Shown in pieces: positions 1 through 64,000 of a DNA stretch of 64,000 bases. The stretch comes from Methanosarcina thermophila TM-1 (GTDB lineage: Archaea; Halobacteriota; Methanosarcinia; Methanosarcinales; Methanosarcinaceae). The translations under genes and the position numbers were made by a program. Location of the stretch: NCBI RefSeq assembly GCF_000969885.1, contig NZ_CP009501.1, positions 2,804,908-2,868,907 of the forward strand. Direction: 5' to 3'. Numbering within the stretch: the first letter of the stretch is position 1; every line of letters starts with the position of its first letter. The notes beneath the pieces were generated by a model, which was not told the origin of the DNA, ran no database searches, and saw nothing but the letters and a program-made list of their open reading frames with translations.

Positions 1-6
1 AAGCCA

Positions 7-404
7 TATTTAAAGATAGTGATTTTCTTTTTACTTTTATATTACTAACAAGAATAATGGACAATTTAGCCCCCGGTTATTGTTTTTCTTCTTGTTTTGT
101 ATTTTATAGTCGGAATACTATGAAATACTAACAGATAATACCAAATAGTTTTAGTATACTATTAAAGTATTATAAATTAGCATGCACATAGCTCTATTTA
201 AATGTAGTGATTTTAGTTTATTTTTATATTGTTCCTGATATTTATTTGTTGGACAGCCTCCGGATCTCGTAATTTTTTAGATTTAATATCAAAATAAATA
301 TTAAACAATAATATCAATTTATACAATAATTAATATAACAAAGATATATTTAAAGAAAGTGATTTTATCTTTATTTTTATATAAATATTGTTATATACTG
401 GACA
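7..404 (+). repeat. Three imperfect promoter-like direct repeats (~58 bp)
   Basis: Three related blocks lie at 7-63, 195-255 and 347-404. Each opens with a TATTTAAA-like core running into AGTGATTTT, continues through a T/A-rich stretch and ends in TGGACA. The opening is close to an archaeal TATA box, so each block could be a promoter or a decayed copy of one. The last copy lies about 180 bases before the small zinc-finger frame at 586. Apart from these repeats, 1-582 is very AT-rich and holds no convincing gene. The repeats are seen directly; a promoter role is inference. Confidence 0.55.
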
Positions 405-585
405 GATAATGACTTCTAATATAAAAATGCTACTGGGAATCCGGCTAATGAATAACTTAGACAAAAGCAGTATAATAATAAAGAACATCCCTGTTATGAA
501 AAAATTGATTGAAATTTTGAACGCGATTAAGTTGCTGAACGCTGCTAAAATTGTATTTTTGAGAACGCTGATTGAGGGTTAAAAC

Positions 586-744
586 ATAGTTAAATGTTAT
601 ATTTGTGGAAAGGACGAAAACTCTCTGCTTAGAGTAAAGCACAGGAGACTTGGGACAATAAAGCTCTGCTTTGAGTGCTGGGAAGTGGAAAGCGGCAACC
701 ATAGTCTCCTTCCTTCATGTGGAGGGTGGGATTGTTGCAAGTGA
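586..744 (+). CDS. Small double-CxxC zinc-finger protein with apparent ATA start
   Basis: The frame reads KCYICGKDENSLL near its start, then LCFECWEVE, and ends near SCGGWDCCK: two CxxC knuckles plus a Cys-rich tail, about 52 residues, typical of small archaeal zinc-finger proteins. The frame opens after a stop at 580-582 and has no ATG, GTG or TTG before the first cysteine. A GAGGG ribosome binding site at 574-578 is correctly spaced for the ATA codon at 586, so the start looks like ATA in place of ATG. It may be a gene with a rare start, or a pseudogene inactivated by a start mutation. Function unknown; binding to nucleic acid or protein is only a family-based guess. Confidence 0.5.
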   Translation: MVKCYICGKDENSLLRVKHRRLGTIKLCFECWEVESGNHSLLPSCGGWDCCK

Positions 745-796
745 GTATATCCTGAAATATCTTGTAATTAGCATTTTTCACTCTATTTTTTTCCAT

Positions 797-922
797 TCAG
801 AGATTTGCAAGCTTCTTCATTCTTTTGATATTATCCAGGCTTGGGACTTTACCTGCTTTTTCTTGTATTTCTCTCTGCTTTTTTACCTGTATACTATCGT
901 AGAATTCTAAACGTTTTGGCAT
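797..922 (-). pseudogene. Possible small gene or C-terminal gene remnant
   Basis: On the minus strand an ATG at 922 opens a 41-codon frame starting MPKRLEFYDSIQVKKQ and ending near NIKRMKKLANL. Its charged, amphipathic composition is protein-like and unlike the surrounding AT-rich noise. The same frame stays open upstream to about 991 (including IARNIYKYTDLGYSLI) and overlaps the first codons of the YnfA gene on the other strand, but has no start codon there. It could be a very small protein or the tail of a gene whose front was lost. I do not recognise the family. It converges on the zinc-finger frame. Confidence 0.3.
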
Positions 923-987
923 TTCAATAATTAAGGAATAGCCTAAATCAGTGTATTTATATATATTTCTAGCAATATTGGAAGACC

Positions 988-1365
988 ATGCTTAAAATTG
1001 AATCCAGATGTATCTCCCAAAAAAGATGCTTTGCGTATACTATTCTCCTGTTTATCCTTGCCGGCATTTTTGAGATAGGAGGTGGATACCTTCTGTGGTT
1101 ATGGCTACGTGAGGGCAGGGAGCTTATCTTTGCATTTGCTGGGGCAATTATCCTTTTTTTATATGGAGTCGTGCCGACTTTCCAACCGTCCTACTTCCAC
1201 AGGATATATGCAACTTATGGAGGCATTTTTGTTGTTATGTCCCTCTTATGGGGCTGGATCTTCGATAAAATTCCTCCTGATTTTTATGATATCATCGGTG
1301 CCTTGATTATTCTTATTGGAGTGTCAATTATTTACTACTGGCCAAGAGAAAGTGATAACAATTGA
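988..1365 (+). CDS. YnfA/UPF0060-type small membrane protein (first of pair)
   Basis: This 125-residue protein has about four hydrophobic helices. It carries the UPF0060/YnfA hallmarks EIGGGYLLWLWLREG near residue 30, YGVVPTFQP near 60 and AAYGG-like YATYGGIF near 75. The family resembles small multidrug resistance-type transporters, but its substrate is unsettled. The N-terminus is about 15 residues longer than in the following paralogue. The stop codon overlaps the start of that paralogue by 4 bases (TTGA), so the two are probably translationally coupled and may form a hetero-oligomer. Confidence 0.85.
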   Translation: MLKIESRCISQKRCFAYTILLFILAGIFEIGGGYLLWLWLREGRELIFAFAGAIILFLYGVVPTFQPSYFHRIYATYGGIFVVMSLLWGWIFDKIPPDFYDIIGALIILIGVSIIYYWPRESDNN

Positions 1366-1691
1366 TTGATCCTGCCATTTCTCTTGCACTGTTTTTCCTG
1401 GCTGCACTCTTTGAAATTGGAGGAGGTTACCTTGTCTGGTTGTGGTTAAGAGAGAACAAAGGGATAACACTCGGGCTGCTTGGAGGATTAACATTAACCA
1501 TTTACGGGATAATTCCAACCTTCCAGCCAGCACACTTCGGCAGGGTCTATGCTGCCTACGGTGGAATTTTTATTGTCTCTTCCCTAATCTGGGGAGTTCT
1601 TGTAGATAAAAAAAACCCGGATAAGTACGAGATAATAGGGGCATTGATCGCACTTGTAGGTGTGATGATAATGTTCTACGTGCCTCGTTAA
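1362..1691 (+). CDS. YnfA/UPF0060-type small membrane protein (second of pair)
   Basis: This 109-residue four-helix membrane protein is a paralogue of the preceding gene. It has FEIGGGYLVWLWLREN, YGIIPTFQPAHFGRVYAAYGG and a C-terminal IIGALIALVGVMIMFY segment. It starts at TTG 1362, inside the stop codon of the first copy, a typical coupled arrangement. Length and motifs fit UPF0060/YnfA throughout. Tandem duplication followed by modest divergence is the simplest origin. Transport is inferred from fold similarity, not shown here. Confidence 0.88.
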   Translation: MIDPAISLALFFLAALFEIGGGYLVWLWLRENKGITLGLLGGLTLTIYGIIPTFQPAHFGRVYAAYGGIFIVSSLIWGVLVDKKNPDKYEIIGALIALVGVMIMFYVPR

Positions 1692-2107
1692 GTAAGTATA
1701 CAGGAAGGAACAGGTTTTATCAGGAAGGATTAGGTTCTATTCTGACCCTTTTAAAGTAGAAGATACCAAATAAATGCGGGATAGGCTAGTTGAAGATAGA
1801 AAACGTGAATTTTATGGAAATCGTTTTTACTATCCATAAAAACTCAGCTTTCTGTAAAATCTGCGTTTTTTGTTTTCGTTTTTAGCCCTTAATCTCCTTC
1901 GTTTCCAAGGAAAAAACAGGACTTTTATGTAGCTGCTTTTACATGTGATTATGAAGTCAAGATTTGCAGTCCAGCCAACAGCCTAAGTTAACTGAGTTCA
2001 ACCCGAAAGTTTGTACGCTTGAATGTATTAATATAGAGAGCTTTTCCTCATTGTTCCGTGTAAATATAAAAAAATCATAAAACTGAAAGTGAAGTGTTAT
2101 CTGCAAT
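1692..2107. other. Intergenic region, convergent gene ends
   Basis: This 416-base stretch lies between the YnfA pair and the 3' end of amt on the opposite strand. It has T-rich tracts near 1862-1886 that could end the plus-strand transcript and a run near 2065-2075 that, read on the minus strand, is T-rich and could end the glnK-amt transcript. I see no gene in it. Confidence 0.5.
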
Positions 2108-3301
2108 TCATATGTTATATGCGGCTTCACCATGCTGCGTTTTGTCAAGCCCGATGTTTTCTTCACTTTCAGTTACTTTGAGCCCTATTGTTCTATTAAG
2201 TACAAAGCCGATAAGGAGGGTACAGACACTTGCGTATATAATTGTAAAGACTACGCCCTCAAGCTGAACCAGCAGCTGGCTGAAGTTTCCAAGGAGAAGA
2301 CCTTCGCTGCCTACGCTTGCATATACGCCTGTTAGAAGTGCACCGATTATTCCGCCAACTCCATGAACTCCGAAGGCATCGAGTGAATCATCATATCCAA
2401 ATCTGTTTTTGAGCATCACAGCCTGATAACACATAAAGCTTGCAATCGCACCTATTGGAATTGCTGCTATAGGCGTGACAAATCCGGCAGCTGGAGTTAT
2501 TGCGACAAGCCCTGACAGAACCCCAGTTGCAAATCCAAGGGCAGTAGGATATCCCAGGTGATACCATTCAATTACCATCCAGACAAACCCTGCTGCTGCG
2601 GGGGCTACTATTGTTGTAATGAATGCAAGTGTTGCAATTTCATTTGCAGCAAGAGCTGAGCCTGCGTTGAATCCGAACCATCCAAACCAGAGAATCCCGG
2701 CACCAAGGAGGGTTAGAGTAATGTTATGCGGCTTCAGGACGTCAACGCCATATCCTCTTCTCTTTCCGAGGTAAGTCAGTATTGCAAGCGAGGAAATACC
2801 TGCTGTTATATGGACAACCGTGCCGCCTGCAAAGTCCAGAGCTTCCCCAGTGAGGAATCCGCCTCCCCAGACCCAGTGACATACAGGTGCATAGATTATG
2901 AGTCCCCAGAGCACAATGAACGCGATATAAGACTTGAACTTAACACGTCCCACAATTGCACCTGAAATAAGAGCAGGTGTAATTATTGCAAACATTCCCT
3001 GAAATGCTACAAATGCATAAGTTGGAATTGTCCCTGTTACCGAATATGCGTCAATCCCTTTAAGGAATGCGTGTTCAAGGCTGCCCACAAACCAGTTGCC
3101 TTCTCCAAAAGCAAGTGAGTAGCCTACTAAAACCCATACCAGAGCCATAACGCCCATGGCAACGAATGAGTGCATCATGCTGCTCAGGACGTTTTTACGC
3201 TGGACCAGCCCGCCGTAGAATAGTGCCAGCCCGGGAACCATTAGTAATACCAGTGCAGATGAAATCAGTACCCATACTGTATCTGCAGTTTCGATAGCCA
3301 T
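2108..3301 (-). CDS. amt: Ammonium transporter Amt
   Basis: The 397-residue protein is a full-length Amt/MEP/Rh ammonium channel with about 11 membrane helices. It takes up ammonium across the cell membrane. The two pore histidines are seen in TVVHITAG (about His164) and FGVHGVGG (about His313), and the family motif DFAGGTVVH is intact. The start follows a GAGGGGAT ribosome binding site. It lies 10 bases downstream of glnK on the same strand, the usual arrangement in which GlnK plugs the channel when nitrogen is plentiful. Expression is probably induced under nitrogen limitation, by analogy with other Methanosarcina. Confidence 0.97.
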   Translation of the reverse strand: MAIETADTVWVLISSALVLLMVPGLALFYGGLVQRKNVLSSMMHSFVAMGVMALVWVLVGYSLAFGEGNWFVGSLEHAFLKGIDAYSVTGTIPTYAFVAFQGMFAIITPALISGAIVGRVKFKSYIAFIVLWGLIIYAPVCHWVWGGGFLTGEALDFAGGTVVHITAGISSLAILTYLGKRRGYGVDVLKPHNITLTLLGAGILWFGWFGFNAGSALAANEIATLAFITTIVAPAAAGFVWMVIEWYHLGYPTALGFATGVLSGLVAITPAAGFVTPIAAIPIGAIASFMCYQAVMLKNRFGYDDSLDAFGVHGVGGIIGALLTGVYASVGSEGLLLGNFSQLLVQLEGVVFTIIYASVCTLLIGFVLNRTIGLKVTESEENIGLDKTQHGEAAYNI

Positions 3302-3311
3302 ATTTATCCCC

Positions 3312-3656
3312 TCATAAAGCGTCAGATCCGGTTTCGTTAGTACGAATCCGTATTACGTCATCAAGTGGCAGCACAAATATCTTGCCGCTTCCGAGGTAGC
3401 CGTCATTGCCTTTCGCTCCAGTTTTTATTGCCTCGATAATCGGTTGAAGGAAATGATCTTCAACTGCGATTTCAATCTTGATTTTCTCAAGCAGGTTTGC
3501 CTCATATTCTGTTGCCCTGTAGATCTCCAGGTATCCTTTCTGGGCGCCATAGCCGGCAACTGATGAAACTGTTAATCTATTTACCTCAAGTTTCTGAAGC
3601 TCTCGTTTGACCGCATCAAGTCTTTCCGGCCTTATTATAGCGATTACATACTTCAT
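3312..3656 (-). CDS. glnK: PII nitrogen regulatory protein (GlnK type)
   Basis: This small trimeric signal protein binds ATP/ADP and 2-oxoglutarate and regulates the ammonium channel encoded just downstream. I choose the ATG at 3656 (MKYVIAIIRP, 114 residues) because GGTGG precedes it; a TTG 12 bases earlier is less likely. The T-loop reads GYGAQKGYLEIYRATEY, with Tyr51 exactly at the canonical modification and interaction position, although Arg is replaced by Ala next to QKG. The C-terminal GKIFVLPLDDVIRIRT motif is intact. First gene of a two-gene unit with amt. Confidence 0.96.
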   Translation of the reverse strand: MKYVIAIIRPERLDAVKRELQKLEVNRLTVSSVAGYGAQKGYLEIYRATEYEANLLEKIKIEIAVEDHFLQPIIEAIKTGAKGNDGYLGSGKIFVLPLDDVIRIRTNETGSDAL

Positions 3657-3670
3657 CTTGACCACCAATC

Positions 3671-3704
3671 GGTAGCCTATATCCTACTTAATAATATTTA
3701 AATC
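3671..3704 (-). promoter_or_regulatory. Candidate glnK-amt promoter with inverted repeat
   Basis: On the minus strand a TATA-like TTTAAATATT lies at about 3694-3704. Between it and the glnK start is an inverted repeat, GTAG-N8-CTAC (3672-3687), about where transcription would begin and where a repressor such as NrpR could act. The spacer does not match the short-spacer operator I would expect for NrpR, so the link is tentative. The repeat is visible; the regulatory role is inference. Confidence 0.35.
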
Positions 3705-3918
3705 AATCCATCTATATATTAAATATTTATATAGTTTGGCAGAAAATTCATAAAGTAGATTGTGATCTTTGCAGGTTAAGAGCTCAATATAAATTCTCAG
3801 CATTTCTAAGGCTACTGTAGCTATCTAAAAATTAGAATTTGGGCTGCCGTATGAGTTCGATTTCTTTCCCGCTTATGCTGTAAGAGACCTTTTATTCCCC
3901 GAGAACAAACTCAGAGCT

Positions 3919-4800
3919 ATGTTCAGAGAAATTGGAAGTGTAAGAAATAAGGCTGATGAGGTTTCCCTGCAGATCCTCGCCCTTTTCAGAGAGAGCATCA
4001 GTGAGATCCACCTGAACGAGCCTGAATCCGTATCAGACTACTTCAAGCCTGAATATTCCCATTATATCGTGGTGCATACGCCCCTTGATATCCGATTCCC
4101 TGAGAAAAGGGAAGAGTGGAATATGCGCTTTTGCAGGGATGTCGGAGTATCGATTGTGGAATGTATTGTAGCAGAAACCGACAGGATTTACGTAAAAGGG
4201 CTTATTGCGGTTAACGGCTCAAAGGTCTATGCCATCCTTCCCTTTACAACAATAGATGCGGAAAAAACAAAACAGGCAACGTTTCCTGAAGACCGCATGG
4301 CTCGTATCCGGGCGCAGGTACTTCCTGCCGTGCTTCCTGACATAATAGGGGAAACAATCCTCGATATTGGCAGCGGTTTCGGAAGCCTCACTCTGGAGCT
4401 TGCAAAAAACAACCCGGATTCGAAGGTTTACGGGATCGATATTCATGACTCTCTTACCGGACAGTCACAGATGAATGCTGATATCCTTGGCGTGACGAAT
4501 GTGGAATTCAGAACAGGAAACGCCTATGCCCTGCCTTTTGAATCCGAATTTGCGGAAGTGGCTACCTGTTTCTTCATGCTCCACCACCTCGAAGACATTA
4601 AATTTGCCCTGTTCGAAATTAAGAGAGTGCTTAAAAACGGAGGCTTGCTAATTGCAGTAGAACCGCTTGCACATCAGCACCACCACGGTCCCCAGTTCTC
4701 GGAAGTTGAATGGAAGGCGCTTTTTGAGGATGTCGGCTTCGCAGTCGAGGTTGAGAATATGGAAGGAGCAGCGATTCTGAAAGCTGTAAAAAAGATGTGA
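3919..4800 (+). CDS. Class I SAM-dependent methyltransferase
   Basis: The 293-residue protein has a C-terminal methyltransferase domain from about residue 140. The SAM-binding glycine motif is ILDIGSGFGS, the acidic ribose-binding position is in YGIDIHD, and the post-motif region FFMLHHLEDIKFAL is typical of the UbiE/type 11 group. The first ~135 residues form a separate domain I cannot assign. The substrate is unknown. It is followed 80 bases later by a geranylgeranyl-reductase-like gene on the same strand, so a prenylated lipid or quinone-like substrate is possible, but that is inference. A His-rich stretch (HQHHHG) lies near residue 255. Confidence 0.8.
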   Translation: MFREIGSVRNKADEVSLQILALFRESISEIHLNEPESVSDYFKPEYSHYIVVHTPLDIRFPEKREEWNMRFCRDVGVSIVECIVAETDRIYVKGLIAVNGSKVYAILPFTTIDAEKTKQATFPEDRMARIRAQVLPAVLPDIIGETILDIGSGFGSLTLELAKNNPDSKVYGIDIHDSLTGQSQMNADILGVTNVEFRTGNAYALPFESEFAEVATCFFMLHHLEDIKFALFEIKRVLKNGGLLIAVEPLAHQHHHGPQFSEVEWKALFEDVGFAVEVENMEGAAILKAVKKM

Positions 4801-4880
4801 TATCTGAATGTTTCGGGAAAGAATTAATAAACAGTCCCCTGCAAATTGCAAAACAAAAATGAAAACAGGAAGATCTTTCT

Positions 4881-6074
4881 ATGTTCCCAGACGCCTCTTA
4901 TGATGTAATTGTGGTAGGCACAGGTCCTGCAGGATCTACATCTGCCCTCTACGCTGCAAAAAACGGTGCTTCAGTACTTCTTCTTGATAAAAAAAAAGAG
5001 ATAGGGAATCCTATTCAATGTGCTGGTTTTCTGCCCGATGCGTCTGAAATTCAGGCTCTGTTACGTGACGCCAGGCTACCGGATACGCTGAAAAACTATC
5101 CTGATTCCTGCGTACTACAGAGAATTGATACACAACGCATTTTCCCTCCTAACTGTAATATAAAAGAGTTCGCTGTCAGAGGTGCAGTCCTTGATCGGCG
5201 CAAATATGACCAGTTCCTCGCCGAGAAGGCAGCAAGAGCCGGGGCTGAACTCATGGTCAAAACTCGCGTAACGAGAATTGAGGGCACGATGGTTGAAACC
5301 TCAGGAATCTTCGGAAAGCATAGAATCAAAGCAAAAGCTATCATAGGAGCTGACGGTCCCAATTCCCTTGTCGCAAAATCAAGTGGGCTTTTGCCTAATC
5401 CTAAATCAAGAGAGATTTCTGTTGCTATTGAATACCAGGTCAGGAATGTGGATATTGACCCTTCTGCCCTGGAAATGTATTTCGGAAAGGACTTTGTGCC
5501 AGGCGGTTATGCATGGATTTTTCCCGAGGGTAAAGATCGTGCAAATGTGGGAGTAGGGATTCGAAGCAGGTTGGCTGAAAAAGGGGTTTCTGCAAGGGAA
5601 TACTTGCACCGTTTTATGAGGAGCCATCCTCTTGCAGAAAAGAAATTGAAAGACGGCATAATAATGAATGTGATTGCAGGCATTATTCCTGTCAATGGCG
5701 CTCCGGAAAAAACTTCAACTGAGAACTCACTAATTGTAGGGGACGCAGCCGGACAGATCTTTGCAACAAACGGAGGCGGAATCCCTCCTGCAATGATTGC
5801 CGGAAAAGTGGCAGGAGAAACAGCAGCCGAATTTGTAGCCGGGAAATGCAGGCTTGAAGAATATGACCGACGCTGGCGAGCTCAGTTCGGATCTGAGCTT
5901 AAAACATCGGTGCAGGCAAGGCAGCTTATGGATGGAATTATGAAATCCGATGTTCTCATGAATGCAGCTTTCAAGCTTATTTCCCCAGAGCAGATGAAAA
6001 TCATGCAATGCGGAAAACTCCCCTCTACCGTTAAACTCGGGCTCCAGGCGCTAAACCGGGCAAAAAAAGCTTGA
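4881..6074 (+). CDS. Geranylgeranyl reductase family FAD flavoprotein
   Basis: A 397-residue FAD-dependent reductase of the type that saturates isoprenoid double bonds in archaeal lipids or related prenyl chains. Visible are the N-terminal dinucleotide fold VIVVGTGPAGSTSA, the QCAGF cysteine segment near residue 48, the family motif YAWIFP followed eight residues later by GVG, and the FAD ribose site GDAAGQ. An AGGAAGAT ribosome binding site precedes the ATG. Methanosarcina genomes carry several paralogues, so this one may act on archaeol precursors, methanophenazine or another prenyl compound. It has lower homology to the FAD cap region of typical archaeol reductases as far as I can judge by eye. 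Confidence 0.88.
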   Translation: MFPDASYDVIVVGTGPAGSTSALYAAKNGASVLLLDKKKEIGNPIQCAGFLPDASEIQALLRDARLPDTLKNYPDSCVLQRIDTQRIFPPNCNIKEFAVRGAVLDRRKYDQFLAEKAARAGAELMVKTRVTRIEGTMVETSGIFGKHRIKAKAIIGADGPNSLVAKSSGLLPNPKSREISVAIEYQVRNVDIDPSALEMYFGKDFVPGGYAWIFPEGKDRANVGVGIRSRLAEKGVSAREYLHRFMRSHPLAEKKLKDGIIMNVIAGIIPVNGAPEKTSTENSLIVGDAAGQIFATNGGGIPPAMIAGKVAGETAAEFVAGKCRLEEYDRRWRAQFGSELKTSVQARQLMDGIMKSDVLMNAAFKLISPEQMKIMQCGKLPSTVKLGLQALNRAKKA

Positions 6075-6077
6075 ACG

Positions 6078-6127
6078 CAAGCCTTTTCAAAAAAGGCTTG
6101 AGCGAAAACCTTTTGAGAAAAGGTTTT
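6078..6127 (+). repeat. Two tandem perfect hairpins, possible terminator
   Basis: Two perfect 10-bp stems with 3-base loops follow each other: CAAGCCTTTT/AAAAGGCTTG (6078-6100) and AAAACCTTTT/AAAAGGTTTT (6105-6127). They start 4 bases after the flavoprotein stop. The same hairpin family recurs at 13750-14013. They could end or protect transcripts, or be remnants of a small mobile repeat. Confidence 0.75.
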
Positions 6128-6177
6128 ATCGAAAACGGCATGGCGGCGTGAGAAACTGAGAATTCGGGTTTCCGATT

Positions 6178-6555
6178 TTACACTTCTGTCCTTTCCACAG
6201 TTGTTTCTTCTTTCTCTTCCTCTTTTGCTTCTTTCTCTCTCGCTTTTGCTTCGGCTGCTTTCATTTTTCTTAATTCGGTTTCAGCATCTTCTTTATTGTA
6301 CTTTGCTTCCGGATAGGAAGGTCGGATCTCAAGGGCTTTTTCAAAGGAAGCAATAGCTTCTTCGTATCGCTTGAGGACTACGAATTCAAGTCCCCTGAGG
6401 TTCCAGACTCCTGCGAAATCAGGCTTTAGCTTCAGAACCTTATCAAAATACTCAATTTTTTTCTCAGGATCGGTTTCTCTGACTGCAAGCGCATACCACT
6501 CCTCTGCGGTTTTGCCTTCCACCTTCTTCTTGAATAAGCTGTCCAAAAATCCCAA
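6178..6555 (-). CDS. TPR-repeat protein
   Basis: I choose the TTG at 6555 (MGFLDSLFKKK, 125 residues); the frame is open further upstream, but that part has no protein-like features. Two to three tetratricopeptide repeats lie at about residues 15-90 (EEWYALAV, KIEYFDKVLKLKPDFAGVW, YEEAIASFEKALEIRPSYPEA). The last 30 residues are almost all Lys, Glu and Ala, probably a solvent-exposed helix. TPR proteins are usually protein-binding scaffolds; the partner is unknown. Monocistronic, convergent with the flavoprotein gene. Confidence 0.8.
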   Translation of the reverse strand: MGFLDSLFKKKVEGKTAEEWYALAVRETDPEKKIEYFDKVLKLKPDFAGVWNLRGLEFVVLKRYEEAIASFEKALEIRPSYPEAKYNKEDAETELRKMKAAEAKAREKEAKEEEKEETTVERTEV

Positions 6556-6759
6556 TGATATCACTTCTCCCTTGTGAGATTGTCTGGCAGGTAGAAATAA
6601 ATAATTATTCTCTTGGACAGAATGATATAACAAGGAATAACCCATACAAAGTACAACCCAAAGCAAGGCATTGAACCAAAAATAAAATCAAGTAAGTTTC
6701 ATAACATTAAGAATTCGGTATGTTTAAAAAGAAATCTTAAAAATGAAAAATTTGAAAGC

Positions 6760-7668
6760 TTACTGTGCAAGCATCTGTGCTTCGTTCAATAAGCTTCCAA
6801 AATCAGAAGTCATTACAATTTTGGTAATGTTTCCTGAGGTAGTTACATTGTAGATTACTCCGCGTTCGGTGGAGTTTGCCTTCAAAGTCTCGATTTTTTC
6901 AGTGAATTCGGGTTCTGGATTGAGATAAAGGGACGTCTGCGTATAATTTCCATCACCGAGTTTTCTGAAATCCATGTAGACCTGATCAGCCGGGATATCA
7001 GTGGAGTTTGTCTTTGTAATTACTCGCTGGTAGATACTCCCTTCAGGATTCGCTTGACTCAGGAGGGCATCATATTCTGTTGTAGCAGTTGCATTTCCTT
7101 CCAGTATATCGATTACATTTCTCGCACTCTGGTGGGAGCCAAGAATAACAGGGCTTCCGGCTACGTTCCAGATATCATAGGTACTGTTTGTCCTTGCAAG
7201 GAGATAGTAGTTTTTGTATGGGATTGCTCCTATAGGTGCAAAGATTTTCTGTTCTGGAATCAGATGAAGTTCAAACTCGTTGCTGCCATTAACATAATTT
7301 GTATTATAGACTTTTGTTACATTTGCTCCATACAGCCAGTTCAGCATGCTTGTATTTCCAACAATTTGTTCAAACGGCGTTCCTGCCGCTTTTTGAAGGT
7401 CTACATAGGTTGCACTTATTGCTCCCTGGGGGGTCATGTTCAAGCCGTCGGCAATGGAGTTGAACTTATGGTGAACCTGCTTGCCAGGAATCTGAGAAAA
7501 AGGGATTATGAGACCTTCCTCTACATTTTCTGTAGAGGAAATATCATTATTGCTATTTTTATCTGAGTTGCCTGTAAAGTATATCATGCAGGCTGACAGA
7601 AGCATTGTTAATGCTATAAAAACAGCCAGAAACTTCTGGTTTTTTGTTGCTGGGTCCTTTCGTTTCAT
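6760..7668 (-). CDS. Membrane-anchored exported hypothetical protein
   Basis: A 302-residue protein starting at ATG 7668, which has GAGG eight bases upstream. The N-terminus is basic (MKRKDPATKNQK) followed by one hydrophobic segment of about 18 residues containing a cysteine (LSACMIYF), then an Asn/Ser-rich linker. This fits a membrane anchor or signal sequence with an extracellular domain. The rest is rich in Asn-X-Ser/Thr sites and beta-type sequence with no motif I recognise. Function unknown; surface location is inference. Confidence 0.7.
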   Translation of the reverse strand: MKRKDPATKNQKFLAVFIALTMLLSACMIYFTGNSDKNSNNDISSTENVEEGLIIPFSQIPGKQVHHKFNSIADGLNMTPQGAISATYVDLQKAAGTPFEQIVGNTSMLNWLYGANVTKVYNTNYVNGSNEFELHLIPEQKIFAPIGAIPYKNYYLLARTNSTYDIWNVAGSPVILGSHQSARNVIDILEGNATATTEYDALLSQANPEGSIYQRVITKTNSTDIPADQVYMDFRKLGDGNYTQTSLYLNPEPEFTEKIETLKANSTERGVIYNVTTSGNITKIVMTSDFGSLLNEAQMLAQ

Positions 7669-7888
7669 CAATGAAACCTCATAACGCAAAGTTAATTTTT
7701 CTGACAGTAGAGATCATGTATTTGATATCTATAAAATTATCTAAGTACATTGTCTAAATATAATGGTTTGAGATCTGCAGGATGAAAAGGTTTTCTAATG
7801 TTTCCTCCTACATTGGATCCTGAATCTCAGACCGGTAATGGGGGATTAAAGCTGAATTCTTCTGCCCTGAGCAAAACTACCGTTCTTA

Positions 7889-9328
7889 TCACTCAAGGGT
7901 GAGAATTTTGAGCATATTTGTGCCTCCGGGCTTTCCTAAAGAAGGACCCTGGGTGAAAACAACGATATCTCCGCTTTTTACAAACTCTAGTTTTTTAGCT
8001 TTTTCGGTGGCTTCTTTTTCCCAACTCTCTATTGTCTCTTTTACGAGGACGGGATAAACCCCATAGGATAGAGTGAGGAAGCCGCAGGTTCTTGGGACGC
8101 GGCTGAAAGCAAGAATCCAGGTATCGGGCTTGAAACGCGAAATCCTGCGCGGGGTTGCTCCACTCCTTGTGGGTGTCAGTACGGCTGCTACTGGCAATTT
8201 CTGCAGGGCTTCATGCACCTGGAGAGTTATTACCTCGTCCACTGACATTTCCCTTTCCATTATTCCCTTGATTATCGTGTCAAGACCCCATTTTGTCCGA
8301 GATCGCCAGTTTTCGGTAGTTTTTGCAATTTTTGCCATCATCTCAACGGCCTCTACGGGATAATTGCCAACCGCTGTTTCTTCCGAAAGCATTACCGCAT
8401 CCGTGCCGTCAAGGATTGCGTTGGCAACATCTGTCGCCTCTGCACGGGTAGGCCTTATATTATCGGTCATTGAAGCCAGCATGTGAGTGGCTGTAATTAC
8501 TGGAATTCCAAGAAGCTTCGCACTGTAGATAAGCTCTTTCTGGGCTGAAGGAACTTCCTGGATAGGGATTTCAACTCCGAGGTCTCCTCTGGCGATCATA
8601 AGTGCATCAGTTTCTTTTAGAATCTCTTGAATATTCTCCACAGCCTGCCGGCGCTCGATTTTAGCAACAATATATACAGACTTTCCTCTGGCTGCAGCAA
8701 AATCCCGGACCTTACGAATATCCTCAACACTTTCTATGAAAGAGATGCTGAAAGTGTCTATCCCCTCATTCAGAGCGAACTCAAGGATTTTGAGATCATT
8801 TCCAGTTATAGGATCAATGAGAATCTTCGCTCCGGGAAGGTTAAGTCCTTTATGAGAATAAAGCTGCCCCCCGACAAGAACCTCGCAAATAACATCTTTT
8901 CCCGAGATTTCCAGGCAGCGAAGCTGGATAAATCCGTCACTTAAGTAAATAAGGCTTCCTGGGGTTACACTTTCCGGAAGCTGCTTGTAATTTACAGGAA
9001 TGCGTTTCTCATTTCCCAGAATCTCGTCAACCGTAAGGGTCACAAAGTTTCCTTTATGAAGCATGATCGGCTCTTTTTCCAGCTTCCCTATGCGGATCTT
9101 CGGGCCTGGAAGGTCGGCAAGGATTGTAATCGGCATGTCAAGCTCTGCTGCCACCCTGCGTACTCTCCGGATTACTTCACTATGGCTCTCAAAGTCTCCG
9201 TGAGAAAAATTTATCCTTGCCACATTCATGCCAGCGAGCAAAAGTCCCCTGATAACTTCCTCGGAAGAGGAAGCCGGGCCTATGGTGCAGACTATTTTTG
9301 TCTTATGGTCCGGAATTTGCATGTTCAC
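7889..9328 (-). CDS. pyk: Pyruvate kinase
   Basis: The 479-residue enzyme converts phosphoenolpyruvate and ADP to pyruvate and ATP in the cytoplasm. Visible are the N-terminal TKIVCTIGPASSS and NVARINFSHG (K+ and phosphate site), the active-site lysine region IVAKIERRQAVENI, the metal-binding DALMIARGDLGVEIP and the signature ATHMLASMTDNIRPTRAE. The C-terminal domain is of normal size with no PEP-utilising extension. The start is GTG 9328 or ATG 9322; AAGG upstream fits either. The neighbouring upstream gene encodes a class I aldolase, so this is a small glycolysis/gluconeogenesis group. Confidence 0.96.
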   Translation of the reverse strand: MNMQIPDHKTKIVCTIGPASSSEEVIRGLLLAGMNVARINFSHGDFESHSEVIRRVRRVAAELDMPITILADLPGPKIRIGKLEKEPIMLHKGNFVTLTVDEILGNEKRIPVNYKQLPESVTPGSLIYLSDGFIQLRCLEISGKDVICEVLVGGQLYSHKGLNLPGAKILIDPITGNDLKILEFALNEGIDTFSISFIESVEDIRKVRDFAAARGKSVYIVAKIERRQAVENIQEILKETDALMIARGDLGVEIPIQEVPSAQKELIYSAKLLGIPVITATHMLASMTDNIRPTRAEATDVANAILDGTDAVMLSEETAVGNYPVEAVEMMAKIAKTTENWRSRTKWGLDTIIKGIMEREMSVDEVITLQVHEALQKLPVAAVLTPTRSGATPRRISRFKPDTWILAFSRVPRTCGFLTLSYGVYPVLVKETIESWEKEATEKAKKLEFVKSGDIVVFTQGPSLGKPGGTNMLKILTLE

Positions 9329-9394
9329 ACGGCCTTTAAGCTTAAACTCTGATCAATGCGCCTTCTACCCCTAATCGGGTCTTCTGGAATCTAC

Positions 9395-10318
9395 TCATTT
9401 GCCTTTGTATATCTTAAGGGCATCTTCAACGCTTGAGTCTTCAACAGTTATTGCATATATAGCATTACACATGCGGATAGCCTCTTCCAGAGGTTTCTGG
9501 TGGATATTTCTCCCTGTTGCATTTCCTTGCGCGCCGGAAATATGGATCTGGTCATAGAGTTTCCTCAGGAAGGTTTCGACTTCATCGCTTGAACCGCCTG
9601 CACAAACCACTTTGGTGCGCCCTGCGGCTTTAATGGCTTCCTTAAAGATCTCAGCAGATTCTGCTCCTTCCTTCTTGGGATAATTGACCTTTACAAAGTC
9701 TGTGCCAAGGCAGGCTCCGACTCCAGTTGCTCCTGCAATAAGGTGTGGGTCTTTTTCGTCTTTTACAGCAGCTCCACGCGGGTAAATCCAGAGCACTGAT
9801 ACCATGCCGTGCTGGTGGGCGTTGTAAACTACCTGAGCAGCCTGCACAAGCATTTCGGCTTCAAACTCGCTGCCAAGATAAATTGTATATCCTACGCCAA
9901 GAATTTTGAACCCGCTGTTTTCCTTAAACTCAACGACCTGTTCAACATCATACCAGAGATTGCTGAAGGGATCTGCCTGCGCGGTCTTAACAAGGTTTGT
10001 TTTGGAGTTTATTTTTACAAGGTATGGCACGTCCCTGTAATCCATGCCGTAGCGAGCAATAAGCCCTAGCTGCGTTGCGAAAACTCCAATTTTTGACCTG
10101 GAGGCTATCCTGAAAAGGTGTTCGGGATCAGCGTCATCTTCAGGAATACCTTCACCGTAAAAATCATCATTGAGATGTTCTACCTTCTGGTCTCCTGCAA
10201 AAAGCATTAACCTGCCGGTTCCCCTTGTGATCTCCATATAGTTGTCGATGTATGTCTCACGCATTGCTTTCGGAACATCTAAAGGTACAATTACTTCCTC
10301 TCTACTAATTGAAACCAT
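9395..10318 (-). CDS. Class I fructose-bisphosphate aldolase, archaeal type
   Basis: A 307-residue DhnA/FbaB-family aldolase that cleaves or forms fructose 1,6-bisphosphate through a Schiff-base lysine. The likely catalytic lysine is in TDFVKVNYPKK; other family features are LFAGDQKVEHLN, VLWIYPRG and the phosphate-binding CAGGSS and HISGAQGNATGRNI segments. Related archaeal proteins make an aromatic amino acid precursor (MJ0400 type), but this longer form with DQKVEH matches the MJ1585-like group annotated as FBP aldolase. It lies 66 bases upstream of pyruvate kinase on the same strand and may be co-transcribed. Confidence 0.82.
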   Translation of the reverse strand: MVSISREEVIVPLDVPKAMRETYIDNYMEITRGTGRLMLFAGDQKVEHLNDDFYGEGIPEDDADPEHLFRIASRSKIGVFATQLGLIARYGMDYRDVPYLVKINSKTNLVKTAQADPFSNLWYDVEQVVEFKENSGFKILGVGYTIYLGSEFEAEMLVQAAQVVYNAHQHGMVSVLWIYPRGAAVKDEKDPHLIAGATGVGACLGTDFVKVNYPKKEGAESAEIFKEAIKAAGRTKVVCAGGSSDEVETFLRKLYDQIHISGAQGNATGRNIHQKPLEEAIRMCNAIYAITVEDSSVEDALKIYKGK

Positions 10319-10836
10319 GTGTAAACCTCAATTTTGTTGATAGCAATTAGCTGGATGGTAGTATTATTGTTAAACTGTATTTATCTATAATCCTTCTTAG
10401 TACCTTATCCCCTTTTCTACATTTATAATTTCTCTATTAAGTATTGGTATTTTTGCTCAGGAATTGTATATGTTAACATTTTCCTGAAATCTCTGACTCC
10501 CCTATATGAATATAAAAACTATTCAATTAAAAACAGGTATGTTCTGGAGATTTAAAAATTTAATCAATAAGCAGATTCAGGTAAAATTAAATCTGAACTA
10601 AATTGAGTAAATAGAATTCAAAGTGCATTATATAATATAATCTAAAGTAAATTGGGGTAAAATAAAATCTGAAGTATATTTAACAGTTAGAGCAAGCTTT
10701 GAAAAGGATCGGACAATTGTACAAGCACTAATGCGGTTTAGAAAAAACAAATGCTAAATCTTTTTTAATAAACAGAAAGCAAAAATAGCAAGAAAGTGAT
10801 ACAAATTTTGTATATTTTAAAAAAGTATGGAATTTA
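10319..10836. other. AT-rich intergenic region
   Basis: 518 bases between the aldolase start and the first tRNA gene. It holds imperfect copies of an AAAATCTGAA/AAATTGGGGTAAAA-type motif near 10575-10675. It probably contains the aldolase promoter. No gene or clear structure is seen. Confidence 0.5.
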
Positions 10837-10909
10837 CGCCGCTTGCAGGGCTCGAACCTACGACATTCTGGTTAACAGCCAGACACTCTACCAACTGAGT
10901 TAAAGCGGC
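10837..10909 (-). tRNA. tRNA-Asn (GUU), copy 1
   Basis: The minus strand folds as a full cloverleaf: acceptor GCCGCTT pairing with AAGCGGC, D-arm CTCAGTTGGTAGAG, anticodon arm TCTGGCTGTTAACCAGA with anticodon GTT, and T-loop TTCGAGC. Discriminator G, no encoded CCA, no intron. The T-stem has a G-U pair that is U-A in copy 2. Confidence 0.96.
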
Positions 10910-10978
10910 TCTCTGATAGGAGATTTATGTTTTAACCCTTGAATCCCTTTATAAAAGATTTATTTGATATAAAGTTTA

Positions 10979-11053
10979 TGGGCCTAACCGGATTTGAACC
11001 GGTGACCGCTCGGTTATGAGCCGAGCGCTCTAACCTGACTGAGCTACAGGCCC
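10979..11053 (-). tRNA. tRNA with CAU anticodon (elongator Met or Ile2)
   Basis: The cloverleaf is complete: acceptor GGGCCTG/TAGGCCC, anticodon arm CTCGG-CTCATAA-CCGAG with anticodon CAT, T-arm ACCGG/CCGGT, discriminator A. The anticodon stem lacks the three G-C pairs of initiator tRNA, so this is elongator Met or the Ile tRNA whose C34 is modified to agmatidine. Sequence alone does not settle which. It lies between two tRNA-Asn genes, same strand. Confidence 0.92.
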
Positions 11054-11158
11054 CCTACTGTTGTGTTATTAGTAACAATCTAGCACGGCTTTAATAATAA
11101 ATTTTTTGCATATGTACCTTCTATTCTGGATGAATAGTAAAAAATGCAAAAAATTTTA

Positions 11159-11231
11159 CGCCGCTTGTAGGACTCGAACCTACGACATTCTGGTTAACAG
11201 CCAGACACTCTACCAACTGAGTTAAAGCGGC
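11159..11231 (-). tRNA. tRNA-Asn (GUU), copy 2
   Basis: Same cloverleaf and GTT anticodon as the copy at 10837. The two differ only in the T-stem region (GTAGGACTCG versus GCAGGGCTCG on the plus strand). The change is compensatory and replaces a G-U pair by U-A, so both copies should be functional. Confidence 0.96.
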
Positions 11232-11783
11232 TCACATTATCGGATGTGCCCGTTTTGCCCACCCAATGGCGAACATTCCTAAAGCGATAATATTATTTAT
11301 ATATTTCGCTTAAAACAGTTTTCAAAACAGCATCCAGGCTGAAGAATCAGATAGCTTGAGGAGCTGCTAATCTGGAGTATGAACCCTGTAAGCATCTGTT
11401 TCTTCCAGTTTGCTTATTTTTCAGTTTGCTTATTTTTTACTCTTCAATCCTCTTCCGTTCGTTAAATATATACCTTATTTAATTGCCATTCAACTTGTTT
11501 TATTACTAATATTCTTTTTAACTCTTATTGAACTAATACAATTAAGTTGATATTATTTGATACGACCTAAAACTTATATCCTTTCAGGAATAATATATTT
11601 GACTAGCTTGTTGTAATATTATGCAGCGAGAACGGGCAGGTCTGATTTTTAAGCAAGACGTTCATTAGCTTAAAATGCCTTTATCTGAGGTCCTGTCCGA
11701 GGAATCAATGTGTTGTCAGTTAAAGGTTAAAAACGGCTTTTTAATTTAACTAAAGATTTAAGGTCAGTTACTTTCCCAGACTG
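11232..11783. other. AT-rich intergenic region upstream of zinc-ribbon genes
   Basis: 552 bases with promoter-like AT-rich stretches and a short repeat (TTTGCTTATTTTTCAG region, 11400-11440). It probably carries promoters for the tRNA cluster (minus) and for the zinc-ribbon genes (plus). No gene seen. Confidence 0.45.
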
Positions 11784-12032
11784 ATGATATCCTTTCAGGC
11801 CTTTTATGTACTGTCAGGGTATCTTTTCGGCTTATTGGTTTTGACCATTAAATCTTATAGTTTAAAAATGGAAATCCAAGGGGGTTTATTTACGAAACGG
11901 CTAAAAATATGTCCAAAATGCCATGCTAAACTGAAAGTGAGCTCAGATGGAGAGACCCAGTACTGTAGTATTTGTAAGTACTGGACAAGAGTGGGTACTG
12001 CAAGACTGGATTCTATCATGATTTATGGATGA
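11784..12032 (+). CDS. Small zinc-ribbon protein
   Basis: An 82-residue frame with a zinc ribbon at about residues 43-65 (CPKCHAKLKV ... QYCSIC) preceded by a hydrophobic stretch of about 20 residues. No good ribosome binding site is seen before ATG 11784. A later ATG at 11868 would give a 54-residue protein with only the ribbon, so the start is uncertain. Its end touches the next zinc-ribbon gene. Small ribbon proteins often bind RNA polymerase, ribosomes or tRNA, but no function can be assigned. Confidence 0.6.
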   Translation: MISFQAFYVLSGYLFGLLVLTIKSYSLKMEIQGGLFTKRLKICPKCHAKLKVSSDGETQYCSICKYWTRVGTARLDSIMIYG

Positions 12033-12042
12033 GGATTTTGCA

Positions 12043-12264
12043 ATGGGGAATACAAGTATTTCTATGTTTTGCAGTGTATGCCAGACAAAGTTGAAGCGTC
12101 AGGTTCTTGGTTCTAACATTTTTTACTACTGCCGAAACTGCGGGTGTGTGAGTTCGGAAGCATATTTGACAGGGGGGGTAGAAGTCTTCCAATCTCAGAA
12201 TTCAACATCTGTAAACAGGGCAGCTTCGCCTTTAAGCTTTATGAAGACGTCCGAATCAATGTAA
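12043..12264 (+). CDS. Small zinc-ribbon protein, second of pair
   Basis: A 73-residue protein starting at ATG 12043, chosen because GAGG lies eight bases upstream. A zinc ribbon CSVCQTKLKR ... YYCRNCGCV spans about residues 10-35, followed by an Asn/Ser-rich tail. It lies 10 bases after the previous small ribbon gene, so they are probably co-transcribed. No family name can be given. Confidence 0.65.
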   Translation: MGNTSISMFCSVCQTKLKRQVLGSNIFYYCRNCGCVSSEAYLTGGVEVFQSQNSTSVNRAASPLSFMKTSESM

Positions 12265-12501
12265 TTAAGACCGGAAGTGAAAAAAAGGAGTTTAATGTTA
12301 GAAAAGTTGAGAAAAATTAGCTTTTAAAGAATGTTAATGGCTCACAATTCAGTTTTAATTTTTAATAATTTTACTTCTTATTCTATTTTTGCTTATTATT
12401 TTTTCTCTATTTGTTATGCGAGAGTAACCGCCTATTTTTCGTTAATTTAAACTTTATAGCCGATATGATGCTTTCAAGCTGAAAAAGAGATTAAAAGAAT
12501 T

Positions 12502-12555
12502 CCTTGAAATTGCTTATTCCCTTGAAATTGCCTATTCCCTTGAAATTGCCCATTC
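12502..12555. repeat. Three-copy 18-bp tandem repeat
   Basis: Three near-perfect copies of CCTTGAAATTGCYYATTC follow each other (12502-12519, 12520-12537, 12538-12555), differing at one or two positions. They lie in the 385-base gap (12265-12649) between the zinc-ribbon genes and the 3' end of the CobT-like gene. The rest of the gap is AT-rich with no gene. Confidence 0.85.
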
Positions 12556-12649
12556 GAATAAAAAGTAAAAATAAATGGCTTGTTAAACAAGCATATTCTT
12601 TTGTATAATCTATTAAAACCAGTCATAGAAGGCGTAAGGAAGCTGTTTT

Positions 12650-13699
12650 TCATTGCCCTGCTTTGAGCAGTTTGCATAAGCTTTCTATTTCTGCCCTGAA
12701 ATCATCTTGGGTGATTCCGTAAAGACCTGCAAGGTACATGGCGCCACCAGCACCTGCACCTTCCTTGATTGTACCTGTTTCATACTTATGTAGCCCTTTG
12801 AGCTCGGATTTTCCAAACCCGGGATCTGCAACATAGACCACGGGTACGCCAAGCGCTCTAGTAAGTTCGGTAAAGCTCGCGGATTTATCTTCCACAACAT
12901 AGCGGGTAGTGGCAATTGCCAGCTTTTCCGTATTTAAACCAAGGTGCTTGATCAGGGCGTACACTGCTGCCATCTGGGTTCCCCCTGCAAGCACTACACT
13001 GATATCAGTGCCCTGGAAGCCTGCAACAAGACCTACAACAGCAGGCATCATTGGGTCTCCCATACAGGCAATAGCTTTCATGGGATCATCCTTCAGGCAG
13101 CCAAAGGTCAAGCCTGAGGCTTTCATGCCTTCTTCAACAACCCGTTTTTTCAGTTCAAGAGGATTCTTATCGGCACTGCTGCTGACACTTCCGTTATATC
13201 CAAGAGCCATTAAAACTCCCATAGCCGTTGTTGTGCCGCCAGGAATACTTTCCCCGATAACCACGTGGTCTACCTGGTTTCTGAGCCTTTTGGCGAGGAG
13301 CTTTGCCCTCTCGTAGATTCCCTGTACATCCTTGACTGCAATTGGTTCCCTTATATCTTCCCCAGGTTGAGCCTTCAGGTCAATATACGGTACATCCGGA
13401 GTTACAATAAGGCCGGAGTTAATGAAATGATAGGGAGCATCCGTGAGCTTCAGCGCTGAGCGAGTCATAATAGCAGGAGTAGGAGTATCGTAAGGGGGAG
13501 TCATGGGGAGAACGGGTACACTGATAATATTTCCCGTTTCTATAAGTTCCGCATCTCCTGCAGGTGTATAGTCTGTAAGTTCAGCCGTTTTTCCTGCAGC
13601 TGAGAGCTTCGGGATATGTGCGGTTTTGGTGTTGGAAAGCACGCATAAAAACATTGGTCTTCTTGGTTTTCTGGTTACTTCCGGTTCGATCCAGGCCAT
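12650..13699 (-). CDS. CobT-like phosphoribosyltransferase family protein (UPF0284)
   Basis: A 349-residue archaeal relative of nicotinate-nucleotide:dimethylbenzimidazole phosphoribosyltransferase, which activates the lower ligand of cobamides. Supporting stretches are [21 protein letters not shown] (about residues 146-166), [15 protein letters not shown] and the glycine-rich [16 protein letters not shown] near the C-terminus, which matches the family's catalytic region. Methanogens depend on cobamides for methyl transfer, including the corrinoid protein encoded by cdhDE in this window. An AAGGAG site precedes the ATG. Activity on a particular base is not shown by sequence. Confidence 0.85.
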
Positions 13700-13749
13700 A
13701 TAGTATCTCCTTAATAAAGTGCAAATTAGTCCCGAAACCGTTGAGCTGC

Positions 13750-14013
13750 AACCCTTTTACGAAAAGGATTGACCGAAACCGTTGCACCGGTTTATCACGC
13801 CTCCACGTCGGTTTTTGATCAAACTTTTTTCTAAAAAGTTTGCGCTCAAGCAGTTTTTTCAAAAGGCTTGTAGTCAAACTTTTTCGTAAAAAGTTTATGT
13901 TTATTACGTCAGGTAGGGGTTCGGGATAAGGTTCTCAAATACAAAATTTTGCTGTCTTCACTCAAGCCTTTTTTGAGAAGGCTTGCGGACAAATTCTTTT
14001 TTGAAAAAGTTTA
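13750..14013. repeat. Array of seven small hairpins
   Basis: Seven inverted repeats lie in series: 13750-13770, 13776-13793, 13820-13842 (perfect 10-bp stem), 13847-13870, 13875-13897, 13963-13985 and about 13990-14013. Most have 8-10 bp stems of the CAAACTTTTT or CAAGCCTTTT type with 3-base loops, like the pair at 6078-6127. They fill most of the 627-base gap between the CobT-like gene start and the proS end. Possible roles: RNA processing or termination, or remnants of a small dispersed element. Confidence 0.7.
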
Positions 14014-14326
14014 TGAGATAAATAAAGCAATTCTTCTTGAATTCTAATGAAAATTCTCCAACCTACTATTTAATATTTATCCACTAACAAATATAATTTA
14101 ATACTGCTCAAGTTAAATTTACTTTATTTCTCTTTCTTTTCGAACCCAGACACTTAGCCAGGGAAAATTTTACATTAAAGATCGGTTGAGTAAACTCCTG
14201 AATTTAACTCGGTACTGATGGTCTCGGGTTAATTCAGGCTGTAAGATATGTAAAGTAAAAAAGAAATATGAGAGCAGGGGCGGGTCAGTAGTCGGCTCTC
14301 TTGGTTATGCTGAACAGTTTTTAGCT

Positions 14327-15769
14327 TTAGTATGTCCTTGCTATATACACGCGAGTTTCGGTTTCTCCACCGCAGACAGGACACTTTTCTTTTCGTCTGT
14401 TTTTCTGTTCAAGAGGGATTCCCAGGATACCTGCACCTATCCTGTCTTCCATAACAAGCCCGCATTCTTTATTTCCGCACCAGGGGATTGTTGCAACACC
14501 TTCCTGGATTTTCTCCTTTACTTCTTCCAGTTCCATACATTCAAATATGCGGCTTTCAAGCTCGGTTTTTGCCTTTTGATAGAGGTTTTCGTGGATAGCT
14601 TCGAATCTTGAGCGCACACTGGTCTCGATTTCAGGGAGTGGGATCTGCTCTTTTTCTCCAGTGTCTCTCCTGACAGCCACAGCAACATTATTTTGCAGGT
14701 CACGGGGTCCGATTTCAAGCCTGAGGGGTACGCCCTTCATTTCCCACTTGTAGTACTTTGCTCCGGGACGGAGGTCACTTGCATCGAGTTCAACTCTGAT
14801 GCCAGTTTTCTTCAGGCGTTCCTGCATATCCCTGCAAGCAGCCAGCACTTCTTCCGCTTCCTTCTTGAAGATAATCGGGATAATTACAACCTGCACAGGT
14901 GCGATTTCCGGGGGCAAAACCAGCCCTTTATCGTCTCCATGAATGGATATTGTAGCTGCAATCGATCTCTCTGAAATCCCGTAACAGGTCTGGTGGGCAT
15001 AAAGCTGCTCTCCATTAGGTGCCTCATACTTAATATCGAAAGTCCTTGCAAAATTGTCGCCCAGATGGTGAACTGTACCTATCTGAAGAGTTTTTCCGTC
15101 AGGCATTATGGTGTCAATAGCATCGGTATAATCCGCACCCGGGAATTTATCCCAGTCAGGTCTTCTTGACCGGAGCACAGGGACTCCAAGCCTGCGGTAT
15201 ATTTCGGTATAGAGCTTGATAGCTTCTTTAACCTGAGCTTCAGCATCTTCCCAGGTAGCGTGTACAGTATGGGCTTCTTTAAAGGAAGTAATCTCTCTGA
15301 GCCTTATGAGGGGGCGAGTATGCTTTGTTTCGTAACGGAAAGTGTTGACTATCTGGTAGAGCTTGAGAGGGAAATCTGCATGGGACCTGATCCACATCTT
15401 ATACATCGGGTAAATGGCAGTTTCACTTGTTGGGCGAAGGGCAAGAGGGATATCTAGCGGATCTCTTCCTCCGTGAGTTACCCAATATACCTCATCCTCA
15501 AAGCCTTTGATATGTTCAGCTTCTTTCATGAACTCATTTTCAGGAATAAGTAGCGGAAAAAGAGCTTCCTGATGCCCGCTGTTGTCAAGGATTTCCCTTA
15601 TAATATTGTAAGTATTCCTGCGAATTGCAAAGCCGAAGGGATACCAGACATAGAGCCCTTTTACAGGATAGCGGACATCCATTATTTCGGCCATCCACAG
15701 GAGTTCGTTATACCATTCGCTAAATTCCTCTTTTGGAGGGAGTGCTGCTTCTTTTTCGCTTTCTGCCAT
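14327..15769 (-). CDS. proS: Prolyl-tRNA synthetase
   Basis: The 480-residue class II synthetase charges tRNA-Pro. It is the archaeal/eukaryal type: no bacterial insertion domain, motif 2 region [19 protein letters not shown], motif 3 region [16 protein letters not shown] and a C-terminal zinc site with cysteines in [10 protein letters not shown] and CPVCGG, ending in the conserved Tyr. Length and ends match the family. Monocistronic as far as can be seen; its upstream region carries a 21-bp tandem repeat. Confidence 0.97.
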
Positions 15770-15895
15770 ACCTTCACCGTGTTATCGAAATTTGAATAAA
15801 CCTTAAATCCTTAGGCTTACAAAAATAAATTTTGAATGCGTCAAATAACTGTCAACTTCATTTGAAATTCTAAATTAGTTAGATAAATCCTTATT

Positions 15896-15979
15896 GGTTA
15901 AATACATCCTTAATTGGGTTAAATACATCCTTAATTAGGTTAAATACATCCTTAATTAGGTTAAATACATCTTTAAGTT
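15896..15979. repeat. Four-copy 21-bp tandem repeat upstream of proS
   Basis: Four copies of GGTTAAATACATCCTTAATTR, period exactly 21 bases, start at 15896, 15917, 15938 and 15959. More degenerate copies extend on both sides (about 15872 and to 16040). It lies in the 470-base gap between proS and the ZPR1 gene, some 130 bases upstream of proS. A 21-base period equals two helical turns, so identical faces would be presented to a protein. Confidence 0.88.
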
Positions 15980-16239
15980 GATTGAATAAACTTTTGAATG
16001 ATTAAATAATTTCTTAAGCCAGCTAAATTACTTCTAAGTTTCCAAGCTTTAAGAAATGTAAGTTCCTGCTTTATGTCCTAGATGCCAATTGTAATCTTTT
16101 TGATTAAACACACAGTTCATCGGACTAATTTAAAGATTTGCCCTCAGATTTGCCCTCAGATTGGTACGATTTTGGTATAAAAGTTAATAACTTGGAAGCA
16201 TCCGGAATCATCAGGCTGCGAAAAATCAGAAAAAAGGAA

Positions 16240-16884
16240 TTAGTCTCCTCCGAGGGGCTGAACATTATCTGAAACATCATTTGTGAGTTCGGATTTATCA
16301 ACATCGAAAACGATCATGCCGGTGTTTAGCTTCTCGGCTTCTTCTTTGGAGAGCTTGACTGATTTAGCTTTCTTTGAGATAATTGCGCTATTTCCAAGGG
16401 GATCTTCGATTATGACTGTGATTTTTCTTTTGCCTTGGATCACTTCTTCGAGCATACACAGGAGTTCCTGGCTGCGCGAGGTTTTCTCTTCGTCTCCTTG
16501 TACCCATCTGCTAGCGGTAATAAGGACATTCCTTACCCGGTGCAGTACACCTTCTATGTTCGTTACGTAAGACTCTGAAACCGATCCGGGTTCGATAATA
16601 ACCCCCATTTCCGGGATGCGGATTGTTCCTGAGGTTGAACGGATGACCCTTGCATCCAGGTCTTCCCAGTTTTCGACTGGCATCTCATAGCGCATGGGTT
16701 CCTTACTTGAGAGAATCATGGTATCTGCAAAACGGAAACTGCATTGGCATCTTGCACTGACATACATGATCTCCCCGAAATAGGGAATATTATCTCTCTG
16801 CCAGTTCATCACAAGATCTCTCTGGCACAGAGGACAGCAGATACTTGTTTTAAACCCTTCCTGTTTTAAAAAATCTATATTCAA
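16240..16884 (-). CDS. ZPR1-type zinc finger protein
   Basis: The 214-residue protein has one ZPR1 unit. The zinc finger is CCPLCQRDLVM ... SARCQCSFR at about residues 16-52, followed by the conserved VIRSTSGTIRIPEMGVIIEPGS segment. Eukaryotic ZPR1 helps fold elongation factor eEF1A; the archaeal role is not established. It starts at TTG 16884, overlapping the sepF stop by 4 bases, so it is probably translationally coupled to SepF. The C-terminal ~40 residues are acidic and not part of the ZPR1 core. Confidence 0.88.
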   Translation of the reverse strand: MNIDFLKQEGFKTSICCPLCQRDLVMNWQRDNIPYFGEIMYVSARCQCSFRFADTMILSSKEPMRYEMPVENWEDLDARVIRSTSGTIRIPEMGVIIEPGSVSESYVTNIEGVLHRVRNVLITASRWVQGDEEKTSRSQELLCMLEEVIQGKRKITVIIEDPLGNSAIISKKAKSVKLSKEEAEKLNTGMIVFDVDKSELTNDVSDNVQPLGGD

Positions 16885-17264
16885 TATTTTCCACCAGTTA
16901 TTTTGGATCTGTCGATTTTAATACCTGTTGGGGTCACTATCACGGTGTTTCCTTTGACACCGGCGATATCCCCGTGAACATCGATAACAACATCTTTCAA
17001 TTCTTTTAGCACTCTATCTCTTAACAGGTCATCGCCCCTGATATTCGAAATGTCTACCATCAGGATATTTCCGTTATAAATTTCCTGCTTTAGCTGGGAC
17101 ACCTGGTTAAGACTTGAGACTTCTGCGATCTTTACATAGGTTTCTGCAGGCTCATCCTCGAGAACTTCTTCATACTTGCTGAGATCAATTTCAGTATAAT
17201 CCTCGGGGTTTGTTGGACTTTTATTAACATTGCTGCCAAGGAGCTTGTCTATGAGTTTTGCCAT
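16881..17264 (-). CDS. sepF: SepF, FtsZ membrane anchor for cell division
   Basis: I choose ATG 17264 (MAKLIDKLLG, 127 residues), preceded by GGTG at good spacing; a GTG nine bases upstream is less likely. The N-terminal amphipathic helix (MAKLIDKLLGS) can attach to the membrane. Residues ~45-127 form the SepF/DUF552 domain, with VKIAEVSSLNQVSQLKQEI, GNILMVDISNI and GNTVIVTPTGI. In archaea lacking FtsA, SepF ties the FtsZ ring to the membrane; ftsZ itself lies at 28933-30144. Its overlap with the ZPR1 gene is notable. Confidence 0.93.
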   Translation of the reverse strand: MAKLIDKLLGSNVNKSPTNPEDYTEIDLSKYEEVLEDEPAETYVKIAEVSSLNQVSQLKQEIYNGNILMVDISNIRGDDLLRDRVLKELKDVVIDVHGDIAGVKGNTVIVTPTGIKIDRSKITGGKY

Positions 17265-17439
17265 TTTGTGCACACCTTTCGTATTTTTTAAAATTCGAAT
17301 AGCACTGTCCTATATTGAGATCTATATTAATTAATTTTGCTATTATAAAGCTGATCCTGATTTTCTTTCTGTCTCTGAAAGTTTTCGCTCCCTGCCCACG
17401 AGTTTCGTTTAATAAAAATATGTTTGTTTTATGAGGCTA

Positions 17440-17925
17440 TTAGAATTCCATTTTCCAAAGTTTATCTCCTACATGGGTTATTGATTTTATGGCTTTACCT
17501 GAAGTTGCTTCGACCATTTCCTGCCCTCCCATAAGGGCTTTTCCTATTGCAAGAGCTTTTTTGTGAGTCTCTTCTACTACAATTACCAGGTCTCCTTCTT
17601 TTATCTCGGGGTCGGCAGCTACGATTCCCGGAGCCATTATATCCGCACCATTTGAAACGAAACGGACAGCTCCTTTATCCACGGTTACCACACGTTTTTG
17701 AAGTCCCATTTCAAGAGCTCCGCGAACAGTAGGGAAAGGATGTCCTTCAATCTCGAGAAGCAAAGGCTTGCCATCCACAAGGATAATAGAGTATTCTTCA
17801 AGTGTAATTTTTTCCAGGGTTTTGTTTTCCAGTCCTGATATCTCCTCGCCAAAAGTGGATGCAAGGTCTTTCAACATTTTGTTTTTGACATTCTTCCTCA
17901 GCTGAACTCTTGACTTTACTTTCAA
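17440..17925 (-). CDS. PUA-domain RNA-binding protein
   Basis: The 161-residue protein has a C-terminal PUA domain at about residues 75-155 (KRVVTVDKGAVRFVSNGADIMAPGIVAAD ... KKALAIGKALMGG) and an N-terminal domain like that of the MCT-1/eIF2D group. It resembles archaeal stand-alone PUA proteins thought to act in translation or tRNA modification. The exact target is not known. It lies 167 bases upstream of sepF on the same strand and could be co-transcribed. Confidence 0.87.
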   Translation of the reverse strand: MKVKSRVQLRKNVKNKMLKDLASTFGEEISGLENKTLEKITLEEYSIILVDGKPLLLEIEGHPFPTVRGALEMGLQKRVVTVDKGAVRFVSNGADIMAPGIVAADPEIKEGDLVIVVEETHKKALAIGKALMGGQEMVEATSGKAIKSITHVGDKLWKMEF

Positions 17926-18062
17926 TTAATCACCGGATTTCAAATGTTATGTGTTATTTATAGCATAGGGTTTTTGTGCTTTTTAAAGCTTGTGTGGAAT
18001 GCTGTGGGTTTCTTAGACAATTCTCTTTTCTCTGTTTTTCGCAATTTTAATCAGAGGGTATT

Positions 18063-19220
18063 TTACTCAAGTTCTACAAAGAGCGTTGCAAGCAATACAA
18101 AGGCACTTCCGAGAAACACAGTCTCATAACCAAAAGGCTCCAGGAAAAAACTTCCGAAAATAGGGCCCAGCCCGAGCCCGGCATAAATTCCGGTATTGAA
18201 AATTCCCATCGCAAAGCCGCTTGAACTGATTCTGGAAACTGCCATAATCAACCCTACGACTGCAGTTCCTCCTCCTGTACCCATCAGGAAGAAAGCAAGT
18301 AATGGAAGCTTTACTGACAGAAAGATACCTGCTGATGCTAGGACTATTCCTGCCTTCACTATGTTTTTTGAATTAACGGCTATCCTGCCTGCAATCAGGG
18401 AACTCAACATTGCAGCCAGATAAGAAGCTGAGATTGCCAGCCCAAGTTCGGGTTTTGTCAGGAAGCCAGCGCTGTAATCAGCATAATTTGCAGTTATCAA
18501 GCCTGTAGCTCCATAAAGAAGTATTGTAATTCCCAGGATTTTCCCTAAATCGGTTTTAAGCAGGCTTTCTATAGTTTTTTCCAGGCAGCTTCTTATCTCG
18601 TGGAGTAATGGGAGATCCTGCTGATTTCTTGTAGGATTTCTATTTTCAGGCAGTGTAAACTTCTTCCCTATTCTATTCGGAACAAGTTGTTCTCCAGCTT
18701 CTGATATGAGGAGGATACAGAAAAGGAATGCGAGGAAGGTGAAGCTAATTATTGCAGTTTTAATTCCAAAACCGGCAAGCAATCCTGAGAATAAGACGCC
18801 TGCAGCCAGCCCGGCGTTTAGTAAGAAATTAAATTCTCCAAGGCTTTGCTGGCTGTCTTCCCATTCTGCAATTATAGAGAAAGCTGCAGGGAAAAAAGCC
18901 CCACATCCTACTCCCTCTAAGAATCTTGAGATCCCAAGAATCCACAGGTTGTCTGAGAATGCGATAAAGGATCCCGTAAAAGCAGTCAGCAGCATTCCGA
19001 ATCTTAACATCTTCAGGTTTCCTATGCGATCTGCCAGGATTCCAAGAGGTACAAGGGTAAGCAGAGCTCCCATAAAATATCCTGAAAATATAAGGGTTGA
19101 TATTGCAGAACTTCCGCTATTTCCGGCAAGTTCCGGTAGAACAGGGATTACTGCATTTGAAAGACCCTGGAGTGCGAAAACTGAAGAATAGAGTGTTGGT
19201 TTTCTGAAGTTCATAGGCAT
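18063..19220 (-). CDS. MFS transporter (downstream tandem copy)
   Basis: I choose ATG 19220 (MPMNFRKP, 385 residues), which has AGGAA upstream; the open frame extends to 19280 but would overlap the previous gene. About 12 membrane helices are visible, with the MFS loop motif GILADRIGNLKMLRFGML between helices 2 and 3, and RFLEGVGCGAFFPAAFSII in helix 5. Substrate unknown; drug or sugar efflux-type subfamilies look similar. It follows a paralogous MFS gene by 23 bases, so they are a tandem duplicate and probably one transcript. Confidence 0.88.
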   Translation of the reverse strand: MPMNFRKPTLYSSVFALQGLSNAVIPVLPELAGNSGSSAISTLIFSGYFMGALLTLVPLGILADRIGNLKMLRFGMLLTAFTGSFIAFSDNLWILGISRFLEGVGCGAFFPAAFSIIAEWEDSQQSLGEFNFLLNAGLAAGVLFSGLLAGFGIKTAIISFTFLAFLFCILLISEAGEQLVPNRIGKKFTLPENRNPTRNQQDLPLLHEIRSCLEKTIESLLKTDLGKILGITILLYGATGLITANYADYSAGFLTKPELGLAISASYLAAMLSSLIAGRIAVNSKNIVKAGIVLASAGIFLSVKLPLLAFFLMGTGGGTAVVGLIMAVSRISSSGFAMGIFNTGIYAGLGLGPIFGSFFLEPFGYETVFLGSAFVLLATLFVELE

Positions 19221-19243
19221 TTTGATTTCCTGCTGAGAGTATC

Positions 19244-20374
19244 TCATTCCCTGAGTATAAGGGTGCCTGCCAGGATACATCCATTTGCGATAAATAGTTT
19301 CTCAAAACTCATAACATCTGTAAAAAGCCCTGCAATAATCGGGGCAAGAGAGAGCCCTGCATAAATAGTTGTGTTAAAAAGCCCCATTGCAAGACCCCTG
19401 TCAGCATTCATTCTGGCGACAGCCAGTGCAAAACCTACAGTTGCGACCCCAGCTCCTCCTCCAAGGCTTGAGAATCCAAACAGAGGATATTTTATTGCAA
19501 AAAGAACCCCAAGCGCGGAAAATCCCATCCCGATTCGAATTAAGGTTTTTTCATTTACTTTAAAATGCCCTCCAATCAGGGAGGCAACCATTGTACAGAC
19601 ATAAAGGCTGGAAATTGAGATCCCAAGCTGGGCTTTTGTTATAGTGCCGAAGCTATAATCTGGATAGTAAGCTACAAGCACTCCAATGGCTCCGTTAAGC
19701 AGGAAGGAACTGAGCCAGAGACCTGAGTTCCCACGATTCAGGAGCTCCTTAATTTCCCTATAAGGCTTTCTGAAAAGGTCAGAATTTTCTGGAACCTTAA
19801 ATATATCCTCTTTCCCTTTGCTCTCAGGGTCAACCAGCCCTCTGTATTTGGAAATCAGATAAATGGTCAAAAGGAAAGCGATGATTGTAAAGATAACAAT
19901 TGCTCCTTTAAGGTATGTATCTGCCAGCATCCCTGAGAGAAAGGCTCCTGCTGCCAGGCCGCCATTAAAAAGGAAAACAAACTCCCCTATATAGCGCCCC
20001 GGATTCCTGAGTTTTGATAACATTGTAAAGGCGGCAGGTAAAAAGGCTCCACAGGCAAAACCTTCTATCAATCTTGCAATCAAAAGGATCCATAGGTTTT
20101 CGGAGAGCAGAATAATCAATCCTGAGATAGCCGTCAAAATGATGCCCAGTCCTATGAACTTTAAATTTCCGAACTTGTCCGCGAGAATCCCAGATGGAAG
20201 CATTGTTCCTAGGGCTCCGAGGAAATAAGCTGAAAAGAGCATGCTTGAGGCAAGTCCTCCAGAGTAGAGATTACTCAGATCCGCAAGCTCCGGAAGGATG
20301 GGGATAACAGCATTAGAGAGCCCCATTATCGTAAAAGCCGCTCCATAAATTAAAAAAAGCCTGTGAAAGTTCAT
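19244..20374 (-). CDS. MFS transporter (upstream tandem copy)
   Basis: A 376-residue permease with about 12 helices, colinear with its neighbour: MGLSNAVIPILPELA at the first helix, GILADKFGNLKFIGLGII as the MFS signature, RLIEGFACGAFLPAAFTM, and AGLSLAPIIAGLF near the C-terminus. Substrate unknown. Both copies share these motifs at the same positions but differ widely elsewhere, so the duplication is not recent. A long untranslated region with a G-rich element lies upstream. Confidence 0.88.
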   Translation of the reverse strand: MNFHRLFLIYGAAFTIMGLSNAVIPILPELADLSNLYSGGLASSMLFSAYFLGALGTMLPSGILADKFGNLKFIGLGIILTAISGLIILLSENLWILLIARLIEGFACGAFLPAAFTMLSKLRNPGRYIGEFVFLFNGGLAAGAFLSGMLADTYLKGAIVIFTIIAFLLTIYLISKYRGLVDPESKGKEDIFKVPENSDLFRKPYREIKELLNRGNSGLWLSSFLLNGAIGVLVAYYPDYSFGTITKAQLGISISSLYVCTMVASLIGGHFKVNEKTLIRIGMGFSALGVLFAIKYPLFGFSSLGGGAGVATVGFALAVARMNADRGLAMGLFNTTIYAGLSLAPIIAGLFTDVMSFEKLFIANGCILAGTLILRE

Positions 20375-20667
20375 AGCACTAAAAACCCTTAATTAAGTAT
20401 ATAGTTTCTTGTCACGGCAGTTCTCTAAAATCTGTCTCCTGATGCTAAAAATAGCTCTGGTAAACCTTTAAAGGCTTTATTCAACTATTGACAGGATTTC
20501 TAGCTTTTACATATTTTGGTCTATACTAAGAAAATTGGGCTTAATTCTCAATCACTGCTTGCTACTGAAATAACACCGCTTGCTACTGAAATATGACTCT
20601 TTTATTATAATAATCCGGATCGAATGCATAGCTATTTATATAATTAGTTTGAATAGGGATATTTGTG

Positions 20668-20750
20668 AGTAATGTGAGCGGGAATCTTTTTTTCACATAC
20701 CATACCCCCCACTCCCCATATGACCCCCCACTCCCCAACCCGCTCACACT
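20668..20750. ncRNA. Predicted structured element: G-quadruplex tract in 10-bp stem
   Basis: A perfect 10-bp inverted repeat (TGTGAGCGGG at 20673-20682, CCCGCTCACA at 20739-20748) encloses two 15-bp direct repeats of ACCCCCCACTCCCCA (20704-20718 and 20723-20737). The minus strand of this loop has four G-runs of 4-6 with loops AGT, TCATAT, AGT, a strong G-quadruplex pattern. TATA-like sequences flank it on both sides: TATTTATATAATT at 20633-20645 for a plus-strand RNA starting near 20668, and a weaker one near 20766-20774 for a minus-strand leader of the MFS genes. No reading frame. A small RNA or leader element is inference. Confidence 0.45.
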
Positions 20751-20777
20751 ACTTCTACTTATAGTTTAATAAATAGC

Positions 20778-20844
20778 ATTAGAAATCCTTTTCTTATTTT
20801 TTTCAGGCTTTATTAGAAATCCTTTTCTATTTTTTTCAGGCTTT
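20778..20844 (+). repeat. Tandem 34/33-bp direct repeat with T-runs
   Basis: Two copies of a block from ATTAGAAATCC to TTTTTTTCAGGCTTT lie end to end (20778-20811, 20812-20844), differing by one T. Each has a long T-run, as an archaeal terminator would. They follow the G-rich element. The rest of 20375-21130 is AT-rich without a gene. Confidence 0.7.
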
Positions 20845-21088
20845 CAGCTCACTACTCTTTCTAATTTTAGTACTCTTTCTCAAATTTCAGTGCTAATTCT
20901 TTAGCCTTCGAGCTCTCTTTTTTAGCCTCAGGTAATGAAGAAATAACATCTTAAAGACTTATTCTTACAGTATTAAGAGAAGCTCAATGCCTGCACGAGA
21001 TTCTCAAACTTTTTTCACTTAAAAGAGACATTTGCTATCAGAAGCTTCCCGGGTGATACAATATTCTCAATCTGTATTTTTTTATGTA

Positions 21089-21123
21089 GAAAGCCTTACA
21101 ACATCCGGTATTGTAAGGCTTTC
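21089..21123 (-). terminator. Hairpin downstream of pyrophosphatase 1
   Basis: A perfect 13-bp stem, GAAAGCCTTACAA / TTGTAAGGCTTTC, with a 9-base loop, ends 7 bases below the hppA stop. On the minus strand it is followed by TACATAAAAAAATACAG, not a strong T-run, so it may protect the 3' end as much as terminate. Confidence 0.65.
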
Positions 21124-21130
21124 TTCCGTA

Positions 21131-23626
21131 TTATTCTTGATGATCAACAGCCGGTTCCTTCAATATTTCTCTGCTGGAACTCTCGCTCCGTAGAGGAATT
21201 CTCATTCCATAGAATGAGCGCCAGACAAAGATTAGCGCAACCACAAGGAACGCGCCGCCTACATAGAGAGCCATATTTCGGAATAACTCCGAGATAGCAA
21301 TCTCCATTGCCAGCAGGCCAAACAGCGTAGTAAACTTGATAATCGGGTTCAGGGCTACTGACGAGGTATCTTTAAATGGATCACCTACAGTATCACCGAC
21401 TACGGTTGCCGCATGCAAATCTGTGCCTTTTTCCTCAAGGTCTACTTCCACGACTTTTTTAGCATTATCCCAGCATCCACCAGCATTTGCCATGAATACG
21501 GCCTGGAACAGTCCGAACACAGCAATAGAGATCAGATATGAGACAAACAATGATACAGAGTCGTTCCCGGCTATGGGAGCAGAGAGGCAGGAAAACGCCA
21601 GAGTAAAGGAGAATATGGCAATGAATATATTGAACATACCCTGTTGTGCATACTGGGTGCAGATTTTTACCACTTCTTTTGATTTTTCCGTAGCTGCTTT
21701 CTGGCTGGCATTCTCATCAAGCTGTATATTACTCTTGATATATTCAACTGCCCTGTAAGCTCCGGTTGTAACGGCCTGGGATGATGCTCCGGTAAACCAG
21801 TAAATTACAGCACCGCCTGCTATTAATCCGAAGATGGTATAGGGATTGAGCAGGGTCAGGATTTCTTCAGGCTGTACTCCGAGCACGTCCCTAATAACGA
21901 GAATTAAAGAAAAGATCATGGTTGTGGCGCCAACTACGGCTGTGCCTATTAAGACCGGTTTGGCTGTGGCTTTAAACGTGTTTCCTGCTCCGTCGTTAGC
22001 TTCCAGATAGTGTTTTGCCCTATCGAAATCCGGCTTGAACCCGAATTCTCTCTGAATCTCCTCCTTTATTTTTGGAATGGTCTCTATGAGCGACAGTTCG
22101 TAAATGGATTGGGCGTTATCCGTTACCGGTCCGTAACTGTCAACTGCTATGTTAACGGGACCCATGCCCAGCATTCCGAAAGCCACCAGACCGAATGCAA
22201 ATATTGAGGGATAGATCATTATCTCACTTAAGCCGTGCCCACTGGCATAATAGGCAACAAACATGAGTGCGAAGAATACCATGCCGATCCAGAATGAACT
22301 GAAATTACCTGCGACCAGTCCGGAGAGGATATTGAGAGATGGTCCACCTTCACGGGAAGCTTTGACGACCTCAGCTACGTGCCGGGAATTCGGGCTTGTG
22401 AATATCTTTGTAAACTCGGGAATTAAAGCTGCTCCCAGAGTCCCGCAGCTTATTATTATTGAAAGCACTAGCCAGAGATTCTGCAATTCGGCAGGTGTCT
22501 CGGCAGAACCCGGACCCAGCAAATAATAGCTTATGGCAAAGGTTACTGCAATGGAGAGAATGGAAGTGATCCATACCAGGCTTGTAAGGGGCTGTTCAAA
22601 ATCAAAATCGTCTTTGTTGCCGAACCGTGCCTGGCTGAGAGCTCGATTGATGTAGAAAGAACATATGGATGTAAGTATCATAAGTATGCGCATGACAAAA
22701 ATCCAGGTAAGCAGGATGCCTGTCAGATCGGGTTGTACAGCCAGGACAATGAAGGTAACAAGGGCTACACCGGTTACGCCATAGGTTTCAAATCCATCTG
22801 CGGTCGGACCTATGCTGTCACCTGCATTATCTCCTGTACAGTCGGCAATCACACCGGGATTGCGCGGGTCATCTTCTTTTATTCCAAAGACTATTTTCAT
22901 CAGGTCGGAACCGATATCTGCGATCTTGGTGAATATTCCACCGGCAATACGTAAGGCGCTGGCTCCAAGGGATTCTCCTACTGCAAAACCTATAAAACTT
23001 GCTCCAGCCAGCTCCCTGGGAACAAACAGCAGTATAATCAGCATCATTATCAGTTCAACGCAGACAAGAAGCACGCCTATGCTCATTCCTGCATCAAGAG
23101 CAATGTTTAAGATCTTGAGGGGTTTCCCTTCCAGGGAAGCAAAAGCAGTTCTGCTGTTAGCGAGGGTATTCATACGGATTCCGTACCAGGCGACACTGTA
23201 TGACCCAAGTATCCCGATTATGGTCCAGGCTAGGATGAGCAATACCCCGCTTGGAGGCATTCTCTGAAGGAAACCAAAATAAAAGGCTATGGACAAGCCG
23301 ATGAAAATAAATAATATGCACAGTAGCTTACCCTGCTGAATAAGATAGGTTTTACAGGTTTCATAAATTGTATTAGCCACGTCCAGCATAGACTGGTGGG
23401 CTCTTATTCTTTTCACCTTTGTAAACTGATAAAACCCGAACAGCATACCTAATATACAGACTACGATACCCCAGAGCAGTAAATTATTCTGTCCCTGGCT
23501 CAAATTCGGAATTTTAAGATTCGCTTCACTGGCAGCTGCTATTGCTGGTGTTAGCGACAGTATGGTCAGGCTAAATAAGCCTTCAAGCGTCGCCTTGACC
23601 ACCCTATCTTTCATTACAATCACCAT
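21131..23626 (-). CDS. hppA: Membrane-bound pyrophosphatase, divergent K+-independent type
   Basis: An integral-membrane ion pump driven by pyrophosphate hydrolysis, about 16 helices. I choose ATG 23626; GTG 23638 and ATG 23614 are also possible. At ~831 residues it is long: an N-terminal signal-like extension and a longer loop before GNTFKATAK. The Lys in that motif marks K+-independent enzymes. EDDPRNPGVIADCTGDNAGD and [11 protein letters not shown] are intact, but the usual [11 protein letters not shown] site is DIGSDLMKIVF, one residue shorter to EDD and without the Glu. This suggests the divergent, probably proton-pumping clade. It is divergent from the second pyrophosphatase gene; two such genes are known in Methanosarcina mazei. 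Confidence 0.92.
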   Translation of the reverse strand: MVIVMKDRVVKATLEGLFSLTILSLTPAIAAASEANLKIPNLSQGQNNLLLWGIVVCILGMLFGFYQFTKVKRIRAHQSMLDVANTIYETCKTYLIQQGKLLCILFIFIGLSIAFYFGFLQRMPPSGVLLILAWTIIGILGSYSVAWYGIRMNTLANSRTAFASLEGKPLKILNIALDAGMSIGVLLVCVELIMMLIILLFVPRELAGASFIGFAVGESLGASALRIAGGIFTKIADIGSDLMKIVFGIKEDDPRNPGVIADCTGDNAGDSIGPTADGFETYGVTGVALVTFIVLAVQPDLTGILLTWIFVMRILMILTSICSFYINRALSQARFGNKDDFDFEQPLTSLVWITSILSIAVTFAISYYLLGPGSAETPAELQNLWLVLSIIISCGTLGAALIPEFTKIFTSPNSRHVAEVVKASREGGPSLNILSGLVAGNFSSFWIGMVFFALMFVAYYASGHGLSEIMIYPSIFAFGLVAFGMLGMGPVNIAVDSYGPVTDNAQSIYELSLIETIPKIKEEIQREFGFKPDFDRAKHYLEANDGAGNTFKATAKPVLIGTAVVGATTMIFSLILVIRDVLGVQPEEILTLLNPYTIFGLIAGGAVIYWFTGASSQAVTTGAYRAVEYIKSNIQLDENASQKAATEKSKEVVKICTQYAQQGMFNIFIAIFSFTLAFSCLSAPIAGNDSVSLFVSYLISIAVFGLFQAVFMANAGGCWDNAKKVVEVDLEEKGTDLHAATVVGDTVGDPFKDTSSVALNPIIKFTTLFGLLAMEIAISELFRNMALYVGGAFLVVALIFVWRSFYGMRIPLRSESSSREILKEPAVDHQE

Positions 23627-23638
23627 TTTGCCGATCAC

Positions 23639-24511
23639 TTCTCTAATACTATTTTTTAGAAGATATTTAGAATAATGACTAAAAAGCTTCTTTACAACGA
23701 AAACGTAAGCAATTATTTTTATAAGTTTATACAGTTTCGGGGATTCAAAATATTTTGAGCTAGATTTGAATAAATTAACTTTAAATTGTTAAAGCCCCAT
23801 TTCAGCAAAAGCGTAAACATTCGTTTTATTAAGATTTTTTTACCCTTTTATCCGATACATAATCTCCATTTATTTTACGACAAACCCTCCTTTTTTATTA
23901 TATATGTTTCCTGGCAAGAAACATAAACTAAGTACAAATTCATAGATCATTACTCAGGCAATATAATAAGCTGGAATTGTAATGATAAAAGGTTGTTAAG
24001 AAATTAACTCTGGAAATCTGATCTTTAATGTGGTTATTCTACTTTTTTTTCAGTTAAATCCCTCTAATTATAAAGATATCGGTAAAAATTCGATAGAAAA
24101 AGGAAATTCCAGTTGTAAAACGTGTTTTTTTAGCTATTTATATATAAATCAATAAGGTAATAAGTTTCCGGGTTCCTGGAAAGTGTTGTAGAAAAACGAA
24201 GTTTTTTATTCTGATTCTATAACAATAACTCTCTAAAGAGCATATTGGTAGAAAAAAGACTAAAGAAACGTTATTTATAAATTAGCTGCGTATTACTGTG
24301 AAAGTAGATTTATATATGATAACTATAACTACGTGTGTGCTCACATCGAAAAATGAGAGCCATTCAGAACTTGAAATGGGCGGTTTCTGTAGACTTCGAT
24401 TAAAATATTAGTATGAATTTATAAAGACTAATCAACTATTATAAAAAAGTACTTCGAGTATCTGACATCAAAAATAATTTTTGTGATGTTTTCCGGAGGA
24501 AGGTTAAATTT
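23639..24511. other. Divergent promoter region of the two pyrophosphatases
   Basis: About 870 AT-rich bases lie between the two pump genes. A perfect 8-bp inverted repeat TATGTTTC-N7-GAAACATA is at 23903-23925, and could be an operator. TTTATATA at 24309-24317 is a candidate TATA box for the plus-strand gene, giving a leader of about 170 bases. No gene is seen. Confidence 0.5.
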
Positions 24512-26545
24512 ATGGATGTGTTAATCTACCTTGCACCTATATGTGCCGTTATTGGTTTGATTTTTGCAGGAATATCCTATAAAAATGTCAAAAAAGAAGG
24601 CGAAGGTAACGATGTCATCAAAAAAATTGCTGCGGCAATTCATCATGGCGCCATGGTTTATCTTAACAGGCAATACCGTGCAATTGCTGTATTCGTCGTT
24701 TTATTTTCAATTCTAATTGCGTTAGTTCTTCCAAATGGGATTCTCACTGCAATATGCTTTGTCTTCGGCGCAGTGTTTTCTGCAGTAGCCGGGTATGTAG
24801 GGATGCTTACAGCTACTTTAGCTAACGGCAGAACAACAAATGCTGCTACAAGGGGCATTGGACCAGCATTCAAAGTTTCGTTTGCATCAGGCACAGTTAT
24901 GGGAATGAGCGTTGTAGGTCTTGGTCTGCTCGGAATATCTACTTTATTTATAGTTTTTGCAACTTATTATGCAGATCTCGATTATACCACCATTATGAAT
25001 ATCGTTGCAGGCTTTTCACTCGGAGCTTCGTCCATTGCTCTATTTGCGCGCGTAGGCGGCGGAATATTTACCAAGGCTGCCGATGTCGGGGCTGACCTTG
25101 TAGGTAAGGTGGAAGCCGGAATTCCTGAAGACGATCCGAGAAATCCTGCTGTAATCGCAGACAATGTGGGCGACAACGTAGGAGACATTGCGGGCATGGG
25201 AGCTGATCTTTATGAGTCCTATGTCGGTTCGATCATAGCAACAATGCTCCTTGCAGCTTCAACCGCAGCAGCAACTTTTCCCGGCGTTCCAATTGAGAAT
25301 GTAATCCTCGTTCCACTGCTGATTTCGGCTGCTGGAATTCTTGCATCAGTTGCAGGCACTTTTTTTGTACGCACTAGCAAGACCGAAGCGTCTGCAATTC
25401 ATATGGCATTTAATATAGGACTGATTGCAGCAATCGTGCTTACCGTTATTGCCTCATATTTCGTGACATCTCAGCTTCTCGGAGATTACGGGCTAAAAGT
25501 CTTCTTTGCAAATGTTGCAGGGCTTGTTTCCGGGTTCCTTATCGGGCAGATTACTGAGTACTATACCTCGTATGAAAGAAAGCCTACCCGTGCCGTTGCA
25601 GATTCCTGCCTAACTGGTGCAGCTACAAATATTATAACAGGTTTTGCAAAAGGGATGGAATCGACCGTCTGGCCGGTTGTTATCATCAGCGCTACAATCT
25701 ATGTTGCGTACATGCTTTCCGGCCTCTACGGTATAGCTGCTGCAGCCGTTGGAATGCTTGCCACTCTCGGGATTTCGCTGTCAGTTGATGCATACGGTCC
25801 TGTGGCTGATAACGCTGGCGGGATTGCTGAGATGTCTCACCAGAAAAAAGAGGTACGTGAGATTACCGATACACTTGATGCAGTAGGAAATACGACTGCA
25901 GCTATCGGCAAAGGCTTTGCTATAGGTTCAGCAGCTCTTACGGCACTTGCCCTCTTCTCATCGTACGGCATTGCAGTAAATCTCTCTGCTATCGATGTTA
26001 TGAACCCTAACGTATTCATCGGGCTTACCATCGGTGCAATGCTGCCTTTCCTCTTCTCATCAATGACCATTCTGGCTGTAGGAAATGCGGCAGGAGAAGT
26101 CGTGATGGAAGTGAGGAGACAGTTTAGGGAGATTAAAGGCCTTATGGAAGGCAAAGCTGATCCTGACTACGGTAAATGTATTACAATCTCAACACACTCT
26201 GCCCTGAAAGAGATGATCGGGCCCGGCGTACTCGCAGTTATTTCACCCCTTGCTGTTGGACTTATACTCGGGCCTGGCGCACTTGGAGGATTGCTCGCAG
26301 GCTCTGTAGTCTCAGGCTTTATGCTTGCGATTACAATGTCTAACGCAGGCGGTGCGTGGGATAACGCAAAGAAATTTATTGAAACCGGACATTTCGGCGG
26401 AAAAGGTTCGGATGCTCATAAGGCAGGTGTAACAGGCGATACTGTTGGGGATCCTTTTAAGGATACAGCAGGTCCGTCAATCAATATTCTCATAAAACTC
26501 ATGAGTATTGTGGCGGTTGTGTTTGCACCTCTGTTTATCGTCTGA
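24512..26545 (+). CDS. hppA: Membrane-bound pyrophosphatase, K+-dependent Na+-pump type
   Basis: A 677-residue pump with ~16 helices that couples pyrophosphate hydrolysis to ion export. The active-site motifs are canonical: [44 protein letters not shown] and [11 protein letters not shown]. Ala in [11 protein letters not shown] marks K+-dependent enzymes, and the Glu placement in [11 protein letters not shown] is that of Na+-pumping members. This agrees with reports that a Methanosarcina mazei enzyme is a Na+ pump. GGAGG precedes the ATG. The adjacent gene encodes a different subfamily, so the cell may pump Na+ and H+ separately. Confidence 0.96.
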
Positions 26546-26551
26546 CACCCA

Positions 26552-26608
26552 CTTTTCCTTTTTTTTCTATTTTTGATCTTTTTCTTTTTGATTTTCTCTT
26601 TCTTACTG
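26552..26608 (+). terminator. T-rich transcription end of pyrophosphatase 2
   Basis: Several runs of 4-8 T lie just after the stop codon (CTTTTCCTTTTTTTTC, TTTTTGATC, TTTTTCTTTTTG), the usual archaeal oligo-T termination signal. No hairpin is needed. Confidence 0.6.
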
Positions 26609-26832
26609 GTTAAGTTAGTTCTTCAAAGTTAGCAGTGTTTAATCTATCAGATAAGTATTTAATCTACCTTATATTCAGCAGGAATACGCTTTCCTATTTG
26701 AAGGAAATTAATTAAAAACTTTTCGTTTTTAAGAAACCAGTAGCGAATGCTCAGGTCCGGTTAATTGAGAAAAACAGGAATAGTGAAATTAATAGAAATA
26801 AAAAAGCTAAAGCTTGAACAGGTCAGGAGGGT

Positions 26833-27291
26833 TCAGTTAACTCCCCTTACCTGCAGTAGCTGGAACTCAATTTCATCCGGGACTGTGGCGAGGAAAATAA
26901 AAGTATTGTATCCGAGTCTCTGAACTTCTTTAATCGCACTTGCCTGAGCTTCGGTTAACTCCCTCGAGTCGCTTACGATACAGAAAGATTTCCTGTTTCC
27001 TGTGTTGACAAGGAAATTAAAGGCAGTTCCATATGTATTCAGGAAGGTAACCAGATTTTTGAGTTCTTCCCAGGAATTGCACATGTGAATATTCTTGGAG
27101 CCCATGTTTTCCACATACCAGTCCCTGCTCACGTAAGAGTAGGAAGCATACTGCTCGTTCAGCTCATCGTAAGCTTTGAGGATTTTGTTAATATCTTTCC
27201 TCAGGTTTACCCATTTCCAGTTTTGCGTTGTGAAATATCGGGCTGCCACTATCTCAAAGATTGCCTGCTTATCATCATTCTCGAGTCTCAT
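26833..27291 (-). CDS. Uncharacterised 152-residue protein
   Basis: Soluble mixed alpha/beta protein with no signal, helix anchor or known motif. Notable stretches are KWVNLRKDINKIL, SWEELKNLVTFLNTYGTAFNFLV and IKEVQRLGYNTFIFLATVP, which suggest an alpha/beta fold with an alternating C-terminal half. It lies 35 bases after the dihydropteroate-synthase-like gene on the same strand and is probably co-transcribed with it, so a link to pterin metabolism is possible but unproven. Confidence 0.75.
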   Translation of the reverse strand: MRLENDDKQAIFEIVAARYFTTQNWKWVNLRKDINKILKAYDELNEQYASYSYVSRDWYVENMGSKNIHMCNSWEELKNLVTFLNTYGTAFNFLVNTGNRKSFCIVSDSRELTEAQASAIKEVQRLGYNTFIFLATVPDEIEFQLLQVRGVN

Positions 27292-27326
27292 TTTTTCACG
27301 TCCCTATTTTTCCTACATTTCTTAGC

Positions 27327-28808
27327 TCAGAACACATCATCCTGTGCATAACTTCTATTAAACTGCAGGGCAAGTTCGGCTTTTTCCAGTTCCCTTCCAA
27401 TATATGCGGCATGATCCAGGCGGGAGACCAGTTCAAGTTCAAGCAGGGTGTCCATAACTTCCCTGGCGCTTTTTCCCACTATTGAAGCTTTCTCGTGTTC
27501 GGCTACAATTAATCCGCCTCTTCCGCTTATGCTATCTGGTACTATACGGATGCGTATAGGGCCTGCAGGGTCTATACGCCAGCCTTTTGAAAGCCTAGCC
27601 CGGATCGCATTTTCAGGAAGCGGAAAATCAGGCCGTCGGCGTTTCTCTTTAATGCAGAGGAGGTCAATTCCCAGGTCTTTTGGAGAACTTTCCCTTATGC
27701 TGGAAAGCATCATCATCTCCGATGCCCTTTTCAATTCCCTTATAGAGCCCTGTGCTTTATCGCTGAACTCCGGGGTGAAAAGAATGCTTGCTCCGACTTC
27801 TGCTCCTATACCACAGAGCGTGGCATTGACTCCTATTGTATCCACATCCATAAGTTCAGTGACATTGCCGACTCCAAGAAACACGGGAATCTCAGGATAC
27901 ATCCGGTGAAATTTATAATAGCGTACAATTGATTCGGTTATGTTATGACCTACAGGATCAAGAACAGGATCGGCTATAATTTTCTCGATTCCAAGCCTGC
28001 GGGCAGTTTCCACATTCTTGATGAGGCTCTCAAGGCTCCTATCTTCATCCAGGATTATAACAGCTGCAATCCCTGCCCTGGCAACGATGGGTCCGGCTGT
28101 CTCAAGATTCGTACTGTTGAGGCTAAGGACAAGGTCTGCTCCTGCTTCTACTCCTTCTTTTATCAGTTCAGGGTCAAGGGTATCTATGCTTATTGGAGCT
28201 TCTGTAAAGGATTTTGCAATGGACACAGCTCTTTTAGCCTGCATTGGAGAGGTATTAAGTGTAGCCCCAAGATCGATTATGTCTGCTCCCCGGGCGATAA
28301 AAGCTTCGATTTTTGCCTGAAGCTCCGGAGCATCCATCTCCATAGCTCCTACAATCTCTCCCATCACCTTCATGCGAGCCTTCCCCCCGATTTTTACACC
28401 TCTAAGTGTAAGGGGCGAGAGGGCTTCTTCTTCGTTTTTCTTTATTAACTCAAGAGCCATCTCCTTTCGGACATCAGCAAGGAGTTCACAGGCAGGGACT
28501 TTTTCGGAAAACTCGATTTCTCCGACAAACTGGAGTACAAATCCAAGGTCATAGGCATGCTTTGGCCCAAGCCTGATTTTACACCCCAGTTCCTCAGAAG
28601 CTTTTGAAAAATCTCCTGCTACAAGCCCTGGAAGCAAGATAAGGTCATAATCTTTAGAAAGGCCAGCTTCCTGAAAGGCTTTAATCAGTTTTTTAGGGGT
28701 GATAAAGGCGGCAATATCAATATCAGCGACCAGAACGTCAGCTTTTTCGCCGACTGCTTTTCTGACGGTATTTTCCGCAAGCCGCCCAGTTGCAATCAAA
28801 ACTTTCAT
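27327..28808 (-). CDS. Dihydropteroate synthase-like protein
   Basis: A 493-residue archaeal protein with a TIM-barrel pterin-binding domain at about residues 150-390. Typical features are RGADIIDLGATLNTSP, ISIDTLDPELIKEGVEAGADLVLSLNS, IIADPVLDPVGHN and VFLGVGNVTELMDVDT. It has an extra N-terminal domain of ~140 residues and a C-terminal ~100-residue tail, as in the MJ0107 group proposed for methanopterin biosynthesis. Its product would be the tetrahydrosarcinapterin C1 carrier used by the cdh complex. Activity is inferred from family. The following small gene is likely co-transcribed. Confidence 0.82.
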   Translation of the reverse strand: MKVLIATGRLAENTVRKAVGEKADVLVADIDIAAFITPKKLIKAFQEAGLSKDYDLILLPGLVAGDFSKASEELGCKIRLGPKHAYDLGFVLQFVGEIEFSEKVPACELLADVRKEMALELIKKNEEEALSPLTLRGVKIGGKARMKVMGEIVGAMEMDAPELQAKIEAFIARGADIIDLGATLNTSPMQAKRAVSIAKSFTEAPISIDTLDPELIKEGVEAGADLVLSLNSTNLETAGPIVARAGIAAVIILDEDRSLESLIKNVETARRLGIEKIIADPVLDPVGHNITESIVRYYKFHRMYPEIPVFLGVGNVTELMDVDTIGVNATLCGIGAEVGASILFTPEFSDKAQGSIRELKRASEMMMLSSIRESSPKDLGIDLLCIKEKRRRPDFPLPENAIRARLSKGWRIDPAGPIRIRIVPDSISGRGGLIVAEHEKASIVGKSAREVMDTLLELELVSRLDHAAYIGRELEKAELALQFNRSYAQDDVF

Positions 28809-28880
28809 GCTTTTAGATAGAAGCGCTAATAAAAAAGAGTATCTGTTTGAAACGCGTGGGTTAAAAATTATCAGGGAATG

Positions 28881-28919
28881 AAAAGCCCGAACTTTTCAGT
28901 TTTGAGAACCCGGGCTTTT
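28881..28919 (-). terminator. Hairpin downstream of ftsZ
   Basis: A 9-bp stem AAAAGCCCG / CGGGCTTTT with a 21-base loop lies 13 bases below the ftsZ stop. On the minus strand the 3' arm ends in CTTTT. It would separate ftsZ from the pterin gene transcript. Confidence 0.65.
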
Positions 28920-28932
28920 ATTTGAGCCTGAC

Positions 28933-30144
28933 TTAATTTATAAAATCAATGATGGACTCATCATGCTTTTTTCTAAGAACTCCTGTGCCGTTCCTTAACC
29001 GGTCTCCAGGCGTCAGTTTTCCGAACCTTCTTTCTTGCATGATGTCGGCTTCGCTTCTAGTTTCAAGGATTCCGGCTCCCGCCTGAGGACCCAGGATCTG
29101 GGCTGACTGAACCCCTGTCATGATAGCCATTACCCTTACCTTACCTTCATAGTCCTCCCTGACCCTTGCGCCCCAGATGACATTGGCGCTTGGGGAGAGT
29201 TCGTAGGTAAGCATGGATGCGATTTCCTCAGCTTCCTTTAGGCTCAGGTCAGGTCCGCCAGTTACATGGACAAGGCTTCCGGTTGCGCCCTTGTAGTCAA
29301 CATCAAGCAGGGGGTGGTTTAAAGCAGTCCGCACTACCTCAGTGCTTTTATCTTGGCTTTTTGACTCTCCTACAAGCATAACTGCAACGCCGCCACAGCT
29401 CATTATAGTTCTGATATCGGCGTAGTCAAGGTTTATCAGGGAGGGTACTGTGATTGTCTCTGTAATTCCCTTTACGGTCTCGGCAATCAGCTGATCCATT
29501 ACGGAAAAAGCCTGGTCTATAGGAAGGTTTGGTACGTAATTGAGTAGCCTGTTATTGTCCAGAACAATTACGGTGTCAGCTGCCCTGCGGAGTTCCTCAA
29601 GACCTTCTTCGGCTTTGTAAATCCGGGCTCTCTCAACTCTGAAAGGACTGGATACCATTCCTACAACGATTGCTCCCTGTTCCTTTGCAACTTCGGCAAC
29701 TACAGGGGCGACTCCTGTCCCGGTACCTCCGCCTAAACCTGCGGTGATGAATACAAGGTCAACGTCCTTTAAAACTTCTTCAAGGGTGCCCCTCGCAAGC
29801 TCCGCAGCTTTTTTTCCTGTCTCAGGGTAACCGCCTGCTCCCAGTCCTCGTGTAAGGGTTTTCCCAACGAGGATTTTCTTGTCAGCTCTTACATTATCAA
29901 GGTGCTGCTTATCGGTATTGATACAGACTGTTTCTGCGCCTTCTATTCCTATGTTATAGAGACGGTTTACTGTGTTATTCCCGGCACCTCCACATCCTAC
30001 AATCATGATTCTTGGTTGCCCGAATTCTTCGAAGTCATCATCAGAAGATACATTCTTCCGATATTCCTTCTCTTTTTCGCTGAATTTCATTGCTTCCTGT
30101 ACTATAGATTGCAATTCTATCCCCTCGACTGGATTTGTATCCAA
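28933..30144 (-). CDS. ftsZ: Cell division GTPase FtsZ
   Basis: A 403-residue tubulin-like GTPase that forms the division ring. The tubulin signature GGGTGTG is at residues 138-144, with [17 protein letters not shown] at 46-62 and the T7 catalytic loop region [11 protein letters not shown]. An N-terminal acidic extension of ~40 residues and a C-terminal tail ending in [12 protein letters not shown] fit archaeal FtsZ; the tail is the usual docking site for SepF, which is encoded about 12 kb away. The gene is monocistronic with a long AT-rich upstream region. Confidence 0.97.
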
Positions 30145-31185
30145 TGGTTACATTTGACTTCCCACCCTTTACACCAGGGGTCACATACCTTTCAATGCTC
30201 TGAGTGGAGTTATGAGATAACCTTTAAAACCTACTAAAGATTTTTTATACGTTATCTTTAATAAGTTGACACTCTAGTGAATTTAAATATTTCGGACATA
30301 TTTAAACATCAATCTTAAATTGTTTATCAAGTTTAAATATATCACCCATAAATCTCATATATTCACTCTTTTACTTCTTTATAATTTAATTTTTAAAGAT
30401 GAAGGGTGGGGGACCGCCAAAATGTTTATATATATCAACTTAATTTTTTATCGAAAGTTTTATTTCCTGCAGCAAAGCTCTCCTGATTATCCAAGTCAGG
30501 GCAATTTTTTAGCTCTTATCTTTATTCTTTTGATGCCACATTTTACTTCAGGCACTAAGACTGCAATCCTGTGATTTGTTTTTGATAAAACTTTCGATCT
30601 GGATTCTTACAATTTAATGAAACTGTTTATATTTATTACTTTTAAGTAGAATTCTCCTCTTAAAAACTGTTTCGGTATTATCCCGAGATTTCGGGGCTCT
30701 TGCTCGATTTTTGGATTAATGTTCTTTTAAATTAATATGAATGTCTCTACATTATAATTTGAATGCAATAAATAGCAGTGTGACTTTCTAATTTCATTTG
30801 TCTGAATTCATTCAAATTAATTTACCCAGTACGTTTGCCTTGAAGTCAAATATGTAACAAATATCACGCTAAAATTCTGAAAATGTATTATTTATAAAAA
30901 TTACGCTAAATTAATGAGAGTTACAACGAGTCTATATAATCAGAACTAAAAAAACAGAACTAAAAAACAGAACTAAGAAAACAGAACTAAGAAAACAGAA
31001 CTAAGCTATAATTCTACCCGGGTTTCCGAGAAAGCTTTAAGGCTTCAAAGCTATTTTTACCTTAATTGCCGGGATTTGAGTTACATTCCCGTGAATTCCA
31101 GTTAACTTAGTCTCCACGAATTTAGTTATCTTGAATTATGAACTTGAATTCAAAGTTATTCAGTTTTTAATCTGGAGTCAGAACA
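30145..31185. other. Long AT-rich intergenic region with tandem repeat
   Basis: Over 1 kb between the ftsZ start (minus) and the HAD gene (plus), so both promoters lie here. A run of five 13-14 bp units CAGAACTAARAAAA is at 30941-31006. A short GC-rich island GGGTGGGGGACCGCC at about 30405-30419 stands out from the AT-rich surroundings. No gene seen. Confidence 0.55.
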
Positions 31186-31848
31186 ATGTTAAAAGCATTG
31201 ATTTTCGATATGGATGGCGTTCTTGTGGATTCTATGCCCTTCCATGCCGCAGCCTGGAAAAAGGCTTTCTTTGAAATGGGTATGGAAATTCAGGATAGCG
31301 ATATTTTTGCAATCGAAGGTTCAAATCCCAGAAACGGTCTTCCTCTGCTTATCCGAAAAGCCAGGAAAGAACCCGAAGCATTTGATTTCGAGGCTATTAC
31401 CTCAATTTACAGGCAGGAATTCAAACGAGTCTTTGAGCCAAAAGCTTTCGAGGGAATGAAAGAATGCCTTGAAGTGCTTAAAAAGCGCTTCCTGCTTTCT
31501 GTAGTATCTGGCTCTGATCATGTTATTGTCCATAGTATAATTAACAGGCTTTTCCCCGGGATATTTGATATTGTAGTTACGGGAGACGACATTATAAACT
31601 CAAAACCCCATCCCGATCCCTTTCTTAAGGCTGTCGAGCTTCTGAATGTACGGCGGGAGGAATGTGTGGTAATAGAAAACGCCATCCTGGGTGTAGAAGC
31701 TGCGAAAAATGCTAGAATTTACTGCATAGGAGTTCCCACATATGTGGAGCCTTCACACCTTGATAAGGCAGACTTAGTAGTAGAAGATCATAGACAGTTA
31801 ATGCAACATCTTCTAAGTCTTGAGCCTGCTAATGGGTTCAGGCAATAA
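31186..31848 (+). CDS. HAD-family phosphatase, beta-phosphoglucomutase-like
   Basis: A 220-residue HAD hydrolase. Motif I is FDMDGVLVDS with the catalytic Asp pair, motif II is VVSGSDH, the motif III lysine is in NSKPHPDPF, and motif IV is VIENAILGVEAAKNA, where the usual ED is EN. A C1-type cap follows motif I. Members act on small phosphorylated sugars or metabolites; the substrate is not fixed by sequence. Its 3' end converges on fttA across a 9-bp hairpin. Confidence 0.88.
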   Translation: MLKALIFDMDGVLVDSMPFHAAAWKKAFFEMGMEIQDSDIFAIEGSNPRNGLPLLIRKARKEPEAFDFEAITSIYRQEFKRVFEPKAFEGMKECLEVLKKRFLLSVVSGSDHVIVHSIINRLFPGIFDIVVTGDDIINSKPHPDPFLKAVELLNVRREECVVIENAILGVEAAKNARIYCIGVPTYVEPSHLDKADLVVEDHRQLMQHLLSLEPANGFRQ

Positions 31849-31876
31849 AAATATTTATTTTTTCTTCAAAAAAAGA

Positions 31877-31899
31877 GCTGTGACCTCAGGGGTCACAGC
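31877..31899 (-). terminator. Hairpin terminator between HAD gene and fttA
   Basis: A perfect 9-bp stem GCTGTGACC / GGTCACAGC with a 5-base loop. On the minus strand it is followed by TCTTTTTTTG, so it fits an intrinsic-type end for fttA; it may also serve the plus-strand gene. Confidence 0.75.
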
Positions 31900-31916
31900 A
31901 ACGTTACTGCAAGGAG

Positions 31917-33830
31917 TTACAGCAACCTTACAGTTTCAAGATTTGTAAGAGCTCGGGTCTCAATTTTCAGTTTCTTGTAAATTGAGCTTGCCAGGTCAAC
32001 ACAGGCTTTCTCATCTCCATGCTCGGTAAAGACCCTTTCCGGACGGGGCTGCATCTTCTTGATATATTCCATAAGCTGTCTCCTATCGGAGTGACCTGAG
32101 AAACCGTCGACTACATGAACTTCCATGTTCAGCTTAATGATCTCAGTGCTGCCGTTTTTCCCTGCCATAGGGATTTCTTTCCAGCCTTTCTGGATCCTGC
32201 GTCCTATTGTCCCATCCGCCTGATACCCTACGAACACCAGAGAGTTGCGTGAGTCTTCGGCAAAGGCTTTGAAATAGTCCATAACTGGTCCTCCGTTCAT
32301 CATACCTGATGTCGCGAGAATAACACAGGGGTGCGGATTCTCAATTATCTTCTGGCGCGCTTCGTGAGAGTCAACAGGCCTGAAGCACTCAGCCAGGAAT
32401 GGATTCTGACCTTTCTGGAAGATTAGTTTCCTCAGGTCATTGTTCAAGTACTCGGGATGTGTAGCATGAATTGCGGTTGCTTCCCATATCATTCCGTCCA
32501 GATAGACCGGAATATCGGGAATCAGCCCTTTCCTTATAGACTCCTCAAGCACTATCATGACTTCCTGGCTTCGACCGACTGCAAAAGCCGGAATGAGGCA
32601 AATTCCTCCTCTTTCCACGGTATTTTTAACTACCATCTGGAGGTGTCTTTCAGCGTCTTTAAGTGAGGGCTGGAAAGCATTTGCGTTCCCATAAGTAGCT
32701 TCACTGACGACAGTTTCAACTCTTGGGAACTTATTGACAGCAGGATCAAAAAGCCGTGTTTTCTCATATTTGTAGTCTCCAGTAAAGACCACGTTATGGA
32801 GCCCGTCGCCTATATGGAAATGAGAAATTGCCGATCCCAGAATGTGACCTGCATTATGGAAAGTCAGTTTGATATCTGGAGCGATATCTGTTACTTCCTC
32901 ATAATCCAGGGGAATTGTGTGTTTGAGGGTCTTTGCTACCATGCCTGATTCGTAGGGAATCTTCTTCCCTTCTTTTGCTGCCACATCAATGTAGTCGAGC
33001 TGGAGCAGAACCATCAGATCCCTTGTAGGCGGTGTACAGTACACAGGTCCATCATATCCGTACTTGAAAAGCAAGGGAACAAGCCCCTGATGATCCAGGT
33101 GAGCATGTGTAACTACCACCGCATCGATCTGATTTAAGGGAAAAACTTCAGGAACATACAGGTAAGGAGTCATGTTTTCGTCCGAACCTACATTGACACC
33201 ACAATCGATCAAGACTCTGGACTCAGGAGTCGATAACAGGAAACAGCTCCTCCCTACTTCTTTGCACCCCCCAAGCGATGTAATCCTTATCCACTGGTCT
33301 TTTGAAGTACATTCTTTATGGATTTTTCTCCCCACTGCTCTTAGAATTTCTTTTCTTTCCTTCAGGTTGTTCCTCATAAACTCCCTTATATTTTTAACGG
33401 TACGGGATTTGATAGGGGGAGTCCGCGCAACCTTCGGAATCCAGCCGATTTGCTTTGTGATCTCACGGAGAGTGGCTCCATGTTTACCTATCACAAGGCC
33501 CGGCTTCTCAGCTTCAATGATTACTTCTCCAGAGTCAGGATCAAAATAGTAGCTTGTGATTACGGATTCTTTTGGGACAACTTCTTCGATTATAGAAATA
33601 GAGTCCTCAGGAGTAGCAAGTACCCTGGGATCGGGACGCATGGCAATCCGTGTCCTGAGCTCTTTTGCCAGGTTACGAATTATGTTCCCATCGTCTGCGA
33701 ATTTGCGGGGCTCCTCAGTATATAATACAAGCTGAGGTCCCTCAAATTCCACGTCGGTAATTGTAACTCCTTCAGGTAGATTTTTCTCAATTTTCTGTTT
33801 GAGTTCTAATAACACGTCTTCAATAGGCAT
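31917..33830 (-). CDS. Transcription termination factor FttA (aCPSF1)
   Basis: The 637-residue protein has two N-terminal KH domains (about 1-165, with the GKHG loop in VIGKHGATLREI), then a metallo-beta-lactamase domain with THAHLDHQG near residue 240 and a beta-CASP domain with GHSD near the C-terminus. aCPSF1/FttA is known to cleave nascent RNA at U-rich sites and end transcription in archaea. I choose ATG 33830, which follows AGGAAGA; a TTG codon directly precedes it. The proteasome gene lies 110 bases upstream on the same strand. Confidence 0.95.
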   Translation of the reverse strand: MPIEDVLLELKQKIEKNLPEGVTITDVEFEGPQLVLYTEEPRKFADDGNIIRNLAKELRTRIAMRPDPRVLATPEDSISIIEEVVPKESVITSYYFDPDSGEVIIEAEKPGLVIGKHGATLREITKQIGWIPKVARTPPIKSRTVKNIREFMRNNLKERKEILRAVGRKIHKECTSKDQWIRITSLGGCKEVGRSCFLLSTPESRVLIDCGVNVGSDENMTPYLYVPEVFPLNQIDAVVVTHAHLDHQGLVPLLFKYGYDGPVYCTPPTRDLMVLLQLDYIDVAAKEGKKIPYESGMVAKTLKHTIPLDYEEVTDIAPDIKLTFHNAGHILGSAISHFHIGDGLHNVVFTGDYKYEKTRLFDPAVNKFPRVETVVSEATYGNANAFQPSLKDAERHLQMVVKNTVERGGICLIPAFAVGRSQEVMIVLEESIRKGLIPDIPVYLDGMIWEATAIHATHPEYLNNDLRKLIFQKGQNPFLAECFRPVDSHEARQKIIENPHPCVILATSGMMNGGPVMDYFKAFAEDSRNSLVFVGYQADGTIGRRIQKGWKEIPMAGKNGSTEIIKLNMEVHVVDGFSGHSDRRQLMEYIKKMQPRPERVFTEHGDEKACVDLASSIYKKLKIETRALTNLETVRLL

Positions 33831-33943
33831 CAAGAATCTTCCTTTTTGTCAAAAAATGAAAAAATATGTAGGTGTTGAAAAAATAATAGTTTGAAAAAGA
33901 TGTTAGTTTAGTGTCAAAATAAAAAAACCAACAATTTAAGTTA

Positions 33944-34576
33944 TTAGGTTAATTTAGCTCTTATGGCTTTTACTTCCTCGGGGTCCAGCCTCCTGAACGC
34001 TTCTTTAGTAATGACCACTACATCGACATTTTCTCCGGACGCTGAGTCCCTTTTAGTTGCATTGTGGATTGCCCGAATAGCAAGCTCAAGGCCCTCTTTT
34101 ACAGTCATGTCCTCCCTATACTGGTCTTCAAGTACTCCATATGCCATGGGAGAACCGGAACCTGTAGCTGAGATCCTTGTTTCTTCTATGCTCCCTCCAA
34201 GAGCGTCCAGAGAATAGATACTGGGTCCATTCTTGTCAACCCCTCCTATAAGGAGTTGAACCATCATGGGATAGTAGCGGTTGGCGTTTAAGAAGTTTGA
34301 CATTAAGGTTGCAATACCCTTTATTGTCATTGATTCATTCCTGCGCATCTTGTAGAGCTGTGATTCTACATTTACGAGCCGGACAAGTTGCTGGGCATCC
34401 CCTACCGAACCTGCAATGGTCATTGCTACACGGTCATCTACCTGGTAAACCTTTTTTGCAGTTTTACTTGCGATGAAATTCCCCATTGTGGCTCTCTGTT
34501 CGCTTGCGAGCACGATACCATCGGTGCAAACTACTCCTACGGTAGTTGTGCCCTTTAAATATTTGTCATTATCCAT
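33944..34576 (-). CDS. psmB: Proteasome beta subunit
   Basis: The archaeal 20S proteasome protease subunit. I choose ATG 34576, seven bases after GAGGG, giving 210 residues. The short propeptide MDNDKYLKG is cut before TTTVGVV, so the first Thr becomes the nucleophile. Other conserved positions are the Asp/Lys in [20 protein letters not shown] and [10 protein letters not shown], and the SGSP motif [13 protein letters not shown]. No alpha-subunit gene is in the window. Confidence 0.96.
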
Positions 34577-34835
34577 AAACATACCCTCATAATAAGTTAA
34601 AAATGAGAAAATGTGGCTAAAAAAAATGCTTTAGTGAGGTGAGTATTTTTTAACTTAAATCGCAGGATTTAGCACTTCATTATCTCATTATTAATATCGT
34701 TATATATAAGTTTTCCTCCTCTTTTTTATTGAATGCGTCTAAATTTAAATTCGGAGGAAGATTTGGCAAAATAATTTCTTTTCTTTTTTCGTTACGGGAT
34801 GTTCAGATCTCCAGATCCCCTGAAAAATCCTAAAC

Positions 34836-35348
34836 TTAGCTGAAAAGTCCTTCTACCTCTTCAGCAAGTTTATTTACCCTTTGAATTACAATTTCAGGTA
34901 CTTCTTGCTTGCGCATGAGCGCAATCCGCTCAGTTGTGGTTATTCTGCGCGTTCCCTTAACAAGGTTATCGGCATGGGCAACGATTTTTTCTTCCAGGCT
35001 TCGCGGGAAATAGTCATCTTCAGGAAGCCCTAATTTTCTTGCCTCTTCTTTTGAGATTCCTGCTCCTATATGTCTTTTTATTATTTCGGAAATCTCAGAA
35101 TCTATTCCTATGTTCTTGGCTAGCCTGTACCCTTCTGCCGCATGATCGATTTTATGAGTTTTACATCTTCCAAAGTCATGCAATAGAGCCCCAATTTCTA
35201 CCATTTCCAGGTTTACTTTATGTCCTGCTGCTATTGCCTTATTTGCCATCTCGACTGCAAGCGACGCAACTTCCTTACAGTGCTCGATAACGTTAGGAGC
35301 ACATCCATTTTCTTCAAGTAGTTGTATTGCTTCGTCTCGCGTAATCAA
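34836..35348 (-). CDS. HD-domain phosphohydrolase family protein
   Basis: A ~170-residue protein with the HD metal ligands in EHCKEVA, GALLHDFGR (the HD), HAAEGYRLA and IVAHADNL. This is a full HDIG-type set, so a phosphohydrolase acting on a nucleotide or RNA end is likely; the substrate is unknown. The start is ambiguous: GTG 35357, directly after the tfe stop, or TTG 35348, which sits after GAGTGAT; I prefer the latter. It directly follows tfe, so the two are a coupled unit. Confidence 0.83.
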   Translation of the reverse strand: MITRDEAIQLLEENGCAPNVIEHCKEVASLAVEMANKAIAAGHKVNLEMVEIGALLHDFGRCKTHKIDHAAEGYRLAKNIGIDSEISEIIKRHIGAGISKEEARKLGLPEDDYFPRSLEEKIVAHADNLVKGTRRITTTERIALMRKQEVPEIVIQRVNKLAEEVEGLFS

Positions 35349-35357
35349 TATAATCAC

Positions 35358-35852
35358 TCATACTGAACTAAGGGCATCTACGCGTTTCTTCAGGACCTTT
35401 ATAAAGTGTGAATTGTCGTAGAAAACCAGGTCTTCTCCACACATAGGGCAGAGAAATTCGGTTTCCGTAGCTTCGTCAAAGAGGAGGCGAACACAGCCCT
35501 GAGGGCACGTATAGAAAACATTATTTTCTTCGAATTCAAGGCGAGTTTTCAGGTTTCGGAGCAATTTTTTCTTCTCCTTCATAAGCTGGTGCTCTATATC
35601 AGAAAAGTCCAGGTGCCAGAGGTATGTTAACCATCCGCTGTTTGAATCTCTCTCCCTGCGGCAGATTGCAAATTTATTCTCATGTAGTATGAAGAGCGTT
35701 CTCCTCACGGTGTTCAGCAGAATTCCGGTCTTTTCCGCTATTTCTTCATCTGTAACCTCTCCTTCGGGCATTTTTTCTATCATCTGCAGCCCTTCTTCCC
35801 CTACAAGGCTTATGAGATATCCTCTAATTACCTTGTCATTTAGATCGACCAA
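35358..35852 (-). CDS. tfe: Transcription factor E (TFE alpha)
   Basis: The archaeal TFIIE-alpha homologue, which helps RNA polymerase open the promoter. A winged-helix domain covers about residues 1-85 (EEIAEKTGILLNTVRRTLFILHENKFA) and a C-terminal zinc ribbon is CPQGCVRLLF ... FLCPMCGEDLVFYD. The start at TTG 35852 (MVDLNDKVIRG) follows GAGGTGA well; GTG 35861 would place the site within the codon. The next gene (HD protein) starts within about ten bases of its stop. Confidence 0.93.
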   Translation of the reverse strand: MVDLNDKVIRGYLISLVGEEGLQMIEKMPEGEVTDEEIAEKTGILLNTVRRTLFILHENKFAICRRERDSNSGWLTYLWHLDFSDIEHQLMKEKKKLLRNLKTRLEFEENNVFYTCPQGCVRLLFDEATETEFLCPMCGEDLVFYDNSHFIKVLKKRVDALSSV

Positions 35853-35959
35853 TATATTCACCTCGTGAGTGCCAATATGAATTGGATATACCAGTATTAA
35901 AGTTTACATTACCCTTTTTATTCCGGAGACTTTCCTTAGCCTGAAAAAATTGAATTCCT

Positions 35960-37165
35960 TTAAGCCTGACTTACAACGTGCTTAGTAAATCCAGGTACTT
36001 TTCCTTCCGTCTGGTTTTTGATAAAAGCCTTTATTCTATCTGTCCCTCTTTTAAGCGACAGGACTGCTTCTTCTCTGGTAGAGGTGCACGCGAACAGGGA
36101 AGTAAGAGGTCCATCAGGCTCTACAACGGTTCCTTGGCATGGAATGTCAGCGCCTTTTTCCCTCAGAATGAGGTGCATGAGCTTTTCGTCTATAAAAAGC
36201 TCTCGATCTGAATAAATTACTCCTCTTGCAGCAAAACCTTTAGCTTTGGGTTTCTCAGGAAGATCTCCTCTGAAGCAGCCGACATGAGCCTCAAAAATGT
36301 TAATATTCATTGCTTTCTCGACAGTGTCAAGACTTCCCTGAAACCTCGGGTTTATCTCAAGTACTGAGGGTCCATTTTTCGAAACCAGGAAGTCCACACC
36401 GTTTGAGCCAAGGAGCCTGAATTCAAGCACCAATTCTTCAGCAAGGGCTTCCATTTCCTCAGCCTGATCGGTCTTGAATGGTGTTATGTTTCCACAATAA
36501 GCAAAAGGCAGCCTCGAAAGCCAGGGTACTCCTATTAACTGTTCGTTCACAGCTACCGAAAGAGCCTCGTTCTTTGTAGAGAGCAAGGAAACACTTGAAG
36601 GTATCCCTTCCAAAAATTCCTGAATAATAACCGTTTTTTCAGTAAGCTCGGAATTATGTTTGTGTAATTCTCCGAGACTACTTAAAAGCTCCTGTTTGTT
36701 TTGAGCAACCCGGTTGAAGATTCCTCCTCCGCCTGAAACGGGCTTGATCATGACCGGATATTCTATTGTATCCAGTTCCTCTGGAGAATAGCAGCGCGGG
36801 TGAGGGATTCCGAGGGCTTCAAGCCTTTTTGAAAGATACAGTTTGTCTGAAGCCTTCTGCATGGCATCCGGGCTGCTGGCAAGTACAGGGCATGGAATAT
36901 CCTTATGGCCAAGCATCTCCAGTCCTGAACCCGGAACAATGGCATCAAATTCAATCCCGAATTCAGACATCTGGGCTTTTATCCGGGAAGTGTCGAGCTG
37001 GTGCAGTTCTTCTACGGTTCTGTACTCCAGAAGTGCAGATTTATATGCACATTCCTGCAGGTCAAGATCACGGAAAGCATCTATAGAGCAGACCGTATAT
37101 CCAGCCCGCCTTGCGGAGCATACAACGTTCCTGGTGCTAAATCCGATCACAAGGATATTCTGCAT
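35960..37165 (-). CDS. ATP-grasp ligase, unknown substrate
   Basis: A 401-residue ATP-grasp enzyme. The N-terminal domain begins NILVIGFSTRNVVCSARRAG; the ATP-grasp fold lies at about 110-290 with YPVMIKPVSGGGGIFNRV and the Mg2+ site VLEINPRFQGSLD. The group (COG2232-like) contains ligases that join a carboxylate to an amine, thiol or another carboxylate with ATP. It resembles no named archaeal ligase I can place with confidence. It lies 20 bases downstream of the nmd3 gene on the same strand. Confidence 0.8.
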   Translation of the reverse strand: MQNILVIGFSTRNVVCSARRAGYTVCSIDAFRDLDLQECAYKSALLEYRTVEELHQLDTSRIKAQMSEFGIEFDAIVPGSGLEMLGHKDIPCPVLASSPDAMQKASDKLYLSKRLEALGIPHPRCYSPEELDTIEYPVMIKPVSGGGGIFNRVAQNKQELLSSLGELHKHNSELTEKTVIIQEFLEGIPSSVSLLSTKNEALSVAVNEQLIGVPWLSRLPFAYCGNITPFKTDQAEEMEALAEELVLEFRLLGSNGVDFLVSKNGPSVLEINPRFQGSLDTVEKAMNINIFEAHVGCFRGDLPEKPKAKGFAARGVIYSDRELFIDEKLMHLILREKGADIPCQGTVVEPDGPLTSLFACTSTREEAVLSLKRGTDRIKAFIKNQTEGKVPGFTKHVVSQA

Positions 37166-37185
37166 ATTTCCTCTTTCCGAACCTT

Positions 37186-38250
37186 TTATTTTGCCTGCGG
37201 AATCTCGGATTGTGTCAGTGCAAAGATCCCATATGAGGTTTTCAGGACAGGGATCTCGCTCCCTGCTTCGGCATTGAGAGACATCGGCTTCTTTATGGCA
37301 ACGGTCTCATATGTTTCAGGATCAAGCACAAGAATGGCGCTGTCCTCGATTGAAACAAGCACTGTTAAAACCGCGTCCTTAATGTTACCGATTTTCTCTG
37401 CTCCTTTCAATTCTTCAGGGGTTGAGATAAATCGGGAGCCATTCTCAAGGGAAATCCCGTTAACTTTTTTTCCTGAGCTTTTGATCTGGATAATTTTTCC
37501 TCTGAACCTGATTACATCTCCTGGTCTGAATTCGGGAAGCCGCATTGAGAAAGTAATTCTGTAAAGATTTCTTCCATCTTTCATTCCCACAAGGGTAGGA
37601 GATTCGGAGAAGCTGCCCCCAAGTTCGGAGGTGATTAGCCTGCAGACCTGCCTGCTGGCATTCATGGAACCCATATACAGGTCAAGTCCCTCTTTTTGCT
37701 CCAGAGTCTCACTTATGAACGCCAGACGGTCACCCTTTTTTTTCATGCTCTCCATGGCTTCCCTGGCTATAGCCATGCAGCGGCTTTTCTCTCCTTCAGT
37801 AGGAAACCTGCCTGCCGCTCTGATCTGGATAATGGCTTCAAAGTATCTTCCGGATTCCCTGCTGCACATATCACAGGCTGTTCGCTGAATCCTTACCTCG
37901 GTCTCAGCTTCGGCATGCACAGGCTCTTCCCGGACTAAGGCATCGACTTCGGCTCTCACCCGGTAAATATAGGGTGTAATTTCTCTGGGCTCCATGTAGA
38001 TCTCCACGTCTCCGGCTTCATTGTGGATGAAAAGGGCATTTTCTACAGCCTTCAGAACCACATCTTCAATGCTACCGATATTTTCCCAACGGCTTCTATG
38101 AAGGTGCGCTCCACAAGCTGGACATATCCTTGCATGGAGTACATGAGGCAATTCAATCAGTTTGAAAGTCTCAAAAAAACAGTCCCTGCAAACTGAGTCA
38201 AACAGCCTGTAACATTCTCTGCCGCATCTGGGGCATGTGATGAAATTCAT
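37186..38250 (-). CDS. NMD3-family ribosome assembly protein
   Basis: A 354-residue homologue of NMD3, the eukaryotic adapter that exports the large ribosomal subunit. The N-terminal zinc sites are CPRCGRECYRLFDSVCRDC and ARICPACGAH, with a third pair in RTACDMC. The middle and C-terminal beta-rich domains (VLVSIEDSAILVLDPETYE) fit the family. In archaea it may join large-subunit maturation or recycling. The 21-bp tandem repeat at 38260-38344 starts 10 bases upstream of its ATG. Confidence 0.87.
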   Translation of the reverse strand: MNFITCPRCGRECYRLFDSVCRDCFFETFKLIELPHVLHARICPACGAHLHRSRWENIGSIEDVVLKAVENALFIHNEAGDVEIYMEPREITPYIYRVRAEVDALVREEPVHAEAETEVRIQRTACDMCSRESGRYFEAIIQIRAAGRFPTEGEKSRCMAIAREAMESMKKKGDRLAFISETLEQKEGLDLYMGSMNASRQVCRLITSELGGSFSESPTLVGMKDGRNLYRITFSMRLPEFRPGDVIRFRGKIIQIKSSGKKVNGISLENGSRFISTPEELKGAEKIGNIKDAVLTVLVSIEDSAILVLDPETYETVAIKKPMSLNAEAGSEIPVLKTSYGIFALTQSEIPQAK

Positions 38251-38259
38251 CTTAAATCC

Positions 38260-38344
38260 TTACTTATAATCTTCTTGAAATTATTTATAATCTTCTTGAA
38301 ATTATTTATAATCTTTCTGAAATTTACTTATATGCTTCTTGAAA
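38260..38344 (-). repeat. Four-copy 21-bp tandem repeat with TATA-like units upstream of nmd3
   Basis: Three exact 21-base units (38260, 38281, 38302) and a 22-base fourth carry TTATAAATAATTTCAAGAAGA on the minus strand. Each holds a TATA-like TTATAAATAA, only 10 to 95 bases before the nmd3 start, so the repeat could be a multiplied promoter. The rest of the 900-base gap (to 39153) is AT-rich with no gene apart from the cdh terminator. Confidence 0.8.
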
Positions 38345-39088
38345 TAGTGATCCTTTCTTAAGTATTAATGGGCTTCTTGATAAATAATCTAAAATACTTA
38401 TTTTTCGAGATCCTCAGGAAGAAAATCTCTGCAATATAATCTGAGCAATTCACCTGTTAAGCCTGCTCATTCTATTTAAAAATAGCTGGATTTGCGACTT
38501 TTACTTTTGAATATTCAGGCTTCCCTAATTCCCGGAAGCAAAACCAGCAAAATATATAGCAATATTAAAATGAATCAGTTATAGACAAATTTTAAAAAAT
38601 ATATAGTTTGAATCTCTATTAAATAGGTATTTTTTCTTATATAAATATTTTCCTCAATTTCCCATATCACCTGAGTCTCACAAGCCTTTTCAAATCTGTA
38701 AGTTTATGCTTTCTCCACCTTTAAAATCCGGAAATAGGGCAGCATAACTACCCTGATTCCATTCTTTCTGCCGATCATATCCTGTTTTCTTTGCTACTCT
38801 TGTTTTATTAGCAGTCTCTTTTACACGGTTACCTAATATCTGAAATCAAATATCAGCTTACACAACTTCAAAGTTTCATGTTCTCGATTTTGTATTTTAA
38901 TACCCGTTGGGGCATTACATTCTATATTCTCTCGGCATTATCAGAGATATTCTATTTGAGCAGAAAAAAAAACAGTCACTTTTTACTAATTTGAGCAATA
39001 GAGTTGAGACTCTTAAAGCTGGATTTACCAAAAAGCTATAGCTAACCCAAAAGAGAAGCTAACTCAAAAGAGAAGTACTTAACCTTTA

Positions 39089-39126
39089 ATAAAAAAAGAA
39101 GAAAATTCCGTGTCTTTTGACACGGA
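39089..39126 (-). terminator. Terminator of the cdh operon
   Basis: A perfect 8-bp stem TCCGTGTC / GACACGGA with a TTTT loop (39107-39126) lies 28 bases below the cdhE stop. On the minus strand it is followed by ATTTTCTTCTTTTTTT, a strong T-run. Confidence 0.85.
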
Positions 39127-39153
39127 TCTATATTTTCATATTCACGTTCGAAT

Positions 39154-40563
39154 TTACTGTTTTGGAGGCCAGTTCTTCTCAAACCAGCCTGGGAGTCTTC
39201 CTGAGTCCATTGGACCGACCAGGACTCTTGCACCGAGTTTGTCCTCAAGGTCACCCTGGAGACGGGCAGCAAGACCCGGAATAATTACAGTGTTGTGGGT
39301 AACATCTTTCTTGAGGTCAAAGCCTGACTTTTCAAAGGCATCCTTTACTTTGTCAGCAGTCAGCTGACCGCCGGCAGCGGCTGCTTCTACACCAATACCA
39401 TCGGTGTCAACTGCAAGCAGCCAGCAGGTGATGCCGTTTGAGGACAGGTCGCTCTCGACTGTGTAGTAAGTAAGAGCAAAGTTTGTTGTAAAGAGCACAG
39501 GGGAGTTCTCGTCCGGCTCTCCTACCTTGTACATCTTTGAGTCAACAGCTACAGGAGTCCTTGGGTCTGTGTAGATTGTCTCAGCAAGGTGCACTTCAGG
39601 CAGGGTGGCATATGGCTCCAGGCTGTGGAGAATCATAATGTCGCCGTACCTGATAGTGAAGATGGCAGCCATCGCGGTTTCCCAGTATGCGGCACTGACT
39701 GGGTCAGAAATCCCGGCCATCCAGGCGGTAATCGGCAGAGCCATGATCGGGTATGCGATCTCGGTGTCTCCCATAATGCCTGCTCTTCTTATCTTCAGGA
39801 AGTTGGTAAAGCTGTCTTTCAGACCCTGACCGCTTGGATAGGTTCCTGGGTCAAGGACAATATCTTTAATGCCTGCTTCTGCAAAGGTCTTTGCAAGAGT
39901 CTTGAGACCATCAAGATCATTGAAAGCTGAAACTACCACAGGCACATTGTACTCAAGGGCAAGTTCCCCTACTTCCTTCCAGTTGTCCTTGTTTGCAGCG
40001 TAAATCAGTGGATTCTTATCCTTTGCTACCTCAAGTCCAGCTTTAAGAACTGCAGGGTTGAAGGAACAGAGGATCATGGGTATGCCTACTTCTGAAACCT
40101 TCTTGACAGCTGCTGCAAACTTTTCAGGATCATTGGATACTGACCTGATTGCTACACCGTCAAGCAGCAGGTTTCGCCCGACATAAAACTTCCTGAAGTC
40201 AGCGACCTTCTTTGTCCTCTCGAGAAGTGCAGCCTCATCCATCGTGTCCGTCACATCGTAGAACATCTTCGTCTTGTTGAAGAAGGTCAGTTTGTGACGG
40301 TAAAGCACATCGTCGCCACCAATCTTGACCGCTCTGTCGCCGACACCGATTGTAATTTCGCGAATTTCAGGGGCGAGGAGCCTCTCAAGCTCTGCAAGCT
40401 TCTTGGCAAACTTCTTCTCTTTAACGAGAGGCGGGCACTGTGTTGGCTTGCCGGATCTGTCGATCAGTTTGGAAGCAAAAGCCATACAGGTTGCTTCACC
40501 ACATTCTCCACAGTTGGTCTGCGGGAGGTACTTGTAAGCTTCTAATGGGCTGTTTATTTTCAT
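39154..40563 (-). CDS. cdhE: CO dehydrogenase/acetyl-CoA synthase, corrinoid protein gamma subunit
   Basis: The 469-residue large corrinoid/iron-sulfur subunit, which passes the methyl group between tetrahydrosarcinapterin and the acetyl-CoA synthase subunit. The N-terminal 4Fe-4S site is CGECGEATC plus a distant Cys in PTQCPPL. The central TIM-barrel and C-terminal corrinoid domain (VIIPGLAARLQGDLEDKLG) are of normal length. It is the last gene of the operon and starts 3 bases after the cdhD stop. Confidence 0.97.
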   Translation of the reverse strand: MKINSPLEAYKYLPQTNCGECGEATCMAFASKLIDRSGKPTQCPPLVKEKKFAKKLAELERLLAPEIREITIGVGDRAVKIGGDDVLYRHKLTFFNKTKMFYDVTDTMDEAALLERTKKVADFRKFYVGRNLLLDGVAIRSVSNDPEKFAAAVKKVSEVGIPMILCSFNPAVLKAGLEVAKDKNPLIYAANKDNWKEVGELALEYNVPVVVSAFNDLDGLKTLAKTFAEAGIKDIVLDPGTYPSGQGLKDSFTNFLKIRRAGIMGDTEIAYPIMALPITAWMAGISDPVSAAYWETAMAAIFTIRYGDIMILHSLEPYATLPEVHLAETIYTDPRTPVAVDSKMYKVGEPDENSPVLFTTNFALTYYTVESDLSSNGITCWLLAVDTDGIGVEAAAAGGQLTADKVKDAFEKSGFDLKKDVTHNTVIIPGLAARLQGDLEDKLGARVLVGPMDSGRLPGWFEKNWPPKQ

Positions 40564-40566
40564 GTT

Positions 40567-41880
40567 TTACACCTCCGCTCCAATCCAGTTAGCGATATCA
40601 ACGGGCTCTGCCTCAATTGAGCCAAAGAGTGTCTGAGTCATGTGTTTCAGGACAGCAACTGAGGTTGGGTGCATCATCATGAAGAGGTCGTTTCCTGCAA
40701 TTGCAAGGGACAGACCTGTAATGATTTCCCAGATTGGACCTCTGTATTCTCTGGGTCCCCAGTCAGAATCTTCCTTCAATGGTGAGCTAACCATCCAGGA
40801 TTCACGTGCACCCCATGCGTTTGTAGTACCTGATGACATCGGGAAGGTCAGTTCATCGTCACCCATGAGGGCTGCAAGGCGGATACGCTCCATGTTGGTG
40901 TAAGCATAGTCCAGACCATAACCGAGGGCTGCAGTGGTTGGGTCCATTATAATTCTGTCTCTTGGCACGTTGCACTGCTTCATAAGTTTCCTGTTCAGTT
41001 CCTTCTGGGCGTTCATGTCCAGCTGAGTCCAGGAAAGGACATCGTGATCGTATTTTAATGCAGCCTCTGCGATTGCAGCGTAGTCCAGGTTCAGGCTTGC
41101 AGATGCAAGGAGGCAGCGCTCTCCTTCAGCGACTTCTGCTGCTTTTGCAAGAACCAGTGGGTCTTTCTGTGGGTTTCCTGATCCACCAATTGCTATTGGC
41201 ACATCAACAGCCTGCAGAACCTCTTCGACTGTCTTAGCTGCATCTTTGGGGGATGTGTCCTTGATGAGCGGGTCGGTTGAAATCAGGTGAATAGTAATCA
41301 TGTCAGCGTTGAATTTCTCAACGTTCTTCTTTGCCCATTCTCCAGGATTATCCATAACATCGTCATAGTTTTCCTTCACAGCCTTTGCAAGCCCAAGCCT
41401 CATGTCGAAAACGTCAATTGTGACCTGGTTCCTGTTTGGCATTGGAGCATCAGGGAAGAATGGAAGGGCTTTCTCACCACCGAGTAAAATTCTCTTTCCA
41501 CGGCTTCCGCCGTCTGCAGAGGTGTTGCCTATTGGGACTTCCTCGACCTGGGTTGTCCATTCCTCTATGTTTGAGAATTCAAACTTGGCTGGAATGAGAT
41601 CCTTAAGTTTGGGAGCTGCCAGAGCAGGGGAAACTGCAGCAGGAGCAGCTGCTGGGGCACCGACACTAACAGGGTATCCAAACATTCCTGCAATTCTTGC
41701 GAAATGCTGTGCAAGTACTGCACTCTCCTGCCCGAGGGCAGCAGCAAGCATTGGGTCAAAGCCGCCTAGTCCACCGAGATCAATCTCAATGTCCCCTTCT
41801 ATAGTTACACCTTCGAGGGCTTCTACATTCATGCCCGCGAACATGTTTGTAATTTCGGATAACTTCATTTTCTTTGCCAT
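40567..41880 (-). CDS. cdhD: CO dehydrogenase/acetyl-CoA synthase, corrinoid protein delta subunit
   Basis: The 437-residue small corrinoid protein subunit, which pairs with CdhE. Key stretches are [39 protein letters not shown] and [16 protein letters not shown]. The N-terminus has an Ala/Pro-rich linker ([16 protein letters not shown]) near residue 105. GGTGAGGT precedes the ATG. A 275-base gap separates it from cooC, unusually wide within this operon. Confidence 0.97.
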
Positions 41881-42145
41881 GTAAACCTCACCGTTTCCCT
41901 AAGTTTTCCGTTTTTGCGAGTGACTGTATAATAAAGAATGTAACACAGGAGTTATTTCCTTACATTTCCCTGCAGGGATCGTGACATAAATTCCCTATAT
42001 AGCAGGGTTTGCGATGGAAATGGCACCTGCTCCGTTATTATGGATTTGATATTTCTCAGGCTTTAAACAGGCAAAGAATCCTACTTTTTTTCCGGTATGA
42101 TTTTTGCAGTCTAAAGATCCAAAAGAAAGGATAAAGATCCAAAAG

Positions 42146-42171
42146 AAAACTGGGATTAGAATCCCAGTTTT
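42146..42171 (-). terminator. Hairpin over cooC stop codon inside the cdh operon
   Basis: A perfect 12-bp inverted repeat, AAAACTGGGATT / AATCCCAGTTTT, with a 2-base loop spans the cooC stop. The minus strand continues CTTTTGG, a short T-run. Two direct repeats of TAAAGATCCAAAAGAAA (42112-42128, 42132-42148) lie just beyond. The 275-base gap to cdhD (41881-42155) also has CCCTGCAGGG and AT-rich sequence that could be a second promoter. The hairpin is seen; partial termination or processing is inference. Confidence 0.6.
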
Positions 42172-42917
42172 TTTACTATACTTTCAATTTCGACTGCAGC
42201 AATTGAATCATCCGGTATCTTAAAGAGAGGTATGCCCTTTATATCCATTTCCTCGATTTTAGGGTCGAGCGGGATCATACCTATCATATTAAGTTTCAGA
42301 TCCTCTGCCAGTTTGATTAGCTCTTCTCGGTTAGCATCTGTAACCTTGTTTGCAATAACGTGAATTCTTCCAATATTTGAGTCCAGTTCTTCTACAAGCT
42401 CACGAATTCTTTCCGCAGTCCTGAACCCTCTTCTTGAGGCGTCAGTTACGACGATGAGATCATCGATATCCCTGATAATTTTTCGGCTGAAGTGCTCAAG
42501 TCCTGCTTCCGCATCAATGATAACCACATCATAGTTTGTGATCAGTTTATCCATTATGCCTCTTAGCAGATTGTTTACATAGCAGTAACACCCTGAGCCT
42601 TCTGGCCTACCCATAACCAGGAGATCATAACCAGGCATTTCTTCAATGATCTCATAGACCTTGCTCTTAAGTATCGATTCCTTATTCATATCGGGATTGT
42701 CAGGCTTTGGTTTTGTAATTTCAGCCTGTAAATACTCTTTTACCTCCCCGACAGTTTTTACATCCTCACATCCAAGGGTTTCAGGCAGGTTTGTATCTGC
42801 ATCTGCATCTACTGCCAGCAGAAACTTCCCTTTTTTGGAAAGGTAGCGGATCAGAAGAGCCGCTACTGCTGTTTTACCAGTCCCACCTTTTCCCGTTATT
42901 GCAATTACTCTCGTCAC
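42156..42917 (-). CDS. cooC: CooC-type nickel insertion ATPase
   Basis: A 253-residue MinD-like ATPase that loads nickel into CO dehydrogenase or acetyl-CoA synthase. The deviant P-loop is GKGGTGKTA at residues 9-17, and the metal-binding Cys-x-Cys pair is Cys110/Cys112 in GSGCYCYVNN. VIIDAEAGLEHF is the switch region. It sits between cdhC and cdhD, as in other Methanosarcina cdh operons, so maturation and synthesis are linked. Confidence 0.93.
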   Translation of the reverse strand: MTRVIAITGKGGTGKTAVAALLIRYLSKKGKFLLAVDADADTNLPETLGCEDVKTVGEVKEYLQAEITKPKPDNPDMNKESILKSKVYEIIEEMPGYDLLVMGRPEGSGCYCYVNNLLRGIMDKLITNYDVVIIDAEAGLEHFSRKIIRDIDDLIVVTDASRRGFRTAERIRELVEELDSNIGRIHVIANKVTDANREELIKLAEDLKLNMIGMIPLDPKIEEMDIKGIPLFKIPDDSIAAVEIESIVKKLGF

Positions 42918-42979
42918 AGAATACCCCGTTTATATTGTTTTTCTGTTTCAGGCTATTGCCTGTGCCTGTTGTCACTCAA

Positions 42980-44398
42980 TTATTTCTTTTCCTTCTTTTC
43001 GCTGATGATCATCCTGTCGATCGTAATCTTTGCGTTCTTGAAGGTCAGTTTAATTCCACCGGCTCCTCCGGACATCATCGGCATTGCTGGCATTGCTGGC
43101 ATCTGGAAGCCTGCTGCTGGCATCATCATTGGAGCTGCTTCAGCAGCTACTTCCTCTTCTTCCTCTTCCTCTTCTTCTTCCTCTTCTGCTTCAGCTGCCC
43201 AGTTTGCTACAACCGGGTGGTTCTTCTCCTTTAGGAAAGTTTTCAGGGACTCAATGTCCGTTACATCCTTTTCTGTTGCAATCTTATCCTTCATGTCATC
43301 AGGAATGGCTTCATCGATCTTTTCCTTGAGCATTGAAGGTAGCCATACAACTCTGTTCCATCCTCCATCAGCCTGGATGAACTTGGGGGAGTAGAAGTAG
43401 TTGATACCAATACCCAGGAATCCTACGATCTGCTTTCCGCCACCTGTCTGACCAGCCATTGTTGAGAAACCAAGACCGTTTGGAGCCATTCCCTGGTATT
43501 CTCTGTTAACCCAGCCTATACCGTCTACTTCAGGGATATAGAAGCCGACTACCTCGAAACATCCGCAGGATGTGTGAGGAGCATCGAAGAATGAGTGGAG
43601 TTTAATCTTGTCAAACTCGCCGCTTGAAAGCTTCTTGGCGACTTCGTTTACTCCTGAGTATTCACCGGTCTTGGCATCGAGGAGTTCACCCTTTTCAATT
43701 GCGAACTGTGGGCCTTCTGGGTCCACTTTTGCTGCTGCACGGCCGTCAAACCAGTTAATTGCACCGCAGAGAGAAACTCTGTCAGGGGAAACTACACAGA
43801 CGTTTGTTGGAGCAAAGGACTGGCAGAGTGTACATCCGTAGAATACATCCACATCTTCGTCATGCAGGTCTTTCGTCCTGGCATCTCTTGCCTTGAAAAT
43901 CTCCATTGCTTCTGCCATCTGTTTTTCGACTTCAGCCTGGTCAGTATAGAAGGTTACCTGCATCTTCTCGATGAAAGGCAGTTCTGTCTTGAAAAGCATC
44001 ATAACAGCCTTTCCGAAAGGCTCGAATGAGTCCATCTTTGCAGCTGTGTCCTTGGAAATTCTCATCCAGACATCGTACCTCTGGTTCAGGTGCATAATGC
44101 CTTGGCAGTAGTTAATGAAGTCGTGTACACGCCTTTCGATGACAGACTCAAGGTCAGGCTCTACAAGTTCTCCGCCGACGTGGAAGATCATTGCCCAGGG
44201 GTAGGTCTTTCCCTCTTCCATATCCTTGAGGTCGGGACCGACAATCGTGACCTTGCCATCTTCGATCTCATCCATAGGCTTTGCACGGACAAGCTCAAGA
44301 CCAAGTGACTTCGGGCCACCTAGTTCTACGAACATTCCTTCCTTTCTTACTCTTTCTCCTTCAAACATTGGGGAAATCTCAAATGGGAATTCTGACAT
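42980..44398 (-). CDS. cdhC: Acetyl-CoA synthase beta subunit
   Basis: The 472-residue catalytic subunit that joins methyl, CO and CoA at the Ni-Fe-S A cluster. Its cysteine ligands are in VFYGCTLCQSF, SLCGAINWF and TSCGCFEV. After about residue 395 there is a long poly-Glu run (at DNA level a GAA/GAG-rich stretch near 43150-43190) followed by a Met/Ala/Pro-rich linker, then a short C-terminal domain. Such linkers are flexible tethers in this subunit. Starts 20 bases after cdhB. Confidence 0.97.
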   Translation of the reverse strand: MSEFPFEISPMFEGERVRKEGMFVELGGPKSLGLELVRAKPMDEIEDGKVTIVGPDLKDMEEGKTYPWAMIFHVGGELVEPDLESVIERRVHDFINYCQGIMHLNQRYDVWMRISKDTAAKMDSFEPFGKAVMMLFKTELPFIEKMQVTFYTDQAEVEKQMAEAMEIFKARDARTKDLHDEDVDVFYGCTLCQSFAPTNVCVVSPDRVSLCGAINWFDGRAAAKVDPEGPQFAIEKGELLDAKTGEYSGVNEVAKKLSSGEFDKIKLHSFFDAPHTSCGCFEVVGFYIPEVDGIGWVNREYQGMAPNGLGFSTMAGQTGGGKQIVGFLGIGINYFYSPKFIQADGGWNRVVWLPSMLKEKIDEAIPDDMKDKIATEKDVTDIESLKTFLKEKNHPVVANWAAEAEEEEEEEEEEEEVAAEAAPMMMPAAGFQMPAMPAMPMMSGGAGGIKLTFKNAKITIDRMIISEKKEKK

Positions 44399-44418
44399 TA
44401 ATTTCGCCTCCTATAAAT

Positions 44419-44931
44419 TTATAAAAGGTCAATTACCTCATCCAGTGCTGCAATATGATCTGCCTTGCTAAGGTTTCCGAAGGACATCGTTGCGTTCTGG
44501 ATGTAGTTCCTGTCTATTGAAATTGATTTTACGTCACTGAAGTTCTTAACTGCTGATAGTACCTGGTTGATGTAATACTTCTTGTGGCCTAGGAGAATTA
44601 TTGTATCATAGTTCCCGTTGCCATCAAGCCCTGGCCAGTCGGGGTCGGTCAGGTAGAAGCCAAGCTGGTGAAGATTGATGTACTTGGCATTGACATCCTT
44701 ATCCACAAATCCTGGCATTGAGGATCCGGTTGCTGCAATTGGGATGTTCTTTGCTTTTGCAATCTTCACTGCGCGGTCAAGAAGTTCAGGGTCGAGAACT
44801 CCAGTGCCTACCACGAAAAGTGGTCTCTTTGCCTTTGAGATCAGCTTGGCGGCAACTTCCGTGGTTATAGCCTTTGAAGTCTTTACACCATAGCTGGTGA
44901 ACAGTTTGGTGTTCTTAGTAGTGTCAACCAT
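44419..44931 (-). CDS. cdhB: CO dehydrogenase epsilon subunit
   Basis: The small structural partner of CdhA in the alpha-epsilon component, 170 residues. I choose ATG 44931, preceded by GGAGG within the last codons of cdhA; the frame reads 18 bases further upstream but that part lies inside cdhA. It has a nucleotide-binding-like fold ([42 protein letters not shown]). It begins 2 bases after the cdhA stop, strong coupling that suits a fixed ratio. Confidence 0.96.
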
Positions 44932-44933
44932 CT

Positions 44934-47345
44934 TCAGGCCTCCTTGCAAAGTCTCTTAAGGTTAGTTGGCTGCGAAGAGACATCGAATTTAATCTTCGGG
45001 CCGGAAATGATCTTCTTCTTCTTCCAGTCGATCTCCCATCCGTGCTCGGTTTCAAGCTTCTTCAGGAGCTCTTCACGCCTGGAGAGAGGCAGGTCAGCTT
45101 CGTGCCTGACGAACTTCCACCAGTCTTCCGGCAAAACACCAAGATACTTCTCGCTGAGTTCTATCCAGTGGGTGAGCTTGATGGACCTGCCCATGTTGTT
45201 GTCGGACGGGCGAATACAGTTCTTTGCCAACAATACACAGGCTTCCTGCCAAGTCTCTGCAGTTGTGATAAGGAACTCTGGAGATGGCGGAATATCCAGT
45301 TCAGAGCCGTTTCTGCTGTCGTAAACCTTCCACTTGTTCTCATCATAGGTCTTGGCGATGAGTGCTCTCCTGTACTTCCCACTGTGAGGTCCGAGCACTG
45401 CAGGAATACCATACATGTTGCATCCTGTACCGATAGCTGCTGCCTTCTGTGAGTAAGCACCCCATGCAAGTCCTACTGCACCTACACGGTTTAGTGTGTA
45501 GTCAGCGATCTCGGCGAGGTTGCCTGAAAGGTTTCTGCCTGCAAAGATTGCGGCGACCTTGTGGCATGTACCTGAGATGTGAGAGTTCGAGACACAGGAA
45601 CCGGTGTTGAGGATGTTACCTCTCTCGAATCTGCCTGGGAATCTCTCGTAGAGAGTCTTGCCGTCAGCATCCTTGTACATACCGATGTCCATTGCGGAAC
45701 ATCCGGACACTGCAACGATATAGTTCCTGTTAAGGAATTCCTCTGCAATTCTGTATACATCCTTGGAGCCTGCAGGGTAGTTGGCACAGCCGATAATTGC
45801 GATAACACCTGGGGTGGTACCCATAACCAGGTTCAGACCTTCTGCACGAATCTCGGCGTCACTTACCTGACCTCTTCCTGCTCTTACCAGACCTTTCTCC
45901 TCGGCAATAGCCTTCTGAGCAGCCTTATCAATGACACTCAGGATCGGTATCTCCTTGTTACAGACCTGTTCACACCTGCGGCAGCCTACACAGAGATCGT
46001 GGAGGAAATCCAGAGCAGTAAAGTCTCCTTCCTTTGCAGCCTGGATAGCATCGGGGATGTCCAATTCTTCTGGGCATGCGAGTGCACATTCTCCACATGC
46101 TACACACTTGGCGACAAGGCTTGCCATTTCTTCGTCAGAGGGGATTGCTGAGATTCCTTCGCGGAGTGGAGCCATTTCCATGGCAAGTCTCGGTACGAGT
46201 TCTCCGAGCTTTTCATAGTCCAGCATTACACAGCCCGGTATCTTTCCAGTCTTAATGTCTTCAATGATTGCATCCACATCGTCATTTGTCCTGTCTGGCA
46301 AGCCATACATGACTTTCTCATTGGATGCGATAACTGGTATCTTAAGTTTCTTTCCTTCTTCTACAAGGTCAGCTCTTACACACTGTTCATCAATAACGAT
46401 TACATCAGGTATTCCGGAGCGGACAACCTTGAGTTCCTTTGAAATGGTACCGACAATCTTTGCATATGGGGGTTTCCTGTCTTCTCTCTTGTACCTGGTC
46501 ATGTCGAATGCGGTACAGCAGAGACCTCCAATTTCCATCTTGTCAGTCAGGTTGTTGTCTTCCATGTAGTCCATGATATAGGTGACACCTGCAACGTTGT
46601 GCCCAATAGCTATGATAACTGGCTTTGAGGCATCAAGCGTTCCCATACCTACTTCTACAAGAGGAGCTTCAGGGTCAGATTTCGGGAAGCCAAGTGCAGT
46701 AACCTGAGCAATATCGGAAACTTCCATTCCTACGTGGTCCAGGATTCCAGCAAGCATTGCCTTGTTATCGTAGTCGATTGCTGCTCCTTCCTGTCCTGCG
46801 TGTACAGTTGCAAGTAACTGACCCAGCTCTTCCTCTACATACTCCATTATTGGTTTGAGGTCTCCAAGGGTCTTTGGCTGCCTGCCCGTGATAAGCTGGA
46901 TGTTGGGGGCAATCACATTTGAGGCACCCATGTTAATTGGCATGTCCTCCCCAAAGATACTAATAATGTGATCGAGCAGGTGGCGTCCGTGGGCACTGTG
47001 GCATGCACAACCTGTAATACAGCGCAGGAAGAACTCTCTTGCAGCCTGGCCTTTCATGTCCAGACCACAGGCACCTCTCCTGTTTCCTTCCAGGTTACAC
47101 GGTCCAAATGTACAGTAGCAGCACTGGTCGCACATGGGGGTATACACTGGCTCATAGCGGTCAAACAGTGTAAAACTCCAGTCCCTTACTGTAGCAGCTG
47201 TGGGGAAGGGGGTCGGTCCCATTGGGCCAAGCTCTTCTTCTGCTTTTTCGGCGGCCTCCTTTGCTGCACCTACAATGTTATTAATAGTGATCTGAACGGA
47301 TTCCAGATCTTCTATAGAAAAACTCCCGGTAGTTAGTTTGCTCAT
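44934..47345 (-). CDS. cdhA: CO dehydrogenase alpha subunit
   Basis: The 803-residue nickel-iron-sulfur subunit that oxidises CO or reduces CO2. The N-terminal cluster cysteines are [17 protein letters not shown]; two ferredoxin-type sites follow at [15 protein letters not shown] and [15 protein letters not shown]; the C-cluster region includes [17 protein letters not shown] and GCSAMDIG. It is the first gene of the operon, with TAGGAGGT before the ATG and a long leader above it. Confidence 0.98.
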
Positions 47346-47746
47346 TTGAGCTTTACCTCCTAAATTTGTTTAAAGTCGACTTCACCAAGACGATTGCAAT
47401 TTATATTATTCGGCTTATTCTTCATGATTATATATTATGTATCTGCCGTCTCCTTTATATGTTACAATCGTTTAAATAATACTTCTCTGATAAAATGCTT
47501 TTAACGAGTTCTTTCAATAATTAAGCATTTTATCAACGTTTTTTTCAAATAAACCGTTTTTAAGGGAATATTTTCCTTGTAAAGTCGTTTTTTAGGGCTT
47601 TAACGCTCTTCAATACCTTTTTTACGCCCTTTTTTCTCAAAAAAAACCGTTTTTACCAGCGATCGAGACCTCAATCCTAAGACAGGGTCGCTACCGATGG
47701 ATAATAAACACTAATTAAATGTCTTAACGTACCAAATCTATATAAC
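47346..47746 (-). promoter_or_regulatory. cdh promoter and long structured leader
   Basis: A TATA-like TTATATA sits at 47737-47746 on the minus strand, putting transcription start near 47710 and a leader of about 365 bases. Leader-based control has been reported for the related Methanosarcina thermophila cdh operon. Elements seen: a GC-rich stem-prone stretch at 47657-47700 (AGCGA pairing with TCGCT); two copies of AAACCGTTTTTA (47551, 47644); a perfect 12-bp stem GATAAAATGCTT / AAGCATTTTATC at 47489-47534. Confidence 0.6.
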
Positions 47747-48847
47747 ATTTTCTAATTTGTAGCATGCTATTTCGAGAAGGGTAAAATGGAATATTCGAAA
47801 TCAGTAAACTCTAAAAACTTATTTTATCCTATTATACAAAAACTAGAATTGAGGCTCTGGATGCTGATTTTTTATTACGATTCCATGGAATGCTGATAAT
47901 TTCTTTTTTTAGTGTTATTATTTCTTACTAATTAGTCTTTTTATTCACTTATGAAACAAAAAATTATATGAATATTTGCTACCGAATAGTAGTCTTATTC
48001 TTAGACAAAACTTATTGTTTAGAAGAAAATATAATTTTAAATTATATTTCAAATTTTATAATTTTACGAACAATAAATAAATGGAAAATTATTTATAGGC
48101 TTAGCAGTGCCATGCGGCTTTACACTGTGAACGCCGTAGACTATTTTTTGTTTTTTCAAGAAAAGGATAAATATAATCTTTTCATTTAAATATTAATTAA
48201 TATATTTTCCGAATTGAATAATGTATACCTCAATTTAAATATGATTTATTACTTGAATGATCTTATATGAAGAGATCTGTTCTTAACTTGATCACTCTTG
48301 AATAAACCTTACATAGATATGTCCGCTTTTCCTGAAGAGGTCTGTTCCTGGAATAGTATAATATTTCTTCAAAAATTAAGTTTCTAATCCATCTTTAAGC
48401 TTTGGATTTATCTCATTGAAGGGTTTAAGTGAAGAAAAATCTGCCTGTTAAACGTAAAATCTCTTAAAATAGAATTCTATAATTAAGATGAGCATCTAAA
48501 CCAGTGTATCCGAAATTCACAGGCTTCTTAGAGCCCTTGGGTTATAAGCTAGTAAATTCTGGTTCATAATCGGTTCTAATTAACATTTTACTCCACAAAT
48601 AATAACATATTACATATTACAGTATTCAGTCAACTATCTCACCCTTCAAGAGTAAAATCAATTAAAATGAGACTACTGAATCTTAAATGACATAACTGAA
48701 CCATTTTGAGCTGAGATCACTTTATCTGGGTTGCTGTTGAGGTACTCTTATTGCCTCATATTAACTCACTTTTATATTAACTAATCGGGAGAGAAATTGG
48801 AAATATGTTTGAACTTAATGCATTTTATATTCCTGGAGGTGGAAAGT
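47747..48847. other. AT-rich intergenic region upstream of rhomboid gene
   Basis: About 1.1 kb with no convincing gene. A GC-rich island at 48096-48141 (TTAGCAGTGCCATGCGGC and GTGAACGCCGTAGAC) stands out and could be a structured RNA or a fragment of an old element. A GAAGAGRTCTGTTC motif occurs twice, at about 48270 and 48336. Confidence 0.4.
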
Positions 48848-49471
48848 GTGGAGGGTAAAAACTCTATTCTGGCAAGCCCAACGATGGTAATCATTATTCT
48901 CTGCACACTTTCATTCTTCCTGGAGATGATTCCGTATGTAGGCTACTTCTATGTTAGCGCTTTTCAATTTGACCCTAATTATCTCGTGACAAGACCCTGG
49001 ACACTTGTCACATACATGTTTTTGCATACCAGCTTATTGCATCTTTTATTCAATATGCTTGTCCTGTACTTCTTCGGGACTGCACTCGAAACCCGAGCTG
49101 GAAACAGACAGCTTCTGGCAATCTTTTTCACCTCTGGGATTCTGTCAGCAATAGGGTACACCTTTTTAAGTGGGCCAATTTTCAATATCTCACCTGGTCC
49201 AATGATTGGTGCAAGTGGAGCGATCTACGGAGTCTTTGCAGCTCTTACAATGCTTGAGCCGGATGTTCACGTCTATGTCTACTTTATCCCAATGAAGTTA
49301 AAACATGCTCTTGTGCTTTTTGCTCTCTTTGACTTCCTCATGGCTGGCTCATCAGATATGATAGCCCATACAGCTCACCTTAGCGGCCTTTTTGTTGGTC
49401 TTTATATGGGACTTCGTATTAAGAAGATTCAAGAAAATACTGCAAGATCCAGATACATCGGCAGGTGGTAA
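48848..49471 (+). CDS. Rhomboid family intramembrane serine protease
   Basis: A 207-residue six-helix membrane protease. The Ser is in IGASGAIYG, the His in HTAHLSGLF, and other signatures are LLHLLFNMLVLYFFG and TFLHTS-type loop residues. GTG 48848 is chosen because GGAGGTG lies six bases upstream; the frame is open earlier but without a site. The substrate is unknown. The next gene overlaps its stop by 7 bases. Confidence 0.92.
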   Translation: MEGKNSILASPTMVIIILCTLSFFLEMIPYVGYFYVSAFQFDPNYLVTRPWTLVTYMFLHTSLLHLLFNMLVLYFFGTALETRAGNRQLLAIFFTSGILSAIGYTFLSGPIFNISPGPMIGASGAIYGVFAALTMLEPDVHVYVYFIPMKLKHALVLFALFDFLMAGSSDMIAHTAHLSGLFVGLYMGLRIKKIQENTARSRYIGRW

Positions 49472-49887
49472 ATCTGGGAGAGGATAACCTTCCCGAAAAT
49501 ACATACTATTATCCAAGACCCGAGCCTGGAGAGAAAATCCCTATCCAGGTGTTAAATTTCAGGAGGCTATTTGCAGCCTGGTCTCCTGAGTTGAAAAGAA
49601 CTTTATACTTCGAAAAACCGCCTGAGGATGAAAACCTTAAAAGGTTAAGGGAAATTGTTCTTCTCAAGGTCTATGACTGGCTTGCAGGTAGGGAAGGATT
49701 GATTGAGCTTAATGACGCAGAATTTGAACAGTTTATGCAGGTTTATGAGGCTTTTTTAGAGAAACTCGGAGAAATCCAGTACTTAAGGCGTAAAAAAGGA
49801 CGGAAGACCGAAAATCTCTTTGAACTCAAAGAATCTCCGTATGTCATCCGGGAAGTAAAAAAGGGACCTTTCTCCGATAAATTATAA
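49465..49887 (+). CDS. Uncharacterised 140-residue protein
   Basis: A soluble protein starting at GTG 49465, overlapping the rhomboid stop by 7 bases. It contains NFRRLFAAWSPELKRTLYFEKPP, an Asp/Glu-rich helical middle and RRKKGRKTENLFELKESPY near the end. No family is recognised. The tight coupling to rhomboid suggests a shared role, for example substrate or regulator, but this is speculation. Confidence 0.72.
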   Translation: MVNLGEDNLPENTYYYPRPEPGEKIPIQVLNFRRLFAAWSPELKRTLYFEKPPEDENLKRLREIVLLKVYDWLAGREGLIELNDAEFEQFMQVYEAFLEKLGEIQYLRRKKGRKTENLFELKESPYVIREVKKGPFSDKL

Positions 49888-49991
49888 TTCTATAAATTAT
49901 ATATCATGTTTTTATAAGTCGGAGCTTTGTCCTGACGGAACTTTCTTTCCGTTTTTTTCGCAGGAAAAGTCTCCAGTTTATCAGCCTATTG

Positions 49992-50122
49992 ATTTGCATA
50001 AGAACAAAGTCACAAACTTTGTTTGTTTAATATGCAAATGTTTTACTCAGAATTTGGTTGCCTTAATATGCAAATGTTTTACTACAGAAAAGCAGATATT
50101 AGTATTAACTAATTATGCAAAT
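49992..50122. promoter_or_regulatory. Clustered ATGCAAAT motifs and nested palindrome upstream of NYN gene
   Basis: ATGCAAAT occurs at 50032-50039, 50068-50075 and 50115-50122, and inverted (ATTTGCAT) at 49992-49999. The first two lie in a 21-base direct repeat with 36-base spacing. Between the inverted copy and the first direct copy sits AACAAAGT-N5-ACTTTGTT (50003-50023), so the region forms nested palindromes. The gap (49888-50320) holds no gene. A regulator-binding site is inference. Confidence 0.5.
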
Positions 50123-50320
50123 TGCGGTACTAGAATTATTAATCTTAGAGATTCGGAACTTTGAACCCCAAAAGTAGTATTTGAGCCATTAACTCTCATC
50201 GGCGGATTGGAGGGCTGCTATAAATGTAGCTTTTCCCCCAAAACTGGCGATGTGCAGTCATATAGCGCAAACAAATAATGAGTGCAGGTTCCGTGAACTG
50301 CAAAATCACAGAGGACATTG

Positions 50321-50923
50321 ATGATGAAACCTGTAAAAAGCGGAATTGATTCCATCTCAAAATACCTCCGCTCGAAAAAAGAAATTGGCAGGCGGAAAAT
50401 AGGACTTCTAGTGGATGGTCCGAATATTCTCAGAAAAGAATTTGATGTAAATCTCGAGGAGATAAGGGACGTCCTCAAAGACTATGGAAATATCAAGATC
50501 GGGCGTGTTTTCCTAAACCAGTACGCCTCTGACAAGCTTGTGGAAGCTATCGAAAATCATGGGCTTGAGCCTATAATCTGTTCCAGCGATGTTGATGTGC
50601 GCCTTGCAGTAGAGGGCATGGAGTTAGTACATAACCCCAATATTGACACCCTTGCAATCGTGACCAGGGATGCGGATTTTAAGCCGCTGCTGAACAAGGC
50701 AAACGAACATGGCAAAGAGACTATTATCTTTGGGGTTGAGCCCGGTTTTTCCACAGCGCTCAAAAATTCTGCGGACTATGTTATCCTTATGAAGAAGGAT
50801 AGAATGAGCAGTTATGATGACTCTGATGGGGTGAGCTCAGGTGAAGGAGAAATTGATGCAGCGGAATATCAGGACAGCATGTATGAAGGATCCGTAGATA
50901 AAACCTGTGTAGAAAAGACCTGA
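50321..50923 (+). CDS. NYN-domain ribonuclease-like protein
   Basis: A 200-residue protein with a NYN/PIN-like nuclease domain at about residues 25-160. The acidic active-site positions are in GLLVDGPNIL and IVTRDADFKPLL, plus SSDVDVRLAV. The C-terminal ~40 residues are acidic and probably disordered. The family (TIGR00288 type, by my reading) is common in archaea but lacks a defined substrate; RNA cleavage is the likely activity. GAGG precedes two adjacent ATGs; I chose the first. Confidence 0.87.
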   Translation: MMKPVKSGIDSISKYLRSKKEIGRRKIGLLVDGPNILRKEFDVNLEEIRDVLKDYGNIKIGRVFLNQYASDKLVEAIENHGLEPIICSSDVDVRLAVEGMELVHNPNIDTLAIVTRDADFKPLLNKANEHGKETIIFGVEPGFSTALKNSADYVILMKKDRMSSYDDSDGVSSGEGEIDAAEYQDSMYEGSVDKTCVEKT

Positions 50924-50958
50924 TTTATACTGCCTTTTCTAAATTCCTTTTCTGCTTT

Positions 50959-51936
50959 TTATGGATAATTGACGTCTACGCCAAGGATATTTTTTTCTCC
51001 AGCAAAAACATCCCTTGCTATTTCAGCACAGCCTATTGCAGCATGCCACTTTCCGAGACACAGGCATTCCTGCCCCAGATGTGCACGGATTTTTTTCTGT
51101 ACATATTCATATTCCCCTACTGATCCTGCAAGAAAGATCTCTCCGGTTACCTCATAGCACTTAAGAAGAAGCTGCATTGAGGTAATTTCCATAGCTGCAA
51201 ACAGTGCAATTGTATCAAGGGCAAGAAGGGCGGGACCTTCTTTTTTTCTGGCTGCACTGAGTAATTCTTCCCTATCTTTGTACGGGGTCATTTTTAGAAC
51301 TCCTGCTTCTATAAAAGCCTGGTTTGCAGTGCAGTATCCGCTATCCACATCCCTGATCGCTTGCAGATCAAGAGGGCCGTGATGGACGCCTGGGGCAAAT
51401 ATGCAGGCATCGATTGCACCAACTACCTTGCCATCGGCGACGGCAAGAGTAACAGTGTTTGAGCTTATGTCGGAAACTACGAAATTCTTATAGCCAAGGC
51501 GGAGGATATGGTAAGCAATTCCTAGTTTCTCCGGGCTTGTGAGGTGGGAAAATACCTTCATTCTGGGGTCTACCTTGCTCTCAGCATGAAGACCAGGGAT
51601 TGCTATTGATGGAATTCCTGAGTTCCGGATGGCATCAAAAACTCTTGTACCTCCACCGGTTTTTTTTCCAGCTCCTTCTATGCTTTTGAGCCCTCTTCCT
51701 TCCAGGTTTCTTACATCCTTTATTGAGGAAAAACCGTCTCCCATTGAGTACGTTAGTGCAATCAGGTCAATTGCCTCACATCTGACTTTAAAATTCTTCT
51801 CGATAGAAGCCAGAATCTCATTTTCGGACATGGAAGCTGCCTCATTCCTCCCAAGCTCAAAGGTCAGAACCTTTTCCCCTTCTATCAGAGCAAAACGTAT
51901 TGCAGTTGTGCCGTGATCAATCCCTATATACGCCAA
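50959..51936 (-). CDS. Methanogenesis marker protein 12
   Basis: A 325-residue member of the methanogenesis marker 12 family, an ASKHA-type sugar-kinase/Hsp70-like fold. The N-terminal phosphate loop is YIGIDHGTTAIRFA, and the second phosphate motif includes VVSDISSNTVTLAVADGK. The family occurs in methanogens and related archaea, but its function is not established. It is preceded by a small DUF2103-like gene, 22 bases upstream, which suggests one transcript. Confidence 0.9.
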   Translation of the reverse strand: MAYIGIDHGTTAIRFALIEGEKVLTFELGRNEAASMSENEILASIEKNFKVRCEAIDLIALTYSMGDGFSSIKDVRNLEGRGLKSIEGAGKKTGGGTRVFDAIRNSGIPSIAIPGLHAESKVDPRMKVFSHLTSPEKLGIAYHILRLGYKNFVVSDISSNTVTLAVADGKVVGAIDACIFAPGVHHGPLDLQAIRDVDSGYCTANQAFIEAGVLKMTPYKDREELLSAARKKEGPALLALDTIALFAAMEITSMQLLLKCYEVTGEIFLAGSVGEYEYVQKKIRAHLGQECLCLGKWHAAIGCAEIARDVFAGEKNILGVDVNYP

Positions 51937-51958
51937 TATTTGTCTCTCCCTTAACGCC

Positions 51959-52312
51959 TCAGAGGGCAGCTCTTAAGATTTCATTGAGTTCGTTCATAAT
52001 CCTATCTCCCTCCTCTGCGGTCCCAACTGTTGTTACCAGTCTTATTTCCTGGAAACTCCTGCCTTCAGAGAGCAATAGCCTCAAGTTCCCTCTTACATCC
52101 GCACGCAATACTTTTCCGGTCAGACTTCCTCCTGCAGCGCCTTTTACGGAAATCACGGATGGGATTACCTTTTTTATCTCAGGATGCTGGCTTACCAATT
52201 TTACAAGCTTTTTACCAGCCCTTCCCCCGATAATTGTCGTATGGGCTCCACCAAGCTTATTTCTTGAGGATTTTTGTGTGTTTTCTTGTAAATTATTTTT
52301 ATTTTCCGCCAT
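51959..52312 (-). CDS. Small conserved archaeal protein, DUF2103-like
   Basis: A 117-residue protein with a disordered N-terminus (MAENKNN ... KSSRN) followed by a compact domain: KLGGAHTTIIGGRAGKKLVKLVSQ, VISVKGAAGGSL and GNLRLLLSEGRSFQEIRLVTT. This matches the predicted metal-binding DUF2103 family as far as I can judge. I choose ATG 52312 over TTG 52321. It is likely co-transcribed with marker 12. Confidence 0.68.
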   Translation of the reverse strand: MAENKNNLQENTQKSSRNKLGGAHTTIIGGRAGKKLVKLVSQHPEIKKVIPSVISVKGAAGGSLTGKVLRADVRGNLRLLLSEGRSFQEIRLVTTVGTAEEGDRIMNELNEILRAAL

Positions 52313-52585
52313 TATGGTCAAACCGGTAATCTATTCTCCTGGCAGCTTTTTTACATCTCTTACTTATTCTTTTATATTTATTCTGTGTATCCAGTCATTC
52401 GGTTAGAATCCCAAAAAGGTCTTTAGGGGCTATAGATTTCATATTAATTTTTGCCCTGATGCCAGGAGTTGTAAAAAGAGCTGTTCCAGAATCGTGAGAA
52501 ATTTTATTTGATCCTGGATCATTCCGTTTTTTTGCTCCTTTAAAAAATTACTTTTTTCTCCGGAAAATCCGGTTACAAATTAAAA

Positions 52586-53023
52586 TCAGATCTTTTCAAG
52601 CTCCTTCATGCTTATGAGCTTGATATTCTCCTTCTCAAGCGTTTCAATTGCTTTTTCGATGTCATTTACCCGGACTATTAAAAGGGCTTTCTGCTCTCTG
52701 GTAACAAAAGCATATGCATAGTCAATATTAATATTGGCTTTTCCGAATATTTCCGCAATACGGGACATGCTGCCGGGCACATCTTCCATTTCGATACCAA
52801 GCACGCTGGTTTCAGATACAGTAAACCCTGCATCACGGAGTACACTGTGCGCATAGTCGGACTTGTCCACAACCATGCGGATTATCCCGAAATCTCCGGA
52901 TTCAGCAATGGTAAACGCCCTGATATTTATGCCAGCATTTTTTAATTTGCTTGCAACATTTGCAAGTCTGCCAGGCTTATTTTCCGCAAAAAGGGAAATC
53001 TGCTTTATAATTTTCTCTTCCAT
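52586..53023 (-). CDS. Tandem ACT-domain protein
   Basis: About 145 residues made of two ACT domains: IKQISLFAENKPGRLANVAS... at 5-70 and SVLGIEMEDVPGSMSRIAEIFGKANI at 75-140. ACT domains bind amino acids or related ligands and regulate enzymes. It lies directly downstream of the CoA-ligase gene, a common pairing in archaea, so it probably senses an aromatic acid or amino acid for that enzyme. Start set at ATG 53023 with GGTG upstream. Confidence 0.85.
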   Translation of the reverse strand: MEEKIIKQISLFAENKPGRLANVASKLKNAGINIRAFTIAESGDFGIIRMVVDKSDYAHSVLRDAGFTVSETSVLGIEMEDVPGSMSRIAEIFGKANINIDYAYAFVTREQKALLIVRVNDIEKAIETLEKENIKLISMKELEKI

Positions 53024-53326
53024 TCCAGCACCCATGTCCTTATATTACTTGTTCTTATTTTCTCTTACTTTCTTTTTTAATCTTTTTACTGGAGTATAAT
53101 ATAAGTCTTTATGCGTCTTTTAAGTTTGCACGCAGTTTCCATTTTTATAATTTGCTAATTTATTTCATATCTGGCAACTTTATCTCATACTCGGTAATTA
53201 TTGCCGCAACTCTTTTTTATATCTGACGGGCTTCTATTAAAATTCTGAGATGCCTGAACCAAAAAGAAAAACCTGAAGAATATTATTATCCTCCCGGTAT
53301 TGTTTTCATTCAATCTCTATAAACTC

Positions 53327-54631
53327 TCAAATCTTTCGTTTGTCAATAACTTTCTTTGATTTTCCTTCTGAACGAGGCAGCGAGCCATGTTCCACCAGCT
53401 CCACCTCAACCGCAAGATTGAGCACGTTTTTCAATGCACTTGAAATCTTCCCTTTAAGTTCCATCATGTCTGACATCTTATCGCTGAAAGCCGACTCATG
53501 CATTTCAATCTGAACCTTCATTGAGTCAAGGGGACCAATCCTGTCTACAATAATCATGAAATGGTTTCCGACTTCAGGAATCTTCATAAGGACCGATTCT
53601 ACCTGTCCTGGGAACACATTGATTCCGCGCACGATAATCATGTCATCCGAACGCCCGCTTATGCGTGCAATTCTAGGATGGGTTCTTCCGCAGGGGCAGG
53701 GCTCTGAGAACTTTCTTGTAAGATCCCTTACCCTGTAGCGGATAAGAGGCATGGCTTCTTTAGTAAGAGTCGTGATCACAAGTTCTCCGGTTTCTCCGTC
53801 CGGGACAGGCTGTCCTGTCTCCGGGTCAAGGATCTCAATAAGGAATTTGTCTGCCCAGATATGAACTCCGCACTGTTCCGAGCATTCGGTAAAAAGAGGA
53901 CCGCTCATTTCCGAAGTTCCGTAAATATCATACGCTTTTATTCCTGACTCGGATTCTATGCGTCTCTTGAGTTCCTCGGACCAGGGCTCAGCTCCGAAAA
54001 ATCCCATTCTTAATTTCGTATCGCTTCTGAGATCGATATTTAATTTTTTTGCGGTCTCTATCATATAAAGGAAGTAAGAAGGCGTGCAGGCTATAGCAGT
54101 AACGTCAAGGTCTCTCATTAATTCAAGCTGACGTTCGGTATTTCCGGAACTTGTAGGCAGGACGGTTGCACCAAGCTTTTCACTTCCGTAATGGGCGCCG
54201 AGCCCACCTGTAAAAAGCCCATACCCGTAACTTACCTGAAGAATATCATTTTCCCCCAGTCCCACAGAAGTAAATCCTCTCGCAAGGGATTCAGCCCACT
54301 CTTCAATGTCATGCTGGGTATACCCCACCACTGTCGGTTTTCCTGTTGTACCCGATGAAGCATGGAAGCGGACTAGTTCTGTGTTCGGGACGCAAAACAT
54401 ACCTGTTGGATAGGTGTCTCTGAGATCCTGCTTAACTGTAAAGGGTAACTTTCTAATATCATCAAGAGTCTGGATGTCCTCCGGTTTAACACCATGTTCG
54501 TCAAACCTTTTTCTATAGAAAGGAGAGCGTTCATACACATAATGTACAAGTTGTTTCAACTTTTCTTCTTGCAACTTCTTTAAATCATCTATAGGCATTG
54601 TCTCGATTTCAGGATCCCAGTATTCTGGCAT
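53327..54631 (-). CDS. paaK: Phenylacetate-CoA ligase family enzyme
   Basis: A 434-residue AMP-forming acyl-CoA ligase that activates phenylacetate or a related aryl acid. ATP-binding motif HASSGTTGKPTVVGYT, adenylate-binding YGTSEMSGP and hinge RSDDMIIVRGINVFPGQVE are intact. In archaea the enzyme is thought to help make aromatic amino acids from aryl acids via indolepyruvate-type oxidoreductases. The ACT gene follows 303 bases below. Confidence 0.93.
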   Translation of the reverse strand: MPEYWDPEIETMPIDDLKKLQEEKLKQLVHYVYERSPFYRKRFDEHGVKPEDIQTLDDIRKLPFTVKQDLRDTYPTGMFCVPNTELVRFHASSGTTGKPTVVGYTQHDIEEWAESLARGFTSVGLGENDILQVSYGYGLFTGGLGAHYGSEKLGATVLPTSSGNTERQLELMRDLDVTAIACTPSYFLYMIETAKKLNIDLRSDTKLRMGFFGAEPWSEELKRRIESESGIKAYDIYGTSEMSGPLFTECSEQCGVHIWADKFLIEILDPETGQPVPDGETGELVITTLTKEAMPLIRYRVRDLTRKFSEPCPCGRTHPRIARISGRSDDMIIVRGINVFPGQVESVLMKIPEVGNHFMIIVDRIGPLDSMKVQIEMHESAFSDKMSDMMELKGKISSALKNVLNLAVEVELVEHGSLPRSEGKSKKVIDKRKI

Positions 54632-55322
54632 TCTTTCACACTCTGTATATCTTGTAATTGGGCTCTTAAGCTCATACCCAATATTTTCTTTGCTTTTCTC
54701 ATATATATTTAATGTTCCTTCAAGGTCATGTTCAAGTCCATGTCCTCTCTTCTATCTTTTTCTTGCCTTCTTATTCCGGACTCTCAATATCTCAAGTGGA
54801 TATATCTCCGGTAATATATATGAAGATCAAGCTGGACTGATTTGAAGATTATGCTAGATTCTATATAAATATTAGCTGTAAAGCTGAAAAAAATTTAAGC
54901 AAACCCTGAGGTTAATCGCATAAAAAGAAAAATTTTTACCGGCAAGACTTTTATGAGTCCTGAATGACACAATAAATTCATTCATGACATAGTAAATCCA
55001 TCTATGAAATAGTAAATTCATTCATGCAGATAAATTCATTCATGCAGATAAATTCATTCACTGCAGACAAATTCATTCATTGCAGATAAATTCATTCATT
55101 GCAGGTAAATTGTAGAAATCAGAGGTTCTGATACTTTGAGGATGACCAGAAATTGGAGTTTGTTCTGGATTACAGCATTTAAAAATATATTCTTAAATGT
55201 AATTTTCTGGAGAACGTTCTGGAGTATAATGTCTTAAATTGCTTTTAAGCTAAGATTCGTTTACTTCTAAGATTCGTTTACTTCTAAGATTCGTTTACTT
55301 CTAAGATTCGTTTACTTAAAAG
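54632..55322. repeat. Intergenic region with two different tandem repeat arrays
   Basis: Array 1, about 54965-55110: at least six variable units of TAAATTCATTCAT plus GCAGA, ending 330 bases upstream of paaK. Array 2, 55250-55317: four exact 17-bp copies of CTAAGATTCGTTTACTT, ending 5 bases below the DHH gene stop. No gene is present in the gap. Confidence 0.85.
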
Positions 55323-56330
55323 TCACTCATCTTCGAACTCGTCGAGTTCATCCTCACAAGATATTTCTCTTGCCTTTACTCCAAATGAGGCTTCAAGAAT
55401 TTTCTTTGTTCTTTCCCTGCACTTATTCAGCACTTCTTTCATGTCTGCAATAACGTCAATTCCGGCAGCTCCTGAATGTCCGCCGCCTGTGCCGTTGTAT
55501 TCGTTACTTATATCTTCCATTAGCTGGCCAAGGTTAACTCCGGCGTTTACAGCATCACGCTTCGCTCTTGCGCTCACTCTGACATTCTCACCTTTGGCTG
55601 TGCCAACGAAAGCAATATCTGCTCCGATATTAATTAGCATGGAAGATGCAGAACCCCCAAAAGAGCTGACATGGGAGGTTGCTATAATCATATCCTGTAC
55701 TCTATCGAGCTCGACGCGGCTGGCGGCTTTCAGGATAGCTATCCGCATGGAGATATCCTGTGGAGTTGCAGCCATAAGGTCAAGCACCTCCCCATACTCG
55801 ACGCCGCTGTCCTCAATAATTTTTGCCACTGTCCGGAATGTGTCTGCAGATGCATGTTTGAAGTGACCAGTATCAGTAACTATTCCTGTAAGCATCCCGA
55901 TCCCCACACGCCGGTTAATCGGGGCTCCCATTGCTTTTAAGATATTGTAAACTATTTCTACGGTAGATGTACTGTTCCTGTGCAGGTAAAACTCGGCATT
56001 TTCTGTTAGAGCTGTGGTTGTGTGGTGATCAATTACGCAATATTTTGTAAGCTCCAGGTCGTTCAATTGCGCTTTTGTCGAAGTATCAACCACAACGACA
56101 AAACCGTAATCAGCAGGATTGGGTTTATCCACAACTTCAATCCCGAGTCTATCTATAAGCACAGAAGCTACGCGGTTGCATCCATCTACAAGTCCGATAG
56201 TACCTCCGATAGCTTCTGAAAGGGCAAAAGCGCTGCTAATCGCATCCGGATCTGCGTTCCGGTGGCACAGATACAAAATGTTTTGATAGTCAAGGAGCCG
56301 GTTGAAAAACTCCGCTTCATCAACTTCCAT
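55323..56330 (-). CDS. DHH-family phosphoesterase (NrnA-like)
   Basis: A 335-residue protein with the DHH domain (LCHRNADPDAISSA, DTSTKAQ, YCVIDHHTTT) and DHHA1 domain (GTGGGHSGAAGID) of short-RNA/pAp phosphatases of the NrnA type. It probably degrades nanoRNA or pAp. A C-terminal acidic tail (EDELDEFEDE) is unusual. It is 130 bases downstream of prefoldin beta on the same strand. Confidence 0.9.
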   Translation of the reverse strand: MEVDEAEFFNRLLDYQNILYLCHRNADPDAISSAFALSEAIGGTIGLVDGCNRVASVLIDRLGIEVVDKPNPADYGFVVVVDTSTKAQLNDLELTKYCVIDHHTTTALTENAEFYLHRNSTSTVEIVYNILKAMGAPINRRVGIGMLTGIVTDTGHFKHASADTFRTVAKIIEDSGVEYGEVLDLMAATPQDISMRIAILKAASRVELDRVQDMIIATSHVSSFGGSASSMLINIGADIAFVGTAKGENVRVSARAKRDAVNAGVNLGQLMEDISNEYNGTGGGHSGAAGIDVIADMKEVLNKCRERTKKILEASFGVKAREISCEDELDEFEDE

Positions 56331-56460
56331 TGTCCACTCTGGCTATCGTTTTTATAGGCATTGATCTCCCTGGATTCAAGAACTTTGGGATTCCGTTGAT
56401 TTCTATCTGAGTTAACAAAGCATTTTATTTCCTGTTCCATATGCGGGAACGAAAAATAAA

Positions 56461-56817
56461 TTATTGTGCTCTTTTGGCACCCAATGCCTGCTGGACTTGC
56501 TCCTGAAGCTGTTTAAAGCGGGTTGTGAGCCTTTCTTCCTGCCTAGAGATGGACTGAAGCCTGAGTGAAAGCGTCTCTTCCCTGTCTTTCAGCTTTGTAA
56601 TAGACTCCCCTTTGCTCGTTCTTATTACCAGCTCTCCCACATTACGATAGACTATCGCATCGTCAGTGAGCCTTTCTAGCTCCTCAAGAGCCATCTTGGC
56701 TTCTTTCTGCATAGCCTCAATCTGTGATTTTTGCATTGCTAGAGCCTGGATCTGCTGCTGGATCTGCTGAAGCTGTGCAATCTGGTTCTGAACTTGAGGG
56801 GGTAATTCTGTACTCAT
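56461..56817 (-). CDS. pfdB: Prefoldin beta subunit
   Basis: A 118-residue coiled-coil chaperone subunit. Heptad-rich helices at both ends (VQNQIAQLQQIQQQIQALAM; RLQSISRQEERLTTRFKQLQEQ) flank the beta hairpin DAIVYRNVGELVIRTSKG. Archaeal prefoldin holds unfolded proteins and passes them to the thermosome. Confidence 0.96.
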   Translation of the reverse strand: MSTELPPQVQNQIAQLQQIQQQIQALAMQKSQIEAMQKEAKMALEELERLTDDAIVYRNVGELVIRTSKGESITKLKDREETLSLRLQSISRQEERLTTRFKQLQEQVQQALGAKRAQ

Positions 56818-57403
56818 ATTATATTCACCTGAGTCCTCAATAAACCTGAAGGGATTTTAATGTTTCTGTCCTTGCAGTTTCTGAAAAATCCCCTTTCGTC
56901 ACCTGAAATTAATCTGGAGCCTCAATTGCTAATAACTAAACAACAGGTTAACCTTCGGACCGTATAATTATTTTTATATAGAAGATATTAATTTTAATCC
57001 GAGAATTTAATAAAAACTGCCCGGGAGAGAGTAATTATAAAATTCTCTGTAAATATATATTATAAAATTCTCTGTGATATTATAAAAATTCTCTTTAGAA
57101 TTGTAATTCTCTGTAAATATGTATTATAATAACATTTACGAAATTCATTTAGCCAAAAAATACCTAAAAAAATTATTTAATAAAAGTGATTTATCAAAAA
57201 AGCGGTTTAATAAAAAATATTGTTTAATAAAAATCATTTGACAAAAAAATCATTTGACAAAAAAATCATCATAATAACTTATTTAACAGAAATTTATTAA
57301 CAAAGGATGATCATGGGTAATTATAATATTTCCATTAAATTCAATTAACTCATTAAGGTTGATTTGAGCTTTAAAATGGCTGATATACAGGAGATATTAG
57401 ATA
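56818..57403. other. AT-rich intergenic region with degenerate repeats
   Basis: 585 bases between prefoldin beta and the M42 peptidase gene, divergent promoters expected. A TATAAAATTCTCTGTAA-type unit repeats at about 57030-57125, and a TTGACAAAAAAATCA-type unit repeats at about 57225-57265. No gene seen. Confidence 0.55.
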
Positions 57404-58477
57404 ATGGAAGAAGATGAAAATTTTAGAGATATAAAATCCCTGCTTGAGAAGTTCACAAACGCTCATGGAATCTCTGGTTTTGAGCATGATATCAGGGAAC
57501 TCCTCAAAAAGGAACTTGAGCCCTATGTTGACAATATACGAAAAGACTGCATGGGAAACCTTATAGCTGTCAAAAATGGAAAAGGTCCCTCTATAATGCT
57601 AGCTGCCCATATGGACGAAATCGGGCTCATGGTCAGATATATTGATGATAACGGCTTTCTCAGATTTATCGGGATTGGGGGATGGTTTGACCAGACTCTT
57701 CTTAACCAGAGGGTTATGGTTCACGGGAAAAAGGGTTCGATTCCCGGAGTTATCGGCTCCAAACCTCCTCATGTAATGAAAGATGAAGACAGGAAAAAGC
57801 CTATTAAGCTTGATGATATGTTCATCGATATCGGGGCAAAAAACAGAGAGGATGCTGAAAATCTTGGAATCGAGATTGGCACAACAGCCTCAATCGATCG
57901 GGATTTTGTATCCCTGGCAAACGGAAAGGTAACTTCCAAAGCTTTTGACGATCGTGCAGGTCTCGCGATCCTTGTTGAAGTTATGAAGCGGCTTTCCAAA
58001 CATAAAATTGAAGCGAATGTCTATGCCGTAGGTACTGTTCAGGAAGAAGTGGGGTTAAAGGGTGCAAAAACCTGCGCTTTTGGAGTTTGTCCGTCTATCG
58101 CACTTGCCCTTGATACAACTATTCCTGGAGACCATCCCGGAATTACTAAAACCGATTCTTCACTTGAACTCGGGAAAGGTCCTGTAATTACCGTAGCCGA
58201 CGCGTCCGGAAGAGGTCTTTTAGTTCATCCACAGATACTTAAGTGGCTTAGAGAAACTGCTGCTGAAAATAATATTCCCTATCAGCTTGGAGTCGGATCA
58301 GGAGGTACGACCGATGCAACCTCAATACACCTCACAAAGGAAGGTATCCCAACAGGCACGGTCAGCATAGCCACCCGATACATCCATTCTCCTGTTGAAG
58401 TTCTGGATATGGCAGATGTTGAAGCATGTGTTTCTCTGATAGTAAAAGCAATTGAAAACGTAGGCAAGTATTTCTAA
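57404..58477 (+). CDS. M42-family glutamyl aminopeptidase/TET-type peptidase
   Basis: A 357-residue dinuclear zinc or cobalt aminopeptidase of the TET kind, usually assembled into dodecamers. Metal ligands are visible in AAHMDEIGLM, KAFDDRAGLA, TVQEEVGLKGA, LALDTTIPGD and RYIHSPVEV. It would digest short peptides released by the proteasome. The ATG follows CAGGAGAT. Confidence 0.93.
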   Translation: MEEDENFRDIKSLLEKFTNAHGISGFEHDIRELLKKELEPYVDNIRKDCMGNLIAVKNGKGPSIMLAAHMDEIGLMVRYIDDNGFLRFIGIGGWFDQTLLNQRVMVHGKKGSIPGVIGSKPPHVMKDEDRKKPIKLDDMFIDIGAKNREDAENLGIEIGTTASIDRDFVSLANGKVTSKAFDDRAGLAILVEVMKRLSKHKIEANVYAVGTVQEEVGLKGAKTCAFGVCPSIALALDTTIPGDHPGITKTDSSLELGKGPVITVADASGRGLLVHPQILKWLRETAAENNIPYQLGVGSGGTTDATSIHLTKEGIPTGTVSIATRYIHSPVEVLDMADVEACVSLIVKAIENVGKYF

Positions 58478-58483
58478 GCTTTT

Positions 58484-58527
58484 TCTTTCAAATTTTTCTC
58501 TTATTTTTCTATTTTTTTCTTTTATTC
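58484..58527 (+). terminator. T-rich transcription end of M42 gene
   Basis: Runs of 4-7 T (TTTTTCTTTC, TTATTTTTC, TTTTTTTCTTTTATTC) directly follow the peptidase stop. Confidence 0.55.
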
Positions 58528-58743
58528 TAAATCTTTCTGAGTAATAATGAAAAAGGGAATACGTATTAGATAGACGATTTTTCTTCTTTTTTCAGGTTTA
58601 GTGTATTGTTAACTGGAAACTAAAAATACTATGGTCTGCTATTAAAGAAGAGTTTTCAGAGAGCTACGGCAAAAACTTGGGGATCTTCCTGAGGAAGCCG
58701 TGTTCCTGAGAATAAAATATATGTATTTGTATAATAAATAAAA

Positions 58744-58805
58744 ACTGCAAAATAGGACATAATATTATAATATAATAAGTATATTATGCGAATATTATTT
58801 GCAGT
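58744..58805. promoter_or_regulatory. Inverted repeat before cimA
   Basis: ACTGCAAA at 58744-58751 and TTTGCAGT at 58798-58805 form an 8-bp inverted repeat around an AT-rich 46-base centre. It ends 45 bases before the cimA start region. It could be an operator or stem. The rest of the gap to 58478 is AT-rich. Confidence 0.35.
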
Positions 58806-58849
58806 ATTGTTGACAAATCTATATTAATAAAACAAAGACTGAGGGGATT

Positions 58850-60337
58850 ATATTATTCGAAAACATCCGCTTTCTGGACACTACTTTGAGAGATGGTGAA
58901 CAAACACCTGGCGTTGCGCTGACGAAGGACAAAAAGCTCTTAATTGCCCGGGCTCTTGACGAAATGGGAGTCTCGATAATTGAAGCCGGTTCTGCAATCA
59001 CTTCCGAAGGTGAAAGAGACTCCATCAAGGCTGTTGCAAACGCAGGGCTTAATGCTGAAATTTGCAGCTACTGCAGGATTGTAAAGTCCGATGTTGATCG
59101 TGCTCTTGAGTGCGATGTTGACTCTATCCATCTTGTAGCACCTGTTTCAGACCTTCATATAAAGACAAAAATCAAAAAGGACCGGGATGCAGTACGGCAG
59201 ATCGCAGCTGAAGTAACGGAATATGCCAAGGATCACGGCCTGATAGTGGAACTGAGCGGAGAAGATGCTTCGCGTGCAGATCCCGAGTTTCTAAAGGCTA
59301 TTTATGCCGACGGAGTAGATGCAGGTGCTGACAGATTATGCTTCTGCGATACTGTAGGTCTTCTGGTACCTGAAAGGACGACTGAGATTTTCCGGGATCT
59401 ATCTTCGTCCCTGAAAGCCCCTATCAGTGTTCACTGCCACAACGATTTCGGGTTAGCGACTGCAAACACGATTGCTGCGCTTGCGGCGGGGGCAAAACAA
59501 GCCCATGTAACTATAAACGGGTTAGGGGAAAGAGCTGGGAATGCATCTCTAGAAGAAGTAATAATGAGCCTGGAATGGCTCTATAAGTATGATACCGGCA
59601 TCAAACACGAGCTGATCTACAGGACTTCAAGGATTGTAAGCCGGCTTACAGGTATTCCAGTGTCACCCAATAAGGCTCTTGTAGGTGGGAACGCATTTAC
59701 TCACGAAGCAGGTATCCACGTTCACGGTCTTCTGGCTGATAAGGCAACCTATGAGCCTATGAGTCCCGAATATATCGGAAGGCAGCGCCAGATCGTGTTA
59801 GGAAAACATGCAGGGCGGAGTTCGATTAACCTTGCCTTAAAGGAAATGGGGCTTGAGGCTGATGATGCCCAGACCGAGGAGATTTTCAACAGGGTTAAGC
59901 AGATGGGCGACCAGGGAAAATACGTAACCGATGCAGATCTGCAGGCTATCGCGGAAACCGTACTCGATATTTATAAAGAACCTCTCGTAAAACTGGAAGA
60001 GTTTACCATTGTATCAGGAAACCGGGTGACTCCAACGGCATCTGTAAAGCTCAATGTAAAAGACAAACCGATAGTACAGGCAGGGATCGGTAATGGGCCT
60101 GTAGACGCCGTGATCAACGCTATCAGGGGAGCGGTGAGTTCCTGTGCAGAAGATATCATTCTCGAAGAGTATCATGTTGACGCAATTACTGGCGGAACCG
60201 ATGCCCTTGTTGAAGTTAGGGTAAAACTTTCCAAGGACGGAAAAGTAATTACCGCAAGCGGTGCAAGAACTGATATTATCATGGCTTCCGTAGAAGCTGT
60301 AATGAACGGTATGAATCGCCTTATACGGGTCGAATGA
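58850..60337 (+). CDS. cimA: (R)-citramalate/2-isopropylmalate synthase with non-standard start
   Basis: An enzyme of the citramalate/isopropylmalate synthase family, condensing acetyl-CoA with pyruvate (or 2-oxoisovalerate). Adjacent ilvBNC suggests the citramalate route to isoleucine. The catalytic segment FLDTTLRDGEQTPG is intact, then HCHNDFGLATANT, GLGERAGNASLEE, and a C-terminal regulatory domain. The only TTG/GTG/ATG before the domain is TTG 58886, which would cut off FLDTT. A GAGGGGAT ribosome site at 58841-58848 points to ATA 58850 or TTA 58853 as the start. I use ATA. Confidence 0.88.
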   Translation: MLFENIRFLDTTLRDGEQTPGVALTKDKKLLIARALDEMGVSIIEAGSAITSEGERDSIKAVANAGLNAEICSYCRIVKSDVDRALECDVDSIHLVAPVSDLHIKTKIKKDRDAVRQIAAEVTEYAKDHGLIVELSGEDASRADPEFLKAIYADGVDAGADRLCFCDTVGLLVPERTTEIFRDLSSSLKAPISVHCHNDFGLATANTIAALAAGAKQAHVTINGLGERAGNASLEEVIMSLEWLYKYDTGIKHELIYRTSRIVSRLTGIPVSPNKALVGGNAFTHEAGIHVHGLLADKATYEPMSPEYIGRQRQIVLGKHAGRSSINLALKEMGLEADDAQTEEIFNRVKQMGDQGKYVTDADLQAIAETVLDIYKEPLVKLEEFTIVSGNRVTPTASVKLNVKDKPIVQAGIGNGPVDAVINAIRGAVSSCAEDIILEEYHVDAITGGTDALVEVRVKLSKDGKVITASGARTDIIMASVEAVMNGMNRLIRVE

Positions 60338-60369
60338 CTCCAGAAAAATGAGCTTTAAGAATTTCCCAG

Positions 60370-60400
60370 GAGGACTCTTATGTCCTCTCTCTTTTTCCTG
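60370..60400 (+). terminator. Hairpin and T-run downstream of cimA
   Basis: Stem GAGGAC / GTCCTC (6 bp, 6-base loop, 60370-60387) is followed by TCTCTTTTTCC. It sits 33 bases below the cimA stop and would separate it from ilvB. Confidence 0.6.
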
Positions 60401-60615
60401 CTGTAGAAATTTTAAAATAGCATACCGCTGGCATTTCTGGAGTCAGGAGAAACCTTTATCCATATATAACATGATCGATAATGATGTATTTGGAAAATTC
60501 ATAACGAAAGCATATCAGAGATAAGTATTTCTGATAGATGCACCCTTACTGGAAACGGACTCAAGATGAGCATCCAGTTAATCTACGTTTCAACTAGAGA
60601 AATAGGAGTTAAATT

Positions 60616-62379
60616 ATGACAACCGGGTCAACAGAAAAAGTTAATGGCGCAAGGGCTCTGATAAAGTGCCTGGAAAAAGAAGGGGTTGACACCATCTTTG
60701 GATATCCAGGGGGGCAGATCATTCCCTTCTATAACGAACTTTACGATTCAGATCTGCGCCATATACTTGTGCGTCATGAACAGGCAGCAGCTCATGCTGC
60801 GGACGGGTACGCCCGTGCTACTGGAAAGACCGGGGTCTGTGTTTCTACTTCAGGTCCCGGAGCAACTAACCTGGTAACAGGCATTGCTACCGCATACATG
60901 GACTCAATACCTATTGTAGCCTTAACAGGTCAGGTTCCTACTTTCCTGATAGGTAACGATGCTTTCCAGGAAGCTGATATTACGGGAATTACCCAGCCCA
61001 TTACCAAGCACAACTACCTCGTACAGGATGCAAAAGAACTCCCAAGAATTGTAAAAGAAGCTTTCCATATTGCTTCTACCGGAAGGCCTGGCCCGGTATT
61101 AATTGACCTTCCAAAGGACGTACAGAATGCAGAGATTGAATTCTACTATCCTGATAAGGTAGAACTTAGAGGATATAAACCGACTTACAAAGGCAATATC
61201 CAGCAGATCAAACGAGCCGCCGAAGAAATAGCAAACTCCAGTATGCCTATAATTTACGCAGGCGGCGGAGTGATAAGTTCTAATGCCAGCCCCGAGCTTA
61301 TAGAACTTGCCGAGACAATCTGTGCTCCGGTTACCACCACTCTTATGGGAATTGGATCGATTCCGACAGAACATCCTCTGTACATCGGGATGCTCGGAAT
61401 GCACGGGAGCAAATATGCAAACTATGCTGTCCAGGAATCCGATCTAATTATTGCTGTGGGCGCCAGGTTCGATGATCGTGTGACAGGGAAACTCGAGTCT
61501 TTTGCTCCCAATGCCAGGATTATTCATATTGATGTTGACCCTGCAGAGGTCTCCAAGAATGTAAAGGTTCATGTTCCAATTGTTGGAGATGCAAAGCAGA
61601 TACTGAAATCTCTGAATAAATATGTTAAGCGTTGCAATTCCGAGGCATGGCTTGAAAAAATAGAACACTGGAAAAAAGAGTATCCTTTCACCTATAAACA
61701 GATGTCACCTGATGTTATAATGCCTCAGTTTGTTGTCGAGCAAATTTCAGAGGCATGTGGGGACGCAATTATAGTTACCGAAGTCGGGCAACATCAGATG
61801 TGGGCTGCCCAGTACTTTAAGTTTAAAAAGCCCCGCACTTTCATCTCTTCAGGCGGTCTTGGCACAATGGGCTACGGTTTCCCTGCAGCTATAGGCGCAA
61901 AGATCGGGAAGCCAGATAAAACCGTTATCAATATTGCAGGCGATGGATCTTTCCAGATGAATTCTCAAGAGCTTGCAACTGCAGTCCAGAACGACGTTCC
62001 GGTTGTTTCAGTGATCCTGAACAACGGTTATCTGGGTATGGTCAGGCAGTGGCAGGAACTGTTCTATGACAGGCGATATTCTCACACCTTTATCAAGGGC
62101 AGTGTAGATTTCGTGAAGCTTGCTGATGCCTACGGAGCTCTGGGTCTGCGCGCTGAAAGGCCGTCTGAAGTCAGACCTGCAATTGAAGAAGCTGTCAATT
62201 CGGGCAGGCCTGCTGTTGTTGAAGTCATTGTTGCGTGCGAGGCAAATGTTTATCCTATGGTGCCGGCAGGCGCTGCAATCAACGAGATAATTGATCCAGA
62301 AGAGCATGCAGACACTTCATGTGCCATGCCTGACCTGCGCACTACAACTGATAGGATTCTTGACCTGGAGGAACACTGA
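60616..62379 (+). CDS. ilvB: Acetolactate synthase large subunit
   Basis: A 587-residue thiamine diphosphate enzyme that makes acetolactate or acetohydroxybutyrate for valine, leucine and isoleucine. The catalytic Glu is in [20 protein letters not shown], the TPP/Mg motif is [19 protein letters not shown], and [13 protein letters not shown] is in the FAD domain. ATG follows AGGAGTTAAATT. It overlaps ilvN by 1 base. Confidence 0.97.
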
Positions 62380-62864
62380 TGAAACACACACTTGCAGTCC
62401 TTGTTGAAAATAAGTCTGGAGTCCTCTCTAGAGTGGCTTCGCTTTTCTCAAGGCGTGGATTCAACATAGACAGCTTGGCTGTAGGAGTTACCGAGGATCC
62501 GAGTATCTCTAGGATGACTATTGTGGTCCAGGGAGACGATCATGTGCTCGAACAGGTAACAAAACAGCTTAACAAGCTCGTGGATGTTATCAAGGTCTCG
62601 GATATTGGGGGCGATGATTCCGTAGAAAGAGAACTCGCCCTGATTAAGGTAGCTGCAGATGTAAACACACGAGCCGAGATAATTCAGATTGCTAATATTT
62701 TCAGGGCAAGGATAGTGGATGTGGCTTCAAAATCCATGACTATCGAGGTAACCGGGGATGATGCCAAAATCGAGGCAATCCAGAAACTTCTCAGGCAATT
62801 CGGGATTAAGGAAATGGTTCGGACAGGCAAGATTGCCCTGGTTCGCGGTCCAAAGAAGGTTTAA
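62379..62864 (+). CDS. ilvN: Acetolactate synthase regulatory subunit
   Basis: A 161-residue regulatory subunit. The N-terminal ACT domain ([19 protein letters not shown]... [13 protein letters not shown]) binds the feedback amino acid, usually valine; the C-terminal half ([23 protein letters not shown]) activates the large subunit. Its ATG shares one base with the ilvB stop, with GGAGG upstream, so the subunits are made together. Confidence 0.96.
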
Positions 62865-62950
62865 ATATAAAGGGCAGGTAAAGAAAGGTAGCTGCTTAAT
62901 TATTTTTCACAGATTGGGGCAGCCGGAGACGATTTAAAACCCCTAATGGT

Positions 62951-62982
62951 TCCCTCAAAGGGATGCCTGAAATCTCAGGCAT
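62951..62982 (+). terminator. Two small hairpins between ilvN and ilvC
   Basis: TCCCT-CAA-AGGGA (62951-62963) and ATGCCTGA-AATC-TCAGGCAT (62963-62982) adjoin. They are 90-120 bases below ilvN and 160 above ilvC. A T-run is lacking, so a leader or processing role is as likely as termination. Confidence 0.45.
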
Positions 62983-63120
62983 TTCCTGAAACTTAAAATG
63001 CTACCCCTCTCCGAAGAAAGCAACTTTTTGAGAATGTACTTAAAGAAACTTAGTTCTCATGGCAGCGAGTTGATACCATAATGGTATACTTCTTGGGAAA
63101 TATAAGGAGTTCAAAACTGA

Positions 63121-64000
<880 letters not shown>

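Follow-up and report, generated by a model that had tools for sequence, protein, structure and literature searches.

The RNA gene described here is most readily compared with a group of bacterial small RNAs and with several sRNAs of Methanosarcina mazei. The alpha-r14 sRNAs carry an ultraconserved anti-Shine-Dalgarno (anti-SD) sequence, CCUCCUCCC, in the unpaired regions of otherwise unlike hairpins (PMC10746234). They are the "cuckoo" sRNAs of the alpha-proteobacteria (NfeR1 group; PMC10746234, citing Reinkensmeier & Giegerich 2015). Reports on M. mazei credit sRNA162, sRNA154 and sRNA41 with masking ribosome-binding sites (RBS; PMC3510493, PMC5867862); the last of the three reportedly does so inside polycistronic ACDS mRNAs (Buddeweg et al. 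2018, as summarised in PMC5867862). sRNA162 is 191 nt long and has three stem-loops and a single-stranded linker, which is its most variable part; BLAST returned homologues from M. acetivorans and M. barkeri only (PMC3510493). In the literature compared, archaeal base-pairing sRNAs have mostly been treated genus by genus; the family presented here covers a class of methanogens and methane-cycling relatives.

The locus studied lies in a 64-kb stretch of Methanosarcina DNA (the window, meaning the whole of the DNA analysed). Its RNA resembles the alpha-r14 sRNAs in showing a constant C-rich motif unpaired while the stem sequences are free to vary. However, the alpha-r14 sRNAs are bacterial and have three hairpins with a true anti-SD CCUCCUCCC, whereas the methanogen RNA has a single end clamp, one or two copies of CCCCCACUCCCC with a U-run ahead of them, and TATA promoters of the archaeal type. 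Neither CCUCCUCCC in hairpin loops nor a three-hairpin layout was found in it, and homology is not claimed. The likeness to sRNA41 lies in the genus, in the intergenic position and, if the mechanism proposed below is correct, in RBS masking as reported for sRNA41; it is possible that the window RNA or a paralogue is identical to sRNA41. sRNA162 and sRNA171 provide a further parallel, in that an archaeal sRNA pairs with an RBS through a single-stranded region and that sRNA loci are duplicated (PMC3510493); in contrast to sRNA162, the window RNA is built on one clamp, its loop is invariant and it is spread over the class. Searching Rfam 15 with the window locus at E≤1 gave two unrelated sub-threshold matches elsewhere and none to the RNA, and 20 loci with other family members yielded only tRNA and a PYLIS_5 element at the gathering cut-off. 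The structured class-wide family and its anatomy appear to be new. No description of this family was found in the literature compared, outside which lay the 2009 M. mazei dRNA-seq catalogue and the primary sRNA41 paper; a Methanosarcina copy may already be numbered in these.

Anatomy of the locus

On comparative grounds, the interval 20634-20765 of the plus strand almost certainly encodes, as a gene in its own right, a small non-coding RNA some 90-100 nt long. Alignment with relatives established a TATA-type promoter, a covarying end clamp of 10-11 bp, a large loop predicted to be unpaired and a multi-copy family found class-wide. The parts of the gene and its neighbours are listed below.

19244..20374, minus strand: MFS transporter gene, divergent neighbour, outside the RNA (PF07690, E 2e-37)
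20600..20633, plus strand: block next to the promoter on its upstream side, TTATTATAATAA...GAATGCATAG, conserved in part within the genus
20634..20646, plus strand: TATA box TATTTATATAATT of the RNA gene, conserved in the genus, with TATA-like boxes across the family
20663..20672, plus strand: likely transcription start region, placed from the TATA spacing
20673..20682, plus strand: closing stem, 5' arm TGTGAGCGGG, pairing from 20668; complementarity and covariation
20687..20693, plus strand: loop U-run, possible Sm-like protein site; U-run common across the family
20704..20718, plus strand: first C-rich motif ACCCCCCACTCCCCA, invariant in the genus
20723..20737, plus strand: second C-rich motif ACCCCCCACTCCCCA, the 3'-most copy and the one common to other genera and families
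20739..20748, plus strand: closing stem, 3' arm CCCGCTCACA, pairing to 20753; complementarity and covariation
20749..20765, plus strand: short conserved 3' tail with T-rich DNA after it; identity drops past 20764
21131..23638, minus strand: membrane H+-pyrophosphatase gene, convergent neighbour, outside the RNA (PF03030, E 1e-182)

As the original prediction had it, the arms are a perfect 10-bp complement, the two C-rich repeats between them are identical, and a TATA-like box precedes the left arm, its end lying 27 nt from the start of the arm. Pairing of the stem lengthens to 15 nt at 93% (20668-20682 with 20739-20753), and the enclosed loop is 56 nt long, with the sequence AAUCUUUUUUUCACAUACCAUACCCCCCACUCCCCAUAUGACCCCCCACUCCCCAA. 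The 3' end of the RNA probably falls within 20749-20765. Perfect 10-bp inverted repeats with a loop of 40-70 nt are not rare in themselves, the window having 11 against 2.5 expected. Folding of the present hairpin beat that of shuffled sequences (z -2.8, 1/200), and in the predicted fold of the plus strand only the stems are paired and the loop is open.

An outer inverted repeat is also present (20631-20646 with 20762-20777, 81%); its right arm showed no conservation in 25 other Methanosarcina genomes. In this genome the RNA gene is bordered by two short direct duplications, one of 20 nt and one of 25 nt (20553-20593 and 20778-20836), and the sequence there is unconserved. A MITE or other mobile repeat was considered and rejected: a DNA search of the window's own genome gave one copy, the paralogues are diverged, and the right side of the outer repeat is not conserved.

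Conservation, covariation and strand

Conservation was profiled in the same 25 genomes, whose assignment to Methanosarcina is backed by named records; the strand was fixed by the C-motif since the hairpin is palindromic. Conservation was restricted to the TATA box, the stem and the loop. Identity reached 99% in the TATA block (20630-20644) and 100% over some 45 nt of the loop (20690-20734), linkers included. Mean identity was 74-79% in 20600-20629; on the 3' side it fell from 98% to 76% and then to about 41% past 20764. In the flanks left of about 20600 and right of 20764 it was mostly 10-55%, and most of the stretch farther upstream of 20600 stood at 2-57%. The original prediction had staked itself on conservation of the arms and the G-runs in relatives, and both are kept in Methanosarcina.

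The main covariation alignment, A7, comprised 104 distinct rows fitted to the model, among them about nine opposite-strand rows. In this alignment 92.5% of the cells pair, and 9 of the 11 pairs have changes on both sides. Compensatory cells numbered 154. Shuffled alignments had 52.5 (none of 500 reached 154), and slid versions did not exceed 39. Compensatory changes thus exceeded both the shuffled and the slid controls, as expected for a structured non-coding RNA. Smaller MAFFT alignments agreed with A7 on covariation; their slid controls favour structure, since the members had been picked partly for a visible stem. The excess of G.U cells (36) over A.C cells (11) in the stem points to the plus strand as the RNA.

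Of 115 members, 100 had a TATA-like box no more than 60 nt ahead of the stem, as opposed to 25 of 115 when the upstream sequences were shuffled. In 94 members the distance was 26-41 nt, which is the behaviour of a structured RNA that has a promoter of its own at fixed spacing. The loop contained a run of four or more U in 111 of the 115. Together, these data bear out the suggestion that a small plus-strand RNA starts at the hairpin, just downstream of the TATA box, in that the stem covaries and is conserved along with the box and the loop. A small ORF was rejected as an explanation: loop lengths differ among the members, so that no frame is kept.

Distribution of the family

Sequence matches to the 3'-most C-motif and the 3' arm were found far outside Methanosarcina, the shared architecture being a TATA box, a stem, a U-run, (CACUAA)CCCCCACUCCCC and the returning stem, with stems that differ. 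In the loop, the U-run is followed by CCCCCACUCCCC, in two copies at the window locus and in one copy in most members; in other genera the single C-motif reads CCCCCACTCCCC. Covariance model R1, built on 13 sequences, had matches in 175 of the 186 order genomes and in 188 of the 192 class genomes; among good genomes the figures were 117 of 118 and 150 of 151, respectively. We take the class to be the Methanosarcinia. Model R2, run over 393 genomes of the phylum, matched 94 class genomes, G120 being the sole class genome listed without a match, and gave weak matches in seven genomes outside the class. Matches outside the class were rejected in f27, where they resemble GC-rich coding DNA, and in G311 and G458, where the family architecture is absent. 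In the sister lineage f15, three matches of 73 nt have a TATA box, UGAGCGGGU...ACCCGCUCA, a U-run and a loop that is C-rich but different; a pattern search recovered this form in 4/4 f15 genomes seen, and the stem retains GAGCGGG despite the diverged loop. Judged by this architecture, the f15 matches are divergent but genuine members of the family. No credible member was found in the small class genomes G119-G124 (g22), G135-G136 (g23) and G186 (f6), an apparent loss or a diverged form, and no plasmid-borne copies of the family were found.

Copy number is usually 1-5 and is higher in genus g12 of family f5, presumably a Methanoperedens-like group. One genome of this genus (G105; loci L229 and L126) had 29 matches at E≤1 and 18 at E≤0.01, several of them clustered a few hundred bases apart. 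The window's own genome has at least four members, the window locus included. Members 2 and 3 are found at C1:2204563-2204629(+) and C1:22697-22775(-); the fourth, near C1:1059690(-), has an unrelated stem, GGCATCTGAG/CTCAGATGCC. The latter copy belongs with loci L221-L226 to a subfamily in which the stem is GGCATCYGRG / CYYRGATGCC and the loop, with its U-run and C-motif, is unchanged. Across the family the stems change completely (GAGCGGG, GGGCAGG, GGCAUCYGRG) while the loop motif is constant: a 12-nt motif stays nearly unchanged while compensatory mutation swaps the sequence of the clamp.

Possible modes of action

The joint reading of an RNA gene and an RBS-masking mechanism is one towards which we lean, with some reserve. 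The RNA would be transcribed from its archaeal TATA-type promoter, and the clamp formed by its own ends would hold the C-rich motifs single-stranded. The U-run might dock an Sm-like (Lsm/SmAP) protein, and the C-rich motifs would base-pair with mRNAs at their G-rich ribosome-binding regions, so repressing translation. With its two motifs, the Methanosarcina RNA would make contact at two sites. RBS masking is our leading proposal because of the display logic of alpha-r14 and the masking reported for the M. mazei sRNAs. In the case of sRNA162, added Lsm proteins were without significant effect on in vitro binding (PMC3510493). Among the ORFs of the window, the loop preferred RBS over intragenic windows (Mann-Whitney p 0.0018). 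This preference is compositional, since shuffled C-rich oligos did equally well or better: over the 45 ORFs of the window, the mean for the loop against the RBS was -10.0 kcal/mol and that for shuffled loops -10.9. Complementarity to the RBS of these 45 ORFs did not rise above that of a composition-matched oligo, a result that leaves room for individual targets. The 16S rRNA of the same genome ends in GATCACCTCC and the loop is without CCUCC, so the motif is not an exact complement of the SD core. The family provides a testable handle on target finding by archaeal sRNAs and on the involvement of Sm-like proteins, in a genus, Methanosarcina, that is genetically tractable.

The linkers that separate the motifs vary no more within the genus than the motifs themselves, and this exceeds what simple SD pairing requires. 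The clamped U/C-rich loop might instead recruit or sequester a conserved RNA-binding protein, with no pairing to mRNA. CsrB/RsmZ-type sponges and Sm-ring RNPs bind proteins in such a manner. Besides the complete invariance of about 45 nt of loop in 25 genomes, this reading would accommodate a C-motif nearly constant class-wide, though single mRNA targets should drift, as well as the up to 18 copies per genome and the persistence of the GAGCGGG stem in f15, where the loop is diverged. It also agrees with the fit of the loop to RBS and rRNA, the best duplex with the own rRNA-operon stretch being, like the RBS score, no better than those of shuffled loops. However, the stem sequence is not strictly fixed in the class, as the GGGCAGG and GGCAUCYGRG variants attest, and the M. 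mazei sRNAs studied so far work through pairing. We consider a pure protein-binding role rather unlikely and keep it under consideration because of the complete linker invariance in the genus. Somewhat more broadly, and tentatively, the RNA could represent an undescribed, near-universal non-coding RNA family of the Methanosarcinia and a sister lineage, in which a covarying end-clamp holds out an invariant U-run and C-rich loop to a single conserved partner, either a protein or an RNA. It would then be a housekeeping-like archaeal RNP as opposed to a stress sRNA of the usual kind; in one lineage it would have been multiplied up to 18-fold, and a provirus may use it as an integration site.

That each copy acts in cis on the next gene downstream, as a 5' leader or attenuator, seems quite improbable, even though in one synteny class a Pyr_redox_2 gene follows the RNA on the same strand at a distance of 68-239 nt (family f2, Methanosarcina paralogue 2 and G032). 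At the window locus gene orientation refutes it: the next gene is convergent and no plus-strand gene follows the RNA. Elsewhere the copies occur in unrelated gene contexts, many of which have no same-strand gene downstream, and the Pyr_redox_2 genes themselves have no G-rich SD with which the loop could pair in cis. A role in the leader of the MFS gene, or as a switch for it, had been suggested as well and found no support. The RNA does adjoin the MFS gene in Methanosarcina and in two sister genera, but it is on the opposite strand to that gene, the G.U pairs favour the plus strand, and paralogues and relatives sit beside unrelated genes. The Pyr_redox_2 genes that follow the RNA are NADH-oxidase-like and occur in two families of the order (copies L064, L065, L067, L089, L090, L098, L099, L101-L103, L105, L131-L133, L136 and L139).

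On the minus strand, the C-rich repeats read GGGG-AGT-GGGGGG-TCATAT-GGGG-AGT-GGGGGG, with the runs of 4/6/4/6 and loops of 3/6/3 that had been pointed out at the outset. The pattern, which had been called rare, is the sole G4+ motif in the 64-kb window (42.5% GC), and Markov-1 copies of the window give 0.000. A quadruplex as a working part of the element did not hold up. An intramolecular quadruplex on the other strand requires four C-runs on the RNA strand, and only 40 of 115 members have them; most carry one C-motif (two runs), and the pattern is missing in about two thirds. An element acting at the DNA level (a G-quadruplex, a protein-binding palindrome or an intergenic terminator) would fit the lone G-run motif and the palindromic arms but is hardly credible in view of the scarcity of four C-runs among members, conservation that takes in the TATA box at steady spacing, G.U pairs retained on one strand, and a loop conserved along its whole sequence, beyond the G/C runs.

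Tandem copies, family f4 and a provirus-like contig

In Methanosarcina, diverged copies of the form GTGAGCGG...CCGCTCAC stand in tandem near a tRNA gene, two or three to an array (L130, L137, L140 and L230); the loops of neighbouring copies in these arrays are strongly unlike each other. In family f4, the sequence CCACCTCC, which matches the 16S anti-SD core, lies directly 3' of the 3' arm in 5/5 copies (L152, L155, L157, L170 and L174). A provirus-like contig (L249; IMGVR_UViG_3300037264_009246) carries a family member at 2049-2111 (E 2e-9), with 10 nt between the 3' end of this member and the end of an integrase gene of phage type (2121-3512). tRNA genes often serve as attachment sites, and the arrangement looks as if the RNA gene were the attachment site of this element.

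Follow-up and report, generated by a model that had tools for sequence, protein, structure and literature searches.

The window analysed here is a 64,000-nt stretch of the Methanosarcina thermophila TM-1 genome (3,127,379 bases in a single contig), and all positions below are window coordinates. On its minus strand lie six co-oriented genes in the order cdhA, cdhB, cdhC, cooC, cdhD and cdhE, names that we assume to be correct and that were taken from a first-pass annotation of this DNA together with family features. Methanosarcina cleaves acetate by means of this cluster, CODH/ACS being the central enzyme in methane formation from acetate. Consecutive junctions in this cluster measure -16, 20, 62, 275 and 3 nt, so that the cooC-cdhD gap is out of line with all the others and is indeed wide for the operon, as had been remarked in the first pass. 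Within this predicted operon, between cooC and cdhD, an inverted repeat (H1) was located, and the synteny around it is retained in relatives. The features are as follows.

47345-44934, minus strand: cdhA, open reading frame
44949-44419, minus strand: cdhB, open reading frame
44398-42980, minus strand: cdhC, open reading frame
42156-42917, minus strand: cooC (253 aa), open reading frame; its last codons, CTG GGA TTC, are the 5' arm of H1
42146-42171, minus strand: H1, a perfect 12-bp inverted repeat with the cooC stop TAA in its loop and inner stem (sequence, folding, conservation)
42141-42149, minus strand: U-rich tract TTTTCTTTT, overlapping and then trailing the 3' arm of H1 (sequence)
42112-42148, minus strand: lineage-specific 17-nt tandem duplication (42112-42128 and 42132-42148), through which the U-tract occurs twice (sequence, alignment)
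41881-42155, minus strand: cooC-cdhD gap of 275 nt, long across the Methanosarcina clade (gap lengths in relatives)
41927-41935, minus strand: AT-rich TATA-like element TTTATTATA, a weak promoter candidate (gap alignment; low score)
41886-41924, minus strand: conserved leader of cdhD; pairing is possible between its GTCACTCGC (41916-41924) and both the ribosome-binding GGTGAGG (41886-41892) and the start region (alignment, pairing, consensus folding)
41880-40567, minus strand: cdhD, open reading frame
40563-39154, minus strand: cdhE, open reading frame
39107-39126, minus strand: hairpin TCCGTGTC-loop-GACACGGA at the operon end after cdhE, trailed by U-rich sequence; a positive control built like H1 (gene-end search, relatives)

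The cooC-cdhD gap spans 227-350 nt in Methanosarcina (580 nt in locus L100), 182-184 nt in the sister genus g11 and 102 nt in genus g2, and it is mostly 15-55 nt long in other genera. Several of the longer gaps outside Methanosarcina contain a short, ORF-like copy of the CdhD N-terminus of about 64-98 aa with 56-62% identity (5001-5204 in L024, L028 and L031; 4214-4405 in L061), and such copies also occur outside the gap in some Methanosarcina genomes (L146, L147). Searched against the M. thermophila genome, the gap returned only its own locus; next came the palindrome itself (E 4e-4) and short, weak matches. As no real second copy of the gap is present, a dispersed repeat of the REP or MITE type was rejected. 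A known Rfam RNA family was likewise rejected, all 16 matches listed being far below the gathering scores.

The stop-codon hairpin and its conservation

The perfect 12-bp stem with a 2-base loop over the cooC stop, the short T-run behind it and the two 17-base direct repeats, all described in the first-pass annotation, were confirmed from the sequence. The loop of 2 nt is nominal; as RNA, H1 would form 11 bp closed by a 4-nt loop from the stop region, with a folding energy of -14.0 kcal/mol in a 40-nt window at the stop. The T-run reads T4-C-T4, and its first T4 lies within the 3' arm. Spaced 20 nt apart, the direct repeats reach the stem, the second sharing 3 nt with it. The duplication is present in only 2 of 28 aligned Methanosarcina sequences, which places the repeats outside the conserved feature; they are a local duplication and were rejected as functional sites.

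The structure is not a chance occurrence. Perfect stems of at least 11 bp number 10 in 464 kb (the window plus 20 sampled stretches of the genome), and H1 alone among them overlaps a predicted stop codon. Gene ends that fold at the stop as stably as H1 were found in 3 of 358 cases, compared with 0 of 358 shuffled windows. Elsewhere in the window, a minus-strand gene end (31917-33833) carries a very stable hairpin across its stop (-16.8 kcal/mol), behind which lies another hairpin with a U-run.

Relatives were drawn from named contigs, where 80 of 138 loci were retained, and also from 100 family and 30 genus genomes, with a CdhD match in 95 of the 100 and 24 of the 30. They include 36 distinct sequences of the Methanosarcina clade; L017, whose cooC is broken by unknown bases, was dropped from the stem counts, leaving 35. 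Lack of conservation of the stem had been named in the first pass as one of the findings that would refute its reading. The stem proved to be conserved: in 29 of the 35 sequences the stop-spanning fold has a lower energy than shuffled versions of the same tail (p<=0.05), the others being L004, L014, L015, L090, L100 and L136, and in other genera 2 of 44 pass the same test, which is the chance level. In two genomes the stem is weakened in one of two cdh copies (L100 in G085, L136 in G087), and in the 5.75-Mb genome G083 it is weakened in the sequence common to both copies (L090 and L138).

Both arms of the stem were considered column by column. The 28-sequence gap alignment omits L100, L017 and the g2 and g11 rows. 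The neutral simulation further omits L007, L015 and L136, which carry insertions of one base; the stem of L007 is perfect and shows a compensatory change, and those of L015 and L136 are weak. Across the 25 Methanosarcina sequences in the simulation, the six core pairs of H1 are retained in 142 of 150 cells, a level matched by 0 to 2 of 400 neutral tree simulations per setting in six settings. The noncoding columns of the 3' arm take 3.3 parsimony steps each, about the same as the rest of the gap (3.6). On the coding side, Leu251 of CooC is CTG in 35 of 35 sequences, and it is the sole codon column without change among 83 conserved degenerate columns in CooC (mean 6.0), CTG making up 23% of the Leu codons in sampled genes. 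The wobble base of Gly252 is variable and largely tracks its pairing partner. By this codon comparison, the coding arm of H1 is constrained at synonymous sites.

The covariation score of H1 (0.186, compared with 0.152 in shuffles) was reached by 2 of 500 shuffles; of five measures compared with shuffles, two did not stand out. Compensatory or independent double changes are few, and a tree-based independent-pairs test with 6 pairs only had no power (p 1). In windowed consensus folding, H1 (z -10 to -23) far exceeds every other conserved structure of the gap in strength; two further mid-gap hairpins look plausible by eye, but one received weak support and the other none. We conclude that H1 is under selection.

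Gene-end signals around H1

A search for stems with a U-rich tail found them at 16 of 329 gene 3' ends, compared with 0 of 329 shuffles, 1 of 329 mid-gene controls and 1 of 329 upstream controls. The 16, of which 5 overlap the stop codon by coordinates, include H1. A minority of the gene ends in this genome is thus genuinely marked by a hairpin with a U-tract. H1 has the anatomy of that class, namely a G-C containing stem (11-12 bp) directly before a U-rich tract (T4CT4), and a U-run of at least 4 directly follows the stem in 24 of 28 Methanosarcina sequences.

A positive control is offered by the region behind cdhE, where the operon ends. There, a hairpin with a U-rich tail (5 to 11 U of 14) is present in the 16 Methanosarcina-clade rows listed, in most of them as the same hairpin found after cdhE in M. 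thermophila, and comparable hairpins occur in most Methanolobus and Methanococcoides rows. The sequence of this operon-end hairpin is similar between Methanosarcina and Methanococcoides, while other stems substitute for it in many Methanolobus. The U content is mostly 9-11 of 14 at the operon end and has a median of 7 of 13 after H1; a weaker internal U-tract is what would be expected of a leaky terminator. The anatomy, the conservation of the stem and the use of such hairpins at gene ends thus lend support to the earlier description of H1 as terminator-like.

Our best reading is that H1 is a leaky intra-operon terminator or an mRNA 3'-end determinant. That it is a selected RNA element producing a leaky 3' end between cdhABC-cooC and cdhDE is a proposal to which we give about an even chance. 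RNA polymerase that has passed cdhABC-cooC would encounter the hairpin and then the U-rich tract; some transcripts would end there, intrinsically and probably with the aid of FttA/aCPSF1, and the remaining ones would continue across the 275-nt gap into cdhDE. We infer that such partial termination would leave more cdhABC-cooC mRNA than cdhDE mRNA, lowering cdhDE; translation of cdhD would rely on the conserved leader in front of it and not on coupling to cooC. Counting against this proposal are the U-tract behind H1, weaker than the one at the operon end and poor in g11, the small number of compensatory changes and the six of 35 sequences that fail the shuffle test.

The main rival would yield the same unequal mRNA by another mechanism. 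Here the whole operon would be transcribed and cut in the gap by an endonuclease, with H1 shielding the 3' end of cdhABC-cooC from 3'-5' exonucleases. Such processing fits the observation that the stem is better conserved than the U-tract, and fits genus g11 in particular, which has the most stable stem of all but a poor U-tract, GGTTTCAAACAATTTT, behind it. Post-transcriptional regulation of the cdh operon is mentioned in a study of M. acetivorans, in which the half-lives of cdh transcripts are stated to vary with growth condition (PMC5112694). However, no cleavage motif was identified, and the combination of hairpin and U-tract is characteristic of a set of gene ends in this genome that likely includes true transcription ends. 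We consider processing a tentative alternative, appreciably less probable than the leaky 3' end.

Promoter candidates and the cdhD leader

A second promoter in the gap, which the first-pass annotation had suggested, did not find support in the M. thermophila genome. With a promoter matrix built from the regions upstream of 30 tRNA genes of the genome, the best TATA/BRE-like score in the gap was 4.9, versus a median of 8.2 in 119 divergent upstream regions and of 3.6 in 47 intra-operon regions, which puts the gap in the lowest 13% of the former and at the 72nd percentile of the latter. The AT-rich box itself scores 2.2. In this genome, the gap thus contains no BRE/TATA element comparable to those of other promoters, and a second promoter was rejected as the main reading. 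A scan for sigma-70-type promoters returned chance numbers, the method not being applicable to archaea.

These scores bear on the possibility that H1 is a complete boundary, with the cdhABC-cooC transcript ending there and cdhDE transcribed from a promoter of their own at the TTTATTATA box. The long gap with its terminator-like end would suit such an arrangement, as would the position of the box about 25 bases before the conserved leader and the better TATA-like scores in several relatives (9.6-9.7 in L011, L012 and L017; 8.2-8.9 in L005). Against it stand the low scores of the gap and of the box in M. thermophila, and the box is absent in L015, L018, g11 and g2 while the leader persists. The cdh genes of M. 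thermophila are also reportedly cotranscribed, which we counted against a complete boundary. We regard this arrangement as unlikely, and retain a leaky 3' end with read-through into cdhDE as the preferred reading.

The most conserved part of the gap is its last 50 nt before cdhD (0.96 steps per column). In 35 of 36 sequences, the exception being L095, a GTCACTCRY element is able to pair with the GTGAG of the cdhD ribosome-binding site; 33 of these pairings were found by a script, and those of L098 and L141, which the script pattern missed, were read by eye. The pairing often extends to the cdhD start region, and consensus folding gave it modest support (z about -2.5 to -3.2). These data suggest that translation of cdhD is served by a leader of its own, unlike in other genera, where the junction is tightly packed. 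Through this pairing, the leader could mask cdhD translationally. As a genome-wide regulatory box, GTCACTC-N3-AAAACGG was rejected, with 1 exact match and, at up to 2 mismatches, 12 matches versus 31 in the reversed control.

Since the hairpin sits on the cooC stop codon, a terminating ribosome would cover its 5' arm, and the two elements could act together as a two-part switch, that is, translation-coupled attenuation in the acetate-using clade by the stop-codon hairpin and a masked cdhD leader. While a ribosome finishing cooC close behind the polymerase occupied that arm, transcription would continue into cdhDE; under slow translation, H1 would form and cdhDE would be cut off. The leader of the read-through mRNA would have GTCACTCRY paired with the cdhD start and ribosome-binding site, so that this mRNA would need to be unmasked, processed or re-started within the leader. 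We hold this elaboration to be improbable, more so than a complete boundary. Least probable of all, and in our judgement very unlikely, is that the palindrome lacks any function at the RNA level and arose by chance from conserved cooC codons next to a 3' flank that drifts slowly: its 5' arm is coding and hence conserved anyway, and the stem is weak in some species (L014, L090, L136), but the neutral simulation, the codon invariance, the outgroup contrast and the consensus folding all stand against it.

Comparison with known systems and significance

Control after initiation is a feature of this operon in Methanosarcina through the 5' leader of the cdhA transcript; that leader lies before cdhA, whereas H1 lies inside the operon. 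Our literature searches found no paper on the cooC-cdhD junction, though the inverted repeat may have been mentioned in print. Internal operon terminators as such are already known in both archaea and bacteria. In Methanococcus maripaludis, they are reported in 38% of operons, and archaeal termination is described as resting on U-tracts together with aCPSF1/FttA (PMC10450193). Like these internal sites (ioTTS), H1 is a terminator-like element in an intergenic region of a methanogen operon that encodes a protein complex, and lower expression of the downstream genes would be expected. The M. maripaludis sites, however, are defined by U-tracts and aCPSF1, and the words hairpin and stem do not appear in the main text of that report (PMC10450193), whereas the conserved part of the putative cdh terminator is the stop-codon hairpin.

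A structural parallel comes from Haloferax volcanii, in which the hairpin terminator S12, located within a coding region, ended 59% of transcripts and allowed read-through in a reporter (PMC7237163). H1 likewise reaches into a coding region; it belongs to another archaeon and adds a U-tract and the overlap with the stop codon. In the Clostridia ABC transporter operons (PMC9045158) and the Bacillus ars1 operon (PMC4562236), a terminator or hairpin in an internal gap sets the expression ratio by separating a more strongly expressed upstream part from a weaker downstream part, as proposed for cdh, but the polymerase there is bacterial, and the archaeal mechanism need not depend on a hairpin.

In genera g1, g2 and g11, each of the 18 genomes examined has acetate kinase (one of them, G025, is without a CdhD match), as against 0 of 20 others examined, and the long gap with the hairpin was seen in the genera with acetate kinase and not in those 20. 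The split of the operon thus coincides with the acetate-kinase clade; as this is a single clade and hence one event, the relation is a correlation only. If the conserved internal 3'-end signal is true, a single operon could supply its CODH/ACS part (cdhABC with the maturase CooC) and its corrinoid methyl-carrier part (cdhDE) at different levels, and hairpin-type ends would join the U-tract picture of archaeal termination.
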